64,000 nucleotides of DNA, taken from the NCBI GenBank assembly GCA_023129325.1, contig JAGMCI010000042.1:17136-81135 (forward strand). Direction: 5' to 3'. The stretch's first letter is position 1. Every line of letters begins with the position of its first letter. The stretch is from Caldifarciminota bacterium. Its GTDB lineage: Bacteria > Hydrothermota > UBA3073 > JACQXS01 > JAGMCI01. The notes beneath the pieces are model-generated. The model searched no databases. It was not told the DNA's origin and saw only the letters and a program-made list of their open reading frames with translations. The position numbers and the translations under genes are program-made. Shown piece after piece: positions 1 to 64,000 of the stretch.

Positions 1-435
1 AAATTCAAGAAATAAATTTCCAAAACTCGGAAACTCACGACAGGAAAATTGCGTCTTACCGTTAGCCCATAAAAATCGAGGACCACAAGCGCCAATTTCT
101 TTTTTCTCTTTTATAAACCGATAGAGATTTTCAATTGTATCTTCCATCATTATGACATCAGGATTAAGAAGGAAAATATATTTACCTTTTGCTAATTTAG
201 TTCCTTGATTGATTGCTTTTGACAAACCAACATTACTTGAGTTTTTAATTATATGCACTTTTGGGAATTGCTTTTTTACTATTTCAACTGTCCTGTCTTC
301 TGAATTATTATCTACAAGGATTATTTCATACATCCGCGAGCCATCCGTCGGACAGGCAGGATTAATTGCAGATAAACAACTTTTAATATATTTTTCCGAA
401 TTCCAGGTTACAATTATGATAGAAACTTTTTCCAT
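1..435 (-). CDS. Glycosyltransferase family 2 (rhamnosyltransferase-like), partial at window edge
   Basis: Reverse-strand reading MEKVSIIIVTWNSEKYIKSCLSAI...YEIILVDNNSEDRTVEIVKKQFPKVHIIKNSSNVGLSKAINQGTKLAKGKYIFLLNPDV; classic GT2 motifs; not in the supplied ORF list because it runs off the window. Confidence 0.9.
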   Translation of the reverse strand, partial: MEKVSIIIVTWNSEKYIKSCLSAINPACPTDGSRMYEIILVDNNSEDRTVEIVKKQFPKVHIIKNSSNVGLSKAINQGTKLAKGKYIFLLNPDVIMMEDTIENLYRFIKEKKEIGACGPRFLWANGKTQFSCREFPSFGNLFLEF

Positions 436-470
436 TTTTTATTTCCTTAATTCCAGCGCTACTCTTGAGA

Positions 471-493
471 TTGAAGCAGAGGCTTCAACCTAC
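471..493 (-). repeat. GTAG-capped palindrome (TTGAAGC family)
   Basis: TTGAAGCagagGCTTCAACCTAC; revcomp GTAGgTTGAAGCctctGCTTCAA. Confidence 0.85.
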
Positions 494-1317
494 CCGTAGT
501 TGCAACCAATTCCAAGTCTTTCGCAACATTCTTTTGCTATCTGATTTGCAAATTCACAGGATTTCAGAGGATTATGGGTTTCCAGAAACTTAATTATAAA
601 AGCACTTGAAAATGTATCGCCTGCCCCTGTGACATCTACAATCTTTGCTTTTTGAGATTTTACCCATTTACATTTCTTATCGTAACAAACAAGACATCCT
701 TTGTCCCCGAATGTAAAAATCACAACTTTCATTCCACCAGTTAATAAACTTTTGCCATATTCTTCATAATTTTCACTTATTCCTAATGCTCTCACTTCTC
801 TTTCATTAGCTTGTAAAATATCACAACACTTAATAATTCTTTTATCCACCTCTCCCCCACACACTAAGGAATGAACATCAATATATATTAATTTTTCAAA
901 GTTATTTCTTAGCTGAACAATTTTATCTATTGGAATATCTTGACTTGATATAAAACTGACGAGTAATAAATCTAAATCTGGAAACGGCTTAGGCAATGGG
1001 ACCGGGTGAGGTTTATTTAATAGGATTTCTCGGCGTGTTGTTTTTGATATGTAATTAAGTTTAACCTTGTATGTTGATTGTGAAAGAACTTTTATATAGT
1101 CCGTGGAAATATTAGGATATTTTTCAAAAAGAGAAAAAAGTTGGGAAGCTTTATCCTTTCCTATCCAGGTAATTGGGTATATTTGATGTGAGGATAAACT
1201 TGCCAAGGTAAGCACATTATAAGTAATTCCCCCAAAAGACTCTATCTTCTCACTATCGGGAAAGACAATATAATCATAGCATATAGAACCTAATACACCA
1301 ATTTTTCTAATCTTCAT
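490..1317 (-). CDS. PfkB-family carbohydrate kinase
   Basis: C-terminal PfkB signature DVTGAGDTFSSAFI, N-terminal GGITYN. Confidence 0.9.
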   Translation of the reverse strand: MKIRKIGVLGSICYDYIVFPDSEKIESFGGITYNVLTLASLSSHQIYPITWIGKDKASQLFSLFEKYPNISTDYIKVLSQSTYKVKLNYISKTTRREILLNKPHPVPLPKPFPDLDLLLVSFISSQDIPIDKIVQLRNNFEKLIYIDVHSLVCGGEVDKRIIKCCDILQANEREVRALGISENYEEYGKSLLTGGMKVVIFTFGDKGCLVCYDKKCKWVKSQKAKIVDVTGAGDTFSSAFIIKFLETHNPLKSCEFANQIAKECCERLGIGCNYG

Positions 1318-1351
1318 TTGTAGTATATAATATTGTTAAAGCTCTTTAAGG

Positions 1352-1428
1352 TTGAAGCAGAGGCTTCAACCTACCCTCTATAAAAGGCTTCAACCTACCC
1401 CTGAATTGATTTAGAGGCTTCAATCTAC
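1352..1428 (-). repeat. One full and two half copies of the GTAG-TTGAAGC palindrome
   Basis: TTGAAGCagagGCTTCAACCTAC at 1352-1374; truncated copies ending CTAC at 1396 and 1428. Confidence 0.8.
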
Positions 1429-2981
1429 TCTATAATCGTAAATCCACTTTTCTTTAGTTTCTTAATTGCTTCTGGGATGGCATTCATTATATCACCTGCT
1501 ATTGTTGAATATTCAGTTAACTTTTCAGCTGCAATTTCTCCTGAAAGACCGTGAATATAGACACCAAGTCTTGCTGAATCAATTAGAGAAAGTCCTTGTG
1601 CCAAAAGACCTGCTATTATACCGGTTAATACATCCCCAGAACCAGCTGATGCAAGACCTGAGTTATAAACAGGATTAAGATATTTAATATCTTTTGAGGC
1701 TATTATAGTTGGTGCTCCTTTAAGGATAAAAGTGACTCCAAGTTTCTTTGCAAATTGAAATGCTATATCAATTCTTTTATGCTGAATGTCAGACACTGTA
1801 AGACCTATAAGTTTTGATAACTCACCAGGATGTGGAGTAATTATTAAAGGAGCTTTAATTTTTTTAAAAGTTTCTAAGGTTAGGTTATTTATTCCATCAG
1901 CGTCAATTACAAGCGGAACACTGATTTCAGGAACTAATTTCTGAACCAACATTTTGGTTTCAACATGAGTTGATAAACCAGGTCCTATTGCAACCACCGT
2001 TGCTTCTTTTATCTCTTTTATTATTTTATTCAGTGCATTTACTGAAAGTGTTCCATCTTTTGTTTCTGCTAATGGCACAGTTATAACTTCTGTGACTTTT
2101 TGCTCAAGGATTGGATTAAGGGACTCAGGGATACCAAGTCTAACAAGTCCAGCTCCAATCTTCAATGCAGACAGTGAAGTAAGAGCGGCTGCTCCTGTCA
2201 TACCGCGAGACCCAGCAACTATAAACACTTTTCCAAATGTTCCTTTATGAGAATTTCCGGGGCGTTCGGGAAGTAAATTTATTAATTCCGGGGCTTCAAG
2301 TAATTCTAAATTGATATTTTCCCATAGTTTTGGTGGCACTCCTATATCAATAACATACACATCTCCGGCATAATCTTTCCCTGGATAAAGAAATAATCCA
2401 CTTTTTGGCAAGCACATTGTTCCTGTAAAATCTGCTTTTATACAGACTCCTTCTATACTGCCATCTTGAGCATTCAGTCCAGACGGAACATCAATAGCAA
2501 GGACAGGAATATCTATTTTATTCATAATATTTATCACATTTTCTGCTATTCCTTTTACTTTACCCTTAAATCCAGTTCCAAATATAGCATCTACAAGCAA
2601 GTCAGATTTAAGACATTCCTGTTCAAACATAAGAATGTCTTTTTTAGTTTTCAGTTCCTTAATCTCAAAACCTGATTTTAAGAGAATATCAAGATTTAGA
2701 CAAGCATCGCCTTTTATTTCCTGAATTTTCCCGAGCAAGAAAACACCTATATCTGCACCATTATTTAACAAGTGTCTTGCAAGCACAAAGCCATCTCCCC
2801 CATTATTTCCTTTACCACAAATTATGCCAACTTTCAAGCCTTTTATCTGTTCAGCTTCTTCCTGAATTATTTCAAATAGTCCAAGTCCAGCATTTTCCAT
2901 CAACACAGCTCCTGAGATACCAAGCCCTTTTATTGCCTTTTCATCTATTTTCTTCATTTCTTCTGGTGTTACAAGTTTCAT
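1425..2981 (-). CDS. nnr: Bifunctional NAD(P)H-hydrate epimerase / ADP-dependent NAD(P)H-hydrate dehydratase
   Basis: YjeF_N (GKGNNGGDGFVLARHL, DAIFGTG) plus carbohydrate-kinase-like dehydratase (AGSGDVLTGIIAGLLAQG). Confidence 0.95.
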   Translation of the reverse strand: MKLVTPEEMKKIDEKAIKGLGISGAVLMENAGLGLFEIIQEEAEQIKGLKVGIICGKGNNGGDGFVLARHLLNNGADIGVFLLGKIQEIKGDACLNLDILLKSGFEIKELKTKKDILMFEQECLKSDLLVDAIFGTGFKGKVKGIAENVINIMNKIDIPVLAIDVPSGLNAQDGSIEGVCIKADFTGTMCLPKSGLFLYPGKDYAGDVYVIDIGVPPKLWENINLELLEAPELINLLPERPGNSHKGTFGKVFIVAGSRGMTGAAALTSLSALKIGAGLVRLGIPESLNPILEQKVTEVITVPLAETKDGTLSVNALNKIIKEIKEATVVAIGPGLSTHVETKMLVQKLVPEISVPLVIDADGINNLTLETFKKIKAPLIITPHPGELSKLIGLTVSDIQHKRIDIAFQFAKKLGVTFILKGAPTIIASKDIKYLNPVYNSGLASAGSGDVLTGIIAGLLAQGLSLIDSARLGVYIHGLSGEIAAEKLTEYSTIAGDIMNAIPEAIKKLKKSGFTIIE

Positions 2982-3024
2982 TTCACCTCCTCTAAAACCC
3001 TAATTTTATCACAGAATCACAGAA

Positions 3025-3078
3025 ATGAGCCAGAGGCTCATCCCTGCCCGACGGACGGCAGGCGGGCACCTCTGGTGG
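3025..3078 (+). repeat. 54-bp composite triple-hairpin element, copy 1
   Basis: atgagccagaggctcatccctgcccgacggacggcaggcgggcacctctggtgg. Confidence 0.85.
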
Positions 3079-3082
3079 AAAA

Positions 3083-3136
3083 GTAGCCGAACCCTTTAGG
3101 GTTCGCTAAACATCCCGATAAAATCGGGACGGCTAC
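3083..3136. repeat. REPIN-like doublet
   Basis: GTAGCC-GAACCCtttaGGGTTC-gctaaaca-TCCCGATaaaATCGGGA-c-GGCTAC. Confidence 0.75.
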
Positions 3137-3230
3137 TTGAATTAAATACAATTTCTGTGTTTCCCTCATGGAGTTTATCCCGCAAAATGCGGGATGTTTC
3201 CGTGATTTTTTATTTCTCAATAGCCTCTTT

Positions 3231-4085
3231 TTATTCTATTACTTCCATTTCAAGGATTCTATCTAATCTAAAAGTACGCCGTTCTCCCCTTAATAAGCAA
3301 TTTGCTATTAAATATGTATAATCTTGATAAGGAATTATCTCAATCGGCTCTATGGTTCGGACAGTTTCTTCTCCCTCAGCTGAGACATATCTGAGTTTAA
3401 GTTTCTTTTTACTTTTAACAGACTCCTCCACTTCAGGAGGTAATATTATTTCACCATAAGTAGGAAAAACAAATGACCCTCCTTGTAATTCCAACAGGTC
3501 GTAAAGAGTATTAACTCCTCTATCTTTAAAATTTTTAAGGAAAGCATAAAAGATTTCCTTTGTTATTTTTGTATCTCCAAGTGCTCTATGTTGATTATAA
3601 GTATCTATGCCAAAATAGGAAGCAATTTTCCCTAAACTATTTCCAGGGAAATTATAATGTGCCCGAGCTAATGTAAGAGTGTCAATAACAAAGTTATTAG
3701 GAAAAGGAATTCCTAAATTATGCAAATGTGACCCAATAAACTCTAAATCAAACGGTGCATTATGAGCTACAATTACTGAGCCCTTTATGAAATCAAAAAA
3801 GTCATTTACAATCTGGCTAAATAAAGGAGCATTCTTAACCATATTAGCAGTAATTTTATTAACATTAAAAGCTCCTGGAGAAATAGGCCTACAAGGGTTT
3901 ATTAGAGTCTCATAAGAATCTATAATCTTGCCATTCTTGGCTTTCAGGAGTCCAATCTCACATATCCTATCCCCATACTGTGGATGCAGCCCAGTAGTTT
4001 CCAAATCAAGGAAAATAAAGGTAATTTTAAGTAGAGGCGTATTGCAATACGTCCCTACCTGTGTTTTTATTTTATTAAATTGCAT
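3231..4085 (-). CDS. DEDDh 3'-5' exonuclease (DnaQ/PolC epsilon-like) with C-terminal WYL-like domain
   Basis: FIFLDLETTGLHP, VAHNAPFDLEFI, HRALGDTKIT exonuclease motifs; C-terminus KLKLRYVSAEGEETVRTIEPIEIIPYQDYTYLIANCLLRGERRTFRLDRI is WYL-like. ORF track starts at 4112; ATG at 4085 follows the RAYT stop by 2 nt. Confidence 0.85.
   Translation of the reverse strand: MQFNKIKTQVGTYCNTPLLKITFIFLDLETTGLHPQYGDRICEIGLLKAKNGKIIDSYETLINPCRPISPGAFNVNKITANMVKNAPLFSQIVNDFFDFIKGSVIVAHNAPFDLEFIGSHLHNLGIPFPNNFVIDTLTLARAHYNFPGNSLGKIASYFGIDTYNQHRALGDTKITKEIFYAFLKNFKDRGVNTLYDLLELQGGSFVFPTYGEIILPPEVEESVKSKKKLKLRYVSAEGEETVRTIEPIEIIPYQDYTYLIANCLLRGERRTFRLDRILEMEVIE
4031..4058. repeat. GTAG-GGCGTATTGCAATACGCC palindrome, in frame in exonuclease gene
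   Basis: gtagaggcgtattgcaatacgtccctac encodes VGTYCNTPL. Confidence 0.9.
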
Positions 4086-4087
4086 TG

Positions 4088-4669
4088 TTATTTTCCCTTT
4101 CCATACAACCATTCATCAAATTCATCTGTACCTATGCGGGCTGGATTTTCCCTATCAAGTTCCCATTTTAACGGATTATAATGAATATATTCTTGGATAC
4201 GATTCAATGAATGCTTGTTTCGAATAATATGTTCGTAATAATTTCGTTGCCAGAATTTTCCTAATGTATTGATATTGTTTTGCCTAATGTATCTCAACCA
4301 TTTCGTTATACAAATTGATTTATACGAGCCTATAATTTCTCCTACTGTAGGGGCAACCCTTGCGGTTGCCCCACTGAGATTTAGGGCAGGGGCAAGCCCT
4401 GCCCCTACATTGGAATCTGTATCAACAATAAAAATAATTCCATGTATATGGTTAGGCATTATTACAAACTCGTCTAACTCAATATTAGGAAACCGGTCTG
4501 GCAATTTTTGCCATTGTCCTAACACAATGGCTTTCAATTCTGGATATTGTTCAAAATACATTTCCTGATTATATGTGCAAATTGTTACAAAATACGCACC
4601 GGATTGCGAATAATCATATTCCTTTAACCGAATTGACTTCCTTTGTTTTTCAGAGTCGAGTCTTATCAT
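4088..4669 (-). mobile_element. REP-associated tyrosine transposase (RAYT, Y1_Tnp / IS200-like HUH family)
   Basis: SGAYFVTICTYNQEMYF, VIMPNHIHGIIF (HUH motif), FWQRNYYEHIIRN (candidate catalytic Tyr), single-domain 193 aa. Confidence 0.93.
4347..4406. repeat. REPIN-like inverted pair inside the RAYT ORF
   Basis: GTAGGGGCAACCcttgcGGTTGCCCC ... GGGCAGGGGCAAGCCCTGCCCCTAC encodes VGAGLAPALNLSGATARVAPT. Confidence 0.88.
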
Positions 4670-5604
4670 TTCTTGTTGGAATAATAATTTCTTCCTTTAT
4701 CTGTAATCTCCCATATCCCTTCAGGAGAATTTTTCTTTAACAAACCTTTTCCTATCATCGCAAATCTCTCCCATCCTATAGCAGAACTCCACCTTATAGG
4801 ACCTGAAGGGAGTTTTTCACAGTCTGCAGGAGTTAGTCTATCTCTCATTTTGTTTTTGACCTGTTCTTTAATATCCTTGACCTTTCCACTTCCTCCCATT
4901 TTAATTAAAGCTTCTAAAATAGGAATGAGATATTCCTTTTGAGAAGTCATCTTTTCCTTTTTCCCTTTTTCTTTTAGGTTTTCAGGTATTCCTTTTTTGA
5001 CTACAGACTCAAATAAGGGTTCAAACAGATGTACATAGACATTTTCAGTTCCTTTTCTCACAAAAGTCTTGAATTCAACAATTTTTGCATTCTCATCTGC
5101 CCCATGAATGGATTCCTCCATTCTCTTGCCATCTTCGCCAGTCATATTATCAATTATGACTACAATTTCTGGAGGTTCATCATAGATTAATTCTAAGAAT
5201 GTTGGAATATCCTTACAATAGTAATTAACTTCTGCCTTCTCTTTATAATCGAGATTACCTATTTCTTTACGAATAGCAGTCCGTATCTCTTTCTGGGTCT
5301 TAGGATTTCTAACGGCATTTTTGTAGTTAACTATCTGACCAGCTATGCGTCTTATTGCATCATCTCCAAGCAATTTTAATTCTACTATATACCATTCCTT
5401 ATTTTTAAAGTCAACCACAAAACCATCAGGAATTGAGCGATTGCCAGCAAGAGATTCCATTCCACGCTTGGCAAAATATATACAAGCAGGTCCAAAGATA
5501 TCCTTTACATAGTTTTTAATCATTGGCTCAAATTTCGTTGGTTCTGGTTCAGGACGCTTTAGTATATATTTTACCCCATCTTTAATCAATATTTCTTTAC
5601 CCAT
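4666..5604 (-). CDS. Putative PD-(D/E)XK nuclease with C-terminal Mrr_N-like winged helix
   Basis: IPDGFVVDFKNKEWYIVELKL matches D-x(n)-ExK; C-terminus WERFAMIGKGLLKKNSPEGIWEITDKGRNYY resembles Mrr_N winged helix. Confidence 0.55.
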   Translation of the reverse strand: MGKEILIKDGVKYILKRPEPEPTKFEPMIKNYVKDIFGPACIYFAKRGMESLAGNRSIPDGFVVDFKNKEWYIVELKLLGDDAIRRIAGQIVNYKNAVRNPKTQKEIRTAIRKEIGNLDYKEKAEVNYYCKDIPTFLELIYDEPPEIVVIIDNMTGEDGKRMEESIHGADENAKIVEFKTFVRKGTENVYVHLFEPLFESVVKKGIPENLKEKGKKEKMTSQKEYLIPILEALIKMGGSGKVKDIKEQVKNKMRDRLTPADCEKLPSGPIRWSSAIGWERFAMIGKGLLKKNSPEGIWEITDKGRNYYSNKK

Positions 5605-5713
5605 TTTTACACCCCCTCTAAGCCACTGATAAACACAGATATAGACACGGAATTACACGGAAAAGAAAGGCTCTGTGTAATCCTGAAATAAATCTGTGCA
5701 ATCTGTGGCTTTT

Positions 5714-6823
5714 TCACAATGCTTGATTATAAATATTTGCTATGTCTTCTTTAGTTACTTTCTTTAAGGTTACTTTTAAATTTCTTCTGCCCCAGGCGTC
5801 TTGGACAAAGTTGGGTATATCATTTGATGTTATTCCATAATCTTTCATAGATGTTGATATGCCTAAATCATTTACAAATTTGTTAATAACATCTAAATCT
5901 TTACCACTAAATATTTCAATAATCTTAGAGATTTTGGTTCTTTGTGTATCATTCAAAAACTCAAGGACATAAGGCAGTAATATTCCATTTGCTCTGCCAT
6001 GTGGTATATTATAAAGTGTAGTAAGCGGGTATCCAAGTGCGTGCAAAATTATTGTTTTTGTCTGGGCTATTACAAGTCCGGCGAGCATAGATGCGTAAAG
6101 CATTTGAGTTCTTGCTTCTATATCTTCACCATTTAAAGCAACTCTTGGCAGCCATTCTTTTATTATCTTAATAGCTCTTATGGCTAAAAGAGTAGAAATT
6201 GGAGTTGCCTCTTTTGAGAGATATCCTTCAATAGCATGTGTTAATGCATCTATACCTGTATTTATAGTAATTTCTTCAGGCATTGAGATTGTAAGTTCAG
6301 GGTCAAGGAGAGCAATTGTTGGAAATATTTTTGGATTTGAATATGCCCTTTTAGTATTTGAGCATATAAGCACTGCATATTGAGTAACTTCAGACCCAGT
6401 TCCAGCAGTAGTAGGAATTGCAACAATAGGAAGAGGAGAATTTAAAGATTTTTCCCCTTTTATATAGTCTTCCATTTTGCCGTCATTTTTTGCAAGTAAG
6501 GCAATGCATTTTGTGGCATCTATTACACTTCCTCCTCCAAGTCCGATAACAAGGTCAGGGGATTTTTCTCTTGCAAACCCAGCTCCTTTATTTATAGTTT
6601 GAATACTTGGATTTTGTTCTACTTTATCAAATATAAAAGTTGATTTATTTAATTTCTTAAAAGAAGTTTTAAGAAAATCTAAGGAACCATTCTTCTTGGA
6701 AGAATGTTTTCCTGTTACTATTAGAATTCTTTCTATATTAGGGGGTAAAAAATTTGACAGGTCCTTAAGTTTACCTTTCCCAAATATTATTTGAGTAGGT
6801 AAATAATGTTTAAATTCTTTCAT
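5714..6823 (-). CDS. Iron-containing alcohol dehydrogenase
   Basis: GLGGGSVIDATKCIAL, PTTAGTGSEVTQYAV, HALGYPL...HGRANGILLPYVL. Confidence 0.93.
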   Translation of the reverse strand: MKEFKHYLPTQIIFGKGKLKDLSNFLPPNIERILIVTGKHSSKKNGSLDFLKTSFKKLNKSTFIFDKVEQNPSIQTINKGAGFAREKSPDLVIGLGGGSVIDATKCIALLAKNDGKMEDYIKGEKSLNSPLPIVAIPTTAGTGSEVTQYAVLICSNTKRAYSNPKIFPTIALLDPELTISMPEEITINTGIDALTHAIEGYLSKEATPISTLLAIRAIKIIKEWLPRVALNGEDIEARTQMLYASMLAGLVIAQTKTIILHALGYPLTTLYNIPHGRANGILLPYVLEFLNDTQRTKISKIIEIFSGKDLDVINKFVNDLGISTSMKDYGITSNDIPNFVQDAWGRRNLKVTLKKVTKEDIANIYNQAL

Positions 6824-7827
6824 AGATGGAATTCTATTACATCTCCTTCTTTAAGTATATAATCTCTTTCTACCATCTGACCATCAAATTTATTTGACCC
6901 CCAAAGTCTAGCATATTTTAATTCACCGACAAAATCTTTATGAATATCCCTTGCGGCATCAATAACTCTACTTCCCTTTGGCAAAACAATTGGTTCATTC
7001 ATATCTGGTTTCTCACCAGGTGCTTTAGTATATACCCTGATAATATTTAAGGATTGGTAGATTTTATTTTTTAACTCTTGCAACCCTGTTTTTCTTTCTG
7101 CGGAAATAGCTATAATTGGAATATTGGGATATTTATTTTTTAATTTGTCAAAATTTTCATTTACATGAGGTAAATCAATTTTATTTCCAATAATAATTGC
7201 TTTTTTAAAAACATACTCAATTGATGGTTCTGGGGGTATAAAGGTTTCTATTATAATTTTTATCTTTTCTAATCTTTCTGTGATTGTTGACAGGCTGGAA
7301 GCCTGTCTTACTGCATAATTGCTAACAGGCTGGAAGCCTGTCCTACTTAAATCTACTACAAACAAAAGTATATCAGCTGGTCTTACAATATCTGATAACC
7401 ATTTAAGCATAAAGTCATGATTAATAGCTGGTGTATCAACAAGCTGAATTTGAATATTTTTAAATTCCATCATTCCAATTATAGGAGCATTGGTAGTAAA
7501 TGGATAAGATGCAACTTCAGGAGTTGCATTTGTAAGTGCTTTTAGGATTTGCGATTTTCCTGTATTTGCCAAACCAAGTAATACTAATTGGGCTACTCCC
7601 TCTTTATTTATATGATAGGTATGTCTTCTTTTAGTATGTTTTTTTTGCATTTCTTTATTTAATTTAGATATCCTGGCTCTAAGGTCTGCTTGCAATTTAT
7701 CAGTTCCTTTATGATGTGGCATTATACCAAGCATTTCTCTAAGAATTTCTATTTTTTCACGAGGGTTTGCAGTTAATCTATATCTTGCTTCTGCCTCAAA
7801 ATACTGTGGTGGTAAATTAGCAGGCAT
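6820..7827 (-). CDS. Obg/DRG-like GTPase with TGS domain
   Basis: GLANTGKSQILKALTN (P-loop), NKIDLP (G4), C-terminal TGS (VLPKGSRVIDAARDIHKDFV). Confidence 0.9.
   Translation of the reverse strand: MPANLPPQYFEAEARYRLTANPREKIEILREMLGIMPHHKGTDKLQADLRARISKLNKEMQKKHTKRRHTYHINKEGVAQLVLLGLANTGKSQILKALTNATPEVASYPFTTNAPIIGMMEFKNIQIQLVDTPAINHDFMLKWLSDIVRPADILLFVVDLSRTGFQPVSNYAVRQASSLSTITERLEKIKIIIETFIPPEPSIEYVFKKAIIIGNKIDLPHVNENFDKLKNKYPNIPIIAISAERKTGLQELKNKIYQSLNIIRVYTKAPGEKPDMNEPIVLPKGSRVIDAARDIHKDFVGELKYARLWGSNKFDGQMVERDYILKEGDVIEFHL
7289..7346 (-). repeat. Twin ACAGGCTGGAAGCCTGT palindromes in GTPase gene
   Basis: gacaggctggaagcctgtcttac and aacaggctggaagcctgtcctac separated by 12 bp. Confidence 0.9.
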
Positions 7828-8597
7828 TATTTTTTTTCAATAAATGCATAGGCATCGTGGTTATGGATACTTTCGTAACTTTCTGTTTCAACTGAATACC
7901 AAATTACATCTTTTTCTCTATTCAATTTTTCAGCCACATTACGCACAACATCCTCAACAAATACAGGATGGTTATACGCATATTGAGTTACATACTTTTC
8001 ATCTTCTCTTTTTAACAAGGTATAAAGAGAAGATGAAGCACATTTTTCAATAAGAGCTACCAGGTCTTCAATCCAAAAGAATCCATGAAATCTAATAAAT
8101 ACAATTATTTTTCCTCTTTGATTATGCGCTCCTTTTTTCACAAGTTCTTTTGAGCAAGGGCAAAGTGTAGCTATTGGAACAGCGACTCCAAGTTTAAAAT
8201 GAAACCCATCTTGTTTTGAGAGGGAGGATGTAAATTTACATTCATATTCCATAAGACTTTTGACTTTTGAAACTGGGGCTTCTTTTTCAATAAAATAAGG
8301 GAATTCTATCTCCATATGTGCTGATTGGGCATCAAATTTTTTCATTGTTTCTTTTAGAATAGCTTTCATATTTTTCATAGCAATTTCATTTCTGTATTTA
8401 TTAAGTATTTCAATAAATCTACTCATATGGGTTCCGCGGAAGTGGTGAGGGAGTGAAACATACATATTAATATTTGCAACAGTATGCTGTTCTGCCATTC
8501 TTTTATCAAAAACTTTTATAGGATATTTAAGGTTCTTTATTCCTACTTTATCTATTTCAAGATGCCTTTTATCAATTTCGTTTTGTATATCACGCAT
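7827..8597 (-). CDS. folE2: GTP cyclohydrolase FolE2 (type IB)
   Basis: MYVSLPHHFRGTHMSRFIEIL, CPCSKE, HNQRG. Confidence 0.95.
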   Translation of the reverse strand: MRDIQNEIDKRHLEIDKVGIKNLKYPIKVFDKRMAEQHTVANINMYVSLPHHFRGTHMSRFIEILNKYRNEIAMKNMKAILKETMKKFDAQSAHMEIEFPYFIEKEAPVSKVKSLMEYECKFTSSLSKQDGFHFKLGVAVPIATLCPCSKELVKKGAHNQRGKIIVFIRFHGFFWIEDLVALIEKCASSSLYTLLKREDEKYVTQYAYNHPVFVEDVVRNVAEKLNREKDVIWYSVETESYESIHNHDAYAFIEKK

Positions 8598-8701
8598 ACT
8601 ATAAAATCAGTTTAAAATTAGCAATTACCAATTAGCATTTTAAAATGGCATTGTTTATTTGCCTTCGACGGCTCATCAGCTCTTCTATTTTTCCCACTTT
8701 T

Positions 8702-9361
8702 TTATTCTGTAGTTTCATTTTTTGAAATGATTGGGTCTCTAATTCCTGCGAGTTTAAAAGCTTTAAATCTCCGAATGCAGGAATCACATTTCCCACAAGC
8801 TTGAGAATTATTTTCATAACATGACCAGGTTAAATTAAGAGGGGCATTAAGTTTTAAACCAAGCTTTACAATTTCATATTTTTGCATTGAAATTACAGGA
8901 GTTATAACCTCTATATGAGTAGTTGTATTAGTTCCAGTTTCAATAATTTCATTAAATCTTTCATAAAACTCTTTTCTGCAATCTGGATATTCAGGGGCAT
9001 CTTCTTCAACTGCTCCAATAAATATTTTAGGTGCACCGATTACTTCAGCCCAAGAAACTGCAACAGCAAGAAAATTAGCATTCCTGAATGGAACATAAGT
9101 TGTTGTCCGATGCGATGCTTGCATTTTTGAGTCAATTAAACTTGAGCCTCCAATTTTTTTAAAATGTTCAAAGTCGCAAACAAGTTTATATTTTACTTTA
9201 TAAAAATCTACAAGAGAATTAAATGCTTTAAGTTCCCGTTTCTCTGTTTTTTGACCATAATTTATATGCAAAAAGGCAAGTTCATAATCTCTATTTGCTA
9301 TAGCGGCTGTCACGCAGCTATCAATACCACCTGATACAAGGATGACAGCTAAATCTTTCAT
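8702..9361 (-). CDS. queC: 7-cyano-7-deazaguanine synthase QueC
   Basis: VSGGIDSCVTAAIA, FRNANFLAVAVSWAE, C-terminal Cys cluster TWSCYENNSQACGKCDSCIRR. Confidence 0.95.
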   Translation of the reverse strand: MKDLAVILVSGGIDSCVTAAIANRDYELAFLHINYGQKTEKRELKAFNSLVDFYKVKYKLVCDFEHFKKIGGSSLIDSKMQASHRTTTYVPFRNANFLAVAVSWAEVIGAPKIFIGAVEEDAPEYPDCRKEFYERFNEIIETGTNTTTHIEVITPVISMQKYEIVKLGLKLNAPLNLTWSCYENNSQACGKCDSCIRRFKAFKLAGIRDPIISKNETTE

Positions 9362-9990
9362 CAGTGCACACTTATATATTTATGAAGCTGGACTTGTAAT
9401 TTAACTTTTAAGTTATCTTTTAGTATCCATTCAGCTAATTGTTTGGGTTTAATTTTATTCCAGACTGGTGTGAATAACAGGGGCGTATTGCAATACGCCC
9501 CTACAAGTTTATAACTTTTGATAATATTTTTTGCCCATTCGTAATCTTTTTTATCCGATAAAACAAATTTAATCTCATCTTTTGGTCTTATATTATCAAG
9601 ATTAGCCCAACATACTTTATCTGACATCCCTGAACCTGGGCATTTTATATCTATTATTCTTATTATTTGAGAATCAATCCTATTTATAGGAAGTGAGCCA
9701 TTTGTATCAATTAATATCTTATAACCCAGAGATAATAGCTTATGGCTTAAATCATAGACTTCGGGCTGTAATAAAGGTTCGCCACCTGTAATTTCTATCA
9801 ATTTACAATCATATTTATTAACCTCTTGCACAATTTCGTCTACTTTCATTTCATTTCCTTTTTCGTATGCGTATTTTGTATCGCAATAAGAACATCTAAG
9901 GTTGCATCCTGTTAATCTAATAAAGGCACAAGGTAACCCTTGAAAAGTTGATTCACCTTGAATTGATTTAAATATTTCATTCACTTTCAT
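9361..9990 (-). CDS. queE: 7-carboxy-7-deazaguanine synthase QueE (radical SAM)
   Basis: SIQGEST..G.PCAFIRLTGCNLRCSYCDTKYAY, ITGGEPLLQ. Confidence 0.95.
   Translation of the reverse strand: MKVNEIFKSIQGESTFQGLPCAFIRLTGCNLRCSYCDTKYAYEKGNEMKVDEIVQEVNKYDCKLIEITGGEPLLQPEVYDLSHKLLSLGYKILIDTNGSLPINRIDSQIIRIIDIKCPGSGMSDKVCWANLDNIRPKDEIKFVLSDKKDYEWAKNIIKSYKLVGAYCNTPLLFTPVWNKIKPKQLAEWILKDNLKVKLQVQLHKYISVH
9479..9504. repeat. GTAG-GGCGTATTGCAATACGCC palindrome in queE
   Basis: aggggcgtattgcaatacgcccctac encodes VGAYCNTPL. Confidence 0.92.
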
Positions 9991-10354
9991 AATAAGTTAC
10001 TGAGTTAGTATCTGATTCCCAGACCTGGACTTCTCTTAATTTTCCGTTAGCTAACGGATTGATTTCAGGTTTTAAACTTTGATATATAACTCGTGCAATA
10101 TTTTCTGCTGTAGGATTAATAGTTTTAAACTCGGGCAATTCATTTAAATTTCTATGGTCAAATCTTTCTATTACCTTTCCGAGTATTTTCTTTAATTCTT
10201 TAAAATCAATTACAAATCCAAGAGGTTTAAGTTTTTTTGATTCAACTGTGATTTTTACTTTAAAGTTATGTCCATGAAGTCTTTCACATTTTCCAGGGTA
10301 TCCTTTTAACTGATGAGCTGCTGAAAATTGAGCCTCAACTGATATATGCCACAT
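9977..10354 (-). CDS. queD: 6-carboxytetrahydropterin synthase QueD
   Basis: EAQFSAAHQL..YPGKCERLHGHNFKV, FDHRNLNE, PTAENIARVIY. Confidence 0.95.
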   Translation of the reverse strand: MWHISVEAQFSAAHQLKGYPGKCERLHGHNFKVKITVESKKLKPLGFVIDFKELKKILGKVIERFDHRNLNELPEFKTINPTAENIARVIYQSLKPEINPLANGKLREVQVWESDTNSVTYYESE

Positions 10355-10362
10355 TTTCAGGT

Positions 10363-10391
10363 AGTATACTACTCAAGTAATGGTTTGTCAA
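10363..10391 (-). promoter_or_regulatory. Predicted sigma70 promoter of queD operon
   Basis: Minus strand TTGACA-N17-TATACT, -10 box ends 8 nt before the queD ATG. Confidence 0.7.
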
Positions 10392-10465
10392 TAAGTTTTT
10401 AAGGGGAACTTAAAATATTCAAGTGGATAGTAAGACACCATAGGAGAGCAAATCTATTATTACAT

Positions 10466-10498
10466 AACCCCGTAAGGCTTTTAGTTCCTTACGGGGTT
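10466..10498. repeat. Palindrome / possible terminator hairpin
   Basis: AACCCCGTAAGG-cttttagtt-CCTTACGGGGTT. Confidence 0.6.
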
Positions 10499-10517
10499 AA
10501 TTTTATAACTGCCTAAC

Positions 10518-10715
10518 TTATTCCTTTTTCTGGCTCAATTCTTGACAAAGAGTATTAAGAAAGCTTGCTATACAAACCAACACCCAAAAAATTGCAAAAT
10601 GAGTAAAGTTTATATTTGAAATACCCCTTATCCTGACACCTGCGAGACTTAGTATTACAGAGAGGACCATAAAGATAATACCTATAACAAAGGCAATTAT
10701 AGCTACATTTTTCAT
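10518..10715 (-). CDS. Small two-TM hypothetical membrane protein
   Basis: Two hydrophobic segments; SD AGGAGG and consensus promoter upstream. Confidence 0.6.
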   Translation of the reverse strand: MKNVAIIAFVIGIIFMVLSVILSLAGVRIRGISNINFTHFAIFWVLVCIASFLNTLCQELSQKKE

Positions 10716-10734
10716 ATTACACCTCCTAAGAAAT

Positions 10735-10763
10735 AAAGTATCCTATTTTAATACAAATGTCAA
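10735..10763 (-). promoter_or_regulatory. Predicted sigma70 promoter
   Basis: Minus strand TTGACA-N17-TACTTT followed by AGGAGG and ATG of 10715. Confidence 0.65.
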
Positions 10764-10892
10764 GAAAAAAATAGCCACTGATTACACAGAAAGGGCAAAA
10801 TACAGAAATCAGAAGTCAGAGGTCAGAAGGCAGAAGCTATCCCGCACATTCCGCCTCAGGCGGATTATGTGCGGGACATTAGCAACTTTTTC

Positions 10893-10921
10893 TTGACATA
10901 TAAAAAGGAATGATGTATATT
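10893..10921 (+). promoter_or_regulatory. Predicted sigma70 promoter (apparently leaderless) of M23 peptidase gene
   Basis: TTGACA-N17-TATATT, then 6 nt to ATG at 10928. Confidence 0.65.
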
Positions 10922-10927
10922 CTTGGT

Positions 10928-12010
10928 ATGAAGAGAAGGGTATATTTAATTTTTATTTTATTAATTATTCCATTTTTACTCTTAGCTGAGGATTACAAGG
11001 AAAAATTACATAAAGTAACGAAGGACCTCAAGACTGCAAAAAAGGAGACCAAAAAGCTTAAGCAAAAAGAGAAAGGCATCTTAGGAGAGTTGAGCGAGAT
11101 AGATTCTCAAATTTTGGCATCAAAAAAGAAAATTAAAAGCTTACGAGTTCAAGAAAGAAAACTCAAGAAATCAATTGCTATCTTAAAAGCCGGTGGTGAA
11201 GAAATAAATACTCAACTCAAAACACAAAGAGATTTTATTAAAAACCGTCTTTTTCTTATATATCAATACAAACTCTCCGATGTTATGCCCAGAATTTCCT
11301 ATAGTTCAGGGCAGATTGATTTTTACATACAAGAAGTTCTCAAAAGAGATATTCAACAATGTAACGAGTTCAAAGAATTAAAGGCTTCTTTTTTTACCAG
11401 AGAGGAAAAGAAGAGGGCAAAACTCTCCGAGCTTTCAGAAATAAAGAAGAAACAAGAAAAGGAAAAAAACAAGATTTTACAAAAAAGAACTCAAAAAGCA
11501 TCAATTCTCAAAGAGGTACGAAAAGAGAAATCAAAGAAATCTGCGTTAATATCAGAACTTGAGAAAACTCGTTCTCGTTTAGAGAAGCTCATTGCTCAAT
11601 TAAAAAAGTATCCTGTGCTCAAATTTAAGGCTATAATATGGCCTGTTCGTGGAAAAGTAGTAGGCAAGTTTGGCACCATAGTGGACCCTGAACTTGGCAC
11701 AAAGCTCATAAACAATGGAATTGACATAAGGGCAAACTATGGGACACCTGTAATAGCAGTAAGTAATGGTGAAGTCGCTTACGAGGGAACATTTTTAGGG
11801 TATGGAGAAATCATTTTACTTGACCACCGCAATGGGTTTCATACTTTATATGCCAATCTTTCAGAGATTTTAGTAATAAAGGGCGACAAAGTCAAAAAGG
11901 GAGAAGTGATAGGCAAAGTCGGAACCACAGGCTCAATAAAGGAGCCGTGTTTACATTTTGAGCTCAGAAAAGAAGGAAAGGCAATTAATCCTTTAGATTT
12001 ACTGGAATAA
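10928..12010 (+). CDS. EnvC-like murein hydrolase activator / M23 family peptidase
   Basis: Signal peptide, long coiled coil, C-terminal LytM (NGIDIRANYGTPVIAVSNGEVAYEG...HGFHTLYANL...LHFELRKEGKAINPLDLL). ORF track start 10910 overlaps the predicted -10 region, so 10928 preferred. Confidence 0.88.
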   Translation: MKRRVYLIFILLIIPFLLLAEDYKEKLHKVTKDLKTAKKETKKLKQKEKGILGELSEIDSQILASKKKIKSLRVQERKLKKSIAILKAGGEEINTQLKTQRDFIKNRLFLIYQYKLSDVMPRISYSSGQIDFYIQEVLKRDIQQCNEFKELKASFFTREEKKRAKLSELSEIKKKQEKEKNKILQKRTQKASILKEVRKEKSKKSALISELEKTRSRLEKLIAQLKKYPVLKFKAIIWPVRGKVVGKFGTIVDPELGTKLINNGIDIRANYGTPVIAVSNGEVAYEGTFLGYGEIILLDHRNGFHTLYANLSEILVIKGDKVKKGEVIGKVGTTGSIKEPCLHFELRKEGKAINPLDLLE

Positions 12011-12014
12011 AAAG

Positions 12015-12998
12015 ATGTCATTTAATAACATTATAGGGCAAGAGATACCTAAAAAGATTCTCATATCAGCGCTCAAGAGTCAAAGGATTGCCAATGCCTA
12101 TCTTTTTTATGGACCAAACGGGGTAGGCAAAACTCTGACAGCCAAGACTTTTGCCCAAGCATTAAATTGCGAAGAATCCAAATACGATTCCTGTGACATT
12201 TGCACAACTTGCAGAGACATAGATAATCAAAGGAATCCTGATTTTGAAATTATAATTCCGAATGAAAAAGGAAATATAGGCATTGACCAAATAAGAGCTA
12301 TTAAGGAGAGAAGCTCTTATCGGTCGTGCTGGCTTAAATACAGGGTAACAGTGATAAGGGAAGCTGATAAGCTTGGTATAGAGGCAAGCAATGCATTTTT
12401 AAAAATTTTAGAAGAACCTCCCCCCCACACTATTTTTATTCTCACCGCTTCAAAAAAGCATATTCTTCTTCCCACAATTGTATCAAGATGTCAAGAAATA
12501 AGGTTTAGAAAACTCAAAAGTCAAGAAATTGAAGGCTTTATAAACAGTATTGCGAAGGCTAAAGCCTTCGGCTACAAATCTGCTGAATCCATCGTTCCTG
12601 AAGGTGGAACTGAAGTTTTAAAATTATGCTCTCGTCTTGCCAACGGGAGCATTGTCCGTGCTTTAGATTTACTAAAACCTGAAGAAAACAAACTGCGAAC
12701 AAAAGTATTTAACTTTCTAAATTCTTCTTCACTTGAAAGGATGCGAAAAGTGAGAGGTCTTGAATTATTTGATGGAATAAACATTCTGCTTTTCATTCAA
12801 AGTCTATATATGGATTTACTTTACAAAGATTCTGGAGTTTTAAGAGCAGTAAAAAACACGGACTTCAATTTCAAAGAGTCTTACTCAACCGAAGAGATAT
12901 TAAAAGCAATAATCTTATGCGAAGAAGTATCTCATGCTCTGAAACAAAATGTTCATAAGAAGTTTGCACTTTATTATCTTTCAAAGGAGTTACCATGA
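12015..12998 (+). CDS. holB: DNA polymerase III delta' subunit
   Basis: GQEIPKKILISALKSQRIANAYLFYGPNGVGKTLTA, Cys cluster, LEEPPPHTIFIL. Confidence 0.9.
   Translation: MSFNNIIGQEIPKKILISALKSQRIANAYLFYGPNGVGKTLTAKTFAQALNCEESKYDSCDICTTCRDIDNQRNPDFEIIIPNEKGNIGIDQIRAIKERSSYRSCWLKYRVTVIREADKLGIEASNAFLKILEEPPPHTIFILTASKKHILLPTIVSRCQEIRFRKLKSQEIEGFINSIAKAKAFGYKSAESIVPEGGTEVLKLCSRLANGSIVRALDLLKPEENKLRTKVFNFLNSSSLERMRKVRGLELFDGINILLFIQSLYMDLLYKDSGVLRAVKNTDFNFKESYSTEEILKAIILCEEVSHALKQNVHKKFALYYLSKELP
12552..12575 (-). repeat. GTAG-CCGAAGGCTTTAGCCTTCGC palindrome in holB
   Basis: gcgaaggctaaagccttcggctac, identical 24-mer at 21018. Confidence 0.9.
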
Positions 12999-13810
12999 TT
13001 TGCGAAATAGAATTTGGAGAATGGAAGAGGAAATTTTCTGCCTTTCCTCAAGAGTTATGCCTTAAATTAGGAGATTTAGTCATTTTCAAACTCGGGGAAG
13101 GACCTGCCTCGTCGAGTCAAGGCGGGGAAGAAATTGCCAAGGTAATCAAGCTTTTAAAATCAGGTAAAGTAAGTATGGTAATAAGCCGAAAAGCCAGTCC
13201 AGAAGACATTACAAATTACAAAAAGGTCAAAGAAGATGAACTAAAACTTTACAATCTTTGCAAAGATAAAGTAAAAGAGCTTGACATTCCAATAAAAGTA
13301 ACCAATGTTCATATACAATTTGACAGAAATTTGACAAGAGTTAATTTTATTGCAGAAAAGAGACCTGACCTCAAATCTCTAATAAACGAGCTTGTTAAAG
13401 TATATCATGGGAGGATGGAACTTCATCAAATTGGTGTTAGGGATGATGCCAGAAATTTTAACTCTTACGGAGTTTGCGGAAGGCCTTTATGCTGTAAAAC
13501 TTTTCTTACTGAATTTGAACCAGTAACTATCAATTTTATAAAAGCTCAGAAGCTTGCCTGCGGAGCCTCTAAACTCACTGGAGTTTGTGGAAGATTAATG
13601 TGTTGTCTTGCTTACGAGATGGACTTTTACAAAGAAGCCGAGAAAAGGTTTCCGAAGCTTGGAGACCAAGTAAAAACTGAAAAAGGGGAAGCAGTAGTAA
13701 CTGGGGTAGAGTTTTTAAAAGATTTAGTAACTGTTCAGTATCCAGATGCCAAGAAAGAAAAGATTGAACTTAATAAAATCATTTCAAAACCATCAGAGGA
13801 GACAAAATGA
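12995..13810 (+). CDS. PSP1 domain protein (YaaT/RicT-like)
   Basis: GRMELHQIGVRDDARNFNSYGVCGRPLCCKTFL...TGVCGRLMCCLAYE. Confidence 0.92.
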   Translation: MICEIEFGEWKRKFSAFPQELCLKLGDLVIFKLGEGPASSSQGGEEIAKVIKLLKSGKVSMVISRKASPEDITNYKKVKEDELKLYNLCKDKVKELDIPIKVTNVHIQFDRNLTRVNFIAEKRPDLKSLINELVKVYHGRMELHQIGVRDDARNFNSYGVCGRPLCCKTFLTEFEPVTINFIKAQKLACGASKLTGVCGRLMCCLAYEMDFYKEAEKRFPKLGDQVKTEKGEAVVTGVEFLKDLVTVQYPDAKKEKIELNKIISKPSEETK

Positions 13811-15717
13811 AGAAGGTTTTCTACATAACAACGCCTCTATATTATGTAAATGACATTCCACATATTGGTCATGCTTATACAACGGTACTATCAGATGTAA
13901 TTGCAAGGTATCACAGGGCTTTTGGGGAAGAGGTATTTTTCCTAACGGGGACAGATGAGCACGGGGAGAAAATAGCATCCTCTGCACGGGAAAGCGGAAG
14001 TTCACCCATAAAGCACTGTAATAAATATGTTTTAAAATTCAAAGCTTTGTGGAAGAAGCTTAATATAGAATACGATGACTTTATCAGGACCACAGAGGAG
14101 AGGCACGAGTTAGTCGTCAAAGAGATATTGAAGAAGCTATATGAGAAAGGTGATATTTACAAGTCGACTTACACAGGATGGTATTGCACGCCATGTGAAA
14201 GGTTCTGGACAAATAAAGACCTTATAGAAGGAAGGTGTCCGTCCTGTAACAAGACAGTATATAAGATTAAAGAATCAAACTATTTCTTTAAGATGAGCAG
14301 GTATCAGGAGAGACTCTTAAAACATATTAAGGAGAATCCAGGATTTATCAAACCAGAGTTCCGGAAGAATGAAATAACGGAGTTCCTAAAAAAGCCTCTC
14401 AATGACCTCTGTATTTCACGCCCAAAATCCAGACTCTCCTGGGGAATTCCACTTCCCTTTGACGAGGACTACACCTGTTATGTATGGATGGATGCTCTTA
14501 CGAATTACATAAGTGCTCCGGGATATATTTATAACAATAAGAAGTTTAATGAGATTTGGCCAGCAGATTACCATTTTATTGGGAAGGATATTCTTACGAC
14601 TCATTGTGTATATTGGCCTTCTTGGCTCATGGCGATTGGCATAGAACTTCCAAGAACAATATTTGCACACGGCTGGTGGATGTCTGGTGAAGGCAAGATG
14701 AGCAAATCAAAGGGAAATGTAATTGACCCTATCATATATATAGAGAAATTTGGTGAAGATGCATTTAGGTATTTTCTTATGAGAGAGATGTCTTTAGGGC
14801 AGGATGCCACCTTTAGTCATAACATATTTGTAAATCGGATAAATAGTGAGCTTGTTAATGACTATGGGAATTTAGTATCAAGGACAGTCAAGATGATTAA
14901 AGATTTTTCGGGAGGAAAGATTCCTTGTGAGCATACAAACCAGAAGACCAATCAACTGAGAAAAGAAGTAATTAAGGTTCCAAGAATTGTCAAGGAATTG
15001 GTAAAGGAAATGAGGTTAAATGAGGCAATAGAAGAGGTAATGAGTCTTGTAAGGAGGACAAACAGGTTCATTGAGGAAACTGCCCCGTGGAAATTAAACA
15101 AGGAGAATAAAAAGAAAGAATTAGAGGGTGTTTTATATGCTGTAAGTGAGGCTTTGAGATTTGTCTCTATACTCCTTCATCCTATAATACCAAATAAATC
15201 TACCATTGCCCTTAAAAATTTTAATATAGACATTAAAAAGAGGGGTTCTTTCAACTCTCTTGATTGGGGAGGTTTAACTTCCGGGACAGAAATAAACCCA
15301 CAAGAGATGCTATTCCCAAGAATAAAAACTCATCTGGACGGGCGTATTGACTTCGGCGAGCTCAGTCGAGCCGCAATACGCCCCTATTCTGTGGTTAAAG
15401 TATCTTTTGACGATTTTAAGAAATTAGATATAAAAATAGCTGAAATCAAAGAAGTAATAAATATTAAAGGTGCTAACAAGCTTTTAAAACTTAAAATTGT
15501 AATAGGTAAAGAAGAGAGGCAAATTGTAGCTGGCATAGGAGCTTATTATTCACCTCGGGAACTCATAGGTAAAAAGATAGTAGTTTTAACAAATCTTGAA
15601 CCTCGTATTGTAAAGGGAGAACTTTCAGAGGGAATGCTTCTTGCGGCTACTGAAGGAGACAAAATAGTTCTTCTCACCCCTGATAAAGATATTTCTTCTG
15701 GTTCTATTATAAGTTAA
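13807..15717 (+). CDS. metG: Methionyl-tRNA synthetase with C-terminal tRNA-binding domain
   Basis: TTPLYYVNDIPHIGHAYTT, KMSKSKGNVIDP, C-terminal VSFDDFKKLDIKIAEI. Confidence 0.97.
   Translation: MKKVFYITTPLYYVNDIPHIGHAYTTVLSDVIARYHRAFGEEVFFLTGTDEHGEKIASSARESGSSPIKHCNKYVLKFKALWKKLNIEYDDFIRTTEERHELVVKEILKKLYEKGDIYKSTYTGWYCTPCERFWTNKDLIEGRCPSCNKTVYKIKESNYFFKMSRYQERLLKHIKENPGFIKPEFRKNEITEFLKKPLNDLCISRPKSRLSWGIPLPFDEDYTCYVWMDALTNYISAPGYIYNNKKFNEIWPADYHFIGKDILTTHCVYWPSWLMAIGIELPRTIFAHGWWMSGEGKMSKSKGNVIDPIIYIEKFGEDAFRYFLMREMSLGQDATFSHNIFVNRINSELVNDYGNLVSRTVKMIKDFSGGKIPCEHTNQKTNQLRKEVIKVPRIVKELVKEMRLNEAIEEVMSLVRRTNRFIEETAPWKLNKENKKKELEGVLYAVSEALRFVSILLHPIIPNKSTIALKNFNIDIKKRGSFNSLDWGGLTSGTEINPQEMLFPRIKTHLDGRIDFGELSRAAIRPYSVVKVSFDDFKKLDIKIAEIKEVINIKGANKLLKLKIVIGKEERQIVAGIGAYYSPRELIGKKIVVLTNLEPRIVKGELSEGMLLAATEGDKIVLLTPDKDISSGSIIS
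15337..15386 (+). repeat. Nested palindromes in metG linker
   Basis: GGGCGTATTGacttcggcgagctcagtcgagccgCAATACGCCC. Confidence 0.85.
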
Positions 15718-16136
15718 AGAGAGGATATTTAGAAATAAAGCCACAGAATGCACAAAGAGAAATATTAAATATCAAAAATCAAATAGCAAAATTACACGTC
15801 AAAATTCAAAGATGCGGAGAGGGAAGGAGCCATAGAAAGGCACAGAAAAAAGAATAAATAAAAAAGAATAAATTAGACGCTGATTAACGCAGATAGACAC
15901 AAATATTTCTGACCACGAATTCACACGAAAAAATAGCCACAGAATCACATCCACCCCGTTAGATAATAAACATCTAACGGGGCAGGGAAACAACAGAATA
16001 TAACAAGGATTGGAAGAGAATCAAAGAGATAGAAAACAAGATACAGAAAGACACAGAGAAATAACAAGTTAATTAGTGAATTAGTTAATTGGTTGATGTG
16101 TTCTACAAAATAGGAAATAAAATTAACAGGGATTTT

Positions 16137-16190
16137 CCGCCAGAGGCGCCCGCCTGCCGTCCGTCGGGCAGGGATGAGCCTTTGGCTCAT
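16137..16190 (-). repeat. 54-bp composite triple-hairpin element, copy 2 (inverted)
   Basis: 51 of 54 positions match the reverse complement of 3025-3078 by eye. Confidence 0.88.
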
Positions 16191-16339
16191 AAGAGATTAA
16201 AAAAGATAGGTAAACTCTATGAAAAAACTTGACAAGTGAGTGATTTAGGATAAAATTTGAATAATAAAATAATATGAAGTGTCCCGCACATAATTAAGTA
16301 CGGGATTCTCAATGTTCTAAATCCCCGATAAATTCCCGA

Positions 16340-16918
16340 TTGAATCGGGACAGGCGGGGAAAGAACATTGGAAAAGGAGGGATTATGTGTTACTTTATTT
16401 TATTGCTTCTCCCTCTTGGGACAGGAGTTATGAGTAGCAAAGGGTACTCAATTAAAACCTGTATCCTAAATATGGGAGGAGGTAAAGTTAGTTCTGCGGC
16501 TTATGAAGTATGGACAGCCGTAGGGCAACCTACTGCAATTGGTGAGGCAGTGGGAGATAATTACAAGGCAAGATTAGGCTTCCTGGCTCATCAGGCAGGC
16601 ATTAAAGTTGGGGTAATGGAACAGCGGGCACCGCCACTTGTGACTTGCCTTTTCCAAAATAGACCTAATCCTTCAATGAGGGGGGTTAAAATACCTTACT
16701 CATTGGCTCGTGCCTCAAATGTATCACTCAAGGTCTATGATGTGGCTGGCAGGGTAGTTCGGACTTTGGTGAATGGGCGAATGTTACGAGGTAAATATAT
16801 TGCCAAATGGGATAGCAGGGATAGGGATGGTAAATCTATGCCTGCGGGTGTTTATTTTTATCGTCTTGTAGTTGATGGAAAGAGTATAGGGACAAGGAAA
16901 TTGGTATTAGTCAAATGA
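16340..16918 (+). CDS. Secreted protein with T9SS type A-like / FlgD-like C-terminal domain
   Basis: FQNRPNPS...SLKVYDVAGRVVRTLVNG...GVYFYRLVVDGKSIGTRKLVLVK. Confidence 0.85.
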   Translation: MNRDRRGKNIGKGGIMCYFILLLLPLGTGVMSSKGYSIKTCILNMGGGKVSSAAYEVWTAVGQPTAIGEAVGDNYKARLGFLAHQAGIKVGVMEQRAPPLVTCLFQNRPNPSMRGVKIPYSLARASNVSLKVYDVAGRVVRTLVNGRMLRGKYIAKWDSRDRDGKSMPAGVYFYRLVVDGKSIGTRKLVLVK

Positions 16919-17020
16919 AGCCAGAGATCAGAAGTCAGAGGTCAGAATCCGCCTTAGGCGGACCGTCCTCTGTTTTCTGTCTTCTGTTCTCTATTTTTCT
17001 GTGGTTAAGGGAGGTGTAAT

Positions 17021-19639
17021 ATGTTTTGTACCAGAAGCACATCCGCCTTTGGCGGAAAGTATTTAGTAGCAGTTTTGGGGACGTTTATTTGCGTCCAGAG
17101 TTTTGGAGCTGGGTATGGGCTCAGGCTCCAGGAGAGAAGAGTTGCAAAGGTTAAGTCTCAGGAGAAGGCAGAGATACCTCGTGAGGTGAATTTTCAGGGT
17201 TTCTTGACAGATGCGGCTGAAGATACTGCAATTAGTGGAGAATATGATATGGAATTTAAGATATGGAATACGGAAACAGGTGGTAATTTGTTATGGGGTG
17301 AGACACAGGAAAATGTCTCTGTGGATGGTGGCATATTCAATGTCATTCTTGGCGAGGTCAATGCGATTCCTGACTCAGTATTTCGGGATTTTACCAATCT
17401 TTATTTAGAACTTATAGTAGGAGGTGAGCTCCTCAGTCCGCGGCAAAAGCTCGTGAGTGTGGGTAGGAGCTACAAAGCCACTTATGCGGACACTGCTGGT
17501 TATTCACTTGCTGCCGATGTGCAGTATGTGGATTCAGCAGGAGTATCAGTTAATGCATGGAAATGGAATAACAATGCGTGGGGGGCTGAATATCCATATG
17601 CTACTGTCTCGGGTATTGCCTATTACATATTAGGTGCGAATGTAGATGGAGAAGTAGCACAAGCAAACAAAGCTGATACAGCCACTTATGCAATTTCAGG
17701 TGGTAGTGCTGATAATGATTGGACTATAAGTGGCAATGTTCTTTATCCTGCTGGGAATTATGGGCTGGCAATGCGTCAATCTAATGTACTTTATGGCAGT
17801 AATGCCAATACCCATGTAGACTTTGGTTCTTCCTGTACAACAGGCGCTTCTGGTCAAAATCTCAGTTATTGCACTGTAAGTGGTGGATGGCGCAACACAG
17901 CCAGCGGTCTCAGTGCCACAGTGGGTGGCGGAATCAACAACACTGCCAGTGGTGCTTATGCAACAATAAGTGGTGGAGATTACAACAAAGTCACTATCCA
18001 GGAGGCAACAGTGGGTGGTGGCTATAGCAACACAGCCAGCGGCTATGCTGGGGTTGTGAGTGGTGGACACACCAACACCGCCGACAGCGCCTATGCGACT
18101 GTGGGCGGCGGACAGAGCAACACTACCAGCAACAATTATGCGACTGTGGGCGGCGGAGGTAATAACACTGCCAGTCATCCGTATGCGACAGTGAGCGGTG
18201 GATATATCAACACTGCCAGCGGTTTTGCTGCCACTGTGGGTGGTGGATATGTTAACACAGTCAGTGGCAGCCGTGCAACTATATCGGGCGGAGATTACAA
18301 CACCGCCAGCGGCAACGAGGCGACTGTGGGTGGTGGATATCAAAACACTGCCAGTAGCAACTATACGACTGTGGGAGGTGGCTATGCAGATACTGCAAGC
18401 GGCGACTATGCGACTGTGAGTGGCGGAGAGAACAACACTGCCAGCAACAACTGGGCGACTGTGGGTGGTGGATATACCAACACTGCCAGCGGCGACCGTG
18501 CGACCGTGGGTGGTGGATATGACAACACTGCCAGCGGGCAGTTTGCGACCGCATCAGGCGGATGGAACAACACTGCCAGCAACTACTATGCGACAGTGGG
18601 TGGTGGACAGAGCAACAATGCCAGTAGCAACCACACGACAGTGGGTGGTGGGAAAAACAACACTGCCAGTAGCTGGTATGCAACTGTGGCTGGTGGCTAT
18701 AACAATGAAGCCGGCGCCACCAATGCAACTGTGGCTGGTGGAGAGAGCAACATCGCCAGCCATAATCATGCGACAGTGGGTGGTGGGAAAAACAACACTG
18801 CCAGCCACTTGTATGCAACTGTGGCTGGTGGAGATTCCAACACTGCCAGCGAAACTCATGCGACTGTGAGTGGTGGATGGAACAACACTGCCAATAGAGG
18901 GCATGCGACTGTGGGTGGTGGATATGAAAACACCGCCAGTAACAACTATGCGACAGTGAGTGGCGGATATAGCAACATCGCCAGTGGAACTCATGCGACT
19001 GTGGGTGGCGGAGCTTACAACACTGCCAGCAACTGGTATGCGACTGTGAGTGGCGGAACTTACAACACTGCCAGCGGTGAGTGTGCGACTGTGGGTGGTG
19101 GAAGGGCTGATACAGTTGCTGGGGACTATTCATTTGCTGCAGGAAAGGATGTAAGGGTGACCGATGCGGCTGATTACACTTTTGCATTTGGGCGTGATTT
19201 TACAACTTCTACTCCTAATGCAGTCATATTCCATAACTCAGTGCATGAGATTAAAGTTGGTATTGGGATGGCGAGTCCTGGCAACATTCTGACTGTGAAG
19301 CAAACTTCTACGACTGACCCGATTGCTGATGGGTGGACAGTTTATTCATCAAGGCGCTGGAAGACAAATATAGAGCCGATTCCGGGAGCGTTGGAGAAAG
19401 TGAAGCAACTCCGGGGTGTATATTTTGATTGGAAGGAGAATGGGAAGCATGATATGGGTATGATAGCAGAAGAGGTGGGCGAAGTTATTCCTGAGGTTGT
19501 TGCTTATGAGGAGAATGGAGAAGATGCCAAGTCCATTGATTATGCGAGGTTAGTATCAGTATTAGTAGAAGCAGTAAAGGAGCAGCAGGTTGAGATTGAG
19601 ACTCTGAAATCAGAGATTGAAGTTCTGAAAGCCAGGTAA
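17021..19639 (+). CDS. YadA-head-repeat fibre protein with C-terminal Peptidase_S74-like (intramolecular chaperone) domain
   Basis: About 25 repeats of (A)TVGGGYxNTASGxYA; C-terminus SSRRWKTNIEPIPGALEKVKQLRGVYFDWKENGKHDMGMIAEEVGEVIPEVV...KSIDYARLVSVLVEAVKEQ. Confidence 0.92.
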   Translation: MFCTRSTSAFGGKYLVAVLGTFICVQSFGAGYGLRLQERRVAKVKSQEKAEIPREVNFQGFLTDAAEDTAISGEYDMEFKIWNTETGGNLLWGETQENVSVDGGIFNVILGEVNAIPDSVFRDFTNLYLELIVGGELLSPRQKLVSVGRSYKATYADTAGYSLAADVQYVDSAGVSVNAWKWNNNAWGAEYPYATVSGIAYYILGANVDGEVAQANKADTATYAISGGSADNDWTISGNVLYPAGNYGLAMRQSNVLYGSNANTHVDFGSSCTTGASGQNLSYCTVSGGWRNTASGLSATVGGGINNTASGAYATISGGDYNKVTIQEATVGGGYSNTASGYAGVVSGGHTNTADSAYATVGGGQSNTTSNNYATVGGGGNNTASHPYATVSGGYINTASGFAATVGGGYVNTVSGSRATISGGDYNTASGNEATVGGGYQNTASSNYTTVGGGYADTASGDYATVSGGENNTASNNWATVGGGYTNTASGDRATVGGGYDNTASGQFATASGGWNNTASNYYATVGGGQSNNASSNHTTVGGGKNNTASSWYATVAGGYNNEAGATNATVAGGESNIASHNHATVGGGKNNTASHLYATVAGGDSNTASETHATVSGGWNNTANRGHATVGGGYENTASNNYATVSGGYSNIASGTHATVGGGAYNTASNWYATVSGGTYNTASGECATVGGGRADTVAGDYSFAAGKDVRVTDAADYTFAFGRDFTTSTPNAVIFHNSVHEIKVGIGMASPGNILTVKQTSTTDPIADGWTVYSSRRWKTNIEPIPGALEKVKQLRGVYFDWKENGKHDMGMIAEEVGEVIPEVVAYEENGEDAKSIDYARLVSVLVEAVKEQQVEIETLKSEIEVLKAR
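17871..19110 (+). repeat. About 25 tandem copies of a 48-bp coding repeat (16 aa, YadA head-like)
   Basis: Recurrent gcgACTGTGgGTGGTGGAtatnnCAACACTGCCAGCnnn unit. Confidence 0.92.
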
Positions 19640-19835
19640 CTTTAAAAAATAGCCACAGAAAGATACGGAGAAATAACAAGTTAATTAGTAAAGCAATATT
19701 AAATATCAAAAATTAAATAGACGAAAACACAGAGAAATACAGAAAAAAGGAACCACGGATTATACGGAATAAAATAAGTTGCAAAAACACCGTTTCCCGA
19801 AATAAATTTGGGACAAGTTTTGCATTCCAAAAAGG

Positions 19836-20534
19836 TTAATGGAGTTTGTAAGATAAGAGGGTAGTTTCAATTGTTTTATTTAATATTTGTTTTATCATAC
19901 CGACATTTGGTTTATACCATTGGTCATAAAGTGTAGTATCAGAAGAAGCGGTGCCAAAATTCCCGCAATTTAGGTTTTCTATTAGTTTAATTCTAATCTT
20001 ATAATTTTCATTTTCTAAATCAACAACCTCTCCCTCGATTTGCACTTCTATTTTTACAGTATCTCCCAATATATAGCTTTCTTTTTCAAATATTTGGTTC
20101 CATGAGTTACCAATGATAAGCGGGAGTTTAAGATAGGGGAGCCAGAAAGCCGCAATTTCCTCAGTTTCACCATTTATAACAATAGTTTTAGAGTAAAACT
20201 TATCGAGTCTATCATCACTTTTATACCAATATTCAGGGACAACATTTCGTTCAAGGAGCCAGCAACTGTCTCTTTGTCCAATTACTTCGTTTTTAATCAC
20301 TTTAAGTATAAGAGTATCTTTTTTATTTTCTAAATAAATCCATTCATTATCCGGTTCAAGCGGGAAATAATCAGCGGCCATACGATAAAGGAGCGGACTT
20401 TGTTTACAACCAGAGAGGGTTAGTAGTAACCCCAGACAAACACAAGTCCAGACATTAGACCGTAGACCAAAGACAAGAGACTGTGTAGTCTGTAGTCTAT
20501 AGTCTTCAGTCTTAAGTCTATTTCTTTTGTTCAT
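19836..20534 (-). CDS. Putative lipoprotein, unknown function
   Basis: Lipobox-like LLLTLSGCKQ. Confidence 0.65.
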   Translation of the reverse strand: MNKRNRLKTEDYRLQTTQSLVFGLRSNVWTCVCLGLLLTLSGCKQSPLLYRMAADYFPLEPDNEWIYLENKKDTLILKVIKNEVIGQRDSCWLLERNVVPEYWYKSDDRLDKFYSKTIVINGETEEIAAFWLPYLKLPLIIGNSWNQIFEKESYILGDTVKIEVQIEGEVVDLENENYKIRIKLIENLNCGNFGTASSDTTLYDQWYKPNVGMIKQILNKTIETTLLSYKLH

Positions 20535-20941
20535 AATTTCACTTCTATATTCAGGTTTAAAGAGATACCTTTTGGGACTGTAGAATAAGAAATTTCTGGA
20601 GTCAGGTTCACTTTTTCACTCACAAGGAACGGGAAGTAAAAAGCAAAGCAAGACCCCACACCAAATTCATCTTCGGAGCCAGTATTTAATTTTTCTTTTA
20701 AATAATAGCCACCCACACCAAATCCGATGTGCATTTTATGCATTTTAACTTTTGTTCCTATTGTAATTTTAGAAACATTTAAATGCAGTTCATTTTTATC
20801 AAAAGCAAGTGTTTCTGCCCCAATCCACAAGGGCACATAACAAGATTCACAAACTATTTTAACAGATTTTCCAACAGGATATATATTAGCTAAGCCTCCG
20901 GTTGGAGCAAAAAGCCCAAGTCCAAGACTTAAAAGTAACAT
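20531..20941 (-). CDS. Hypothetical outer-membrane beta-barrel-like protein
   Basis: Signal-like N-terminus, alternating beta pattern; 4-bp overlap with downstream lipoprotein gene. Confidence 0.5.
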   Translation of the reverse strand: MLLLSLGLGLFAPTGGLANIYPVGKSVKIVCESCYVPLWIGAETLAFDKNELHLNVSKITIGTKVKMHKMHIGFGVGGYYLKEKLNTGSEDEFGVGSCFAFYFPFLVSEKVNLTPEISYSTVPKGISLNLNIEVKL

Positions 20942-21017
20942 ATTAAAATCAAAAATTAGAAATCAAACATCAAAATGACAAATCAAAATTCAAATATTTA
21001 ACCACTGAAAGTAATTA

Positions 21018-21123
21018 GCGAAGGCTAAAGCCTTCGGCTACATTGAGATTCTTCCCCTTCACTTCGTTCAGGGTCAGAATGACAGGAAACGAAAAAGTTT
21101 TCGCAGGTAAAACCTGCTCCTAC
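21018..21123. repeat. Cluster of three short repeats downstream of infB
   Basis: gcgaaggctaaagccttcggctac (21018-21041), agattcttccccttcacttcgttcagggtcagaatgac (about 21047-21083), tcgcaggtaaaacctgctcctac (21101-21123). Confidence 0.85.
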
Positions 21124-23222
21124 ATTTCCTTTATTCCGTAGGCTTCAATTACATCTCCGGGTTTAAGTTTAACAGGCTCTTCGAATCCGACGCCACACTC
21201 GTAACCTGCCTTAACTTCTTTCACATCTTCTTTAATTCTTTTCAAACTTTTAATTTCACCCTCATAAACTATAGCTTCCTCTCTTTTAACTCTTACTTTT
21301 TCGTCTCTTATTATTTTTCCTTCTGTCACATAACAGCCAGTTATAAATCCGACATTACTTATTTTAAATATTTGTTTAACTTCAGCTTTACCGATTTCAT
21401 ATTCTTCAAATTTTGGAGGGAGCAATCCTTTAAGAGCAAGTTTAATATCGTCAATTGCTTCATAAATAATATTATAGGTTCTAATCTCAACTTTTTTTTC
21501 TTTAGCAATCTTTTCAGCTTCTAAATTTCTTTTAACATTATACCCTATAATTATTGCTCTACCTGCAATAGCAAGCAGGATATCAGATTCATTTATTTCA
21601 CCTATTCCTTTATGAATTATATTCACTTTTATTTTTTCTTCGGTCAAATGTTCTACTGAGTCAGACAGGGCTTCAACAGAGCCTGCGGCATCTCCTTTTA
21701 TAATTAACTTAAGTTCTGTAATTTCGCCAGCCTCAAGTTCTTTTTGGAGTGTTTCTGCGGTTACTGGCTTTTTTCCTTTTATGAGTCCTGTTTTTGCTAA
21801 TTCTTTTCGTTCTTTTGAAAGCTCTCGTGCGAATTTACTTTCTTTAACTACTTTCAAAGTATCTCCGACTTGAGAAACTGCATCAAATCCCACGATTTGG
21901 ACAGGTTCTGATGGATAAGCTTTTGCCTTATGTTTTTCCCATTCATCATACATTGCTCTTACCTTACCACTTACTTCCCCAGCCACAAATGAATCCCCTT
22001 GACTTAATATTCCATCTGATATTATCACTGTTGCCACGATTCCTTTTCTTTTATCTAATTTTGACTCAATAATTGTTCCTCGTGCTTCACCTTCAAATCT
22101 TGATTTCAATTCCAACAGTTCTGCTTGCATCAATATAGTTTCTAACAAATCATTTATTCCCTTACCCGTTTTAGCTGATACTTGACAACAAAGTGTATCG
22201 CCGCCATGTTTTTCTGTAACTAAATTATGTTCAAGCAATTGTTTTTCAATTTTTTCTGGGTCAACATTTGGGAGGTCTATCTTATTAATTGCCACTATTA
22301 TGGACACTCCTGCGTCTCGTGCGTGATTCAGTGCCTCAATTGTTTGTGGCATCATACCGTCATCAGCGGCTATTACCAACACTACTATATCTGTTATTCG
22401 GGCTCCTCTTGCTCTCATTGCTGTGAATGCCTTATGTCCGGGAGTATCAATAAATGTTATATACCTATCTTTTCCACCTTTAGCGGAAAATTTAACTCTA
22501 TAAGCTCCGATATGTTGGGTTATTCCGCCACTTTCTGTTTGGATTACATTTGTATGTCTTATATAATCAAGGAGAGCTGTTTTTCCGTGGTCTACATGTC
22601 CCATAAGTGTTACTACCGATGAACGAGGTTCAAGTTTTCCTGCAATTTTCTCTTCTTCTTCAACATAAGAAGGAATTAGTTCAGCTTCTTTTCCATATTC
22701 AGCCATAATAGTTGATACAGTATCTGCATCAAGCCGTTGATTCACAGTCACCATTAATCCAAGTTTCAAGCATTTTGAAATTAAATCTATTGGGTCTACT
22801 GACAACAGTCCAGCCAATTCTTTTACGGAAACATATTCACCAATTTTTATCTTTTCCTCTTTTTCTATCTCTTTTTTCTCCTCTATCTCTTCTGCCTGAT
22901 ACTTTTTGGTTCGTTTACCCATTTCGATTTTTGTCATTGTCTTACGAAGTCTTTTTTTAGTCATTTCCGTTTCTCGCAATTTCCGAGATTTATATGCTCC
23001 TGGCACGAAACCACGAGCTTTAGCTCTTAATTTCTTTCTTTCCTGGTCTTTAAGTTTTACGGCTTCTTTACTTTGAGTAAATTTCTTTTCGGCTGCTTTA
23101 ATCATAGTTAAGGGGATTCTACTCATAGGGCTATTAACTTTAAATCCCAACTCTTTCAAAAGTCCAATTAAGGCTTTAGATGACAGGCCTAATTCATTTG
23201 CAACTTCGTGTACTCTTTTCAT
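21120..23222 (-). CDS. infB: Translation initiation factor IF-2
   Basis: [57 protein letters not shown]. Confidence 0.98.
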
Positions 23223-24454
23223 TCTTCTACTATTTCTTTTTCTTTACTTTTTTGATCTTCTATTAATTTTTGAACTAACTTAAATATTTTTTCTGCCTTT
23301 TTTTCTCCTATACCTGGGACCTGTATAAGTTTATCTATTCCTCTGTTCAAAATTTCAGCACTTGTCAGGAAACCACCTGATATTAATGCCTTCTTACACG
23401 GTTCTGACAATCCTTTTATAAAGACCACCCCTTTACTCTTATAATCACTTTCTGATATTATATCAATTTTCATAGCTGTCAATCGTGAGGCTAATAAAGC
23501 ATTATGACCACTTTTTCCGATTGCTTGAGGCAGTTCTTCATCTTTTATCACTATACTTATTCGGTTTTCCTTATTATTAATTTTCTCCTCTAAAATTTTG
23601 ACTCCTGAAAGTGCTCTTGAAGTAAAAACCATTGTATCCGATGAATATTGAATTACATCTATTTTTTCATTATTCAACTCTCTAACTACTGGTTGAATTC
23701 TTGAACCTTTTACCCCAACGCAAGCACCAACAGGGTCTATTTTTGAATCATTTGATGTTACTGCTATTTTAGCTCTTATTCCTGGGATTCGTGCTGCTGC
23801 TTTAATTTCAATGATTCCTTCTTTAATTTCAGGCACCTCATTAACGAGCAATTTTTTTAAAAAATCAGGATGTGTTCGAGAGAGCAAGACTCTACCTCCG
23901 CTTGTCACATCAAGAATATAAGCTTTAATAGTGTTTCCTTGATAATATCTTTCTTCTGGTATTTGTTCTCTCAGGGGGAGGAAACCCTCTGCATCTCCTA
24001 ACTTCACAATAATTTCATACCGGTCTACCTTTTGAACTATACCAGTTTCGATTTTTCCAATTTTAGATTGATATTCTTCAAACACTCTTTCTTTATCTTT
24101 ATCTCTTATTTTTTGTTGAAGCGTTCTTTTTACCAAGATAATTGCATTTCGTCCAAATTTTTCAAAAGGCAGTTCTATACGAAGCTCATCACCTAATTTC
24201 ATTGTTTCATCTATCTTTTGAGCTTTAAGGAGTCCAATTTCTTGCGATTGCGTTTTTATCCTTTTTACAACTTTTTTTACAAGAAACACTCTAATTATTC
24301 CTTTTGCCTCATCCATTTCCACATCAATATTTGCATCTTCACCCACAGACTGTTGCGCTGCACTTATCAGACTATCTTTTAAAATATCAATTGCAAACTC
24401 CTTTGGTAGTTTTCTTTCTTCTGCCATCTGGGCAATAGCTTGTAAAATAGACAT
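23219..24454 (-). CDS. nusA: Transcription termination/antitermination factor NusA
   Basis: S1 and KH domains: VGACVGVKGSRIQPVVRELNNEKIDVI, IGKSGHNALLASRLT; C-terminal HhH. Confidence 0.97.
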   Translation of the reverse strand: MSILQAIAQMAEERKLPKEFAIDILKDSLISAAQQSVGEDANIDVEMDEAKGIIRVFLVKKVVKRIKTQSQEIGLLKAQKIDETMKLGDELRIELPFEKFGRNAIILVKRTLQQKIRDKDKERVFEEYQSKIGKIETGIVQKVDRYEIIVKLGDAEGFLPLREQIPEERYYQGNTIKAYILDVTSGGRVLLSRTHPDFLKKLLVNEVPEIKEGIIEIKAAARIPGIRAKIAVTSNDSKIDPVGACVGVKGSRIQPVVRELNNEKIDVIQYSSDTMVFTSRALSGVKILEEKINNKENRISIVIKDEELPQAIGKSGHNALLASRLTAMKIDIISESDYKSKGVVFIKGLSEPCKKALISGGFLTSAEILNRGIDKLIQVPGIGEKKAEKIFKLVQKLIEDQKSKEKEIVEE

Positions 24455-24455
24455 T

Positions 24456-26141
24456 TTAATGATTTAATATTTTAATTATTTCTTCAACTACTTTCTCTTT
24501 TTTTATTTTTTTTCTTTGCTCTTTACCTCTGAACTTAATTTCCACATTTCCTTTTTTAAGTTCGCGTTCGCCGACTATTATTTGCAATGGTATTCCTATC
24601 AGGTCGGCATCCTTAAACTTAACTCCTGCACTCTCAAGCCTATCATCTATTAGCACTTCAGTTTTTAGCTTCAGGTTTTTATATATTAACTCTGCTGTCT
24701 CTTGCACTTCACGAACACTTATATTCAAGGAAAGTATAAGCACTTTATAAGGTGCCACTTCCAATGGCCATATTATTCCATTTTTATCGTGATATGTTTC
24801 AATTATACTTGTCATAATTCTCTCGGGACCGATTCCGTAGCTTCCCATAATAATGGGTTTTCTTTTTCCTTTTTTGTCAATGAAAAAAGCATCCATTGCT
24901 TCTGAATATTTAGTACCTAAATTAAAAATATGTGCTATTTCAATAGCATTTTTGAAAAATAAAGGCTCCTTACATTTAATACATCTATCTCCTTCTTTTA
25001 CCAATCTGATGTCTAAATACTTTTTCACTTTAACATCTCTTTCCAGATTGACACCTTTCAAGTGATAAAAAGTTTTGTTTGCCCCCGTTATAAGTCCTTT
25101 TTTTCCTTTAAGCACTTTATCTGCAATAACCTCCACATTTAAGCCTATAGGACCTACATATCCAGGTTCTACTCCTGTAATTTCTTTAATCTCATCGGGA
25201 GTGGCTACTCTTGTATTTCCTATTTTCTGGATTTTTTCGTCACTTAATTCATGTTCTCCATCAAGAAGAAGAAATATGGGTTTTTCTTCCATTATGTAAA
25301 GCAGACTTTTCATAAACTTACTCTTAGGCATTTTCAAGAATTTAGAAACTTCCTCTACGGTTCCTTCAACTGGTGTATGTATTTCTGATAATGGCTCATC
25401 TTTAAAATTTGGTAATTTATTCTCTGAATCTGCTATCTGCAAATTTGCTTTATACCCGCATTTCTCACAAATAACAATCTTATCTTCCCCATTTTCCGAT
25501 ATAACCATAAATTCTTCTGACAAACTGCCCCCCATAAGTCCACTTGATGCTGCAACAATCACGAAGTCAAGTCCGCATCTCTTGAATATGTTAATATATG
25601 CATCTCGGTGCAATTTGTAACTTTTTTTAAATCCATTTTCATCTGCATCAAATGAATATGAATCTTTCATAATAAATTGTCTTAGTCTCTCTAATCCACT
25701 TCGGGGTCTTAATTCATCTCTAAACTTTATTTGAATTTGATACCATATTTGTGGAAGGTGTTTGTAAGATATTATTTCATCCGATGCAATTTTTGTTATT
25801 ATTTCTTCATGAGTAGGAGCAAGGCACATATCTCGGTTTTTCCTATCTTTAAGTTTAAACATCTCCTGGCCGTACTCCTCCCAGCGTCCTGTCTCTTGCC
25901 AGAGAGACCTGGGTGTCAAAGCTGGTAAAAAAAGTTCCTGTGCCTCTATACAATTCATTTCTTCTCTAATAGTATCTATTATTTTTGAAATCACTCGCCA
26001 CCCAAGGGGGAGATAAGAATAAATTCCACTAACTAATGGCCTTACGAGTCCTGCCTTAATAGATAAAGCATGACTGATGCTTTTTGCGACCTTTGGTGTC
26101 TCTCTCAAAGTAGGAATAAAACTTTTACTCCATCTCATCAA
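24456..26141 (-). CDS. proS: Prolyl-tRNA synthetase
   Basis: GIYSYLPLGWRVISKI, TEEIITKI-like THEEIITKIASDEI, RPRSGLERLRQFIMKDSYSFD, GSYGIGPERI. Confidence 0.97.
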   Translation of the reverse strand: MMRWSKSFIPTLRETPKVAKSISHALSIKAGLVRPLVSGIYSYLPLGWRVISKIIDTIREEMNCIEAQELFLPALTPRSLWQETGRWEEYGQEMFKLKDRKNRDMCLAPTHEEIITKIASDEIISYKHLPQIWYQIQIKFRDELRPRSGLERLRQFIMKDSYSFDADENGFKKSYKLHRDAYINIFKRCGLDFVIVAASSGLMGGSLSEEFMVISENGEDKIVICEKCGYKANLQIADSENKLPNFKDEPLSEIHTPVEGTVEEVSKFLKMPKSKFMKSLLYIMEEKPIFLLLDGEHELSDEKIQKIGNTRVATPDEIKEITGVEPGYVGPIGLNVEVIADKVLKGKKGLITGANKTFYHLKGVNLERDVKVKKYLDIRLVKEGDRCIKCKEPLFFKNAIEIAHIFNLGTKYSEAMDAFFIDKKGKRKPIIMGSYGIGPERIMTSIIETYHDKNGIIWPLEVAPYKVLILSLNISVREVQETAELIYKNLKLKTEVLIDDRLESAGVKFKDADLIGIPLQIIVGERELKKGNVEIKFRGKEQRKKIKKEKVVEEIIKILNH

Positions 26142-26153
26142 GTCACCTTTTAT

Positions 26154-26200
26154 AAAAAAACCTGGGGCTTTGCCTCCGCATCACAAACCCCAGGTTTTTT
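26154..26200. terminator. Rho-independent, probably bidirectional terminator
   Basis: AAAAAAA-CCTGGGG-loop-CCCCAGG-TTTTTT between proS and the membrane protein gene. Confidence 0.75.
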
Positions 26201-26205
26201 AGTAC

Positions 26206-27429
26206 TTATTCCTTTTTTTCTTCCTTTTCTTTTACTTTTTTCTCTGTAGTGGGTTCTTTTTCTGCTTTCTTCTTGGCTGGCTTTTCCTCTTTTTTCTCTT
26301 CAACGGGCTCTTCTACTTTTTCTTCTTCAAATTCCTCTTCCTTTTTCTCAAGGAGATTTTTTTCATCTTTTATCTTTACAAGCACAGTATATATAAGACT
26401 CTGTCCAGCTCCCCAAACACTAATTCCATAAGCAATAACAAAGAAGGCAATAAAATAGAATCCCAAACCTATCAAGAAGCTTCCTGCCCATTCTGCCCAA
26501 TTAACTGGCATCCAAGTCTGAGGATAAAGCATAACTGGGGTTACTCGCCCAACCACAGACTCAAGCCATTGGATAGGTGGACAAGAGGGAAGATACCATA
26601 AACCATTATTCCATATTGTTTGCCACCATGAATGGGCTCCTCCTTCTATCATTCTTGTTCCAGCCCAAAATCCTGCAGCCCAATGAAAGAGAACAAGACT
26701 CTTTTTAATGAGCCATCCAAATACCCACACTCCAGCAAAGCTACAAAACCCCACAAATATCTCCCAAAGAGTTAATCTCCAAGTTTGGTCATTCAAGCAA
26801 CTAAATAATTCAAAAAGAGTATCAAAAGTATCCGATTCTGTGGTAGTTCCGATTGCTGGAGATAAAAAGAAAGAAATTATGAAAATGATTGCAAGGTAAA
26901 TTACAAATAAGGCTCCGAGCGCCACAGGTATAAAGAATATCCCTGCCAACAACTGTCCAGCATAAGGTATTCTACCAATCAATCCGCACACAAAGCCAAC
27001 AAATATGAGAGCAGCAATAAAAATTGCCAGAGTTACAGGAGAAAGAATTATAGATTTCCATTGTTTTAGTGAGTATTTCAGTGCATCTGTAACCTCATAG
27101 AATTCATCTCCTCTCAATTGTTCAAAAGTTAACTTTGATATAGCCCCAATTGAAAGTAGATTCATAGCAATAAAAAATACTATACCGAATGCCCAGCATA
27201 TCCAGCCCCACCATATAAGATGTGTCTCACCTATGATTGGAACCGGGATGTATTTAAAAGCTCCCCAAACATCTTTCCATACCCAATCAGGTGATGAGAC
27301 ATAAGCAAAATAACTCATCACAGAGTATAGAATAGTTCCTATAAGAAGGCCCAGGAATCCAATCCATATCTTTTTGGCTGAAAACCCGAGTCTTGGAGCT
27401 CTAACAACATCTGCGAAGTTAAAATGCAT
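26206..27429 (-). CDS. Multi-TM membrane protein with charged Lys/Glu-rich C-terminal tail
   Basis: Multiple hydrophobic helices; EEEKVEEPVEEKKEEKPAKKKAEKE tail. Confidence 0.65.
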   Translation of the reverse strand: MHFNFADVVRAPRLGFSAKKIWIGFLGLLIGTILYSVMSYFAYVSSPDWVWKDVWGAFKYIPVPIIGETHLIWWGWICWAFGIVFFIAMNLLSIGAISKLTFEQLRGDEFYEVTDALKYSLKQWKSIILSPVTLAIFIAALIFVGFVCGLIGRIPYAGQLLAGIFFIPVALGALFVIYLAIIFIISFFLSPAIGTTTESDTFDTLFELFSCLNDQTWRLTLWEIFVGFCSFAGVWVFGWLIKKSLVLFHWAAGFWAGTRMIEGGAHSWWQTIWNNGLWYLPSCPPIQWLESVVGRVTPVMLYPQTWMPVNWAEWAGSFLIGLGFYFIAFFVIAYGISVWGAGQSLIYTVLVKIKDEKNLLEKKEEEFEEEKVEEPVEEKKEEKPAKKKAEKEPTTEKKVKEKEEKKE

Positions 27430-27449
27430 AATTCCTCCTTTTTATGAAT

Positions 27450-27473
27450 GTAGGAGCAATTTGCAAAAATTGC
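27450..27473 (+). repeat. GTAG-capped palindrome
   Basis: GTAGgaGCAATTTgcaAAAATTGC. Confidence 0.65.
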
Positions 27474-27482
27474 CCAAACAAT

Positions 27483-28493
27483 TCACCATAAGTTCATCAC
27501 TTCTTTTACTTCTTTTAAGGTTTTTCCCGCTTCTTTTTTGGCCCTTATTGAACCTTCTTTTAATATCTCATCTATATTTTTATCTTTCAATTTAACACAT
27601 TGCTCTCTGTATGGAGCAAGAGTCTTATTTATAAGTTTTATGGCTTCTTCCTTACAACTCACACATCCAATCTTCCCTTTTATACAGTCTTTCCTTATTT
27701 CTTCACTTTTTTGTGAGTTTATAAGTTTATGATAAGCAAATACAACACATCCATTGGGATGTCCAACATCTTCCTTGTGTATCTTTGTGGGGTCAGTAAA
27801 TGCACGCATTACTTTTTCTCTAATTCCCTCTAATTTTTCATCTACCAAAATTGCATTATTCAACGACTTAGACATCTTACGTCCATCAATTCCTGGAATT
27901 TTAGGGAACTTTGTGAGCAAGGAGATAGGTTCAGGAAATACATGTCCATAAATGGAATTAAATCTGCGTGCAATTTGTCTTGTGAGTTCAACATGTGCTA
28001 ATTGGTCCTCTCCAACAGGAACCGCATCTGCCTTATAAGCAAGTATATCTGCAGCTTGAAGGACAGGATAACCTAAAAGGCCATAATTTATCTTACCTTG
28101 TAATTTTAGATCTTTCACTTGTTCTTTGAGTGTTGGATTCCGTTCTAACCAAGATACAGGGGTAATCATTGAGAAAAGCAGATGGAGTTCAGTATGTTCA
28201 AGCACTCTTGATTGGACAAATATAGTGGATTTTTCAGGAGAAATACCACAAGCAATCCAGTTAGCCGCCATTTCTCTCACTCTTTCTTTCATCCCTTCAG
28301 TATGATTATAACTTGTGGTAAGGGCATGTAAGTCAGCAATTTCATAAAAGCACTCATGAGTCTCTTGTAATTTAACCCAATTTGTAAGTGCCCCAAATAA
28401 AATTCCAATGTGAATCTTGCCAGTAGCTCTATCACCAGATAAGACCCTCTGGCGGACTACTCTCTTTTTCACCTTAGTAACATGCTTTTCCAT
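27483..28493 (-). CDS. trpS: Tryptophanyl-tRNA synthetase
   Basis: RVLSGDRATGKIHIGILFGAL, GEDQLAHVELTRQIARRFN, KMSKSLNNAI. Confidence 0.97.
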   Translation of the reverse strand: MEKHVTKVKKRVVRQRVLSGDRATGKIHIGILFGALTNWVKLQETHECFYEIADLHALTTSYNHTEGMKERVREMAANWIACGISPEKSTIFVQSRVLEHTELHLLFSMITPVSWLERNPTLKEQVKDLKLQGKINYGLLGYPVLQAADILAYKADAVPVGEDQLAHVELTRQIARRFNSIYGHVFPEPISLLTKFPKIPGIDGRKMSKSLNNAILVDEKLEGIREKVMRAFTDPTKIHKEDVGHPNGCVVFAYHKLINSQKSEEIRKDCIKGKIGCVSCKEEAIKLINKTLAPYREQCVKLKDKNIDEILKEGSIRAKKEAGKTLKEVKEVMNLW

Positions 28494-28600
28494 AATTTAA
28501 CAACGAATAAAAGGATTCCTATAAAAAGGACAAAAAGTAAAATTAAAGGCCATAAAGATAATTTAATTTCACGTTTAGAAAAAAACTTTCTTTCAAACAT
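28469..28600 (-). CDS. Small 43-aa single-TM ORF overlapping the trpS start
   Basis: MFERKFFSKREIKLSLWPLILLFVLFIGILLFVVKLWKSMLLR*; sits 6 nt downstream of a TTGACA-N17-TAGAGT promoter. Confidence 0.45.
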   Translation of the reverse strand: MFERKFFSKREIKLSLWPLILLFVLFIGILLFVVKLWKSMLLR

Positions 28601-28606
28601 TGAAAT

Positions 28607-28635
28607 ACTCTACTACCTAAATATAAATTTGTCAA
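28607..28635 (-). promoter_or_regulatory. Predicted sigma70 promoter upstream of small ORF/trpS
   Basis: TTGACA-N17-TAGAGT on minus strand. Confidence 0.6.
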
Positions 28636-28734
28636 GTTTTTTTTTAGCTTGTTTGGTAAAAAATAAAATATACGAAAAATATGAGAAGAAAGGTTAATAG
28701 GAACTCTGTTTACTAAAAATAATCTTAAAGAGAA

Positions 28735-28819
28735 TGCCGGGGAGGGGATTTGAACCCCTACACCCACAAGGAGCGCTAGCCCCTCAAGCTAGTGCGTCTA
28801 CCAGTTCCGCCACCCCGGC
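28735..28819 (-). tRNA. tRNA-Leu (anticodon GAG)
   Basis: GCCGGGGTGGCGGAACTGGTAGACGCACTAGCTTGAGGGGCTAGCGCTCCTTGTGGGTGTAGGGGTTCAAATCCCCTCCCCGGCA: acceptor stem, long variable arm, TTCAAAT T-loop; CCA not encoded. Confidence 0.96.
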
Positions 28820-28845
28820 AACTTAAATTTAATATATAATAAAAC

Positions 28846-29421
28846 TTATTGTATGTCAAGTTTTTCAAGAATATCTTTGAACTTTTTTTTAAAACTTTCT
28901 ATGTCATCATTATTTTCAATTATGAAATTTGGCGATTTTAATCCATCAGGTAATTGAGATTTTACTATGAATTTGATTTCTTTTTGTGTATAACCTGAGT
29001 TCAATAATCTTTTTAATCTTTTTTCATAACTTGAAGTTACAAGAATAATTTTATCAAACCAACTTTCTATTCCCCATTCATAAATCAAGGCACAGTCAAT
29101 AACTAACATTTTATTTGCACGATGCAATACCATTCTTTTCTTTAATTCCTTTACAAGCGATGCCTGAATTATAGAGTCAAACAATTTCTTTTTATCGGGG
29201 TAACTAAATACTAATTTCCCAAGTTTTTTACGGTCAATTTCGCTCCGCCTCTGGCGGATTAATATTTTATCGCCAAAAGCTTTAATTAATTCAGTTCTCT
29301 TTTTCTCCAATGCTTTCCAACCAAGTTTATCCACATCTATAATTTCAGCACCTTGTTCTTTAAAAAAAGAAACTAAAGTCGATTTCCCAACTCCAATTCC
29401 TCCTGTTATCCCAATTATCAT
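28846..29421 (-). CDS. coaE: Dephospho-CoA kinase
   Basis: MIIGITGGIGVGKSTLVSFF, EIIDVDKLGW, EIDRKKLGKLVF; ORF track start 29445 adds 8 likely untranslated codons. Confidence 0.92.
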   Translation of the reverse strand: MIIGITGGIGVGKSTLVSFFKEQGAEIIDVDKLGWKALEKKRTELIKAFGDKILIRQRRSEIDRKKLGKLVFSYPDKKKLFDSIIQASLVKELKKRMVLHRANKMLVIDCALIYEWGIESWFDKIILVTSSYEKRLKRLLNSGYTQKEIKFIVKSQLPDGLKSPNFIIENNDDIESFKKKFKDILEKLDIQ

Positions 29422-29511
29422 AAGAAATACTAAATAAGGAATCAAGGAGTCAGGAAAAACTCGAATCCTTGAACCCTTGAACCCTTGAACCCTATTTTAA
29501 TTATAATTTTA

Positions 29512-32142
29512 TTAATGGGCTTTATACCAATTTTTACCTATTCCGATATCTACCACAACCGGAACTTCAAGTTTTAAAGCATGTTCCATTTCATCTCTTA
29601 TTATTTTTTTTATCCTATCAATTTCTTTTTCAAAAACTTCAAAAACAAGTTCATCGTGGACTTGAATTATCATATTTGATTTAAAATCTTTAATATGTTC
29701 ATAAATCCTTATCATTGCAATTTTTATCATATCAGCGGCTGAACCCTGAATGGGGGCATTTATAGCCACACGCTCCTCAAATTCTCTTACATTAGCATTG
29801 GAAGAATTAATCCCCTTAAGCCATCTTTTTCTTCCCAGCAAAGTTTCTACATAACCATCTTGATGTGCTTTTTCTAATTTTTGGTTTATCCATTGTTTGA
29901 CACCAGGATACATAAGGAAATAGGATGCTATAAAATTACTTGCTTTTTCAACGCTAATTTTAAGCCGTTGCGATAATCCATAAGGACCCATTCCGTAAAC
30001 AATTCCAAAATTTACTACCTTAGCTTTATTCCGCTCCACAGAAGTCACACGGGATCTTGAAATACCAAAGATTAAACCTGCTGTTTTTGTATGTATATCT
30101 TCATTATGATTAAAAGCTTTTATAAGAGCGGAATCTTTAGATAGTGATGCTAATATTCTAAGTTCTATTTGAGAATAATCAGCTGATAAAATATAATAAT
30201 TAGGAGGAGCAATAAATCCTTTCCTTATTTCTCTTTTTGGAATATTTTGTAAATTTGGATTAGTAGATGATAATCTTCCAGTTGCTACCACAGTTTGTTC
30301 CCATTTAGTATGTATTCTGGATTTGGAATCTTTTAACTTTGGGATAGCATCAAGGTAAGTGGACTTCAATTTAAAAAGTTCACGGTATTCAAGAACTTTT
30401 TTGGGAACATCGTAATTCTGAGATAGTTCTTCAAGAACTCTCTGGTCAGTAGAATAACCAGTTTTAGTTCGTCTTGACTTAGGAAGTTTAAGTTTGTCAA
30501 AAAGAATGTGCCCAATTTGCTTTGGAGACCTTAAATTAAACTCCTCTCCAGTAAGTGAATAAATTTCTGTCTCAATCTTTTTAAGTCTCACGGCTAATTT
30601 ATTTGATTCGGTTTTAAAATAATTACTATCTATAAGAACACCTGTTTTTTCCATTTCAGAAAGAACTCTTGCCAGAGGAGATTCAACTTCCCGAAAGAGT
30701 TTGCAAAACTTATTTTTTTCTAATTCATCTCTTAAGACTTTATAAAGACTATAACTTGCACTTGCTCTTTCTTTAAGGTAAATAGCAATTTCTGACTCGG
30801 AAAGTTCCTTTTTCTCATCAAATTCTGAAAGTGGGACTCCAAGCCATACAATAGATAAATTATCAATTGAATGGTTTTTTATTTCTGGTTTTAGTAAGTA
30901 AGATGCTAAACTAAGGTCAAAAACATTTTGACAATCAAATTTTTTAAATAGACCCTTGGAATCAGAAACAATCTTTTGAATTGATGAATTATTCATTAGC
31001 GATCGCAGGAGTGTATTGCTATACGCTCCTACCTGAAAGACAAATGCTTTGCTTTTTTCATTAGAGAAAGCGAAATAAGAATCATAAAAAGCTATACTTA
31101 CTGTTTTTTTTATTGCCTTTAAGAAATCAGTTAAATTAGTCTCAAACGCACGATTTGAAATCGTGCCTACAACATTTTGATAGAGTGAGGGCTTTGAGAA
31201 CAATGGAGTATTTTCTTTACCCGCCTGCTCGCCTCGCTGAAGCTTCTGCCCGCCTTGACTCGTGGGCGAGGCAGGTAAAGCGGGCTGTCCATCGGGCAGG
31301 GAAGCAAATTTTTTTATCAATGAAAAGAATTCAAGTTCTTTTAAAATTGAAAAAAGAGAATCTCTATCAATTTTACCTATTTTCAGAGCATTTAGTTTAA
31401 GCTTAACATTTACTTTTGTTTGAATCGTAGTAAGTTTTTTTGAAAGTAAAGCTTGTTCCTTAAATTTTTCAAGAGTATCCTTTAATTTTTCATTCTTGAT
31501 TTCAGAAGAGTTATTAAATATCTTATCTAAATCACCAAATTGAGTAATTAGATTAATTGCTGTCTTGGGACCTATTCCCGGAACACCTGGAATGTTATCT
31601 ATTGTATCTCCAGTTAAAGCAAGAAAATCCGGAACAAAAGATGCAGGAATACCAAGTTTATCCTTGGCATGAACAAACTTAAAATCACGGGACCTAAAAA
31701 TTTTTATATCATTTGATTCAAGCTGAAGAAAATCTTTATCATCAGAAAAAACTATTGCCTCAAATCCCTGCGATTCTGCTAATTTTGCCACTGTTCCTAT
31801 TACATCGTCAGCTTCAACTCCCTCTTGCTCAATCACTTTTATACCTAAATGTTTAACAATTTCTTTAATTATAGGCAACTGAGACTTTAATTCAGACGGC
31901 ATCTTTGAACGCGTTGCTTTATATTCTTTAAATTGCTTATGCCGAAAAGTTGGACCTTCAGTATCAAATGATACAAGCATATATTCAGGTTTTTTCTCAT
32001 TTAAGAGCTTAAGCAAAGAATTTACAAATCCAAATACAGCCGATGTATTTTCTCCTTTTGAATTGCGAAGTGGATTTCTCATAAAAGCAAAAAAAGAACG
32101 ATAAACAAGTGAACTGCCATCAATAAGCCATAAAGTATTCAT
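29512..32142 (-). CDS. polA: DNA polymerase I
   Basis: 5' nuclease domain (VVSFDTEGPTFRH, GVEADDVIGTVA), polymerase motifs SADYSQIELRILA, RNKAKVVNFGIVYGMG, VHDELVFEV. Confidence 0.97.
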   Translation of the reverse strand: MNTLWLIDGSSLVYRSFFAFMRNPLRNSKGENTSAVFGFVNSLLKLLNEKKPEYMLVSFDTEGPTFRHKQFKEYKATRSKMPSELKSQLPIIKEIVKHLGIKVIEQEGVEADDVIGTVAKLAESQGFEAIVFSDDKDFLQLESNDIKIFRSRDFKFVHAKDKLGIPASFVPDFLALTGDTIDNIPGVPGIGPKTAINLITQFGDLDKIFNNSSEIKNEKLKDTLEKFKEQALLSKKLTTIQTKVNVKLKLNALKIGKIDRDSLFSILKELEFFSLIKKFASLPDGQPALPASPTSQGGQKLQRGEQAGKENTPLFSKPSLYQNVVGTISNRAFETNLTDFLKAIKKTVSIAFYDSYFAFSNEKSKAFVFQVGAYSNTLLRSLMNNSSIQKIVSDSKGLFKKFDCQNVFDLSLASYLLKPEIKNHSIDNLSIVWLGVPLSEFDEKKELSESEIAIYLKERASASYSLYKVLRDELEKNKFCKLFREVESPLARVLSEMEKTGVLIDSNYFKTESNKLAVRLKKIETEIYSLTGEEFNLRSPKQIGHILFDKLKLPKSRRTKTGYSTDQRVLEELSQNYDVPKKVLEYRELFKLKSTYLDAIPKLKDSKSRIHTKWEQTVVATGRLSSTNPNLQNIPKREIRKGFIAPPNYYILSADYSQIELRILASLSKDSALIKAFNHNEDIHTKTAGLIFGISRSRVTSVERNKAKVVNFGIVYGMGPYGLSQRLKISVEKASNFIASYFLMYPGVKQWINQKLEKAHQDGYVETLLGRKRWLKGINSSNANVREFEERVAINAPIQGSAADMIKIAMIRIYEHIKDFKSNMIIQVHDELVFEVFEKEIDRIKKIIRDEMEHALKLEVPVVVDIGIGKNWYKAH
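31007..31032. repeat. GTAG-type palindrome in polA
   Basis: aggagtgtattgctatacgctcctac encodes VGAYSNTLL. Confidence 0.9.
31148..31170 (-). repeat. GTAG-GCACGATTTCAAATCGTGC palindrome in polA
   Basis: gcacgatttgaaatcgtgcctac. Confidence 0.85.
31219..31302 (-). repeat. GC-rich CCTGCC/GGCGGG palindrome cluster in polA
   Basis: cccgcctgctcgcctcgctgaagcttctgcccgccttgactcgtgggcgaggcaggtaaagcgggctgtccatcgggcagg. Confidence 0.85.
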
Positions 32143-33227
32143 AATTTAAATTCTAAATTATTTAAACGATGAAGGGCATTAAGTTTTTCACGCTGCCCAA
32201 TTTTTGCCCGAGATATAGCTCGTTCTAAAACTGCGATAGTTTGCTCATAATTATTTTTATCTACTGGATAAGGATATCCATCTTTACCTCCATGGGCAAA
32301 ACTAAATCGTGCTGGGTCTTTAAAGCTTGGAGATTTACCATATATAACTTCACTTGCCAATGAAAGAGCCCTTATGGTCTTTGGCCCAACTCCCTTGAGA
32401 CCCAATAAAGTCTCAAAATTTTCCGGCTGTCTCTCATAAGTCTTTTCAAAAATCCGATAGAGTCTATCAGGGTTTATATCTGAAAGAAGAATTTCATGTC
32501 TTGAAGGGAAATTTAAACTTTGTATCTTCTTAAGTTCACGAACAAATTTATCCGGTTTTTCTTTGGAGAGCTTGGTTGCCATTTCCCGATTAGCTTTATG
32601 CCCTTTAGCTACGGTATTTAAGACAAGCTCTTCTATATGAGTAGCTGAAATAGCATTATGAGGGTCACTAACAAATGAGACAGGAACTTCAGGGTTTTTA
32701 GTAAACCAGTGATAGCGTCTTGCAAATCTGGTCTCTAAATTCATTCCCTGCTGAACAACTGCCCATTCACCATTCTTAGTAAAAAAGAAAGTATGATGAT
32801 AAATTTGATACCCATCCTGAAGTCCTGAAGAATCAACTTTAGCAGACATCCTTGAAGCATACATAAGTGACTCTGGATTTACATTTATAAATTTACTCTT
32901 TTGCTCTATTTCTTGGGGTGTCTTCCTTGAAGTTTTACCCTTTCCGCCTGCGACAAAGAGACCAATTTCAGATTCAATTCCCTTTACTCCCTCCTTTAAG
33001 GCACCGCATACAGTTGTAGTTACGCCTGAAGAATGCCAATCAAAGCCAAGTAAGGCACCAAAAGATTGAAACCAAAAAGGAGAAGATATTTTTTTTAAAA
33101 ATTCAACTGCTCCAAACTCATCAACAATTATTATAGTAATCTCACGCGCTAACTTTCGCATCTTGTCAAAAAGCCAGCGAGGTGCTTTTCCATAATGCAA
33201 AGGCAAATTAGCCACTCCAGTCCTCAT
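32139..33227 (-). CDS. DUF763 domain-containing protein
   Basis: MRTGVANLPLHYGKAPRWLFDKMRKLAREI; HEIL, helix-hairpin-helix-like LLGLKGVGPKTIRALSL. Confidence 0.85.
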   Translation of the reverse strand: MRTGVANLPLHYGKAPRWLFDKMRKLAREITIIIVDEFGAVEFLKKISSPFWFQSFGALLGFDWHSSGVTTTVCGALKEGVKGIESEIGLFVAGGKGKTSRKTPQEIEQKSKFINVNPESLMYASRMSAKVDSSGLQDGYQIYHHTFFFTKNGEWAVVQQGMNLETRFARRYHWFTKNPEVPVSFVSDPHNAISATHIEELVLNTVAKGHKANREMATKLSKEKPDKFVRELKKIQSLNFPSRHEILLSDINPDRLYRIFEKTYERQPENFETLLGLKGVGPKTIRALSLASEVIYGKSPSFKDPARFSFAHGGKDGYPYPVDKNNYEQTIAVLERAISRAKIGQREKLNALHRLNNLEFKL

Positions 33228-33359
33228 TTTTCTCCGCGCTCTCTGCGGTTCATTTTGGCATTTTTACCTGCCTGTCGTCCATTAGCTAACGGACTCTATT
33301 AGACAGAACAGCAACTTATCTCTCTTGTGGAAATCTTGTGCCAATCTGTGGTTACTTAT

Positions 33360-34691
33360 TTACTGTTTTATGAAACCTGTATTAAGTTCACCATTCTTAA
33401 ATCGCTCATCTTTAATTATCTCAAGATGAAAGGGGATGGTGGTATGAATACCTTCTACTAAAAATTCATTCAATGCTCGTTCAAGTCGGGCTATACATTT
33501 ATCTCTTGTCTCATCATAAGCAATGAGTTTGGCTATTAAAGAATCGTAATTGCTTGGGACTTCATATTCTCCGTATATGTGGGTCTCAACCCTAATTCCT
33601 GGACCACCTGGAATATAAAGTCCTTTAATTTGTCCAGGAGATGGTCTAAAACCATTGTTTGGGTCTTCTGCGTTAATTCTACATTCGATAGCGTGTCCTT
33701 TAATGTTCACATCTTTTTGTTTAAAGCTTAATTTCTCACCAGATGCAATTTTTAACTGTTCCTTTACAATATCAATTCTTGTAACCATCTCAGTTACAGG
33801 ATGCTCTACTTGGATTCTGGTGTTCATCTCCAAGAAATAAAAGTTTTTATCTTTATCCAGCAAAAATTCAACCGTTCCGGCTGACCTGTAATTTATAGCT
33901 TTAGTAACTGCCACAGCATAAGCACCAATCTTTTCTCTCATCTCAGGTGTAACAGCAGGAGAAGGAGACTCTTCAATAAGTTTTTGATGTCTCCGCTGAA
34001 TTGAACACTCTCTTTCACCAAGCCAGACAATATTGTTATGTTCATCAGCCAAAATTTGAACTTCAATATGTCTTGGATTCTCAAGATATTTTTCAATATA
34101 AACTTTATCATTTCCAAAGGCAACTTTAGCTTCTTGTCTTGCAATGGAAAGTAATTTTTTCAACTTTTTTTGATTATCAACAATTCGCATACCTCTTCCA
34201 CCTCCACCCATAGCTGCTTTTATTATAACAGGATACCCGATATTTTTTGCAATTTGACTTACTTCTTTAAATGACTCATTTGATACAGTTCCTCCCGGTA
34301 TTATAGGAATGCCTGATTTTCTTGCAATCTCACGAGCATTCACCTTATCGCCAGCGGCAAGGATTGAAGATGAGGTTGGACCTATGAATTTAAACCCATT
34401 TTCTTTACAAATTTCAGCAAATTTTGGATTTTCGGCTAAAAAGCCATAGCCAGGGTGCACTGCTTCAACACCAGTTATCTCGCAAGCACTGATTATGCGA
34501 GGAATAGCGAGATAGGAAAGTAACGGTGAGGCAGGCCCAATACAAACTGCCTCATCAGCAAATTTTGTGTGTAAAGAATTGGTATCTGCTTCAGAATAGA
34601 TAGCTACTGTTTCAATTCCCAATTCTTTACAAGCTCTTATAATACGGAGTGCTATCTCACCTCGATTTGCTATAAGAACTTTTCTTAACAT
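33360..34691 (-). CDS. accC: Acetyl-CoA carboxylase biotin carboxylase subunit
   Basis: VLIANRGEIALRIIRACKELGIETVAIYSEAD, MGGGGRGMRIV, EMNTRIQVEHPVTE. Confidence 0.97.
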   Translation of the reverse strand: MLRKVLIANRGEIALRIIRACKELGIETVAIYSEADTNSLHTKFADEAVCIGPASPLLSYLAIPRIISACEITGVEAVHPGYGFLAENPKFAEICKENGFKFIGPTSSSILAAGDKVNAREIARKSGIPIIPGGTVSNESFKEVSQIAKNIGYPVIIKAAMGGGGRGMRIVDNQKKLKKLLSIARQEAKVAFGNDKVYIEKYLENPRHIEVQILADEHNNIVWLGERECSIQRRHQKLIEESPSPAVTPEMREKIGAYAVAVTKAINYRSAGTVEFLLDKDKNFYFLEMNTRIQVEHPVTEMVTRIDIVKEQLKIASGEKLSFKQKDVNIKGHAIECRINAEDPNNGFRPSPGQIKGLYIPGGPGIRVETHIYGEYEVPSNYDSLIAKLIAYDETRDKCIARLERALNEFLVEGIHTTIPFHLEIIKDERFKNGELNTGFIKQ

Positions 34692-34703
34692 TGCAGGATA
34701 GGT

Positions 34704-35150
34704 CTATGCTGGTTCAATTAAGAAGAGTTTCTGTCCATATTCAACAGGCTCTTCATTCTTTGGAAGAACCTTTTTAATTATCCCACTTATTCCAGCCTCT
34801 ATTTCGTTCATCACTTTCATAGCTTCAATTACACAAACTACTTTATCAGGAGTAACTTTATCTCCAATTTCTACATATGGGGGAGCGCCAGGAGAAGGTG
34901 AAGAATAAAAAGTGCCAACCATTGGAGCTTTTATAGAGAAAAATTTCTCCTCAGGTTTTTCCACAGATTTCTTTTCTTCAACAAGAGTTTCCCTTTGAAG
35001 AGAACCTTGTGAAGGAATAACATTAACAGAAGGAGATGCAGCAAGTTTTTTAGTTATCCTAACTCTGCGAAAAAGCCCTTTTATTTCAAGCTCTTCGATA
35101 TTACTCTCCTCAACGAGTTTTATAATCTTTTTAAGTTTATTTAATTTCAT
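34704..35150 (-). CDS. accB: Biotin carboxyl carrier protein
   Basis: [21 protein letters not shown] biotinylation motif. Confidence 0.96.
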
Positions 35151-35162
35151 ACTCCCTCCAAT

Positions 35163-35444
35163 TTAAAAGCCTATTTCTTTATGTTCTCCTTGCGATATTT
35201 TTATCTCACCATGTTTCTTTTCATATTTTTCCATATTATCCTTTAAAGCTCTCATCAACAATTTTGCATGCGTTGGAGAGAGAATAATCCTCGAATAAAC
35301 TTTAGCTTTTTTGAGTCCGGGAAGAACGCGAGTAAAGTCAATAATAAACTCTGAAGATGAATGTGACACAATAGCAAGATTAGAATAAATCCCCTGTCCT
35401 GCTTCTTCCGGAAGCTCTATATTTATACGTTGTTTATTTTCCAT
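35163..35444 (-). CDS. DUF3467 domain-containing protein
   Basis: GIYSNLAIVSHSSSEFIIDFTRVLPGLKKAKVYSRIILSPTHAKLLMRALKDN. Confidence 0.85.
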   Translation of the reverse strand: MENKQRINIELPEEAGQGIYSNLAIVSHSSSEFIIDFTRVLPGLKKAKVYSRIILSPTHAKLLMRALKDNMEKYEKKHGEIKISQGEHKEIGF

Positions 35445-35464
35445 CTTACCCTCCTTAAATTTTT

Positions 35465-35492
35465 ATTATAAATTAACTTCAAGTATTGTCAA
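35465..35492 (-). promoter_or_regulatory. Consensus sigma70 promoter of DUF3467-accBC operon
   Basis: TTGACA-N16-TATAAT on minus strand, followed by AAGGAGGG SD. Confidence 0.75.
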
Positions 35493-35589
35493 GTTTTTTC
35501 TTGACCACCGCACAAAATACATTTGTGCGGGATCAGAAATTTTAATGCGTAAGTACCTCTTTCCAATCGGCACATTAGCAAAAAATTTC

Positions 35590-35618
35590 TTGACAATTAG
35601 GACTAATCAATGTAAAGT
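35590..35618 (+). promoter_or_regulatory. Predicted promoter of peptidase gene (apparently leaderless)
   Basis: TTGACA-N17-TAAAGT then 7 nt to in-frame GTG at 35626. Confidence 0.55.
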
Positions 35619-35625
35619 AAATGCA

Positions 35626-36759
35626 GTGAATTTGGGAACTGACTACAAAAAGCTACTTAAAACTGCTGAGTCTTGGAGAACAAGGATACTTTCAGACCTT
35701 ATTGCTCTCTCTGAAATTCCAGCTCCATCATTCAAAGAGGGAAAAAGAAGGAAAAAATTTACCCAACTTATGGAAAGGATAAATTTTGATAAACTTGAGC
35801 AAGATGGAGTAGGAAATATTATTGGGATTCGGAAAGGGAAAGGAAAGGGTGGAATTCTTGTTAGTGCTCACCTTGACACAGTATTTCCAGAGACTTTAAA
35901 TCATACTACAAGAATAAATATGAAAAAGGTATACGGTCCCTCAGTTGGTGATAATTCACTTGGATTAGCCTCAATCCTTGCTACGGGTGAGATACTTAAT
36001 GAATTAAAAATTACCACTCACCACGACCTTCTATTTGCCGGTACAGTGGGAGGTGAAACTAACTTACAAGGAATGAGAAAACTAATTGAAGAGCATGGAA
36101 AAGAACTTAAATATGTAATATGCGTTGAAGGACACGGATTAGGAAGAATTGATAATGTGGCAATTGGAAATATGAGGATGGAATTAAATATCAGAGTCAA
36201 AGAGGGACATAGTTTTCGAGATTTCGGAAGTCCCAATGCGATAGTCCTGATGAGTAAACTAATAAATAGATTTCTCTCAATTCCTAAAGTTTCAGTTCAC
36301 AAGGTAGCATTAAACATAAGTCATATTTATGGTGGAATTGCTTATGACTCAATTCCAATAAGTTGTAAAACAGGTATTGAACTTTCTTATAGAAACAAAA
36401 AAGCTTTCACAGATTTTTACAAGAAATTTAATACTACTATTTCTAAAATGGAAAAGGAAGAAGGAGTGAGAATTAAAAAGAGGGAAATTTCAAGTGCTCC
36501 CACTGGTAATATTTCAAGGTCTCATCAGCTTATCAAAGGGCTTATTAAAATTCATCATTATTTAGGTATTGAATCTAAGTTTGGATTTGGAAATACAGGT
36601 GGCAGTATTCCTTTATCACAAGGAATTCCAGCCGTGACTATAGGTATCACTCTTGGTTATGGTCTCCATTTGCCTGAAGAAAAGATAGAGATTAAGCCTA
36701 TAATAAAAGGAATTAAGCAATTATTACTTTTGATTCTTAATATAGACCGCATTAAGTGA
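35626..36759 (+). CDS. M20/M28-family metallopeptidase (peptidase T-like)
   Basis: GILVSAHLDTVFPE, GDNSLGLASILATGE, VGGETNLQGMR; ORF track start 35545, GTG 35626 preferred because the promoter lies inside the longer ORF. Confidence 0.85.
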   Translation: MNLGTDYKKLLKTAESWRTRILSDLIALSEIPAPSFKEGKRRKKFTQLMERINFDKLEQDGVGNIIGIRKGKGKGGILVSAHLDTVFPETLNHTTRINMKKVYGPSVGDNSLGLASILATGEILNELKITTHHDLLFAGTVGGETNLQGMRKLIEEHGKELKYVICVEGHGLGRIDNVAIGNMRMELNIRVKEGHSFRDFGSPNAIVLMSKLINRFLSIPKVSVHKVALNISHIYGGIAYDSIPISCKTGIELSYRNKKAFTDFYKKFNTTISKMEKEEGVRIKKREISSAPTGNISRSHQLIKGLIKIHHYLGIESKFGFGNTGGSIPLSQGIPAVTIGITLGYGLHLPEEKIEIKPIIKGIKQLLLLILNIDRIK

Positions 36760-36830
36760 GAAGCAGGAAGTAAGAAGTGGGAAGTGAAAGGTGAAATATA
36801 ATAAGAATATTAACATAAAACATTAAACCT

Positions 36831-38057
36831 TTGATGAACACTTCAGCAATAAGAGAGGAAACAAAACAAAGACTGCGAAAAGCTGCTCCCTGTATTCTTC
36901 TTGTCGGCATCCCTTGCTATAACTCTGAATCAACAATAACCTATATTATAGAAACAATCGGTAAGGGATTAAAAAAATACTTCAATGATTATAAATCTCT
37001 AATACTTATAGCTGATGGTGGCTCACTTGATGATACAAGAGAAAAAGCAAACCTTGCAAAAATACCAAATGGAATAAAGAAAATTGTGAGTATTTATAGA
37101 GGAATACCAGGAAAAGGAACTGCCCTTCGGGCGGTATTTGAAGCGGCAAAAATATTGCAGTCTAAAGCTTTATGTGTCTTTGATTCAGACCTAAGGTCAA
37201 TCACCCCTGAATGGATTCGCCTCTTTTTCTCACCAATCCTTAAAGATGAGTATGATTTTTGTGCACCTGCTTACACAAGAGCTAAATATGACGGCACTAT
37301 AACAAATCACCTAGTATATCCCCTCACCCGTACTCTATATGGACTTAAAATAAGACAACCCATAGGAGGAGATTTTGGTGTCTCTGGTAAATTATCAAAA
37401 TTTTATACTTCTCAAAATGTATGGGGAGAATTTGTGGCAAAGTTTGGAATTGATGTATGGATGACAACAAGTGCAATTGCAGAGGGGTTTAAAATCTGCC
37501 AGGTAAATCCTGGAGTAAAAATTCATGACCCAAAAGACCCTGCAGCTTCACTTGGACCAATGTTTATGCAAGTAATATATACACTTTTCTCCTTAATGGG
37601 TAAGTATAAGGAAAATTGGCGGGTAATACAGGGAAGCAAGAAAGTAAAAACTTATGACCCGAGAGCCTTGGTTCCACCAGAGCCTGTTGATGTATCTTTT
37701 GAATCTTTAAAATTAGAACTTAGAGACGGGTTTTCTCATTTTGGAACTCTTTGGAAGGAAATAATTTCAGAGGAGGCTTTTAAAGAGCTTGGGAGTGTAT
37801 TAAAAGGAAGGACAGAAAACCTTTCTCCTGAGCTCTGGGCAAAAATTGTTTATGATTTTGCATTTATATTTAATCTTTGGGAAAGGAATCGTCATAAATT
37901 AGTTGATATACTTACGCCTCTTTACTTTGGCAGAATAGCATCTTTTATACTTGAAACAAAAGATATGACCAATTCTGAAGCTGAAGCGGTAATTGAACAT
38001 CAAGCAGTAGTATTTGAAAATCTCAAATCATATTTAGTAAAAAGATGGTTTAAATAA
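36831..38057 (+). CDS. GT2-like glycosyltransferase (possible glucosylglycerate/mannosylglycerate-type synthase)
   Basis: VGIPCYNSESTITYIIETIGKGL, ADGGSLDDTREKA, GKGTALRAVFEAA, FDSDLRSI. Confidence 0.7.
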   Translation: MMNTSAIREETKQRLRKAAPCILLVGIPCYNSESTITYIIETIGKGLKKYFNDYKSLILIADGGSLDDTREKANLAKIPNGIKKIVSIYRGIPGKGTALRAVFEAAKILQSKALCVFDSDLRSITPEWIRLFFSPILKDEYDFCAPAYTRAKYDGTITNHLVYPLTRTLYGLKIRQPIGGDFGVSGKLSKFYTSQNVWGEFVAKFGIDVWMTTSAIAEGFKICQVNPGVKIHDPKDPAASLGPMFMQVIYTLFSLMGKYKENWRVIQGSKKVKTYDPRALVPPEPVDVSFESLKLELRDGFSHFGTLWKEIISEEAFKELGSVLKGRTENLSPELWAKIVYDFAFIFNLWERNRHKLVDILTPLYFGRIASFILETKDMTNSEAEAVIEHQAVVFENLKSYLVKRWFK

Positions 38058-39046
38058 TGAGTAGCTGGTTTAAACAAAATACATTCCACCACTCACAATT
38101 CTCAAACCTTAATGAACTTGTAAAACTAAAGAAACATCAGAACATAAGTATATCTGTAGCCCTTCCAACCTTAAATGAAGAAGAAACAATTGCTAAAGAA
38201 ATCTTGGTGATAAAGTCCGAATTAATGGATAGATATAAATTGATTGACGAGATTGCTGTAATTGACTCAGGCTCAGAAGACCAGACAATGGAAATTGCAC
38301 GCTCTCACGGCGCACAGGTTTATCAAGCAGAAGATATTTTGCCTGAATTAAAAATCTACAAAGGTAAAGGTGAAAACTTATGGAAAGCATTATATGTGCT
38401 TTCTGGAGATATCATTGTTTATATTGATGCCGATATTAAAAATATACATCCTAAATTTGTCTACGGACTTGTTGCCCCACTTTTAATCTATCCAGAAATA
38501 GGTTATGTAAAAGCATTTTACGAACGTCCAATTACTATTGGTAAAAAGACTTTCCCTGCAGGAGGAGGAAGAGTTACCCAAATCCTCGTGAGACCGCTTT
38601 TTAATGCCTTTTTTCCCGAACTCTCTAAAATTATTCAACCCTTATCAGGTGAATATGCAGGAAGGAGAAAAATACTTGAAAGCGTTCCTTTCTTTATAGG
38701 TTATGGTGTAGAGACAGGTCTTTTGATTGATATCTCTCATAAATTCGGACTTTTTTCAATTGCTCAGGTAGATTTAGATAAAAGAATCCATCGAAACCAG
38801 AGAACTTCTGCACTCTCAAGAATGTCTTATGGAATTTTACAGACATTTCTGGATAGAGCAAAAGAACTTAAGAAATTAGACTTTAAAAAAACCATTCCAA
38901 CTATTTTCTCTCAATTAAGTATCCAAAATACCAAGGAATATACATTTAAAAAATATAAAATAGAAGAAATAAAGCGTCCTCCAATGGTAACTATAAAATC
39001 CTACGCAAACCGCTTTCACAAGACTCCTCATTCACGACCTAAATGA
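38057..39046 (+). CDS. Glucosyl-3-phosphoglycerate synthase-like glycosyltransferase (GT81/GpgS-like)
   Basis: ISVALPTLNEEETIAKEI, VIDSGSEDQTMEIARSHGAQVYQAEDILPE, KGKGENLWKALYV, YIDADIKNI, GEYAGRR, GYGVETGLLIDI. Confidence 0.85.
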   Translation: MSSWFKQNTFHHSQFSNLNELVKLKKHQNISISVALPTLNEEETIAKEILVIKSELMDRYKLIDEIAVIDSGSEDQTMEIARSHGAQVYQAEDILPELKIYKGKGENLWKALYVLSGDIIVYIDADIKNIHPKFVYGLVAPLLIYPEIGYVKAFYERPITIGKKTFPAGGGRVTQILVRPLFNAFFPELSKIIQPLSGEYAGRRKILESVPFFIGYGVETGLLIDISHKFGLFSIAQVDLDKRIHRNQRTSALSRMSYGILQTFLDRAKELKKLDFKKTIPTIFSQLSIQNTKEYTFKKYKIEEIKRPPMVTIKSYANRFHKTPHSRPK

Positions 39047-40251
39047 AAACAATTGGTATCCTTCATTTCTCGTGCCCCCCAGTGATAGGTGGAGTTGAAG
39101 CTGTAATAGAAGCACATACTGACTTATTGCTGCAACATGGATTTAAAGTTAAAGTTATAATAGGAAAAGGCAACAAATCCAGAAAAGACATTGAATTTGA
39201 AAAAATACCTGAACTAAATGCTTTACACCCTGAGTGTCAAAAAATAAGAAATGAACTTGAAACTGGTATTGTTTCGGACTCATTTTCTAAATTAAAAGAT
39301 AAGATAAAAGAACAACTAAAAATAGCATTGAAAGATATTGACATACTTATCATTCATAACATTTTATCTGTCCACTTTAATCTGCCTCTGGTTCTTGCAT
39401 TACACGAAATTATTCCATCTTTAAACATAAAAGTAATTAGCTGGTGTCACGATATTACACTCCTTGACCCAAATTATGCTACTGGTAATCCCAAAACCTT
39501 CCCTTGGTCCCTCCTTGCAACTCCAATACCTAATGTTACCTATGTTGCAATATCCAGTTTAAGACAAAAAGAACTATCCAATGTATTACAAATTCTGAAG
39601 GACTCAATTCATGTTATCCCTGATGGAATTGATGAACACTCTTTCCTTTCTCTCAGTCAACCTTCAACTTCAATTCTTAATAAATATAAATTACAAAATG
39701 CAGATATAGTAATGCTTTTTCCATCAAGGATAATAAAGCGTAAAAACTTTGAACTCGGCATAAAAGTCACAGCTGAACTCTTAAAACTCAAAAAATCTGC
39801 TTATTTCATAATCACAGGTCCCCCTGACCCCCATAATATAATATCCATAAAGTATTATCAGGAACTAAAAGAATTAGCCAATAAATTAAATGTAAAGAAT
39901 AGAATTATATTCTTATATGATATTGGAATAAAAGTAACTTATAAAATGTTACGAGAACTTTATTCTATATCTGATATTCTCTTCCTTTCAAGCACCCGAG
40001 AGGGATTTGGCATCCCTTTACTTGAGGCAGGACTTATGAAGATACCCATTTTTTGCCCTGAAATTTCTCCTCTCACAGAACTTGGGCAAAATGATGTAAA
40101 TTACTTTAACGACAATCCCAAGGATATAGCTCAAACTATAGTAAAAATAACATCTCAATCAAAGACATCAAAGATATTCAGAAAGATACTCAAAAATTAC
40201 ACTTGGCATTCTCTATTTAAACACAAAATATTACCTCTCTTAAAAGAATGA
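39043..40251 (+). CDS. Glycosyltransferase family 4
   Basis: GGVEAVIEAHTDLLLQHGFKVKVI, PSRIIKRKNFELGIKV, STREGFGIPLLEAGLMKIPIFC. Confidence 0.88.
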   Translation: MKTIGILHFSCPPVIGGVEAVIEAHTDLLLQHGFKVKVIIGKGNKSRKDIEFEKIPELNALHPECQKIRNELETGIVSDSFSKLKDKIKEQLKIALKDIDILIIHNILSVHFNLPLVLALHEIIPSLNIKVISWCHDITLLDPNYATGNPKTFPWSLLATPIPNVTYVAISSLRQKELSNVLQILKDSIHVIPDGIDEHSFLSLSQPSTSILNKYKLQNADIVMLFPSRIIKRKNFELGIKVTAELLKLKKSAYFIITGPPDPHNIISIKYYQELKELANKLNVKNRIIFLYDIGIKVTYKMLRELYSISDILFLSSTREGFGIPLLEAGLMKIPIFCPEISPLTELGQNDVNYFNDNPKDIAQTIVKITSQSKTSKIFRKILKNYTWHSLFKHKILPLLKE

Positions 40252-40712
40252 GCCGAGCGCCTTTCCAAGTATTAGTTTTACCCTATAGAATTATGACGAA
40301 TAATGAAATTCTTTACGCGGTTTTTAAGCGTAAGTCATCAACTGGTGGTTATTGGCAAGGAATTACGGGAGGTGGAAAAATCGGTGAATCTTGGTTAGAG
40401 GCAGCAAAACGAGAAGCATTTGAAGAGGCTGGTATTAAACCAAACAATGAATACATTAAACTTGATTCTCATACAATGATTCCCGTTGTCAATGTTTGTG
40501 GATTCAAATGGGGTGAGGATGTCTTAGTTATTCCTGAATACTGTTTTGGGGTGAAGGTTGAAGTTACTGAATTGCAATTATCCAGTGAACACACAGAATA
40601 TAAATGGTTGAATTATAGTAATGTAAGCAGAATATTGCAGTGGGATAGCAATAAGAGTGCTTTGTGGGAATTAGATTATAGACTTAGAAAGAGTTTGCAG
40701 GTAATTTCATAA
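40248..40712 (+). CDS. NUDIX hydrolase
   Basis: GITGGGKIGESWLEAAKREAFEEAGI Nudix box. Confidence 0.92.
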   Translation: MSRAPFQVLVLPYRIMTNNEILYAVFKRKSSTGGYWQGITGGGKIGESWLEAAKREAFEEAGIKPNNEYIKLDSHTMIPVVNVCGFKWGEDVLVIPEYCFGVKVEVTELQLSSEHTEYKWLNYSNVSRILQWDSNKSALWELDYRLRKSLQVIS

Positions 40713-40789
40713 GCGGAAATTTAGTAACATCCTACTATTTTTTTGTAAATGGCTTTTTAGATTTTCCCTTAAAAATCCTGTGTAATTCT

Positions 40790-40942
40790 GGAGTGCAACG
40801 ACGGTGTCGTTGCATGCAAAAACATCGTTTTTGTACTCCAAAGAATTTGTAAGGCAAGCTGCCTTACCTGTTGACTGTTTGTCTGCGTGGAATGAGTTGT
40901 GGATTGCTCGCCCCGTTAGATGGTAAAGCCTATCTAACGGGG
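40790..40942. repeat. Intergenic palindrome cluster
   Basis: GGAGTGCAACGACggtGTCGTTGCatGCAAAAACatcGTTTTTGTACTCC; GTAAGGCAagcTGCCTTAC; CCCCGTTAGATggtaaagcctATCTAACGGGG. Confidence 0.85.
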
Positions 40943-41123
40943 TAAATCGGGTTATGTGGATGAGTTGCGAGACATTTCCCCATCCTAAAAACTCACGACT
41001 TGACACACTACTCATAACTCACCCTAATCTATCTCTTTTTGGGAAATTCTGTGTCCTCTGTGGTTGCTTTTTCCTTGACTTTTTAAAATATAGTATTACA
41101 ATTTTGAAATAATAGGAGGAAAA

Positions 41124-41444
41124 ATGGAAAAGATTAATTTAAAAGAGTATAGTAAAACCATTAAAGAACTATGGCAGCCCTATGAGATAGCATTTGTTAA
41201 TGATACTGCTTTAAGAATTGCAAAAATTAAAGGTGCTTACAGATGGCATAAACACAAGAATGAGGACGAGTTCTTCTTTGTAGTTAAAGGTTCTGCTTTC
41301 ATAGACTTTAAAAATGAGACAATCGAACTCAATGAAGGAGAAGGATGCCTTGTCAAAAAAGGCATAGAACACCGTTCAAGGTCAAAAGATGAAGCAACTA
41401 TTTTACTAATAGAGCCTATATCTACTAAAACAAAAGGCGAATAA
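41124..41444 (+). CDS. Cupin domain protein
   Basis: YRWHKHKNEDEFFFVVKGSAFIDF...GEGCLVKKGIEHRSRS. Confidence 0.9.
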   Translation: MEKINLKEYSKTIKELWQPYEIAFVNDTALRIAKIKGAYRWHKHKNEDEFFFVVKGSAFIDFKNETIELNEGEGCLVKKGIEHRSRSKDEATILLIEPISTKTKGE

Positions 41445-41671
41445 TGAAAAGTGCCTATAAAGCACCAGACGAGTTTGCTGCTATAACAATAAGGTCACTT
41501 CTTGAGAACGAGGGTATGAAAGTGTGGGTAAAATCGTATCAGATATCGATGTTTGACAATATAGCTCAAGTAATGAGACCTTATTGGGGTGAAATTTTTG
41601 TTGCAGATAAAGATTTGGAACAGGCAAAATCTATTGTAGAGGATTATTTATCCACAGATGACAAAAAATAA
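41444..41671 (+). CDS. DUF2007-like small protein
   Basis: YKAPDEFAAITIRSLLENEGMKVWVKS...GEIFVADKDLEQAKSIVEDYL. Confidence 0.75.
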   Translation: MKSAYKAPDEFAAITIRSLLENEGMKVWVKSYQISMFDNIAQVMRPYWGEIFVADKDLEQAKSIVEDYLSTDDKK

Positions 41672-41788
41672 TAACCACGGATTACACGAAAAAATCTGTG
41701 ACTAATTGAACCACAAAGAACACAAAGTAGTAAAAAGATTAATCACGAAAGCACAAAAGAGAACGCAGGTAAAAACTTAAAAATTAAA

Positions 41789-43039
41789 ATGCAAAATGAT
41801 AAGTCGTTGAAGGCAACTATTGTTATACCAACTTATTGGACTGCGGAAGAATTTATTCCTTCCGCAAATAACCCAATATACGACCATCCGACTCCATTAA
41901 ACAGCGAAGGCACTCTTGGACGGTTATTAGATTCTATGAAAATATTAAAAGAAAAAGACTTTGATGTAATGATAATAAGTGTCCCGACATCACAAGAGAT
42001 AGGCAAAGTAGGGGCGTATAGCAATACGCCCGCACTAATAAAAAAGAAAGTAGATGCTATAATAGAACCTTTTAAGAAACTTTACAATATTCATCATTTC
42101 TCTTATCCAGATTTACTTCCTATACATAAGAAATTAAAGGAGCTTGGCAAGAAAGAGTATATTCCTTATTTCAGCCTTGATGGATATTCAAATATCAGGA
42201 ATATGTGTTTAATTTTGCCTCATATTCTTGGCACCGATATTGTAATCCTCATAGATGACGATGAGGTTTTTGAAGACCCTGACTTTATTAAGAAAGCTCA
42301 TGCTTTTATAGGCAAAAATGAGATTTATGGAATTGCCGGATGTTATATTCAGCCATATGGAGGCTATAAATTTAAAGGTAAGCGAGAATGGTGGAAATTT
42401 TTATGGAATAATACAGGGGCAATGAACAAAGTGTTTGAACTAATTGAAACTCCTGCACAAATTGAATTTGTGCCTACATATAAACTCGGCAGACTAAAAG
42501 AAACTCCTTTTGCTGGCGGTGGCAATATGGTAATTCACAAGAACCTATTTACTAAAGTTAGCTTTGACCCGTGGATTAATCGCGGAGAAGATGTTGATTT
42601 TCTTTGTAACAGTAAAATTGCTGGATTCAAGTTTTTGCTTGACACTAAACTATCAATCTTACATCTTCCACCGGCTAACAAAAATCCATTATGGCTCCAG
42701 TTAAGAGAGGATATCAGGAGATTCATTTATATGAGGATAAAATTATTGAAACAAGGTTATTCAATAAAAAGGACAATGCCATATCCGGGGTATTTTCTTA
42801 AATTTGATTTATACTTCAAGATTTTCATAACTAACCGTATTTTAGCTGGAGCTTATTTTTTAAAAGGGCAATTCAAAGAATCTGTTGAGTTTTTGAAAAA
42901 TATATTACTTGTTTTTAAATTCAGGAAAGAGGCTTACATAAACTATCAGAAATTTATAAATTTCAGCAAAGGGTGGCCCCAATTTATGAATTGGCTTGAA
43001 AAAAATAGAGATTTAATTTTATCAAAGATACCGGAATGA
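41789..43039 (+). CDS. Glycosyltransferase family 2-like protein
   Basis: ATIVIPTYW, VILIDDDEVFEDPDFI, GGGNMVIHKNLF. Confidence 0.8.
   Translation: MQNDKSLKATIVIPTYWTAEEFIPSANNPIYDHPTPLNSEGTLGRLLDSMKILKEKDFDVMIISVPTSQEIGKVGAYSNTPALIKKKVDAIIEPFKKLYNIHHFSYPDLLPIHKKLKELGKKEYIPYFSLDGYSNIRNMCLILPHILGTDIVILIDDDEVFEDPDFIKKAHAFIGKNEIYGIAGCYIQPYGGYKFKGKREWWKFLWNNTGAMNKVFELIETPAQIEFVPTYKLGRLKETPFAGGGNMVIHKNLFTKVSFDPWINRGEDVDFLCNSKIAGFKFLLDTKLSILHLPPANKNPLWLQLREDIRRFIYMRIKLLKQGYSIKRTMPYPGYFLKFDLYFKIFITNRILAGAYFLKGQFKESVEFLKNILLVFKFRKEAYINYQKFINFSKGWPQFMNWLEKNRDLILSKIPE
42008..42035. repeat. GTAG-type palindrome in glycosyltransferase gene
   Basis: gtaggggcgtatagcaatacgcccgcac encodes VGAYSNTPA. Confidence 0.9.
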
Positions 43040-44244
43040 AAATTCTTTTTTTGCCCAAACAAATTCCGCATTCAAAAGTTATTGGTGGACCAATAATTAT
43101 TTATAACAGGATAAAAGAACTTTCAAAACGACACGAAGTTTCATTGCTTTCATTCTTAAGAGAAGATTCTGAAAAACAATGGCTCTCAACTGTTACAAAA
43201 TATTGTAAGGAAGCAGAATTTTTGCCTCTCCCCCATTGGTATGGGCGTATTGCTATATGCCCCTACTCATTATTTCAATTTTTCTTCTCTCCTACGCCTC
43301 CTTATTTCTTAACCACATATACTCAAGAGATGGAAAACAAAGTAGCTAAGATGACACGCAAGTATAAATATGATGTGATAATTGCAGAATACTCAGTTAT
43401 GGGACAATATCTTTATAAGAATAAAAGACTCCCAAATGTACGCAAAGTGATTTCTTGTCATGAATGTTACTTTACTGCGAGATATAATACATTTAAGCAA
43501 AATTGGTATAAAAAAGAAGGGTTAACAGCACTAACTCATTTAAAAAGACTTAAACATTATGAATTTAATATGTATCGTTCAGCTGATAAGGTTTTAACTC
43601 TCACTCCTCAAGATAAAGCCACGCTGTTAAGTTTTGCTCCTGACCTTAATATTTCTGTAGTTCCGCATGGGGTAGATGTTACATATTTTACCCCATCGGA
43701 CCATAGTTCTCTTGAGCCATCAGTTATGTTTCTTGGAAATTATCCTCACTTACCCAATCGGGATGCGGTTTTATATTTTTATAATGACATTTTGCCTCTT
43801 ATAAGGAAAGAATTCACGGAACTCAAATTTTATATTGTTGGCAGGAATCCACAGTCAGAAATAAATGACCTGGTAAAAAGGGATTCAGGTATTATAGTAA
43901 CAGGTACAGTTTCTGATGTAAGAGAATATTTTAAGAAGACAAAAATATTTATTTGTCCAATTAGATTAGGCGGCGGATTTAGAGGCAAGATTCTTGAAGC
44001 AATGGCATCAGGTGTTCCTGTTGTCTCAACTTCATTAGGAGCTTATGGTATTCCTGCTAAAGACGGAGAAAACATTTTGATTGCAGATTCCAAAATTGAT
44101 TTTGCCAACAAAGTAATTAAGTTATTACAAGATAAAGAACTTTATAAAAGGATTGCCAAAAATGGGCGGAAATTAGTTGAACAAGAATTCTCATGGGCTA
44201 AAGGAGCAGAAAAACTTGAAAAAGTATTACTAAGCATTTTTTAA
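43036..44244 (+). CDS. Glycosyltransferase family 4
   Basis: VVPHGVDVTYFTP, MFLGNYPHLPNRDAVLYFYNDILPLI, GGGFRGKILEAMASGVPVVSTSLGAYGI. Confidence 0.92.
   Translation: MKILFLPKQIPHSKVIGGPIIIYNRIKELSKRHEVSLLSFLREDSEKQWLSTVTKYCKEAEFLPLPHWYGRIAICPYSLFQFFFSPTPPYFLTTYTQEMENKVAKMTRKYKYDVIIAEYSVMGQYLYKNKRLPNVRKVISCHECYFTARYNTFKQNWYKKEGLTALTHLKRLKHYEFNMYRSADKVLTLTPQDKATLLSFAPDLNISVVPHGVDVTYFTPSDHSSLEPSVMFLGNYPHLPNRDAVLYFYNDILPLIRKEFTELKFYIVGRNPQSEINDLVKRDSGIIVTGTVSDVREYFKKTKIFICPIRLGGGFRGKILEAMASGVPVVSTSLGAYGIPAKDGENILIADSKIDFANKVIKLLQDKELYKRIAKNGRKLVEQEFSWAKGAEKLEKVLLSIF
43240..43266. repeat. GTAG-type palindrome in glycosyltransferase gene, alternative frame
   Basis: tatgggcgtattgctatatgcccctac encodes YGRIAICPY. 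Confidence 0.85.
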
Positions 44245-44328
44245 TAAAGAGTAGTTACTATGTAGAGTCATCCAACGCAACTTTTTCCTTGACATTTTAA
44301 ATTCTTTTTATATTATGTTTAAAAAGAG

Positions 44329-44598
44329 ATGAAAACAATAATTTGCAGGTGTGAGGATGTGACTGACGAAGAAATTTTAGAGCTTATTCATAATGGCTTT
44401 ACAACTATAGATGAAATTAAGCGTTTTTTGAGAGCCGGGATGGGACATTGTCAAGGTCGAACCTGTGGAAGATTAATTGCACAATTAATTTCAAGAGAAA
44501 CTAAGAAGCCATTGGATAAAATTACTTATTCTAAGCCAAGACCTCCTATAAAGCCGGTGTCTTTAAAAACACTTGCTGGAAAAAATATTAAAAAGTAA
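44329..44598 (+). CDS. BFD-like [2Fe-2S]-binding domain protein
   Basis: ICRCEDVTDEEILELI...GMGHCQGRTCG. Confidence 0.88.
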   Translation: MKTIICRCEDVTDEEILELIHNGFTTIDEIKRFLRAGMGHCQGRTCGRLIAQLISRETKKPLDKITYSKPRPPIKPVSLKTLAGKNIKK

Positions 44599-44613
44599 CT
44601 ACAAATTACATTC

Positions 44614-44670
44614 ACCCCGCACTTACCTGCCCGCCGCTTCGCTATGGCAGGCGGGTGCATGAGTGCGGGG
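44614..44670. repeat. Nested palindromes, intergenic
   Basis: Outer CCCCGCACT...AGTGCGGGG enclosing CCTGCCCGCC...GGCAGGCGGG. Confidence 0.85.
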
Positions 44671-44749
44671 CGAATTAAACAAATATAATAAGTATAGTTT
44701 TTTCTTGCTTTTTGGAAAACTTGTTATATTATCTTAAGTTGGAGGTATA

Positions 44750-45886
44750 ATGGACTATTTCATTTCTGATGAGCAGCGTATGATAAAAGACTTGGCGTCA
44801 AAGATTGCTAAAGAAAAGATTCTACCCCAGAGAAAGGAGTTAGATGAAAAAGAGGGATTTTCCCATAGTATTATACAAGAACTTGCAAAATCAAATATGT
44901 TCAAGATATTTATTCCCAAACAATATGATGGGCTTGGTATGGGGACACTTGGATTCTGTCTTGTAATTGAAGAATTATCAAAAGTGTGTGCTGGTGTTGC
45001 TACTACTTATGCAGCAACTGCTCTTGCCGTAGCCCCAATAATACTTTTTGGCAATGAGCAACAGAAGTCCAAATATCTAAAAAGAGTAGCTCATGGCACG
45101 CTTACCGCTTTTGGGCTAACCGAACCTGAGGCTGGTTCTGATGTTGGCGCTGTTCAGACAAAGGCAGTAAAGGATGGTGATTTTTATACCCTTAATGGCA
45201 CAAAACAATGGATAACAAATGGTGGAGAGGCAGAAATTTATGTAATCATTGCCTCAACCAATCCAGAGCGTGGCGCAAGAGGCTTATCAGCCTTTATCAT
45301 TGAGAAAGGAACACCTGGTTTCTCTTTCGGCAAACTTGAAGATAAGCTTGGCATAAGAGCCAGTTGCACTCGTGAACTTATCTTTGAGGATTGTAAAATT
45401 CCAGCCTCCAATCTACTTAGTAAGGAGGGACTTGGTTTTATAATTGCGCTGCGCACATTTGACCAAACTCGTCCTGGGGTGGGAGCTCTATCAGTTGGAG
45501 TAGCCCAAGGAGCACTTGATGAAGCTATTAATTATGCCAAAACTCACAAACAATTTGGTAAACCAATAATATCTCTTGAATGGGTCCAGTCTATGATTGC
45601 TGAACTTGCGACAAAGGTTGAAGCGGCGAGGGCTCTTGTTTATTCAGTAGCAAGGCATATAGATTCTGGTGCTAAACCTATCTCTAATTATTCGGCAATG
45701 TCAAAACTTTTTGCCTCTGATGTAGCTGTGGAAGTAACAAATAAAGTACTTCAAATTTTCGGAGAGTTTGGTGGCACAAAGGATTATCCTGTTGAAAAGA
45801 TGTTTAGAGATGCTAAGATAACTCAAATTTATGAAGGCACAAACGAGATTCAAAAACTTGTAATTGCCTCATCACTTGCAAAATGA
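44750..45886 (+). CDS. Acyl-CoA dehydrogenase
   Basis: AFGLTEPEAGSDVGAVQTKAV, NGTKQWITNGGEA, QIYEGTNEIQKLVIA. Confidence 0.96.
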   Translation: MDYFISDEQRMIKDLASKIAKEKILPQRKELDEKEGFSHSIIQELAKSNMFKIFIPKQYDGLGMGTLGFCLVIEELSKVCAGVATTYAATALAVAPIILFGNEQQKSKYLKRVAHGTLTAFGLTEPEAGSDVGAVQTKAVKDGDFYTLNGTKQWITNGGEAEIYVIIASTNPERGARGLSAFIIEKGTPGFSFGKLEDKLGIRASCTRELIFEDCKIPASNLLSKEGLGFIIALRTFDQTRPGVGALSVGVAQGALDEAINYAKTHKQFGKPIISLEWVQSMIAELATKVEAARALVYSVARHIDSGAKPISNYSAMSKLFASDVAVEVTNKVLQIFGEFGGTKDYPVEKMFRDAKITQIYEGTNEIQKLVIASSLAK

Positions 45887-46791
45887 TTAGCATTATAATA
45901 CCTACTTATAATGAGGAACCAGCAATTGGTAAAGTCATAGATGATGTAAAAAAGACTATGGATAAGAGCTCCTATGAATATGAAATTATAGTTGTTGACG
46001 ATGTCTCAAAGGATAAGACTCGTGATATAGTCCGTTCAAAGAGTATCAAATTAGTTGAGCATCTTGAGAATAAAGGTGTGGGCAGAGCCAGAAAAACAGG
46101 TATCCTTGAAGCCAAAGGAGATATAATTGTAATGCTTGATGGTGATGACAGTTATCCTGCTAACCGTATTCCTGATTTATTGGCTTATTTACCTCGTTAT
46201 GATATGGCAATTGGTGCACGCCAAATTGAAGCAGGCTCAAAGCCCTGGCTCCGTATTCCAGCCAAAGCGTTTATTAGACGATTGGCTGAATATATAACCC
46301 AAAAAAAGATTCCAGACTTAAACTCAGGACTTAGAGCATTTAAAAAGAAAATAGCTCTCCAATTTTTTAATCTCTTGCCTGACACCCATTCTTTTGTAAG
46401 CACCTTAACTATTGCCTTATTGACAAATGCTTATGATGTAAAATATATCTCAATTGACTATAAGAAAAGGGTAGGCATCTCAACTTTCCACCCCATCCGA
46501 GATACTACAAATTATTTCCTATTGATTTTCAGGACAATTATGTATTTTAAACCCCTCCGTGTATTCTTACCTTTTGGATTAATTATATTTATTGGAGGAT
46601 TTATACGCACGGTTTACGATGCCAGGGTATTACATCATATAAAAGAATCAGATGTAATAATTATGCTCACCAGTTTTTTAATCTTCGTACTTGGTTTTTT
46701 AGCCGATTTAATCGTAAAACTAAGACCATTTAAAGAACCCTTCGGGCTTGAGCCCTCGAGGGCAAAGCCACAGAGCCCACAGAGAAAATAA
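45883..46791 (+). CDS. Glycosyltransferase family 2 (DPM1-like)
   Basis: ISIIIPTYNEEPAIGKVIDDV, VVDDVSKDKTRDI, MLDGDDSYP, C-terminal TM helices. Confidence 0.9.
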   Translation: MISIIIPTYNEEPAIGKVIDDVKKTMDKSSYEYEIIVVDDVSKDKTRDIVRSKSIKLVEHLENKGVGRARKTGILEAKGDIIVMLDGDDSYPANRIPDLLAYLPRYDMAIGARQIEAGSKPWLRIPAKAFIRRLAEYITQKKIPDLNSGLRAFKKKIALQFFNLLPDTHSFVSTLTIALLTNAYDVKYISIDYKKRVGISTFHPIRDTTNYFLLIFRTIMYFKPLRVFLPFGLIIFIGGFIRTVYDARVLHHIKESDVIIMLTSFLIFVLGFLADLIVKLRPFKEPFGLEPSRAKPQSPQRK

Positions 46792-46833
46792 GGAACCACA
46801 GATTACACAGATTAAAAGATGGGGGTATTTCTT

Positions 46834-48555
46834 TCATTTTAAATTTGTTAATAATTTCTGGATATATTTCCGCTTACCCAAATCAACTTCCCCTCTTTTC
46901 ATAGCTTTTTCTAAATAAAAAGTTGCTTTTTGAGGATTTCCTTTTTTGTAGAATATCAATCCAAGATAAAGGTAAATCTGGTCAAATCCAGGAGATAGCT
47001 TTTCTACTTTCTTATACTCCTTGACTGCCAAATTAAGATTATTTGTAATCATATAAATATAAGCTAATTTATTTCTTGCATCAACATTATAGGGATTTAG
47101 TTTAATACATTTTTCTAAATAAAAGATACACTCTTTAAGCAATGGCTCAACTTTTTTAAAAGGTGGTGGCTTTTGTTTTAGCCTTGCATCGTCCAAAAGG
47201 TCTTCACACTTGTGTGCTTTATAAAAAGCCTTCTTTAATTGAACATCAGATTGAAATGTCTTCACAATAGGTCGTGCTACTATAAATGCTCCAAGTAATA
47301 AAGGCAAATAAATAAGGTATCTCCATTTTGGGATATATATTTTTTTGTTGTATTCTTTTTTACCCAAAATTGATGAACAAAGCCCCAGCATAAACCAAAA
47401 TATAAAACCTATTGATGTCCATCTTAAACTAACTGATATCAGATTATGTATAAGTAATGCAAAACATCCTATCCCAGCTCCAATAATGAGAACTTTATCC
47501 TCTCTTGTTCCTTTCCACCACCATTTAAAAAAAGAAAATATAATCCATAGGAATGCAAGAATACCAAAGATTCCAAGTTCTCCTGCAATCTCAATATATT
47601 CACAATGAGCATGAGAAGTAAAGTGAGATAATCCAAGCTCAAGATAGTTTGTCGGTCTATATTGTGGGAAATAGATTTGAAATGTCCCTAATCCTGTTCC
47701 TAATATAGGGTTAGCTTTAAACATATTAAAAGTAGATTTGTAAATTACTCTCCTTATCACAGGTGGAGATACTTTTTCCTGAACTTGAGGAAATCTTATA
47801 ACTGCTATAATAAATAATATAAGAACAATAGTTCCTAATGAAATAAGTATTTTCTTGTCTAATTTTTGATAATAGCCTATAATCAGTATAATAAAAGAAC
47901 CTACAAATCCAATCCATGCACCAACAGAATGTGTTGTATAAAGTGCATATATAAGTATGATTACACTAAATACCCCAAAGGCTTTTCGTCTTAATAATAA
48001 GCAAATTGATATGGGTAACACAGCTATAAGCCAGGAGGCAAAGAAATTTGGATGTCCAAAAGTTGACATCTGTTTTGGCTCTTCAAGTTCAATTGCTTTC
48101 CACCGTATAAGTTCAATATTATGATATTCAAGTATTCCATAAATAGCTGTAATAAGACCAACTATTAATAAAGAATAAATTACTGTCTGGATTATTTTCT
48201 TTTCTCTTATAAAATTTAATACCATAAAATAAATCAATCCATAACTTAATAATCTTCTTAATTCTTCAATACTTGCATATTTATATTTTGATATAAGAGT
48301 TGAAATTAAACAAATAGCAAGGAAGATAAGTATTGACAAATTTAAAGGATTTTTTACAAACTTTATCTTTCCGGATTCAAGAATTGAAACGAGCCATAAA
48401 ATAAAAAGCACAAGGGCAACGAGTTGAAGAATAAGTGTTTTTATTGAAGTTGGGTGATAAGAAAGCGATGAAATAGAAAGTGGTATAAAAAAAATTAAAC
48501 CTACAAGGCAAATTTGAATAAGCCTGGACAAGACATAATTAAATCTTAAATTCAC
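46834..48555 (-). CDS. O-antigen ligase-like membrane protein with C-terminal TPR repeats
   Basis: Multi-TM; GHPNFFASWL, SHAHCEYIEIAGELGIFGI; TPR-like tail. Confidence 0.85.
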   Translation of the reverse strand: MNLRFNYVLSRLIQICLVGLIFFIPLSISSLSYHPTSIKTLILQLVALVLFILWLVSILESGKIKFVKNPLNLSILIFLAICLISTLISKYKYASIEELRRLLSYGLIYFMVLNFIREKKIIQTVIYSLLIVGLITAIYGILEYHNIELIRWKAIELEEPKQMSTFGHPNFFASWLIAVLPISICLLLRRKAFGVFSVIILIYALYTTHSVGAWIGFVGSFIILIIGYYQKLDKKILISLGTIVLILFIIAVIRFPQVQEKVSPPVIRRVIYKSTFNMFKANPILGTGLGTFQIYFPQYRPTNYLELGLSHFTSHAHCEYIEIAGELGIFGILAFLWIIFSFFKWWWKGTREDKVLIIGAGIGCFALLIHNLISVSLRWTSIGFIFWFMLGLCSSILGKKEYNKKIYIPKWRYLIYLPLLLGAFIVARPIVKTFQSDVQLKKAFYKAHKCEDLLDDARLKQKPPPFKKVEPLLKECIFYLEKCIKLNPYNVDARNKLAYIYMITNNLNLAVKEYKKVEKLSPGFDQIYLYLGLIFYKKGNPQKATFYLEKAMKRGEVDLGKRKYIQKLLTNLK

Positions 48556-48858
48556 AAATTAAATATTAACCACAGAGCACAATTTTCAAAACCGCAGATA
48601 AATACTGATGCTCGCAGATACTCTTTTAGAATTTCAAATACCAAAGCTCAAATAACAAATGTCATTCTGACCCTGAACGAAGCGAAGGGGAAGAATCTCT
48701 TTTTTTGACATTTAGATATTTGGCATTTATTTGACATTAAATTTTTAGATTTTGAAATTTAATCTTTCTGTGTTCATCTGTGGCTAATACATTATTTGAG
48801 TTTATTATTTCTTTGTGCCCTTTGTGGTTCAAAAATCTTTCTTTGCGCTCTCTGCCGT

Positions 48859-50286
48859 TTATTTTAAAAGAATAAACTTTTTGGTAGAAGTAAATTTGCC
48901 TGCCTCAAGTTTATAGAAATAAATTCCAGCAGACAAATCATTGGAGTCCAATTTGATTTCATAATATCCTACTCTCTGTGGCTCATTTACAAGCGTTCTA
49001 ACAAGCTTTCCAGCAATATCATAAATTTTTAAAGATACAGTTGTTAGTTGTTGGTTGTTAGTTTTTAGTTTACCTGGCAACTGATAATTGATAACTGTGA
49101 ACTGATGAAATGGATTAGGTTGATTTTGAGAAAGTAAGAAAACTTGTGGGATTTGATGCAGATATTTCTCTTCCACACCAACTTCTTTCAAATATCGTTT
49201 ATAGTAAATTTCATAGTTGCCATCCCTATTATCTTGCCAAACTATATGAATTATGCTATCTGAAACTGTAATTGATGGGTGTTCAGAAGAACCAGTATCT
49301 GTAAGTGCTGTATCAGGAGTCCAGGTTGTGCCACCATCTGGTGATTGTTTATAATAAATCTCCCAATTACCATCTCTATTATCCTGCCATACCAAATGTA
49401 ATGTATCAGATGAAGTTACAAGAGAAGGATATTTAGAATCTCCTGTTGCATTTGTAAGTCTCTCATCAAGTTCCCAAGTTTCTCCATTATTTAATGACTG
49501 CTTATAATAAATTTCTGGATTTCCATCTCTATTATCTTGCCAGATTACATACACTAGGTTATTGAAAGCCGCAACGCAAGGATGGTTCCCTTGCGTAAGT
49601 GTTGTTTCTGGATCCCAATAAGAGGTACAGTTACTGTAATAAATTGTACCATCATTACACCATACTCCGTGGAGCTTACTTCCCGAAGCTACTATACTGG
49701 GATAAGATTCCTTTTCTAAAGGGATACTATGCCAAGAAATCCACTCTTGATCCCATCCTCCTGTATGTGAACCATATATTTTAGAGATCCCGCGATAACT
49801 GCATCCAGTATTCCTTCCTAAATATAAAATATGCACGGTATCTTCTAAAACGGAAATAGAGGGATATCCAGCACAATGCCAATCATAAGGAGGAGGTCTG
49901 TATGGAGAAAGCCAATTTATACCACCAAGTGCGCAACTGTAATATAAATTGTCGTATCCATCGGGATTTCCTATCCAAGATGCATGTATTTTATCTCTTG
50001 ATGCAGCTAAAGACGGAAATTTTTCAGGCAAAACAGTATTTGTAAGATTTGTATCTTTTTCCCAGGTTGAGCCACCGTAGATTGAGCGTTTAAAGTAAAT
50101 GTCATCTGTCCCATCTCTCTGGTCCCACCATACTACATAAACTGTATCACCTGATGCGGCGACACATTTAGCATTATTAAGTGAAGTAAATGAACCCCCT
50201 GGAGCATCAGTTAATCTCACATCAGGTCCCCATCCAGCAAAACAAGTGCTTGCTATAAATAAGATTGCAAACATATATTTTTTCAT
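48859..50286 (-). CDS. Secreted BNR/sialidase-like beta-propeller repeat protein with T9SS type A-like C-terminal domain
   Basis: Repeated VWQDNRDGNxEIYYKxSxDGGxTWxxD.LT; C-terminus SLKIYDIAGKLVRTLVNEPQ...SAGIYFYKLEAGKFTSTKKFILLK. Confidence 0.88.
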   Translation of the reverse strand: MKKYMFAILFIASTCFAGWGPDVRLTDAPGGSFTSLNNAKCVAASGDTVYVVWWDQRDGTDDIYFKRSIYGGSTWEKDTNLTNTVLPEKFPSLAASRDKIHASWIGNPDGYDNLYYSCALGGINWLSPYRPPPYDWHCAGYPSISVLEDTVHILYLGRNTGCSYRGISKIYGSHTGGWDQEWISWHSIPLEKESYPSIVASGSKLHGVWCNDGTIYYSNCTSYWDPETTLTQGNHPCVAAFNNLVYVIWQDNRDGNPEIYYKQSLNNGETWELDERLTNATGDSKYPSLVTSSDTLHLVWQDNRDGNWEIYYKQSPDGGTTWTPDTALTDTGSSEHPSITVSDSIIHIVWQDNRDGNYEIYYKRYLKEVGVEEKYLHQIPQVFLLSQNQPNPFHQFTVINYQLPGKLKTNNQQLTTVSLKIYDIAGKLVRTLVNEPQRVGYYEIKLDSNDLSAGIYFYKLEAGKFTSTKKFILLK

Positions 50287-50302
50287 TTCTCCTCCTTATT
50301 TA

Positions 50303-50330
50303 TTTATAATTCAGAACTGAAAAAAGTCAA
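50303..50330 (-). promoter_or_regulatory. Predicted sigma70 promoter of 48859..50286 gene
   Basis: TTGACT-N16-TATAAA on minus strand then AGGAGGAG SD. Confidence 0.6.
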
Positions 50331-51640
50331 GTTTTTTTATTTATCCAACCTATCAACATCCAGAATAAAGGTATAATGGCATAGTGAGCAAGCCCAATAA
50401 TCTCTCCAAGTGAAGATAGCATTATAACAAATACACATATAAAAAGCATATTTTTAAATCTATGCGACCACAAATTCATAAAAATAAGATAAATTATTGA
50501 TAAATAAAGAATTCCCCCTAATATACTTGTAGCCAAGAATACATTGATAAAGTCCACCTCACTCCCCCCAGAAGATTTGCCAAACTTTTTTGCCGCTAAT
50601 GTGGTGCTTCCAAGTCCATAGCCAAAAGGATTTTTAATAAACGCTACATTTAAGTCTTTCCTAATTCCTTCAAAATATATTGGTAATGTGGACCTCGTTC
50701 CAAATGGGTCAATTACACCAGCTACCTGGCGTTCTAATGCATTACCAATTTTTGGGATTTTTATAAAAAGCCCTGGACGATAATTTACAACACTCAAAAC
50801 TACAATAATCACAAGTAAAGAGAAAGATAAAAAAATTGCCATTTTCTTCCATTCCTTCAACTTAATTGCAAAAAGAACTATTATCACTGCCAATAGTTTA
50901 AATAAAAATCCCCTAACCCCACCAATTAATCCTGCCCAAAAGAAAATCAGTAATAATATTAGATAAAAAGGTTTCCTCTCATAAATAATTTTAACTAATG
51001 CAATTGCAGCTACTATATTTAAAAATGTAGTATACTCAGAGACACTAACAAAGGTTGAGAAAGGTCTAAACACTCCTCCACTAATCTGGAGCGATACATA
51101 TCCCCCATATTGAATCCAATATTTTTCAAATCCTCTAAAACCAAGATAAACTTGGCATATCCCATAGATAGCAACAACCACTCCAATCCAAATATACAGA
51201 TTAAGCAATTTAATGACATCTTCTCTTTTTGCAAAAACCGCTCCAATAAAAAACCAGAGCACAGGGATAATGTAAAATATAATCCCCCCTATCCCAACAA
51301 GTAAATTTTCTTGTAAAGGATTAAAGATTTGCAAAGTAAAAATACCAAGAAGCATGAGGAGCAACCTTGTTAATCTGTCTCTCTTGATTAACTTCAGGAG
51401 TTCCATTCTATGGAATGTCAATATCTTTATAATCAAGAATATACAAACAACAATTCCTATAAGCAGGATGGGGTCATATTTTGTATATGGGTTAAAAGTG
51501 TAAAGCAATCTTCTTACAAAGCCCATAAAGGGAAGCCAGAGAAATGTAACAAATATACCTTTTTGAGGATTTTTTATTGTCACCAGAAGAAGTAAAGAAG
51601 CAATAATCCCTGCTACAATCCACCGAATTGCCAATGCCAT
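50327..51640 (-). CDS. O-antigen ligase/polymerase-like membrane protein
   Basis: Multi-TM, NPFGYGLGSTTLAAKKFG...EVDFINVFLATSILGGILYL. Confidence 0.75.
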   Translation of the reverse strand: MALAIRWIVAGIIASLLLLVTIKNPQKGIFVTFLWLPFMGFVRRLLYTFNPYTKYDPILLIGIVVCIFLIIKILTFHRMELLKLIKRDRLTRLLLMLLGIFTLQIFNPLQENLLVGIGGIIFYIIPVLWFFIGAVFAKREDVIKLLNLYIWIGVVVAIYGICQVYLGFRGFEKYWIQYGGYVSLQISGGVFRPFSTFVSVSEYTTFLNIVAAIALVKIIYERKPFYLILLLIFFWAGLIGGVRGFLFKLLAVIIVLFAIKLKEWKKMAIFLSFSLLVIIVVLSVVNYRPGLFIKIPKIGNALERQVAGVIDPFGTRSTLPIYFEGIRKDLNVAFIKNPFGYGLGSTTLAAKKFGKSSGGSEVDFINVFLATSILGGILYLSIIYLIFMNLWSHRFKNMLFICVFVIMLSSLGEIIGLAHYAIIPLFWMLIGWINKKT

Positions 51641-51645
51641 TCTAA

Positions 51646-52230
51646 TTATTTTTTACCAAATTTTGGTTCTTTGCCTTTAAGGAGGCGCTTTATGTTGGCT
51701 CGGTGTGAGAATATTACAAATAAAAAGATAATAAGTATAAAAAAGGATATTGGTGAGATACGATTCCAGATAAAGATTAATATAGTAAGTACTGCAGATG
51801 CTCCCATTGACGCAACTGATACCCATCTAAAAACTAAAAACAATATTAACCACACTCCAAATGCAATTGCCGCTCCAGATGGTGCAAGTCCTATAAAAAC
51901 TCCAAGTCCAGTTGCCACCCCTTTTCCACCTTTAAATTTAAGCCAGGGAGTAAATGCATGTCCAAGAATTGCACTGAGTCCTGCAATAATAGCTGGATTT
52001 ATTCCAAAGTGGACTTTTGATAAAAAGACAGGCAAAAATCCTTTAGCAACATCAAGCAAAAAGACAGGGATGCCAAGTGATTTTCCACAAACTCTCCATA
52101 CATTTGTGGCTCCTGTATTTTGACTTCCATATTCTCTTATATCAATTTTTTTAAATACTTTAGCGAAAACATATCCCCATGGAATACTGCCAAACAGGAA
52201 CCCAAAAACAAAAGCCAATAGATAATTCAT
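51646..52230 (-). CDS. plsY: Glycerol-3-phosphate acyltransferase PlsY
   Basis: FGSIPWGYVFAKVFKKIDIREYGSQNTGATNVWR, AILGHAFTPWLKFKGGKGVATGLG. Confidence 0.96.
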   Translation of the reverse strand: MNYLLAFVFGFLFGSIPWGYVFAKVFKKIDIREYGSQNTGATNVWRVCGKSLGIPVFLLDVAKGFLPVFLSKVHFGINPAIIAGLSAILGHAFTPWLKFKGGKGVATGLGVFIGLAPSGAAIAFGVWLILFLVFRWVSVASMGASAVLTILIFIWNRISPISFFILIIFLFVIFSHRANIKRLLKGKEPKFGKK

Positions 52231-52572
52231 TTATAAAACGCCACAGAATCACACAGAAAAACACAAAGGTTTATTTTCCCCTTTTCCCAGATTTTCCATT
52301 TTCCCTTTAATTACACAAATTTTGCAATTTTGCCTTTAATCATTCTGCGTGCTATTTTTTATCTTAGTTTAAACTAAAAAATTAAAAATGCAAACTTTTT
52401 CTTATGAGTCTGGTCTGAAAATTTAAAAGTTCGTCACAAAATCACGAAGTCCGTATAAACATTAGCACGCAGACCCGCTTCGCCGACCTGCTTCAGCGAG
52501 GCGAGTATTCACAGATAGGATAGATTTACACAGATATAATATATTTTATTTAAATCTGTGGCTGTTTTTTAC

Positions 52573-52600
52573 TTGACTTTTGGAAAATTTTGGTTATATA
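52573..52600 (+). promoter_or_regulatory. Predicted promoter of lepB (apparently leaderless, GTG start)
   Basis: TTGACT-N16-TATATA then 7 nt to GTG 52608. Confidence 0.55.
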
Positions 52601-52607
52601 TACATAA

Positions 52608-53297
52608 GTGCCAAGAAAGAAAAAAAGCAAACTCAGGGGTTGGGTTGAAGATATCATTTTTATTGTAGTTTGTGTTTTTTTAATCAAAACATTTATAGTC
52701 CAAGCTTACCGAATACCCACCGGCTCAATGGAACCCAACCTCTTAATAGGAGACCACTTATTTGGTTGTTGTTTCTTTTATGGGATTAAAATTCCTTTTA
52801 CGGATAAACGGGTTTTAAGGATTAGAAAACCTCATCGTGGAGACATAGTAATCTTCAGGTATCCTTATGAGCGTAAAAATTTTGTAAAGAGGTGTGTAGC
52901 TGTTGGAGGAGACATCATAGAAATAAAAGATAAAAAAGTTTATATAAATGGTCATTTGTTAAATGAACCTTACGCCAAGTTTCGCGACCCGATGATTTAT
53001 CCAAATTTAGATATGAACAAATCAGAATATCAAAGGATATGGGAAAAGAGTGGATTCAAAAGAGCAGGAGGCAGAATAAGAGACAATTTTGGTCCTGCAA
53101 AAATACCATCAAATTCTTTTTTTATGATGGGAGATAATCGTGATTACTCATTTGACTCTCGTTTTTGGGGACCTTTAAAAGAGAAATACATTCTTGGTAA
53201 ATTTTTAATTTTATATTTTTCATGGGATAGCAAGCCCCCTCTTTATAAAATATGGCAAAAAGTAAGATGGAAGAGAATAGGACAGGTGGTGAAGTAA
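52608..53297 (+). CDS. lepB: Signal peptidase I
   Basis: YRIPTGSMEPNLLIGDHLF, RGDIVIFRYP, KRCVAVGGD, MMGDNRDYSFDSRFWGPL. Confidence 0.96.
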   Translation: MPRKKKSKLRGWVEDIIFIVVCVFLIKTFIVQAYRIPTGSMEPNLLIGDHLFGCCFFYGIKIPFTDKRVLRIRKPHRGDIVIFRYPYERKNFVKRCVAVGGDIIEIKDKKVYINGHLLNEPYAKFRDPMIYPNLDMNKSEYQRIWEKSGFKRAGGRIRDNFGPAKIPSNSFFMMGDNRDYSFDSRFWGPLKEKYILGKFLILYFSWDSKPPLYKIWQKVRWKRIGQVVK

Positions 53298-53383
53298 GAA
53301 GTAAGAAGTAGGAAGTGGGAATTACAAATCACTCATTTTTTGAATCCTTTCATTTTAATTTGCATCTAAAAGTATGAACGAAA

Positions 53384-53899
53384 ATGGCAAAACGAAAAAC
53401 ACTCAAACAAGAATTAGAGGAATATAAGGATAACTATTTAAGAGCACTTGCTGAGTTTGAAAATTACAAAAAGAGGGTTCGTAAAGACAGGGAAGTACTA
53501 ATAAATTATGCCAATGAAAGGCTCATTCTTGAGTTTATTCCTGTTCTTGACAATTTTGAAAGAGGAATAGGAAATTGTAAATTGCAAATTGTAAAATGTA
53601 AAATGAAAGATAAGAAATTATTTAAAAGTTTTTATGAGGGTATTAAATTAATTTATAGTAGTTTTAAGAAAACCCTTGAGAATGAAGGGCTTAAATCTTT
53701 TAATTCCATTAATGAAAAATTTGACCCCAGATTTCATGAAGCAATTTCGGTAGCAGAGTCTGATTGTCAGGTTTCTGATACAGTGATTTCTGAAATTTCA
53801 AAAGGCTATATATTTAAGGACAGGGTTATAAGACCTGCGCAAGTAGTAGTTTCAAAGAAAGCAGAGTCAAAAATCAAAAAACATAGGAAAACGAATTAA
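53384..53899 (+). CDS. grpE: Nucleotide exchange factor GrpE
   Basis: YLRALAEFENYKKRVRKDRE, PVLDNFERGI, FDPRFHEAIS, GYIFKDRVIRPAQVVVSK. Confidence 0.94.
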   Translation: MAKRKTLKQELEEYKDNYLRALAEFENYKKRVRKDREVLINYANERLILEFIPVLDNFERGIGNCKLQIVKCKMKDKKLFKSFYEGIKLIYSSFKKTLENEGLKSFNSINEKFDPRFHEAISVAESDCQVSDTVISEISKGYIFKDRVIRPAQVVVSKKAESKIKKHRKTN

Positions 53900-53911
53900 A
53901 CAGGAGGCAAC

Positions 53912-55915
53912 ATGGCGGAGAAAGCAATAGGAATTGATTTAGGCACAACTTATTCTTGTGTAGCGGTAGTGGAGGGCAAGGAGCGCACTGTAATTCCTAA
54001 CCCTGATGGTGGACGCACAACTCCCTCTGTAGTAGCCATCACTTCATCTGGCGAGCGGCTTGTAGGTCCACTTGCCAGGCGTCAGATAGTAACGAATCCT
54101 GACAGCACTATATATTCAATTAAAAGATTTATGGGTCGTCGTCATTCTGAGGTAAGTGAGGAGATGAAACTTGTTTCTTATAAGGTCATAGAAGGTCCAC
54201 ATCAGGATGCAAGAGTAACGATGGCTGGCAAGGAATACTCTTCCCCCGAGATATCAGCTCTGGTTTTACAATATTTAAAGAAATCAGCAGAAGACTATCT
54301 TGGCGAAAAGATAACAAAGGCAGTCATAACAGTTCCGGCTTACTTCAATGACTCACAGCGTAAGGCGACCAAGGATGCAGGTAAAATTGCTGGTCTTGAA
54401 GTTCTAAGAATAATAAATGAGCCAACAGCTGCTTCTTTAGCTTATGGTTTAGGGACTAAGAAAAAGGAAAGGGTAGTAGTATACGATTTTGGTGGTGGCA
54501 CATTTGACATTTCCATAATAGAATTAGACATGAGTGCAGACCCTCCTCTAATTGAGGTTATAGCAACGAATGGCGATACTCATCTTGGTGGAGACAACAT
54601 AGATGAGCGAATAGCGAACTGGCTTGTCACAGAATTCAAGAAAGAGAACGGCATAGACTTAAGCAAAGACCGGTCTGCCTTACAGAGATTAAGAGAGGCA
54701 TCTGAGAAAGCAAAATGCGAACTTTCAACAAGTTTACAGACGAGCATCAATTTACCATTTATAACGGCTGATTCATCTGGTCCCAAGCATCTTGATGTAA
54801 AGCTAACGAGAGCCAAATTAGAATCTCTTATTGAGGACTTAATTGAAAAGTCAAGAAAGCCCTGTGAGCAGGCAGTTGAGGATGCAATAAAGAAGACTGG
54901 CTCTTCAATAAAAGCCATAGAAGATATTGACCAAATAATTCTTGTTGGTGGTATGACCCGGATGCCCAAGATTCAGAGGTTTGTAAAAGATTTTTTTGGC
55001 AAAGACCCTCATCGTGGCATAAATCCCGATGAAGTTGTAGCTATAGGCGCTGCTATTCAAGCCAATGTCTTGGTGGGCGGAAAAGAGAAAAAGGAAGTTC
55101 TTCTCTTAGATGTAACGCCATTAACATTAGGGATTGAGACTTTAGGCAATGTTCGCACAGCTATGATTGAACGCAACACAACTATTCCAACCCGGAAGAC
55201 CCGAATATTCACAACTGCTTCTGACAACCAGCCTGCTGTGACCATCAATGTTCTTCAAGGCGAACGTCCTATGGCAAGTGATAACCGAAGTTTGGGCAGG
55301 TTTGACCTGATAGACATTCCACCAGCTCCTCGTGGTATCCCCCAGATAGAAGTAGCTTTTGACATAGATGCAAGTGGCATTTTACATGTTAAGGCAGTAG
55401 ACAAAGCGACCAAGAAAGAACAGTCAATAAGAATTACGGGCTCCTCTGGTCTCAGTGAAGATGAAGTGGACAAGATGGTAAATGAAGCGAAAACTCATGA
55501 GACAGAGGATAAGAAAAAGAAAGAATTAATTGAAACGAGGAATCAAGCTGACACTTTAATTTATTCAGTGGAGAAGAGTTTAAAAGACTTTGGCGATAAA
55601 ATACCCGAATCTGAGCGTAAGAACATCCAGGATGCCATTGAGCGTTTAAAGAAAGATATAGCTGGTAATGACATAGTTACAATTAAGAAAACTATGGATG
55701 ACCTTCAAAAAGCGAGCTATAAATTAGCTGAAGAGATGTATAAGAAAGCTGAAGCCGAGAAGCCAAAAGAAAAGGAGCCGAAAGCTGGAAAACCGAAACC
55801 CGAGAAACCAAAGGGAGAAAAGCCCACCACTGGTGGAAAAGAGGAAGGTCCCATAGAAGCAGAGTATGAAGTTATAGATGAAGAGGAGAAAAAAGATAAA
55901 AAACAAAATACCTAA
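53912..55915 (+). CDS. dnaK: Chaperone DnaK
   Basis: [41 protein letters not shown]. Confidence 0.99.
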
Positions 55916-55971
55916 ATACCTAAACTTCAATCTTTCTTTAGAAATTTAGGCATTTTGTCTGCTCGTCACTT

Positions 55972-56029
55972 CCCTGCCCGACAGACGGTAGGTGGGGACT
56001 TTCTTGCCTACCGTCAGGTAGGTAGGTAT
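55972..56029. repeat. CCTGCC/GGTAGG-type palindrome between dnaK and dnaJ
   Basis: ccctgcccgacagacggtaggtggggactttcttgcctaccgtcaggtaggtaggta. Confidence 0.75.
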
Positions 56030-56041
56030 TTTTGATTTCGT

Positions 56042-57175
56042 ATGTCAGCAAAGCGTAATTATTATGAAGTTTTAGGGGTCTCCAATGAGGCTGCTCCCGA
56101 TGAAATCAAAAATGCCTATCGTCGTCTTGCTCGCCAGTATCATCCTGACATGAATCCTGACAAGGATAAAAAGGAAGCTGAAGAGAAGTTCAAGGAGCTT
56201 TCTGAGGCTTATGAAGTTCTTATTGACCAAAACAAGCGGCGTATGTATGACCAGTTTGGGCATACAGGTATTGACCAACAGTTTGGGACTGGAGGCTTTA
56301 GCTGGGATAATTTTACCCATTTTGGAGACATAGAAGACATATTTGGGGATTTACTTGGTAATTTCTTTGGTGGTGGATTTGGGGGTGAATCTGTAATTGA
56401 TAAAATATTTGGTGGAGCTGGTTTCACTTCAAGAGAGATAGGACGTATAAGAGGTTCTGATATTCGGATAACTCTTCCTTTATCTTTAACGGAGATTGCT
56501 CATGGAATAACGAAAAAAGTCAAGCTCACGAGATATGAGAAATGTCCGGCTTGTAATGGAGTGGGCGGCACAGGTTTTGAGACCTGTCCAACTTGCGGTG
56601 GAAAGGGGCAAATAAGGCAAGTCAGTTCAAGTATATTGGGACAATTTGTAAATATTACGGGTTGTCCTAAATGTAAAGGGAGTGGGAGAATTATAAAAGA
56701 GCGCTGTTCTCACTGCAGTGGCACAGGTAAAATAAAGAAAGTTACAACAATTTCTATAAATGTTCCTCCAGGTGTAAAGAGAGGTAATTATATTCCCTTA
56801 AGGGGACAAGGCAATGCAGGCTCTAATGGTGGACCTCCTGGTGATTTAATTGCAGTAATAGACGAAAAAGAAGATTCTATATTTAAAAGAGATGGTGATA
56901 ACATATTTGCAAGGATTCCTATCTCTTTCCCGGTTGCTGTTCTTGGAGGCAAGGTGAAAGTCCCTACTCTTAATGACAAAGTGGCAATGCGTATCCCTCC
57001 CGGAACACAATCTGGCAGAATATTCAAAATTCGTGGGAAAGGGTTGCCAAAATTAAATGGATACGGAAGAGGAGACGAGTTAATAGAAGTATTTACTCAC
57101 ACACCCAAAAATCTATCTGCAGAAGCAAAAGAATTAATAAAGAGACTTAACAATTTAATTGAACATCCAAGTTAA
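56042..57175 (+). CDS. dnaJ: Chaperone DnaJ
   Basis: J domain RQYHPDMNPD, four CxxCxGxG-type zinc motifs. Confidence 0.98.
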   Translation: MSAKRNYYEVLGVSNEAAPDEIKNAYRRLARQYHPDMNPDKDKKEAEEKFKELSEAYEVLIDQNKRRMYDQFGHTGIDQQFGTGGFSWDNFTHFGDIEDIFGDLLGNFFGGGFGGESVIDKIFGGAGFTSREIGRIRGSDIRITLPLSLTEIAHGITKKVKLTRYEKCPACNGVGGTGFETCPTCGGKGQIRQVSSSILGQFVNITGCPKCKGSGRIIKERCSHCSGTGKIKKVTTISINVPPGVKRGNYIPLRGQGNAGSNGGPPGDLIAVIDEKEDSIFKRDGDNIFARIPISFPVAVLGGKVKVPTLNDKVAMRIPPGTQSGRIFKIRGKGLPKLNGYGRGDELIEVFTHTPKNLSAEAKELIKRLNNLIEHPS

Positions 57176-57190
57176 AGGAGGTGATAATAG

Positions 57191-57358
57191 ATGATAGTTG
57201 TGAAAGTAAAAGAAGGAGAATCCTTTGAGTCAGCTTATAGAAGGTTTAAACGACAATGTGAAAAGGAGCGTCTCTTTTCTGAAGTAAAGAAACATGAGCG
57301 ATACGAAAAGCCATCTGAAAAGAAGAGAACCAAGAGAACTCAAATTAGAAGAAAATAA
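57191..57358 (+). CDS. rpsU: 30S ribosomal protein S21 (missed by the ORF track; 55 aa)
   Basis: [66 protein letters not shown]; immediately upstream of dnaG. Confidence 0.95.
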
Positions 57359-59008
57359 ATGAGGATACCTCAAGATAAGGTAGCTCAAATCCGAGAGGCA
57401 AATCCAATTGAAGAAGTAATTGCAGGTTATATTTCTTTAAAAAAAGCAGGCAAGAACTTCAAGGCTTTATGTCCTTTTCATTCCGAGCGGACGCCTTCCT
57501 TTTTTGTCTCTCCCGAGAAGGGACTCTACCATTGTTTTGGTTGTGGAAAATCAGGCAATATTATTACTTTCATCATGGAATATAGTAAGTTAAGTTTTCT
57601 TGAAGCAGTCCAATTTCTCGGAGAAAGAGTTGGAATACAGATAAAATTTGAGAAGCCTAAGAATGAACATTTGTATAAAATAAACAAATTTGTCGCCGAA
57701 CTTTTTCATTCAATACTTTTAGCTCCAGAAGGACTTCCAGCTCGCAGGTGGATTGAGCATCGGGGAATTCAAAAAGAGACTGTGAATGAGTTTATGCTTG
57801 GCTACGCTCCAAGCGAATCTATTGTATATCGGAGCGCGAAATCTAAAGGAATAAAATTAGAGGATTTAGAGACTCTGGGTTTAGTGACCAAGCTTGAGAA
57901 CGGAAGATACCGTGATTCTTTCAGGAGAAAGATAATTTTTCCAATAAGAGACAGATGGGATAAAGTCATAGGTTTTGGGACAAGAGTTCTTGACCAAAGT
58001 GAACCAAAATACATAAATTCTCCCGAGTCTCCTGTGTTTAAAAAAGGAAAATCATTATATGGACTTTATGAAGCTAAAAACCAGTTAAGAGAAAAAACAA
58101 TTCTTGTAGAAGGGTATACGGATGTATTGACTCTTCATCAATATGGTATAAAGAATGTAGTAGCAAGTTTAGGAACCTCACTTACTGAAGAACAAGCACG
58201 GCTTTTAAAACTACATACTCAAAAAGTAATACTTATTTATGATGGGGATATTGCTGGACAGAATGCAGCTGAAAGAGCTATAAATATTCTTCTGGAAGCA
58301 GGACTTGATATTAGTATTCTTGTTTTACCTAAAGGTGAAGACCCAGATTCTTTTATTCGTGAGAAAGGAAATTTTGATTTCAGTAAGGTTCAAAATTTTG
58401 TAGATTTTAAGTTTAAAGAATCTAAAAGCATAGAAGAAAAAACAGAACTTGTAAAAAGTTTTCAACAGACTCTTATTAAGATTTCAGATAGTGTAAAAAA
58501 AGAACTTTGGGCAGACTATATTTCAAAAAAAATTGGTATTAAAAAAGAACTTCTTCTTATAACACAACCTCTATCTCCTACCCGCCTGACGGCGAGGCAG
58601 GTTAAAACTGTTTCTGCCCCTACAAAGAATCTGGAAGATTTAGAGGTCGAACTTTTGGCTTTTGCATCATCTAATATAGCATCAAGAAAATTGTTGTTAG
58701 AAAATTCATTTAATTTTTCCTCCCCAGAATTAAGGCCTCTTGCTGTCCTGATGTTAAAAGAGACTGGTCCATCTGAGATTTTGAATTCCATAACAGACGA
58801 GCGAATGAGAGAAAATTTTACAAAAATTACTTTCTTGGAAAATATAGATTCAGAAAAAATGACTTTAGATTATCTCAAGCGTATAAATGAGTTGAGGGCA
58901 AGAAAGCGGATGAGAGAAATACATGAAATTATAAGGGAAGGAAAAGAAACTCCCGAACTCTTAGACGAGTATCAAAAACTTGCTACTATAAAAGCAAAAA
59001 AGGATTAA
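57359..59008 (+). CDS. dnaG: DNA primase
   Basis: [30 protein letters not shown] zinc finger; [42 protein letters not shown]. Confidence 0.98.
58581..58601. repeat. CCCGCCTgacggcgAGGCAGG element in dnaG
   Basis: In frame, encodes part of PTRLTARQV. Confidence 0.75.
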
Positions 59009-59013
59009 AATTT

Positions 59014-60546
59014 ATGGACAAAGAGATTAAAAAGATAATGAAATTTATTGATAAGAGTCGGAAAATAACTTATGAAAAGTTAAACAGTCTTCTTCCTAAT
59101 GAGCTTATATCTCCATGGGAATTTGAGCGCGTCATATCCGGACTTGAAGCTTTAGGGATAAAAGTAGTAGAAGATGGTTATGCTATTCCAGCAGGAAAAG
59201 TTCCTATAGAAAGCCGTCATCTTGAAGACCCTTTAAAGATGTATTTCCAGGATATTGGCACAGTAAATCTTTTATCTAAAGAGAAAGAAGTAGAACTCGC
59301 AAAAGAAATTGAGAAATGGTATATTAAAATAACAGAGACCATTTTTTCCACCATTCTTGCAATGGATGAATTTCTTAAGTATAGACTCAAAATTGAGTAT
59401 CGCAGAATTCCTCCCGAAGAATTCATTAGAATAGGTGCTCCTGCCCCTTCTCCGAAATTTATTGAGGAAAAGCGTCGTCACATTCTCAGGACAATGGGTT
59501 TTATTAAACAAAAGCGAGACGAAATTGTCAATTTGAGACATAATAAGTCTTCCATTTCTCTTATCAAAAGCAGGCGTCAATCTGTAAAAAATGAAATTCT
59601 GAATCTTAATTTACAATTTAGCTATTTAGATGAAACATTTAAAAAGCTTGAATCTCTTGATAAAAAAATTAGAGCTAAAGAGAAAAGTATATGTTCGAAA
59701 AATAAAAGTTTTCAGAATAAGTATATATTTGAACCTATGGAAGAAAAAATTGGTATGAAAAGATGGAACTTCCACAAATTACTTTTAAAAACAAATGAAT
59801 ATGGAGAAAAAGTAGCGAAAACAAAACAACAAATGGCTCATGCGAATGTGAGATTGGTAATCTCAATAGCCAAGCGATATACGAATAGGGGACTTGAATT
59901 TACCGACCTTGTTCAAGAAGGCAATTCTGGACTCATAAAGGCAGTATCAAAGTTCGACTACCGAAAAGATTACAAGTTCTCAACCTACGCAAGTTGGTGG
60001 ATTCGTCAAGCAATTTCACGCGCTATCGCCGACCAGGCAAGAACTATAAGAATTCCCGTTCATCTAATTGAAATAATCCATCGGGTAATACGAGAAGCAA
60101 GAGTTGTTATGCAAGAATACGGAAGAGAACCCACCCCGGAAGAATTAGCAGAAAGACTAAATCTATCAGCAAAAAAAGTAAAGAACGCTTATCGTGTGGC
60201 TCAGGATATAATTTCTCTTGACCGCCCTATCGGTGATAGTGAGGATTCCCTATTCAGTGATTTTATTGCCAGTGGAAATGAATCCTCACCTGCTTATTTA
60301 ATATCTAAGGCTATGCTAAAGGAAAGGTTAGGAGAGATTTTACAAGACCTTACAAAAAAGGAACAAAAAGTTATTGAATTGAGATTTGGACTTCAGGGAC
60401 AACAACCTAAAACTTTAGAAGAAGTGGGACTTATATTTGATGTGACAAGAGAAAGAATTCGTCAGATTGAACAAAAAGCTATTAAAAAATTAAAATATAA
60501 GGAGCGAAAGAAAAAATTAGAGCCCTTGCTTGAATTACTTGGATAA
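59014..60546 (+). CDS. rpoD: RNA polymerase primary sigma factor
   Basis: [65 protein letters not shown]; region 4 [21 protein letters not shown]. Confidence 0.98.
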
Positions 60547-61473
60547 ATCCCATTTTCCACACCTTGAGCCCCAGGTAGCCAACACTTTACCATTGGAGGA
60601 AATTTTAACAATTTCACAGGTGTTTGGACAATCCTCGCATATAAAGCTCTGAGTGTTAAATTCCATGTCACAAATATCAAAACCTCTGAAGCTTGTTTTT
60701 CTTTTATCTTTCATAACCTTCTTGGCAAGCATAGCCGCCCCAATTGCACCCATAAGCTTATTATAGGTCGGAACAAAAACTTTCATTCCAAGTTCTTCCT
60801 CAAGTGCTTTTCTAATTCCTTCATTACTCGCCACTCCGCCCTGAAAAACAATTGGAGGCAATATTGGTTTTCCTTTAGCAACATTTACTAAATAATTTCT
60901 GACAAGCGATTTGCAAAGTCCTGCTATTATATCTTCAATCCCGTATCCAAGTTGCTGTTTATGAATCATATCTGATTCTGCAAACACAGTACACCTTCCT
61001 GCTATTCTTGCTGGAGATTTAGATTGCAAGGCAAGTTGCCCAAATTTTTCTATTGGTATACCTAATCGTTGTGCCTGATGGTCAAGAAATGAACCTGTCC
61101 CTGCAGCACATACTGTATTCATTGCAAAATCCACAGGAATCCCATCCTTAAGAATAATGATTTTTGAATCCTGTCCTCCAATTTCAATAACTGTCCTTAC
61201 ATCAGGAACAAAATGAGCCGCAGCAATAGCATGAGCAGTAATCTCGTTCTTAACAATATCTGCATTGGTAAGAACAGCAGCCAGTTCTCTACCGCTCCCA
61301 GTAGTCCCAACTCCAAGAACGGGAACAGAATCTCTGGACTTTCTTAACCCCTCTTTTATTGCTTCTATAGGCATACCCGCTGTCAAAAGATAGGCAGATT
61401 TAAAAACCTCAATTTTATCATTTATTAGGACAGTATCTACTGATACAGAACCTACATCAACTCCAAGCCACAT
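60535..61473 (-). CDS. Acyl-CoA dehydratase activase (BadF/BcrAD/HgdC-like ATPase)
   Basis: [50 protein letters not shown]. Confidence 0.93.
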
Positions 61474-62531
61474 TATTCCTTCCTTAGCTTTAAAAGGTCA
61501 CAAAAAGCTTCAAGTCTTGTATTAACTCCTGTTTCTCCTGTATGCTCATCAAAAACAAGGTTTAAAATTGGAATATTCACGCATTTCTCCATAATCGTTT
61601 GAGCCACAATCTCCGGCATACACCCAAGTGGAGATATATGAACAACCCCATCATATCCTTTACGCTCAAATATAAGTGAATAACCTATTGAATATATAGA
61701 TTCACCTCCTGCATGCCACTTAAGCCATGGATATGCAATCCTTTTTGCGCGACGATGAGCAAAATTCAGTCCAATATCCCCAGTTACATATTTCCATAAT
61801 CCAATAGCACTCCTATCTACAAACGCACCTAACTTTCCAAGTTTGCTTTCTGTCCACATATTGAGTTCTTCTTGTAAACACATATACAGTTCACCAACTA
61901 ATCCAATTCTTATTAGTTCATGATTTGAGTTCTTATTTATCCCCTCAAACATCAATTTTATTTCATTTTTCATCTTCATAAGCCTTATAAAACTATTTTC
62001 ATTATCCACAATTTTATAAATCTTTTGAAGGGTCTTATCACTCTCACCAATCTTTACCTCAAATGGCCTTATCTTTCTTGCAAGTTCTTGAGCCAGTTCA
62101 ATAAGCCTTAATTTTTTCAAAGCAATAAGCCCACTGTGTATAAGTTTTTTAACAGAACTTCCATTAATTCCCAAAATAGAAAAAGTATCCCTTGCCCATT
62201 TTTCAGTTGGAAAGTCAAGGACGAAAACCTTTGCAGGTATTCCTAAATTTTTTAATATGATTTGAAGAGTACTACCATACCATCCAAACCGGCAAGGTCC
62301 GGTTCCACCAAAAATAACCAAATATTCTGCTCCTTTTCTTGATGCAAGAATAAAATCTCCAAGCACTGCCTTAAGAGGAAAACAGGCAAATTCTGGTGCA
62401 TACTTTGCTCCTTCCTCAATAGTTTTTCGAGACATTTTGGGAGGGGCAATGAACTCATATCCCAATTCTTCAAAAACTGGTTTTACTACTATTGGAACAA
62501 CATTCATATTGGGGACAGATACTTTTATCAT
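61473..62531 (-). CDS. 2-hydroxyacyl-CoA dehydratase-like / DUF2229-type protein
   Basis: APEFACFPLKAVLGDFILA, GTGPCRFGWYG, HISPLGCMPEIVAQTIM..PILNLVFDEHTGETGVNTRLEAF. Confidence 0.82.
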   Translation of the reverse strand: MIKVSVPNMNVVPIVVKPVFEELGYEFIAPPKMSRKTIEEGAKYAPEFACFPLKAVLGDFILASRKGAEYLVIFGGTGPCRFGWYGSTLQIILKNLGIPAKVFVLDFPTEKWARDTFSILGINGSSVKKLIHSGLIALKKLRLIELAQELARKIRPFEVKIGESDKTLQKIYKIVDNENSFIRLMKMKNEIKLMFEGINKNSNHELIRIGLVGELYMCLQEELNMWTESKLGKLGAFVDRSAIGLWKYVTGDIGLNFAHRRAKRIAYPWLKWHAGGESIYSIGYSLIFERKGYDGVVHISPLGCMPEIVAQTIMEKCVNIPILNLVFDEHTGETGVNTRLEAFCDLLKLRKE

Positions 62532-63439
62532 AAATTAAATTTAGTTTTTGATTTATACTCTATCATATCCAAAAATGCTTCAACTCTCGTCAAAATTCCA
62601 GCTATTTCTGTATGTTCATCAAGAACCAAAGTGGTGTAAGGAATATCTGAAGTTCTTGCTCTATCATCTATTATTTCCTTAAGTAAAGAATCCGGACCAC
62701 ACTCGAAAGATATAAGATAAAGAAAACCATCAACCTCTCCAGAGTTTAAAAAATGAAGAGCTGTTCCAACATTTTTTTCACCAAAATCAAAATAAATTGG
62801 TTTCTTTAGAATAGCTATTTCTTTATTTATGATTTCAGGAATAAGGTTGTCGGCTGTTAATATATTCATTCCTTTTTCCTTAAGTCTATCAATAAGCTCT
62901 GCACTTACATATTTGTCATAAATAATGTAGGGACGAGCTACAATGCCTATCTTCAGACCATCTCCCCCATTCAGATTATTCCATTGATAGCTCTTTTGTG
63001 ATATTTCAGCTTTTACCAAGGCTTTTTTTACTTTGTTAGCTGAAACCCTGAGCCTCTTCCCTACCTCTATCCAGCTTCTTATAAAGGGTTTTTTTCTAAT
63101 ATTAAAGTTTACATCAAGCAAAGGTGGAAGATTTGAAATTGATGCCTTTAACATATCAGGAAGTCCCATAAACTTAGGACACATATACTTTTTTTCTTCC
63201 AAAGATATAAATCTTGGAACAAAAAGCACATCTACCTTGTCTTTAAGCCAATATACATGACCAAAATTGACTTTCATTGGAAAACAGATATCAGAATGTG
63301 CATATTCCAAGCCTTTTTTAAGCAAAGACGCATTTGTAGGTGGTGAATACACAACCTCAAATCCAAGCTCTTTAAAAAAAGTATCCCATAAAGGAAAGAA
63401 CTGATAATAAAGGCCCGCCCTTGGAATTCCTATTTTCAT
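62528..63439 (-). CDS. 2-hydroxyacyl-CoA dehydratase-like / DUF2229-type protein
   Basis: MKIGIPRAGLYYQFFPLWDTFFKELGFEVVYS, HSDICFPMKVNFGHVYWL, TTLVLDEHTEIAGILTRVEAF; ORF track start 63478 overlaps the promoter, 63439 preferred. Confidence 0.82.
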   Translation of the reverse strand: MKIGIPRAGLYYQFFPLWDTFFKELGFEVVYSPPTNASLLKKGLEYAHSDICFPMKVNFGHVYWLKDKVDVLFVPRFISLEEKKYMCPKFMGLPDMLKASISNLPPLLDVNFNIRKKPFIRSWIEVGKRLRVSANKVKKALVKAEISQKSYQWNNLNGGDGLKIGIVARPYIIYDKYVSAELIDRLKEKGMNILTADNLIPEIINKEIAILKKPIYFDFGEKNVGTALHFLNSGEVDGFLYLISFECGPDSLLKEIIDDRARTSDIPYTTLVLDEHTEIAGILTRVEAFLDMIEYKSKTKFNL

Positions 63440-63450
63440 TATTGAGTGAT

Positions 63451-63478
63451 AATATACCATTATTTTATGAAAAGTCAA
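63451..63478 (-). promoter_or_regulatory. Predicted promoter of dehydratase/activase operon
   Basis: TTGACT-N16-TATATT on minus strand. Confidence 0.55.
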
Positions 63479-63580
63479 GATTTTTAATCTCTACATTTTG
63501 AAGTTTCTTAACCCAATATTTTTACCATATTCTATGCTTTAAATAAGGAAAATATGTTAACTCAAGAAATTATAGTTAAG

Positions 63581-63613
63581 AAAAAGGGCAGTCCCGATAA
63601 ATCGGGACTGCCC
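63581..63613 (-). terminator. Rho-independent terminator downstream of 63638 gene, built from a TCCCGATaaATCGGGA palindrome
   Basis: Minus: GGGCAGTCCCGAT-tt-ATCGGGACTGCCC-TTTTT. Confidence 0.75.
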
Positions 63614-63637
63614 TTGCCTTGTAGCCCTCTTAAGAAT

Positions 63638-64000
63638 TTACCGCATTAGAATGAGCTTCTTTGTGGCTTTGAAATCTCCAGCACTGAGTTTAATAAAGTA
63701 AATTCCGGAAGGAACATTCTTAGCATCCCAGTTTACAGTATAATCTCCTGGTTTCTTATTTCCGTTGACTAATGTCTTCACTAACCTCCCTGTTATATCA
63801 TAAATCTTTAAACTTCCCTTCCCTCCTTTATGAACAAAGAACTTGACAGTTAGAGTTCCAAAACAAGGGTTTGGATAGCAGTTTAAAGTAAGTGCTTGAG
63901 GTTTCTCTTTTTCTTTTTCTACACCAGTATCTTCCGCTATGATACCGAAAATTCTATTACTTCTATACGGTGGTCCGGCAAACCCCTCATACAAAATGAT
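63638..64000 (-). CDS. C-terminal part of secreted protein with T9SS type A-like domain (5' end beyond window)
   Basis: CYPNPCFGTLTVKFFVHKGGKGSLKIYDITGRLVKTLVNGNKKPGDYTVNWDAKNVPSGIYFIKLSAGDFKATKKLILMR. Confidence 0.85.
   Translation of the reverse strand: MILYEGFAGPPYRSNRIFGIIAEDTGVEKEKEKPQALTLNCYPNPCFGTLTVKFFVHKGGKGSLKIYDITGRLVKTLVNGNKKPGDYTVNWDAKNVPSGIYFIKLSAGDFKATKKLILMR

Follow-up and report, generated by a model that had tools for sequence, protein, structure and literature searches.

How did one palindrome come to lie within another, in frame, inside an intact gene for methionyl-tRNA synthetase (MetRS)? The case lies in the window, that is, the whole 64,000-nt stretch of a Caldifarciminota bacterium contig analysed here, in which metG (13807-15717, plus strand) encodes a 636-aa MetRS with a C-terminal tRNA-binding domain. 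The full-length family model NF008900 matches residues 2-635 of the product at 826 bits, and PF09334 and PF01588 (residues 542-633) are matched as well. Between the catalytic/anticodon body and PF01588 lies a composite element (15336-15387, no strand assigned), in which the left arm GGGCGTATTG (15340-15349, plus strand) and the right arm CAATACGCCC (15374-15383, plus strand), complementary at 10 of 10 positions, are spaced 24 nt apart and flanked by degenerate feet, GGAC and CTAT for the GTAG and CTAC of the outer repeat family to which the arms belong. The 24 nt between them form an in-frame inner unit, ACTTCGGCGAGCTCAGTCGAGCCG (15350-15373, plus strand), alternatively read as 23 nt plus a 1-bp repeat of G. 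The initial annotation had described a palindrome whose loop holds a second, partly palindromic segment; the exact 10-bp arms around a weakly palindromic 24-nt loop bear out the nesting and the partial palindromy, but the loop is one base longer than had been given. The element-derived peptide DGRIDFGELSRAAIRPYS (15337-15390, plus strand) had been read correctly and rightly placed in the linker ahead of the tRNA-binding domain, where it makes up MetRS residues 511-528. With a length divisible by 3 (24 nt) and no stop in the frame used, the inner unit leaves the gene open.

The inner loop alone folds weakly (-5.9 kcal/mol, 6-bp stem), compared with -20.5 kcal/mol for the consensus outer palindrome and -23.6 kcal/mol for the 52-nt composite. 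As the metG segment folds better than its shuffles (z -2.67; 2 of 200 fold equally well) and sits at a domain boundary, it might be a functional structure of the metG mRNA, selected for attenuation, domain-boundary pausing or transcript stability. We regard this as very improbable: the linker, which varies in length and sequence among the 29 relatives aligned, contains the inner or outer element in none of them, and the outer sequence recurs in about 20 unrelated genes at unrelated positions. RNA regulation specific to metG was left as an unsupported idea.

The outer arms belong to a dispersed family with a 28-bp palindromic consensus, GTAGGGGCGTATTGCAATACGCCCCTAC, also written GTAGGGGCGTATTG...CAATACGCCCCTAC. 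The 2.0-Mb genome (57 contigs) holds 23 uninterrupted copies with at most 2 mismatches to the 20-bp core, against 0 in the reversed-pattern control. Within the window, the outer-arm motif (at most 1 mismatch) occurs 10 times where 1.4 are expected, and exact, G+C-rich (at least 5/10) 10-bp arm pairs with loops of up to 40 number 25, overlapping registers being counted separately, where order-1 simulations give 0.7 on average. Chance similarity could draw on the weak palindromy of the inner segment taken alone, but the copy numbers are high and the control matches zero (outer, 23 versus 0; inner, 6 versus 0), which, with the arm pairs, rules out a chance palindrome and leaves that reading a negligible probability.

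Within the phylum the exact 28-mer is sparse (8 of 147 genomes), yet the arm pattern is matched between 12 and 73 times in each of five distant genomes that a contig scan reached, which bear the labels Tectomicrobia, Brocadiaceae, Deltaproteobacteria, Atribacteria and Omnitrophota. Scanning contigs for the outer arms around any centre of 1-31 nt returned at least 118 stretches, some of which are plain hairpins or tandem outer copies rather than nests. Many of the centres among the matches listed are further palindromes, each recurrent in a single group, and at the TTG|CAA centre they include one 30-nt unit in Planctomycetota/Brocadiaceae and another 30-nt unit in Atribacteria.

Outer copies are mostly found inside protein genes. 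Copies in the window besides that in metG have no strand assigned. The one at 4031-4058 (GTAGAGGCGTATTGCAATACGTCCCTAC) occupies codons at the 5' end of a gene for an exonuclease (RNase_T). Others are in frame: 9477-9504 falls in a gene for a radical-SAM protein (9361-9990, minus strand), 42008-42035 in an ORF that matches no Pfam family (41789-43039, plus strand) and 43239-43266 in a gene for a glycosyltransferase (43036-44244, plus strand). Of 25 copies examined genome-wide, a set that contains both nested ones, 20 lie well within ORFs 200 aa or longer. Recognised families account for most of the 20: UvrA, PheT, IspG, a GlmU-like nucleotidyltransferase, lipoyl synthase, ThiE, FtsA, a Mur ligase, an ETF-alpha-type protein, Lnt, an epimerase and glycosyltransferases. 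Sixteen of these copies are read as VGAYCNTPL, 2 as RGVLQYAP and 2 in the frame that the TAG of the foot would close; in both of the latter (metG and 43239-43266) that TAG is lost, having become TAT in the glycosyltransferase gene. Human PheRS-beta is without 6 of the residues at the PheT site. Given a coding density of about 0.92 in the window, outer copies reside in genes roughly as often as the share of genes predicts, after selection, and those that survive there probably do so in frame, in tolerant loops or linkers.

As to how the outer palindrome moves, its GTAG foot and the five Y1_Tnp genes of the genome point to mobilisation as a single-stranded DNA hairpin, possibly by a RAYT (REP-associated tyrosine transposase; Y1/HUH). 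The window contains one RAYT-like gene (4088-4669, minus strand), which has a Y1_Tnp hit and matches NF047646 in two stretches (E 2.2e-20; 73 bits, below the 80-bit cut-off). Two palindromes tagged with GTAG at one end lie in frame in its own coding sequence (approximately 4347-4372 and 4385-4408). Two others of the five Y1_Tnp genes each have a distinct GTAG-type palindrome of their own on both sides; the bracketing palindromes were located at 1385-1437 and 2031-2049 in locus L207 and at 1407-1424 and 1912-1929 in locus L209. The outer palindrome flanks none of the genome's RAYT-like genes on both sides, and the copy at 4031-4058 lies 29 bp past the stop of the RAYT-like gene in the window.

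The inner 24-mer constitutes a family of its own, with 6 copies in the host genome, 1 in a relative of the same family (G001), 29 in a Tectomicrobia genome (G147) and 0 in controls. Its ends are identical in at least three different palindromes. In metG and lnt it sits at TTG|CAA of the outer palindrome. At AAAATYGG|TGATTTT of a second palindrome it is present in two loci (L020, L234) and absent twice in a third (L210), where the empty palindrome brackets a Y1 transposase gene. A third palindrome, CCACTCCGTGG|TGAAGG, is filled in L019 and L229 and represented by an empty-type sequence in L021, a locus in which one inner unit also lies inside another. The target gains 24 nt net and loses none of its own. 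The base before the unit is G in 44 of 45 distinct contexts, and the last base of the unit is G as well, so that 23 nt plus a 1-bp repeat would describe the insert just as well.

Flanking dyad arms of at least 8 (at most 1 mismatch) surround 3 of the 6 inner copies in the host, compared with 0.7% of random positions, and 14 of the 23 copies examined in the Tectomicrobia genome, compared with 1.4%. By the same arm measure the flanks in L019 and L021 are weak dyads (scores 3 and 6), and around some copies, e.g., L251, L275 and L285, there is no palindrome. This preference for dyad centres suggests that the target is the tip of a hairpin or cruciform. A different way to arrive at such a distribution would be for template switching or gene conversion between palindromes at replication to swap hairpin tips, with the inner unit not transposing at all. 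Such swapping would agree with three observations: most inner copies lie at tips; the stems around them differ greatly in the Tectomicrobia genome; and L239, L245 and L261 hold partial tandem repeats of the end of the unit (TCGAGCCG). Nevertheless, we consider it unlikely, as the ends are exact across dissimilar stems that have little in common beyond a G, and some inner copies (L275, L285) lie outside palindromes.

Since the two repeats, inner and outer, form separate families, and each occurs in this genome in copies free of the other, the nest required at least two rounds of activity, which upholds the earlier proposal of successive insertions; the single-element intermediates are present at other loci of the genome, not at metG. 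Both rounds need not have taken place inside metG. The composite recurs with the same junctions in lnt of the same genome and in two places in the Tectomicrobia genome (loci L240, L243 and L244), so a ready-made composite could have landed in metG. A search of 146 further genomes of the phylum found the composite in none, and the viral contigs gave no match to the composite pattern tested. The recurrence also raises a rival possibility, to which we give serious weight while holding it clearly short of an even chance: the 52-bp composite might be a single REP variant with a long loop, mobile as a whole, that reached metG in a single step, and GTAG-REPs with loops of up to 20 bp have indeed been described (PMC3733652, Table 1). 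However, the inner unit occurs with the same ends in other stems (AAAATYGG|TGATTTT, CCACTCC... and many GTAGGGGCG stems in the Tectomicrobia genome) and inside itself, and 23 outer copies are without it; a composite moving as one would account for the last step only, not for the origin of the nest. The stems around the inner unit in the Tectomicrobia genome and some relatives differ (GGGCGTATTG, GGGCGACCGG, GCGAGGCATG and others), which likewise speaks against one clonal composite.

Two further settings of the inner unit were noted in passing. In genome G208, two similar loci (L281 and L283; 90% over 260 bp) carry it between CAGTG(C/G)ACGG and TGCACAGTG. In a genome searched as a Tectomicrobia relative (L259), it lies in frame in a GGGCGACCGG palindrome within a 981-codon open frame, the product of which resembles a sulfatase by eye.

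We therefore return to two stacked families of tiny repeats as the probable explanation: a GTAG-REP-like outer palindrome that spread into genes and an inner unit that preferentially enters the dyad centres of palindromes. The outer 28-bp palindrome would spread through the genome, genes included, mobilised as a single-stranded hairpin; the inner unit would enter the dyad centre, i.e., the hairpin tip, of an existing palindrome after a G, with the target otherwise unchanged; and the pair would thereby have become an 18-residue stretch of the flexible linker ahead of the tRNA-binding domain of MetRS. Insertion at metG is inferred from the repeats rather than from a before/after pair. The order of events at this gene and mobility through a single-stranded hairpin or cruciform are presumed, as is the neutrality of the added residues for MetRS. 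More tentatively, and with a little less than even confidence, we propose that mobile 'tip' elements of approximately 24-30 nt exist across several phyla and insert precisely at the dyad centres of unrelated palindromes, so that one insertion after another at the centre would lengthen the hairpins, in essential genes too and in frame there.

Several known systems share parts of this behaviour. GTAG-REPs, which are associated with RAYTs (TnpAREP, PMC8266576), are 20-40 bp palindromes with a GTAG foot, occur in several phyla including Planctomycetes and Cyanobacteria, have intragenic copies in uvrA and tRNA synthetases, and include GTAG/CGTC elements sitting within other palindromes (Di Nocera et al. 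2013, PMC3733652). The outer family resembles them in size and copy number (28-bp consensus, 23 dispersed copies), in its occurrence in many phyla and in the presence of Y1 transposase genes in this genome. Unlike the known tag, which is one-ended and unpaired, its GTAG is mirrored by CTAC in a fully palindromic consensus and hence base-paired, and whereas the known GTAG-REPs are mostly extragenic, 20 of 25 outer copies lie inside ORFs. In-frame palindromic repeats in many unrelated, apparently functional genes are also known as Rickettsia palindromic elements (RPEs), a likeness taken from their description in PMC3733652. RPEs belong to another lineage, and the outer palindrome differs from them, as so described, in its 28 bp, compared with the longer RPE-1, and in its central nested insertion.

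For the inner unit, the closest match appears to be the small dispersed repeats (SDRs) of cyanobacteria, which Elhai and colleagues are reported to have described in 2008 (work cited in PMC3116915) as hairpin-forming units of 21-27 nt, some nested in their own copies; one of them, SDR5, is said to occur only inside the palindromic octamer HIP1. The inner unit is similar in its 24 nt and 6-bp stem, and in being nested both in itself and in outer palindromes, but it occurs in coding sequence and in genomes that are not cyanobacterial. Existing palindromes are likewise hot spots for the insertion sequences known to target REPs (Tobes and Pareja 2006, PMC1525189); there the insert is a complete insertion sequence, in metG it measures 24 nt. 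The outer repeat is thus probably a GTAG-REP-like palindrome that enters genes as RPEs do and is re-entered at its tip, by an inferred mechanism, by an SDR-like unit. In the literature searched, we found neither the exact DNA and peptide strings of the element nor a published description of the outer and inner families, of a cross-phylum dyad-centre target or of in-frame nesting. The phenomenon thus appears to be of a known kind, with GTAG-REPs, RPEs and SDRs as precedents, and the two families, the sharper target and the in-frame nested case appear to be new. It offers a countable case of a very small repeat that apparently targets a structure, the centre of a palindrome, rather than a sequence, in a genome where REP-like palindromes lie in genes at about the rate predicted by coding density. 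Comparative genomics could address by what route repeats of this size spread and in what way proteins take them up as new linker peptides.

The history of the MetRS gene itself is a separate matter. The protein is closest (46-47% identity) to the MetRS of one distant family of the phylum, and the nearest relative, G001 of the same family, has another MetRS type (37% identity over part of the protein); this combination suggests a past replacement or transfer of the gene. We also considered, and dropped, a recent gene-fusion junction at the element. The idea came from five relatives (f22) whose MetRS ends at the same point (LFPR[VI]E), several of them with a separate tRNA-binding ORF in the genome. 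The fused architecture fits full-length NF008900 and the solved full-length MetRS 9shc, so the element simply occupies a naturally variable linker. Downstream of metG, the window encodes an 872-aa protein (17021-19639, plus strand) with many repeats of the TVGGGYxNTASGxxATVSGG type and a C-terminal segment that, by eye, resembles an intramolecular chaperone domain.
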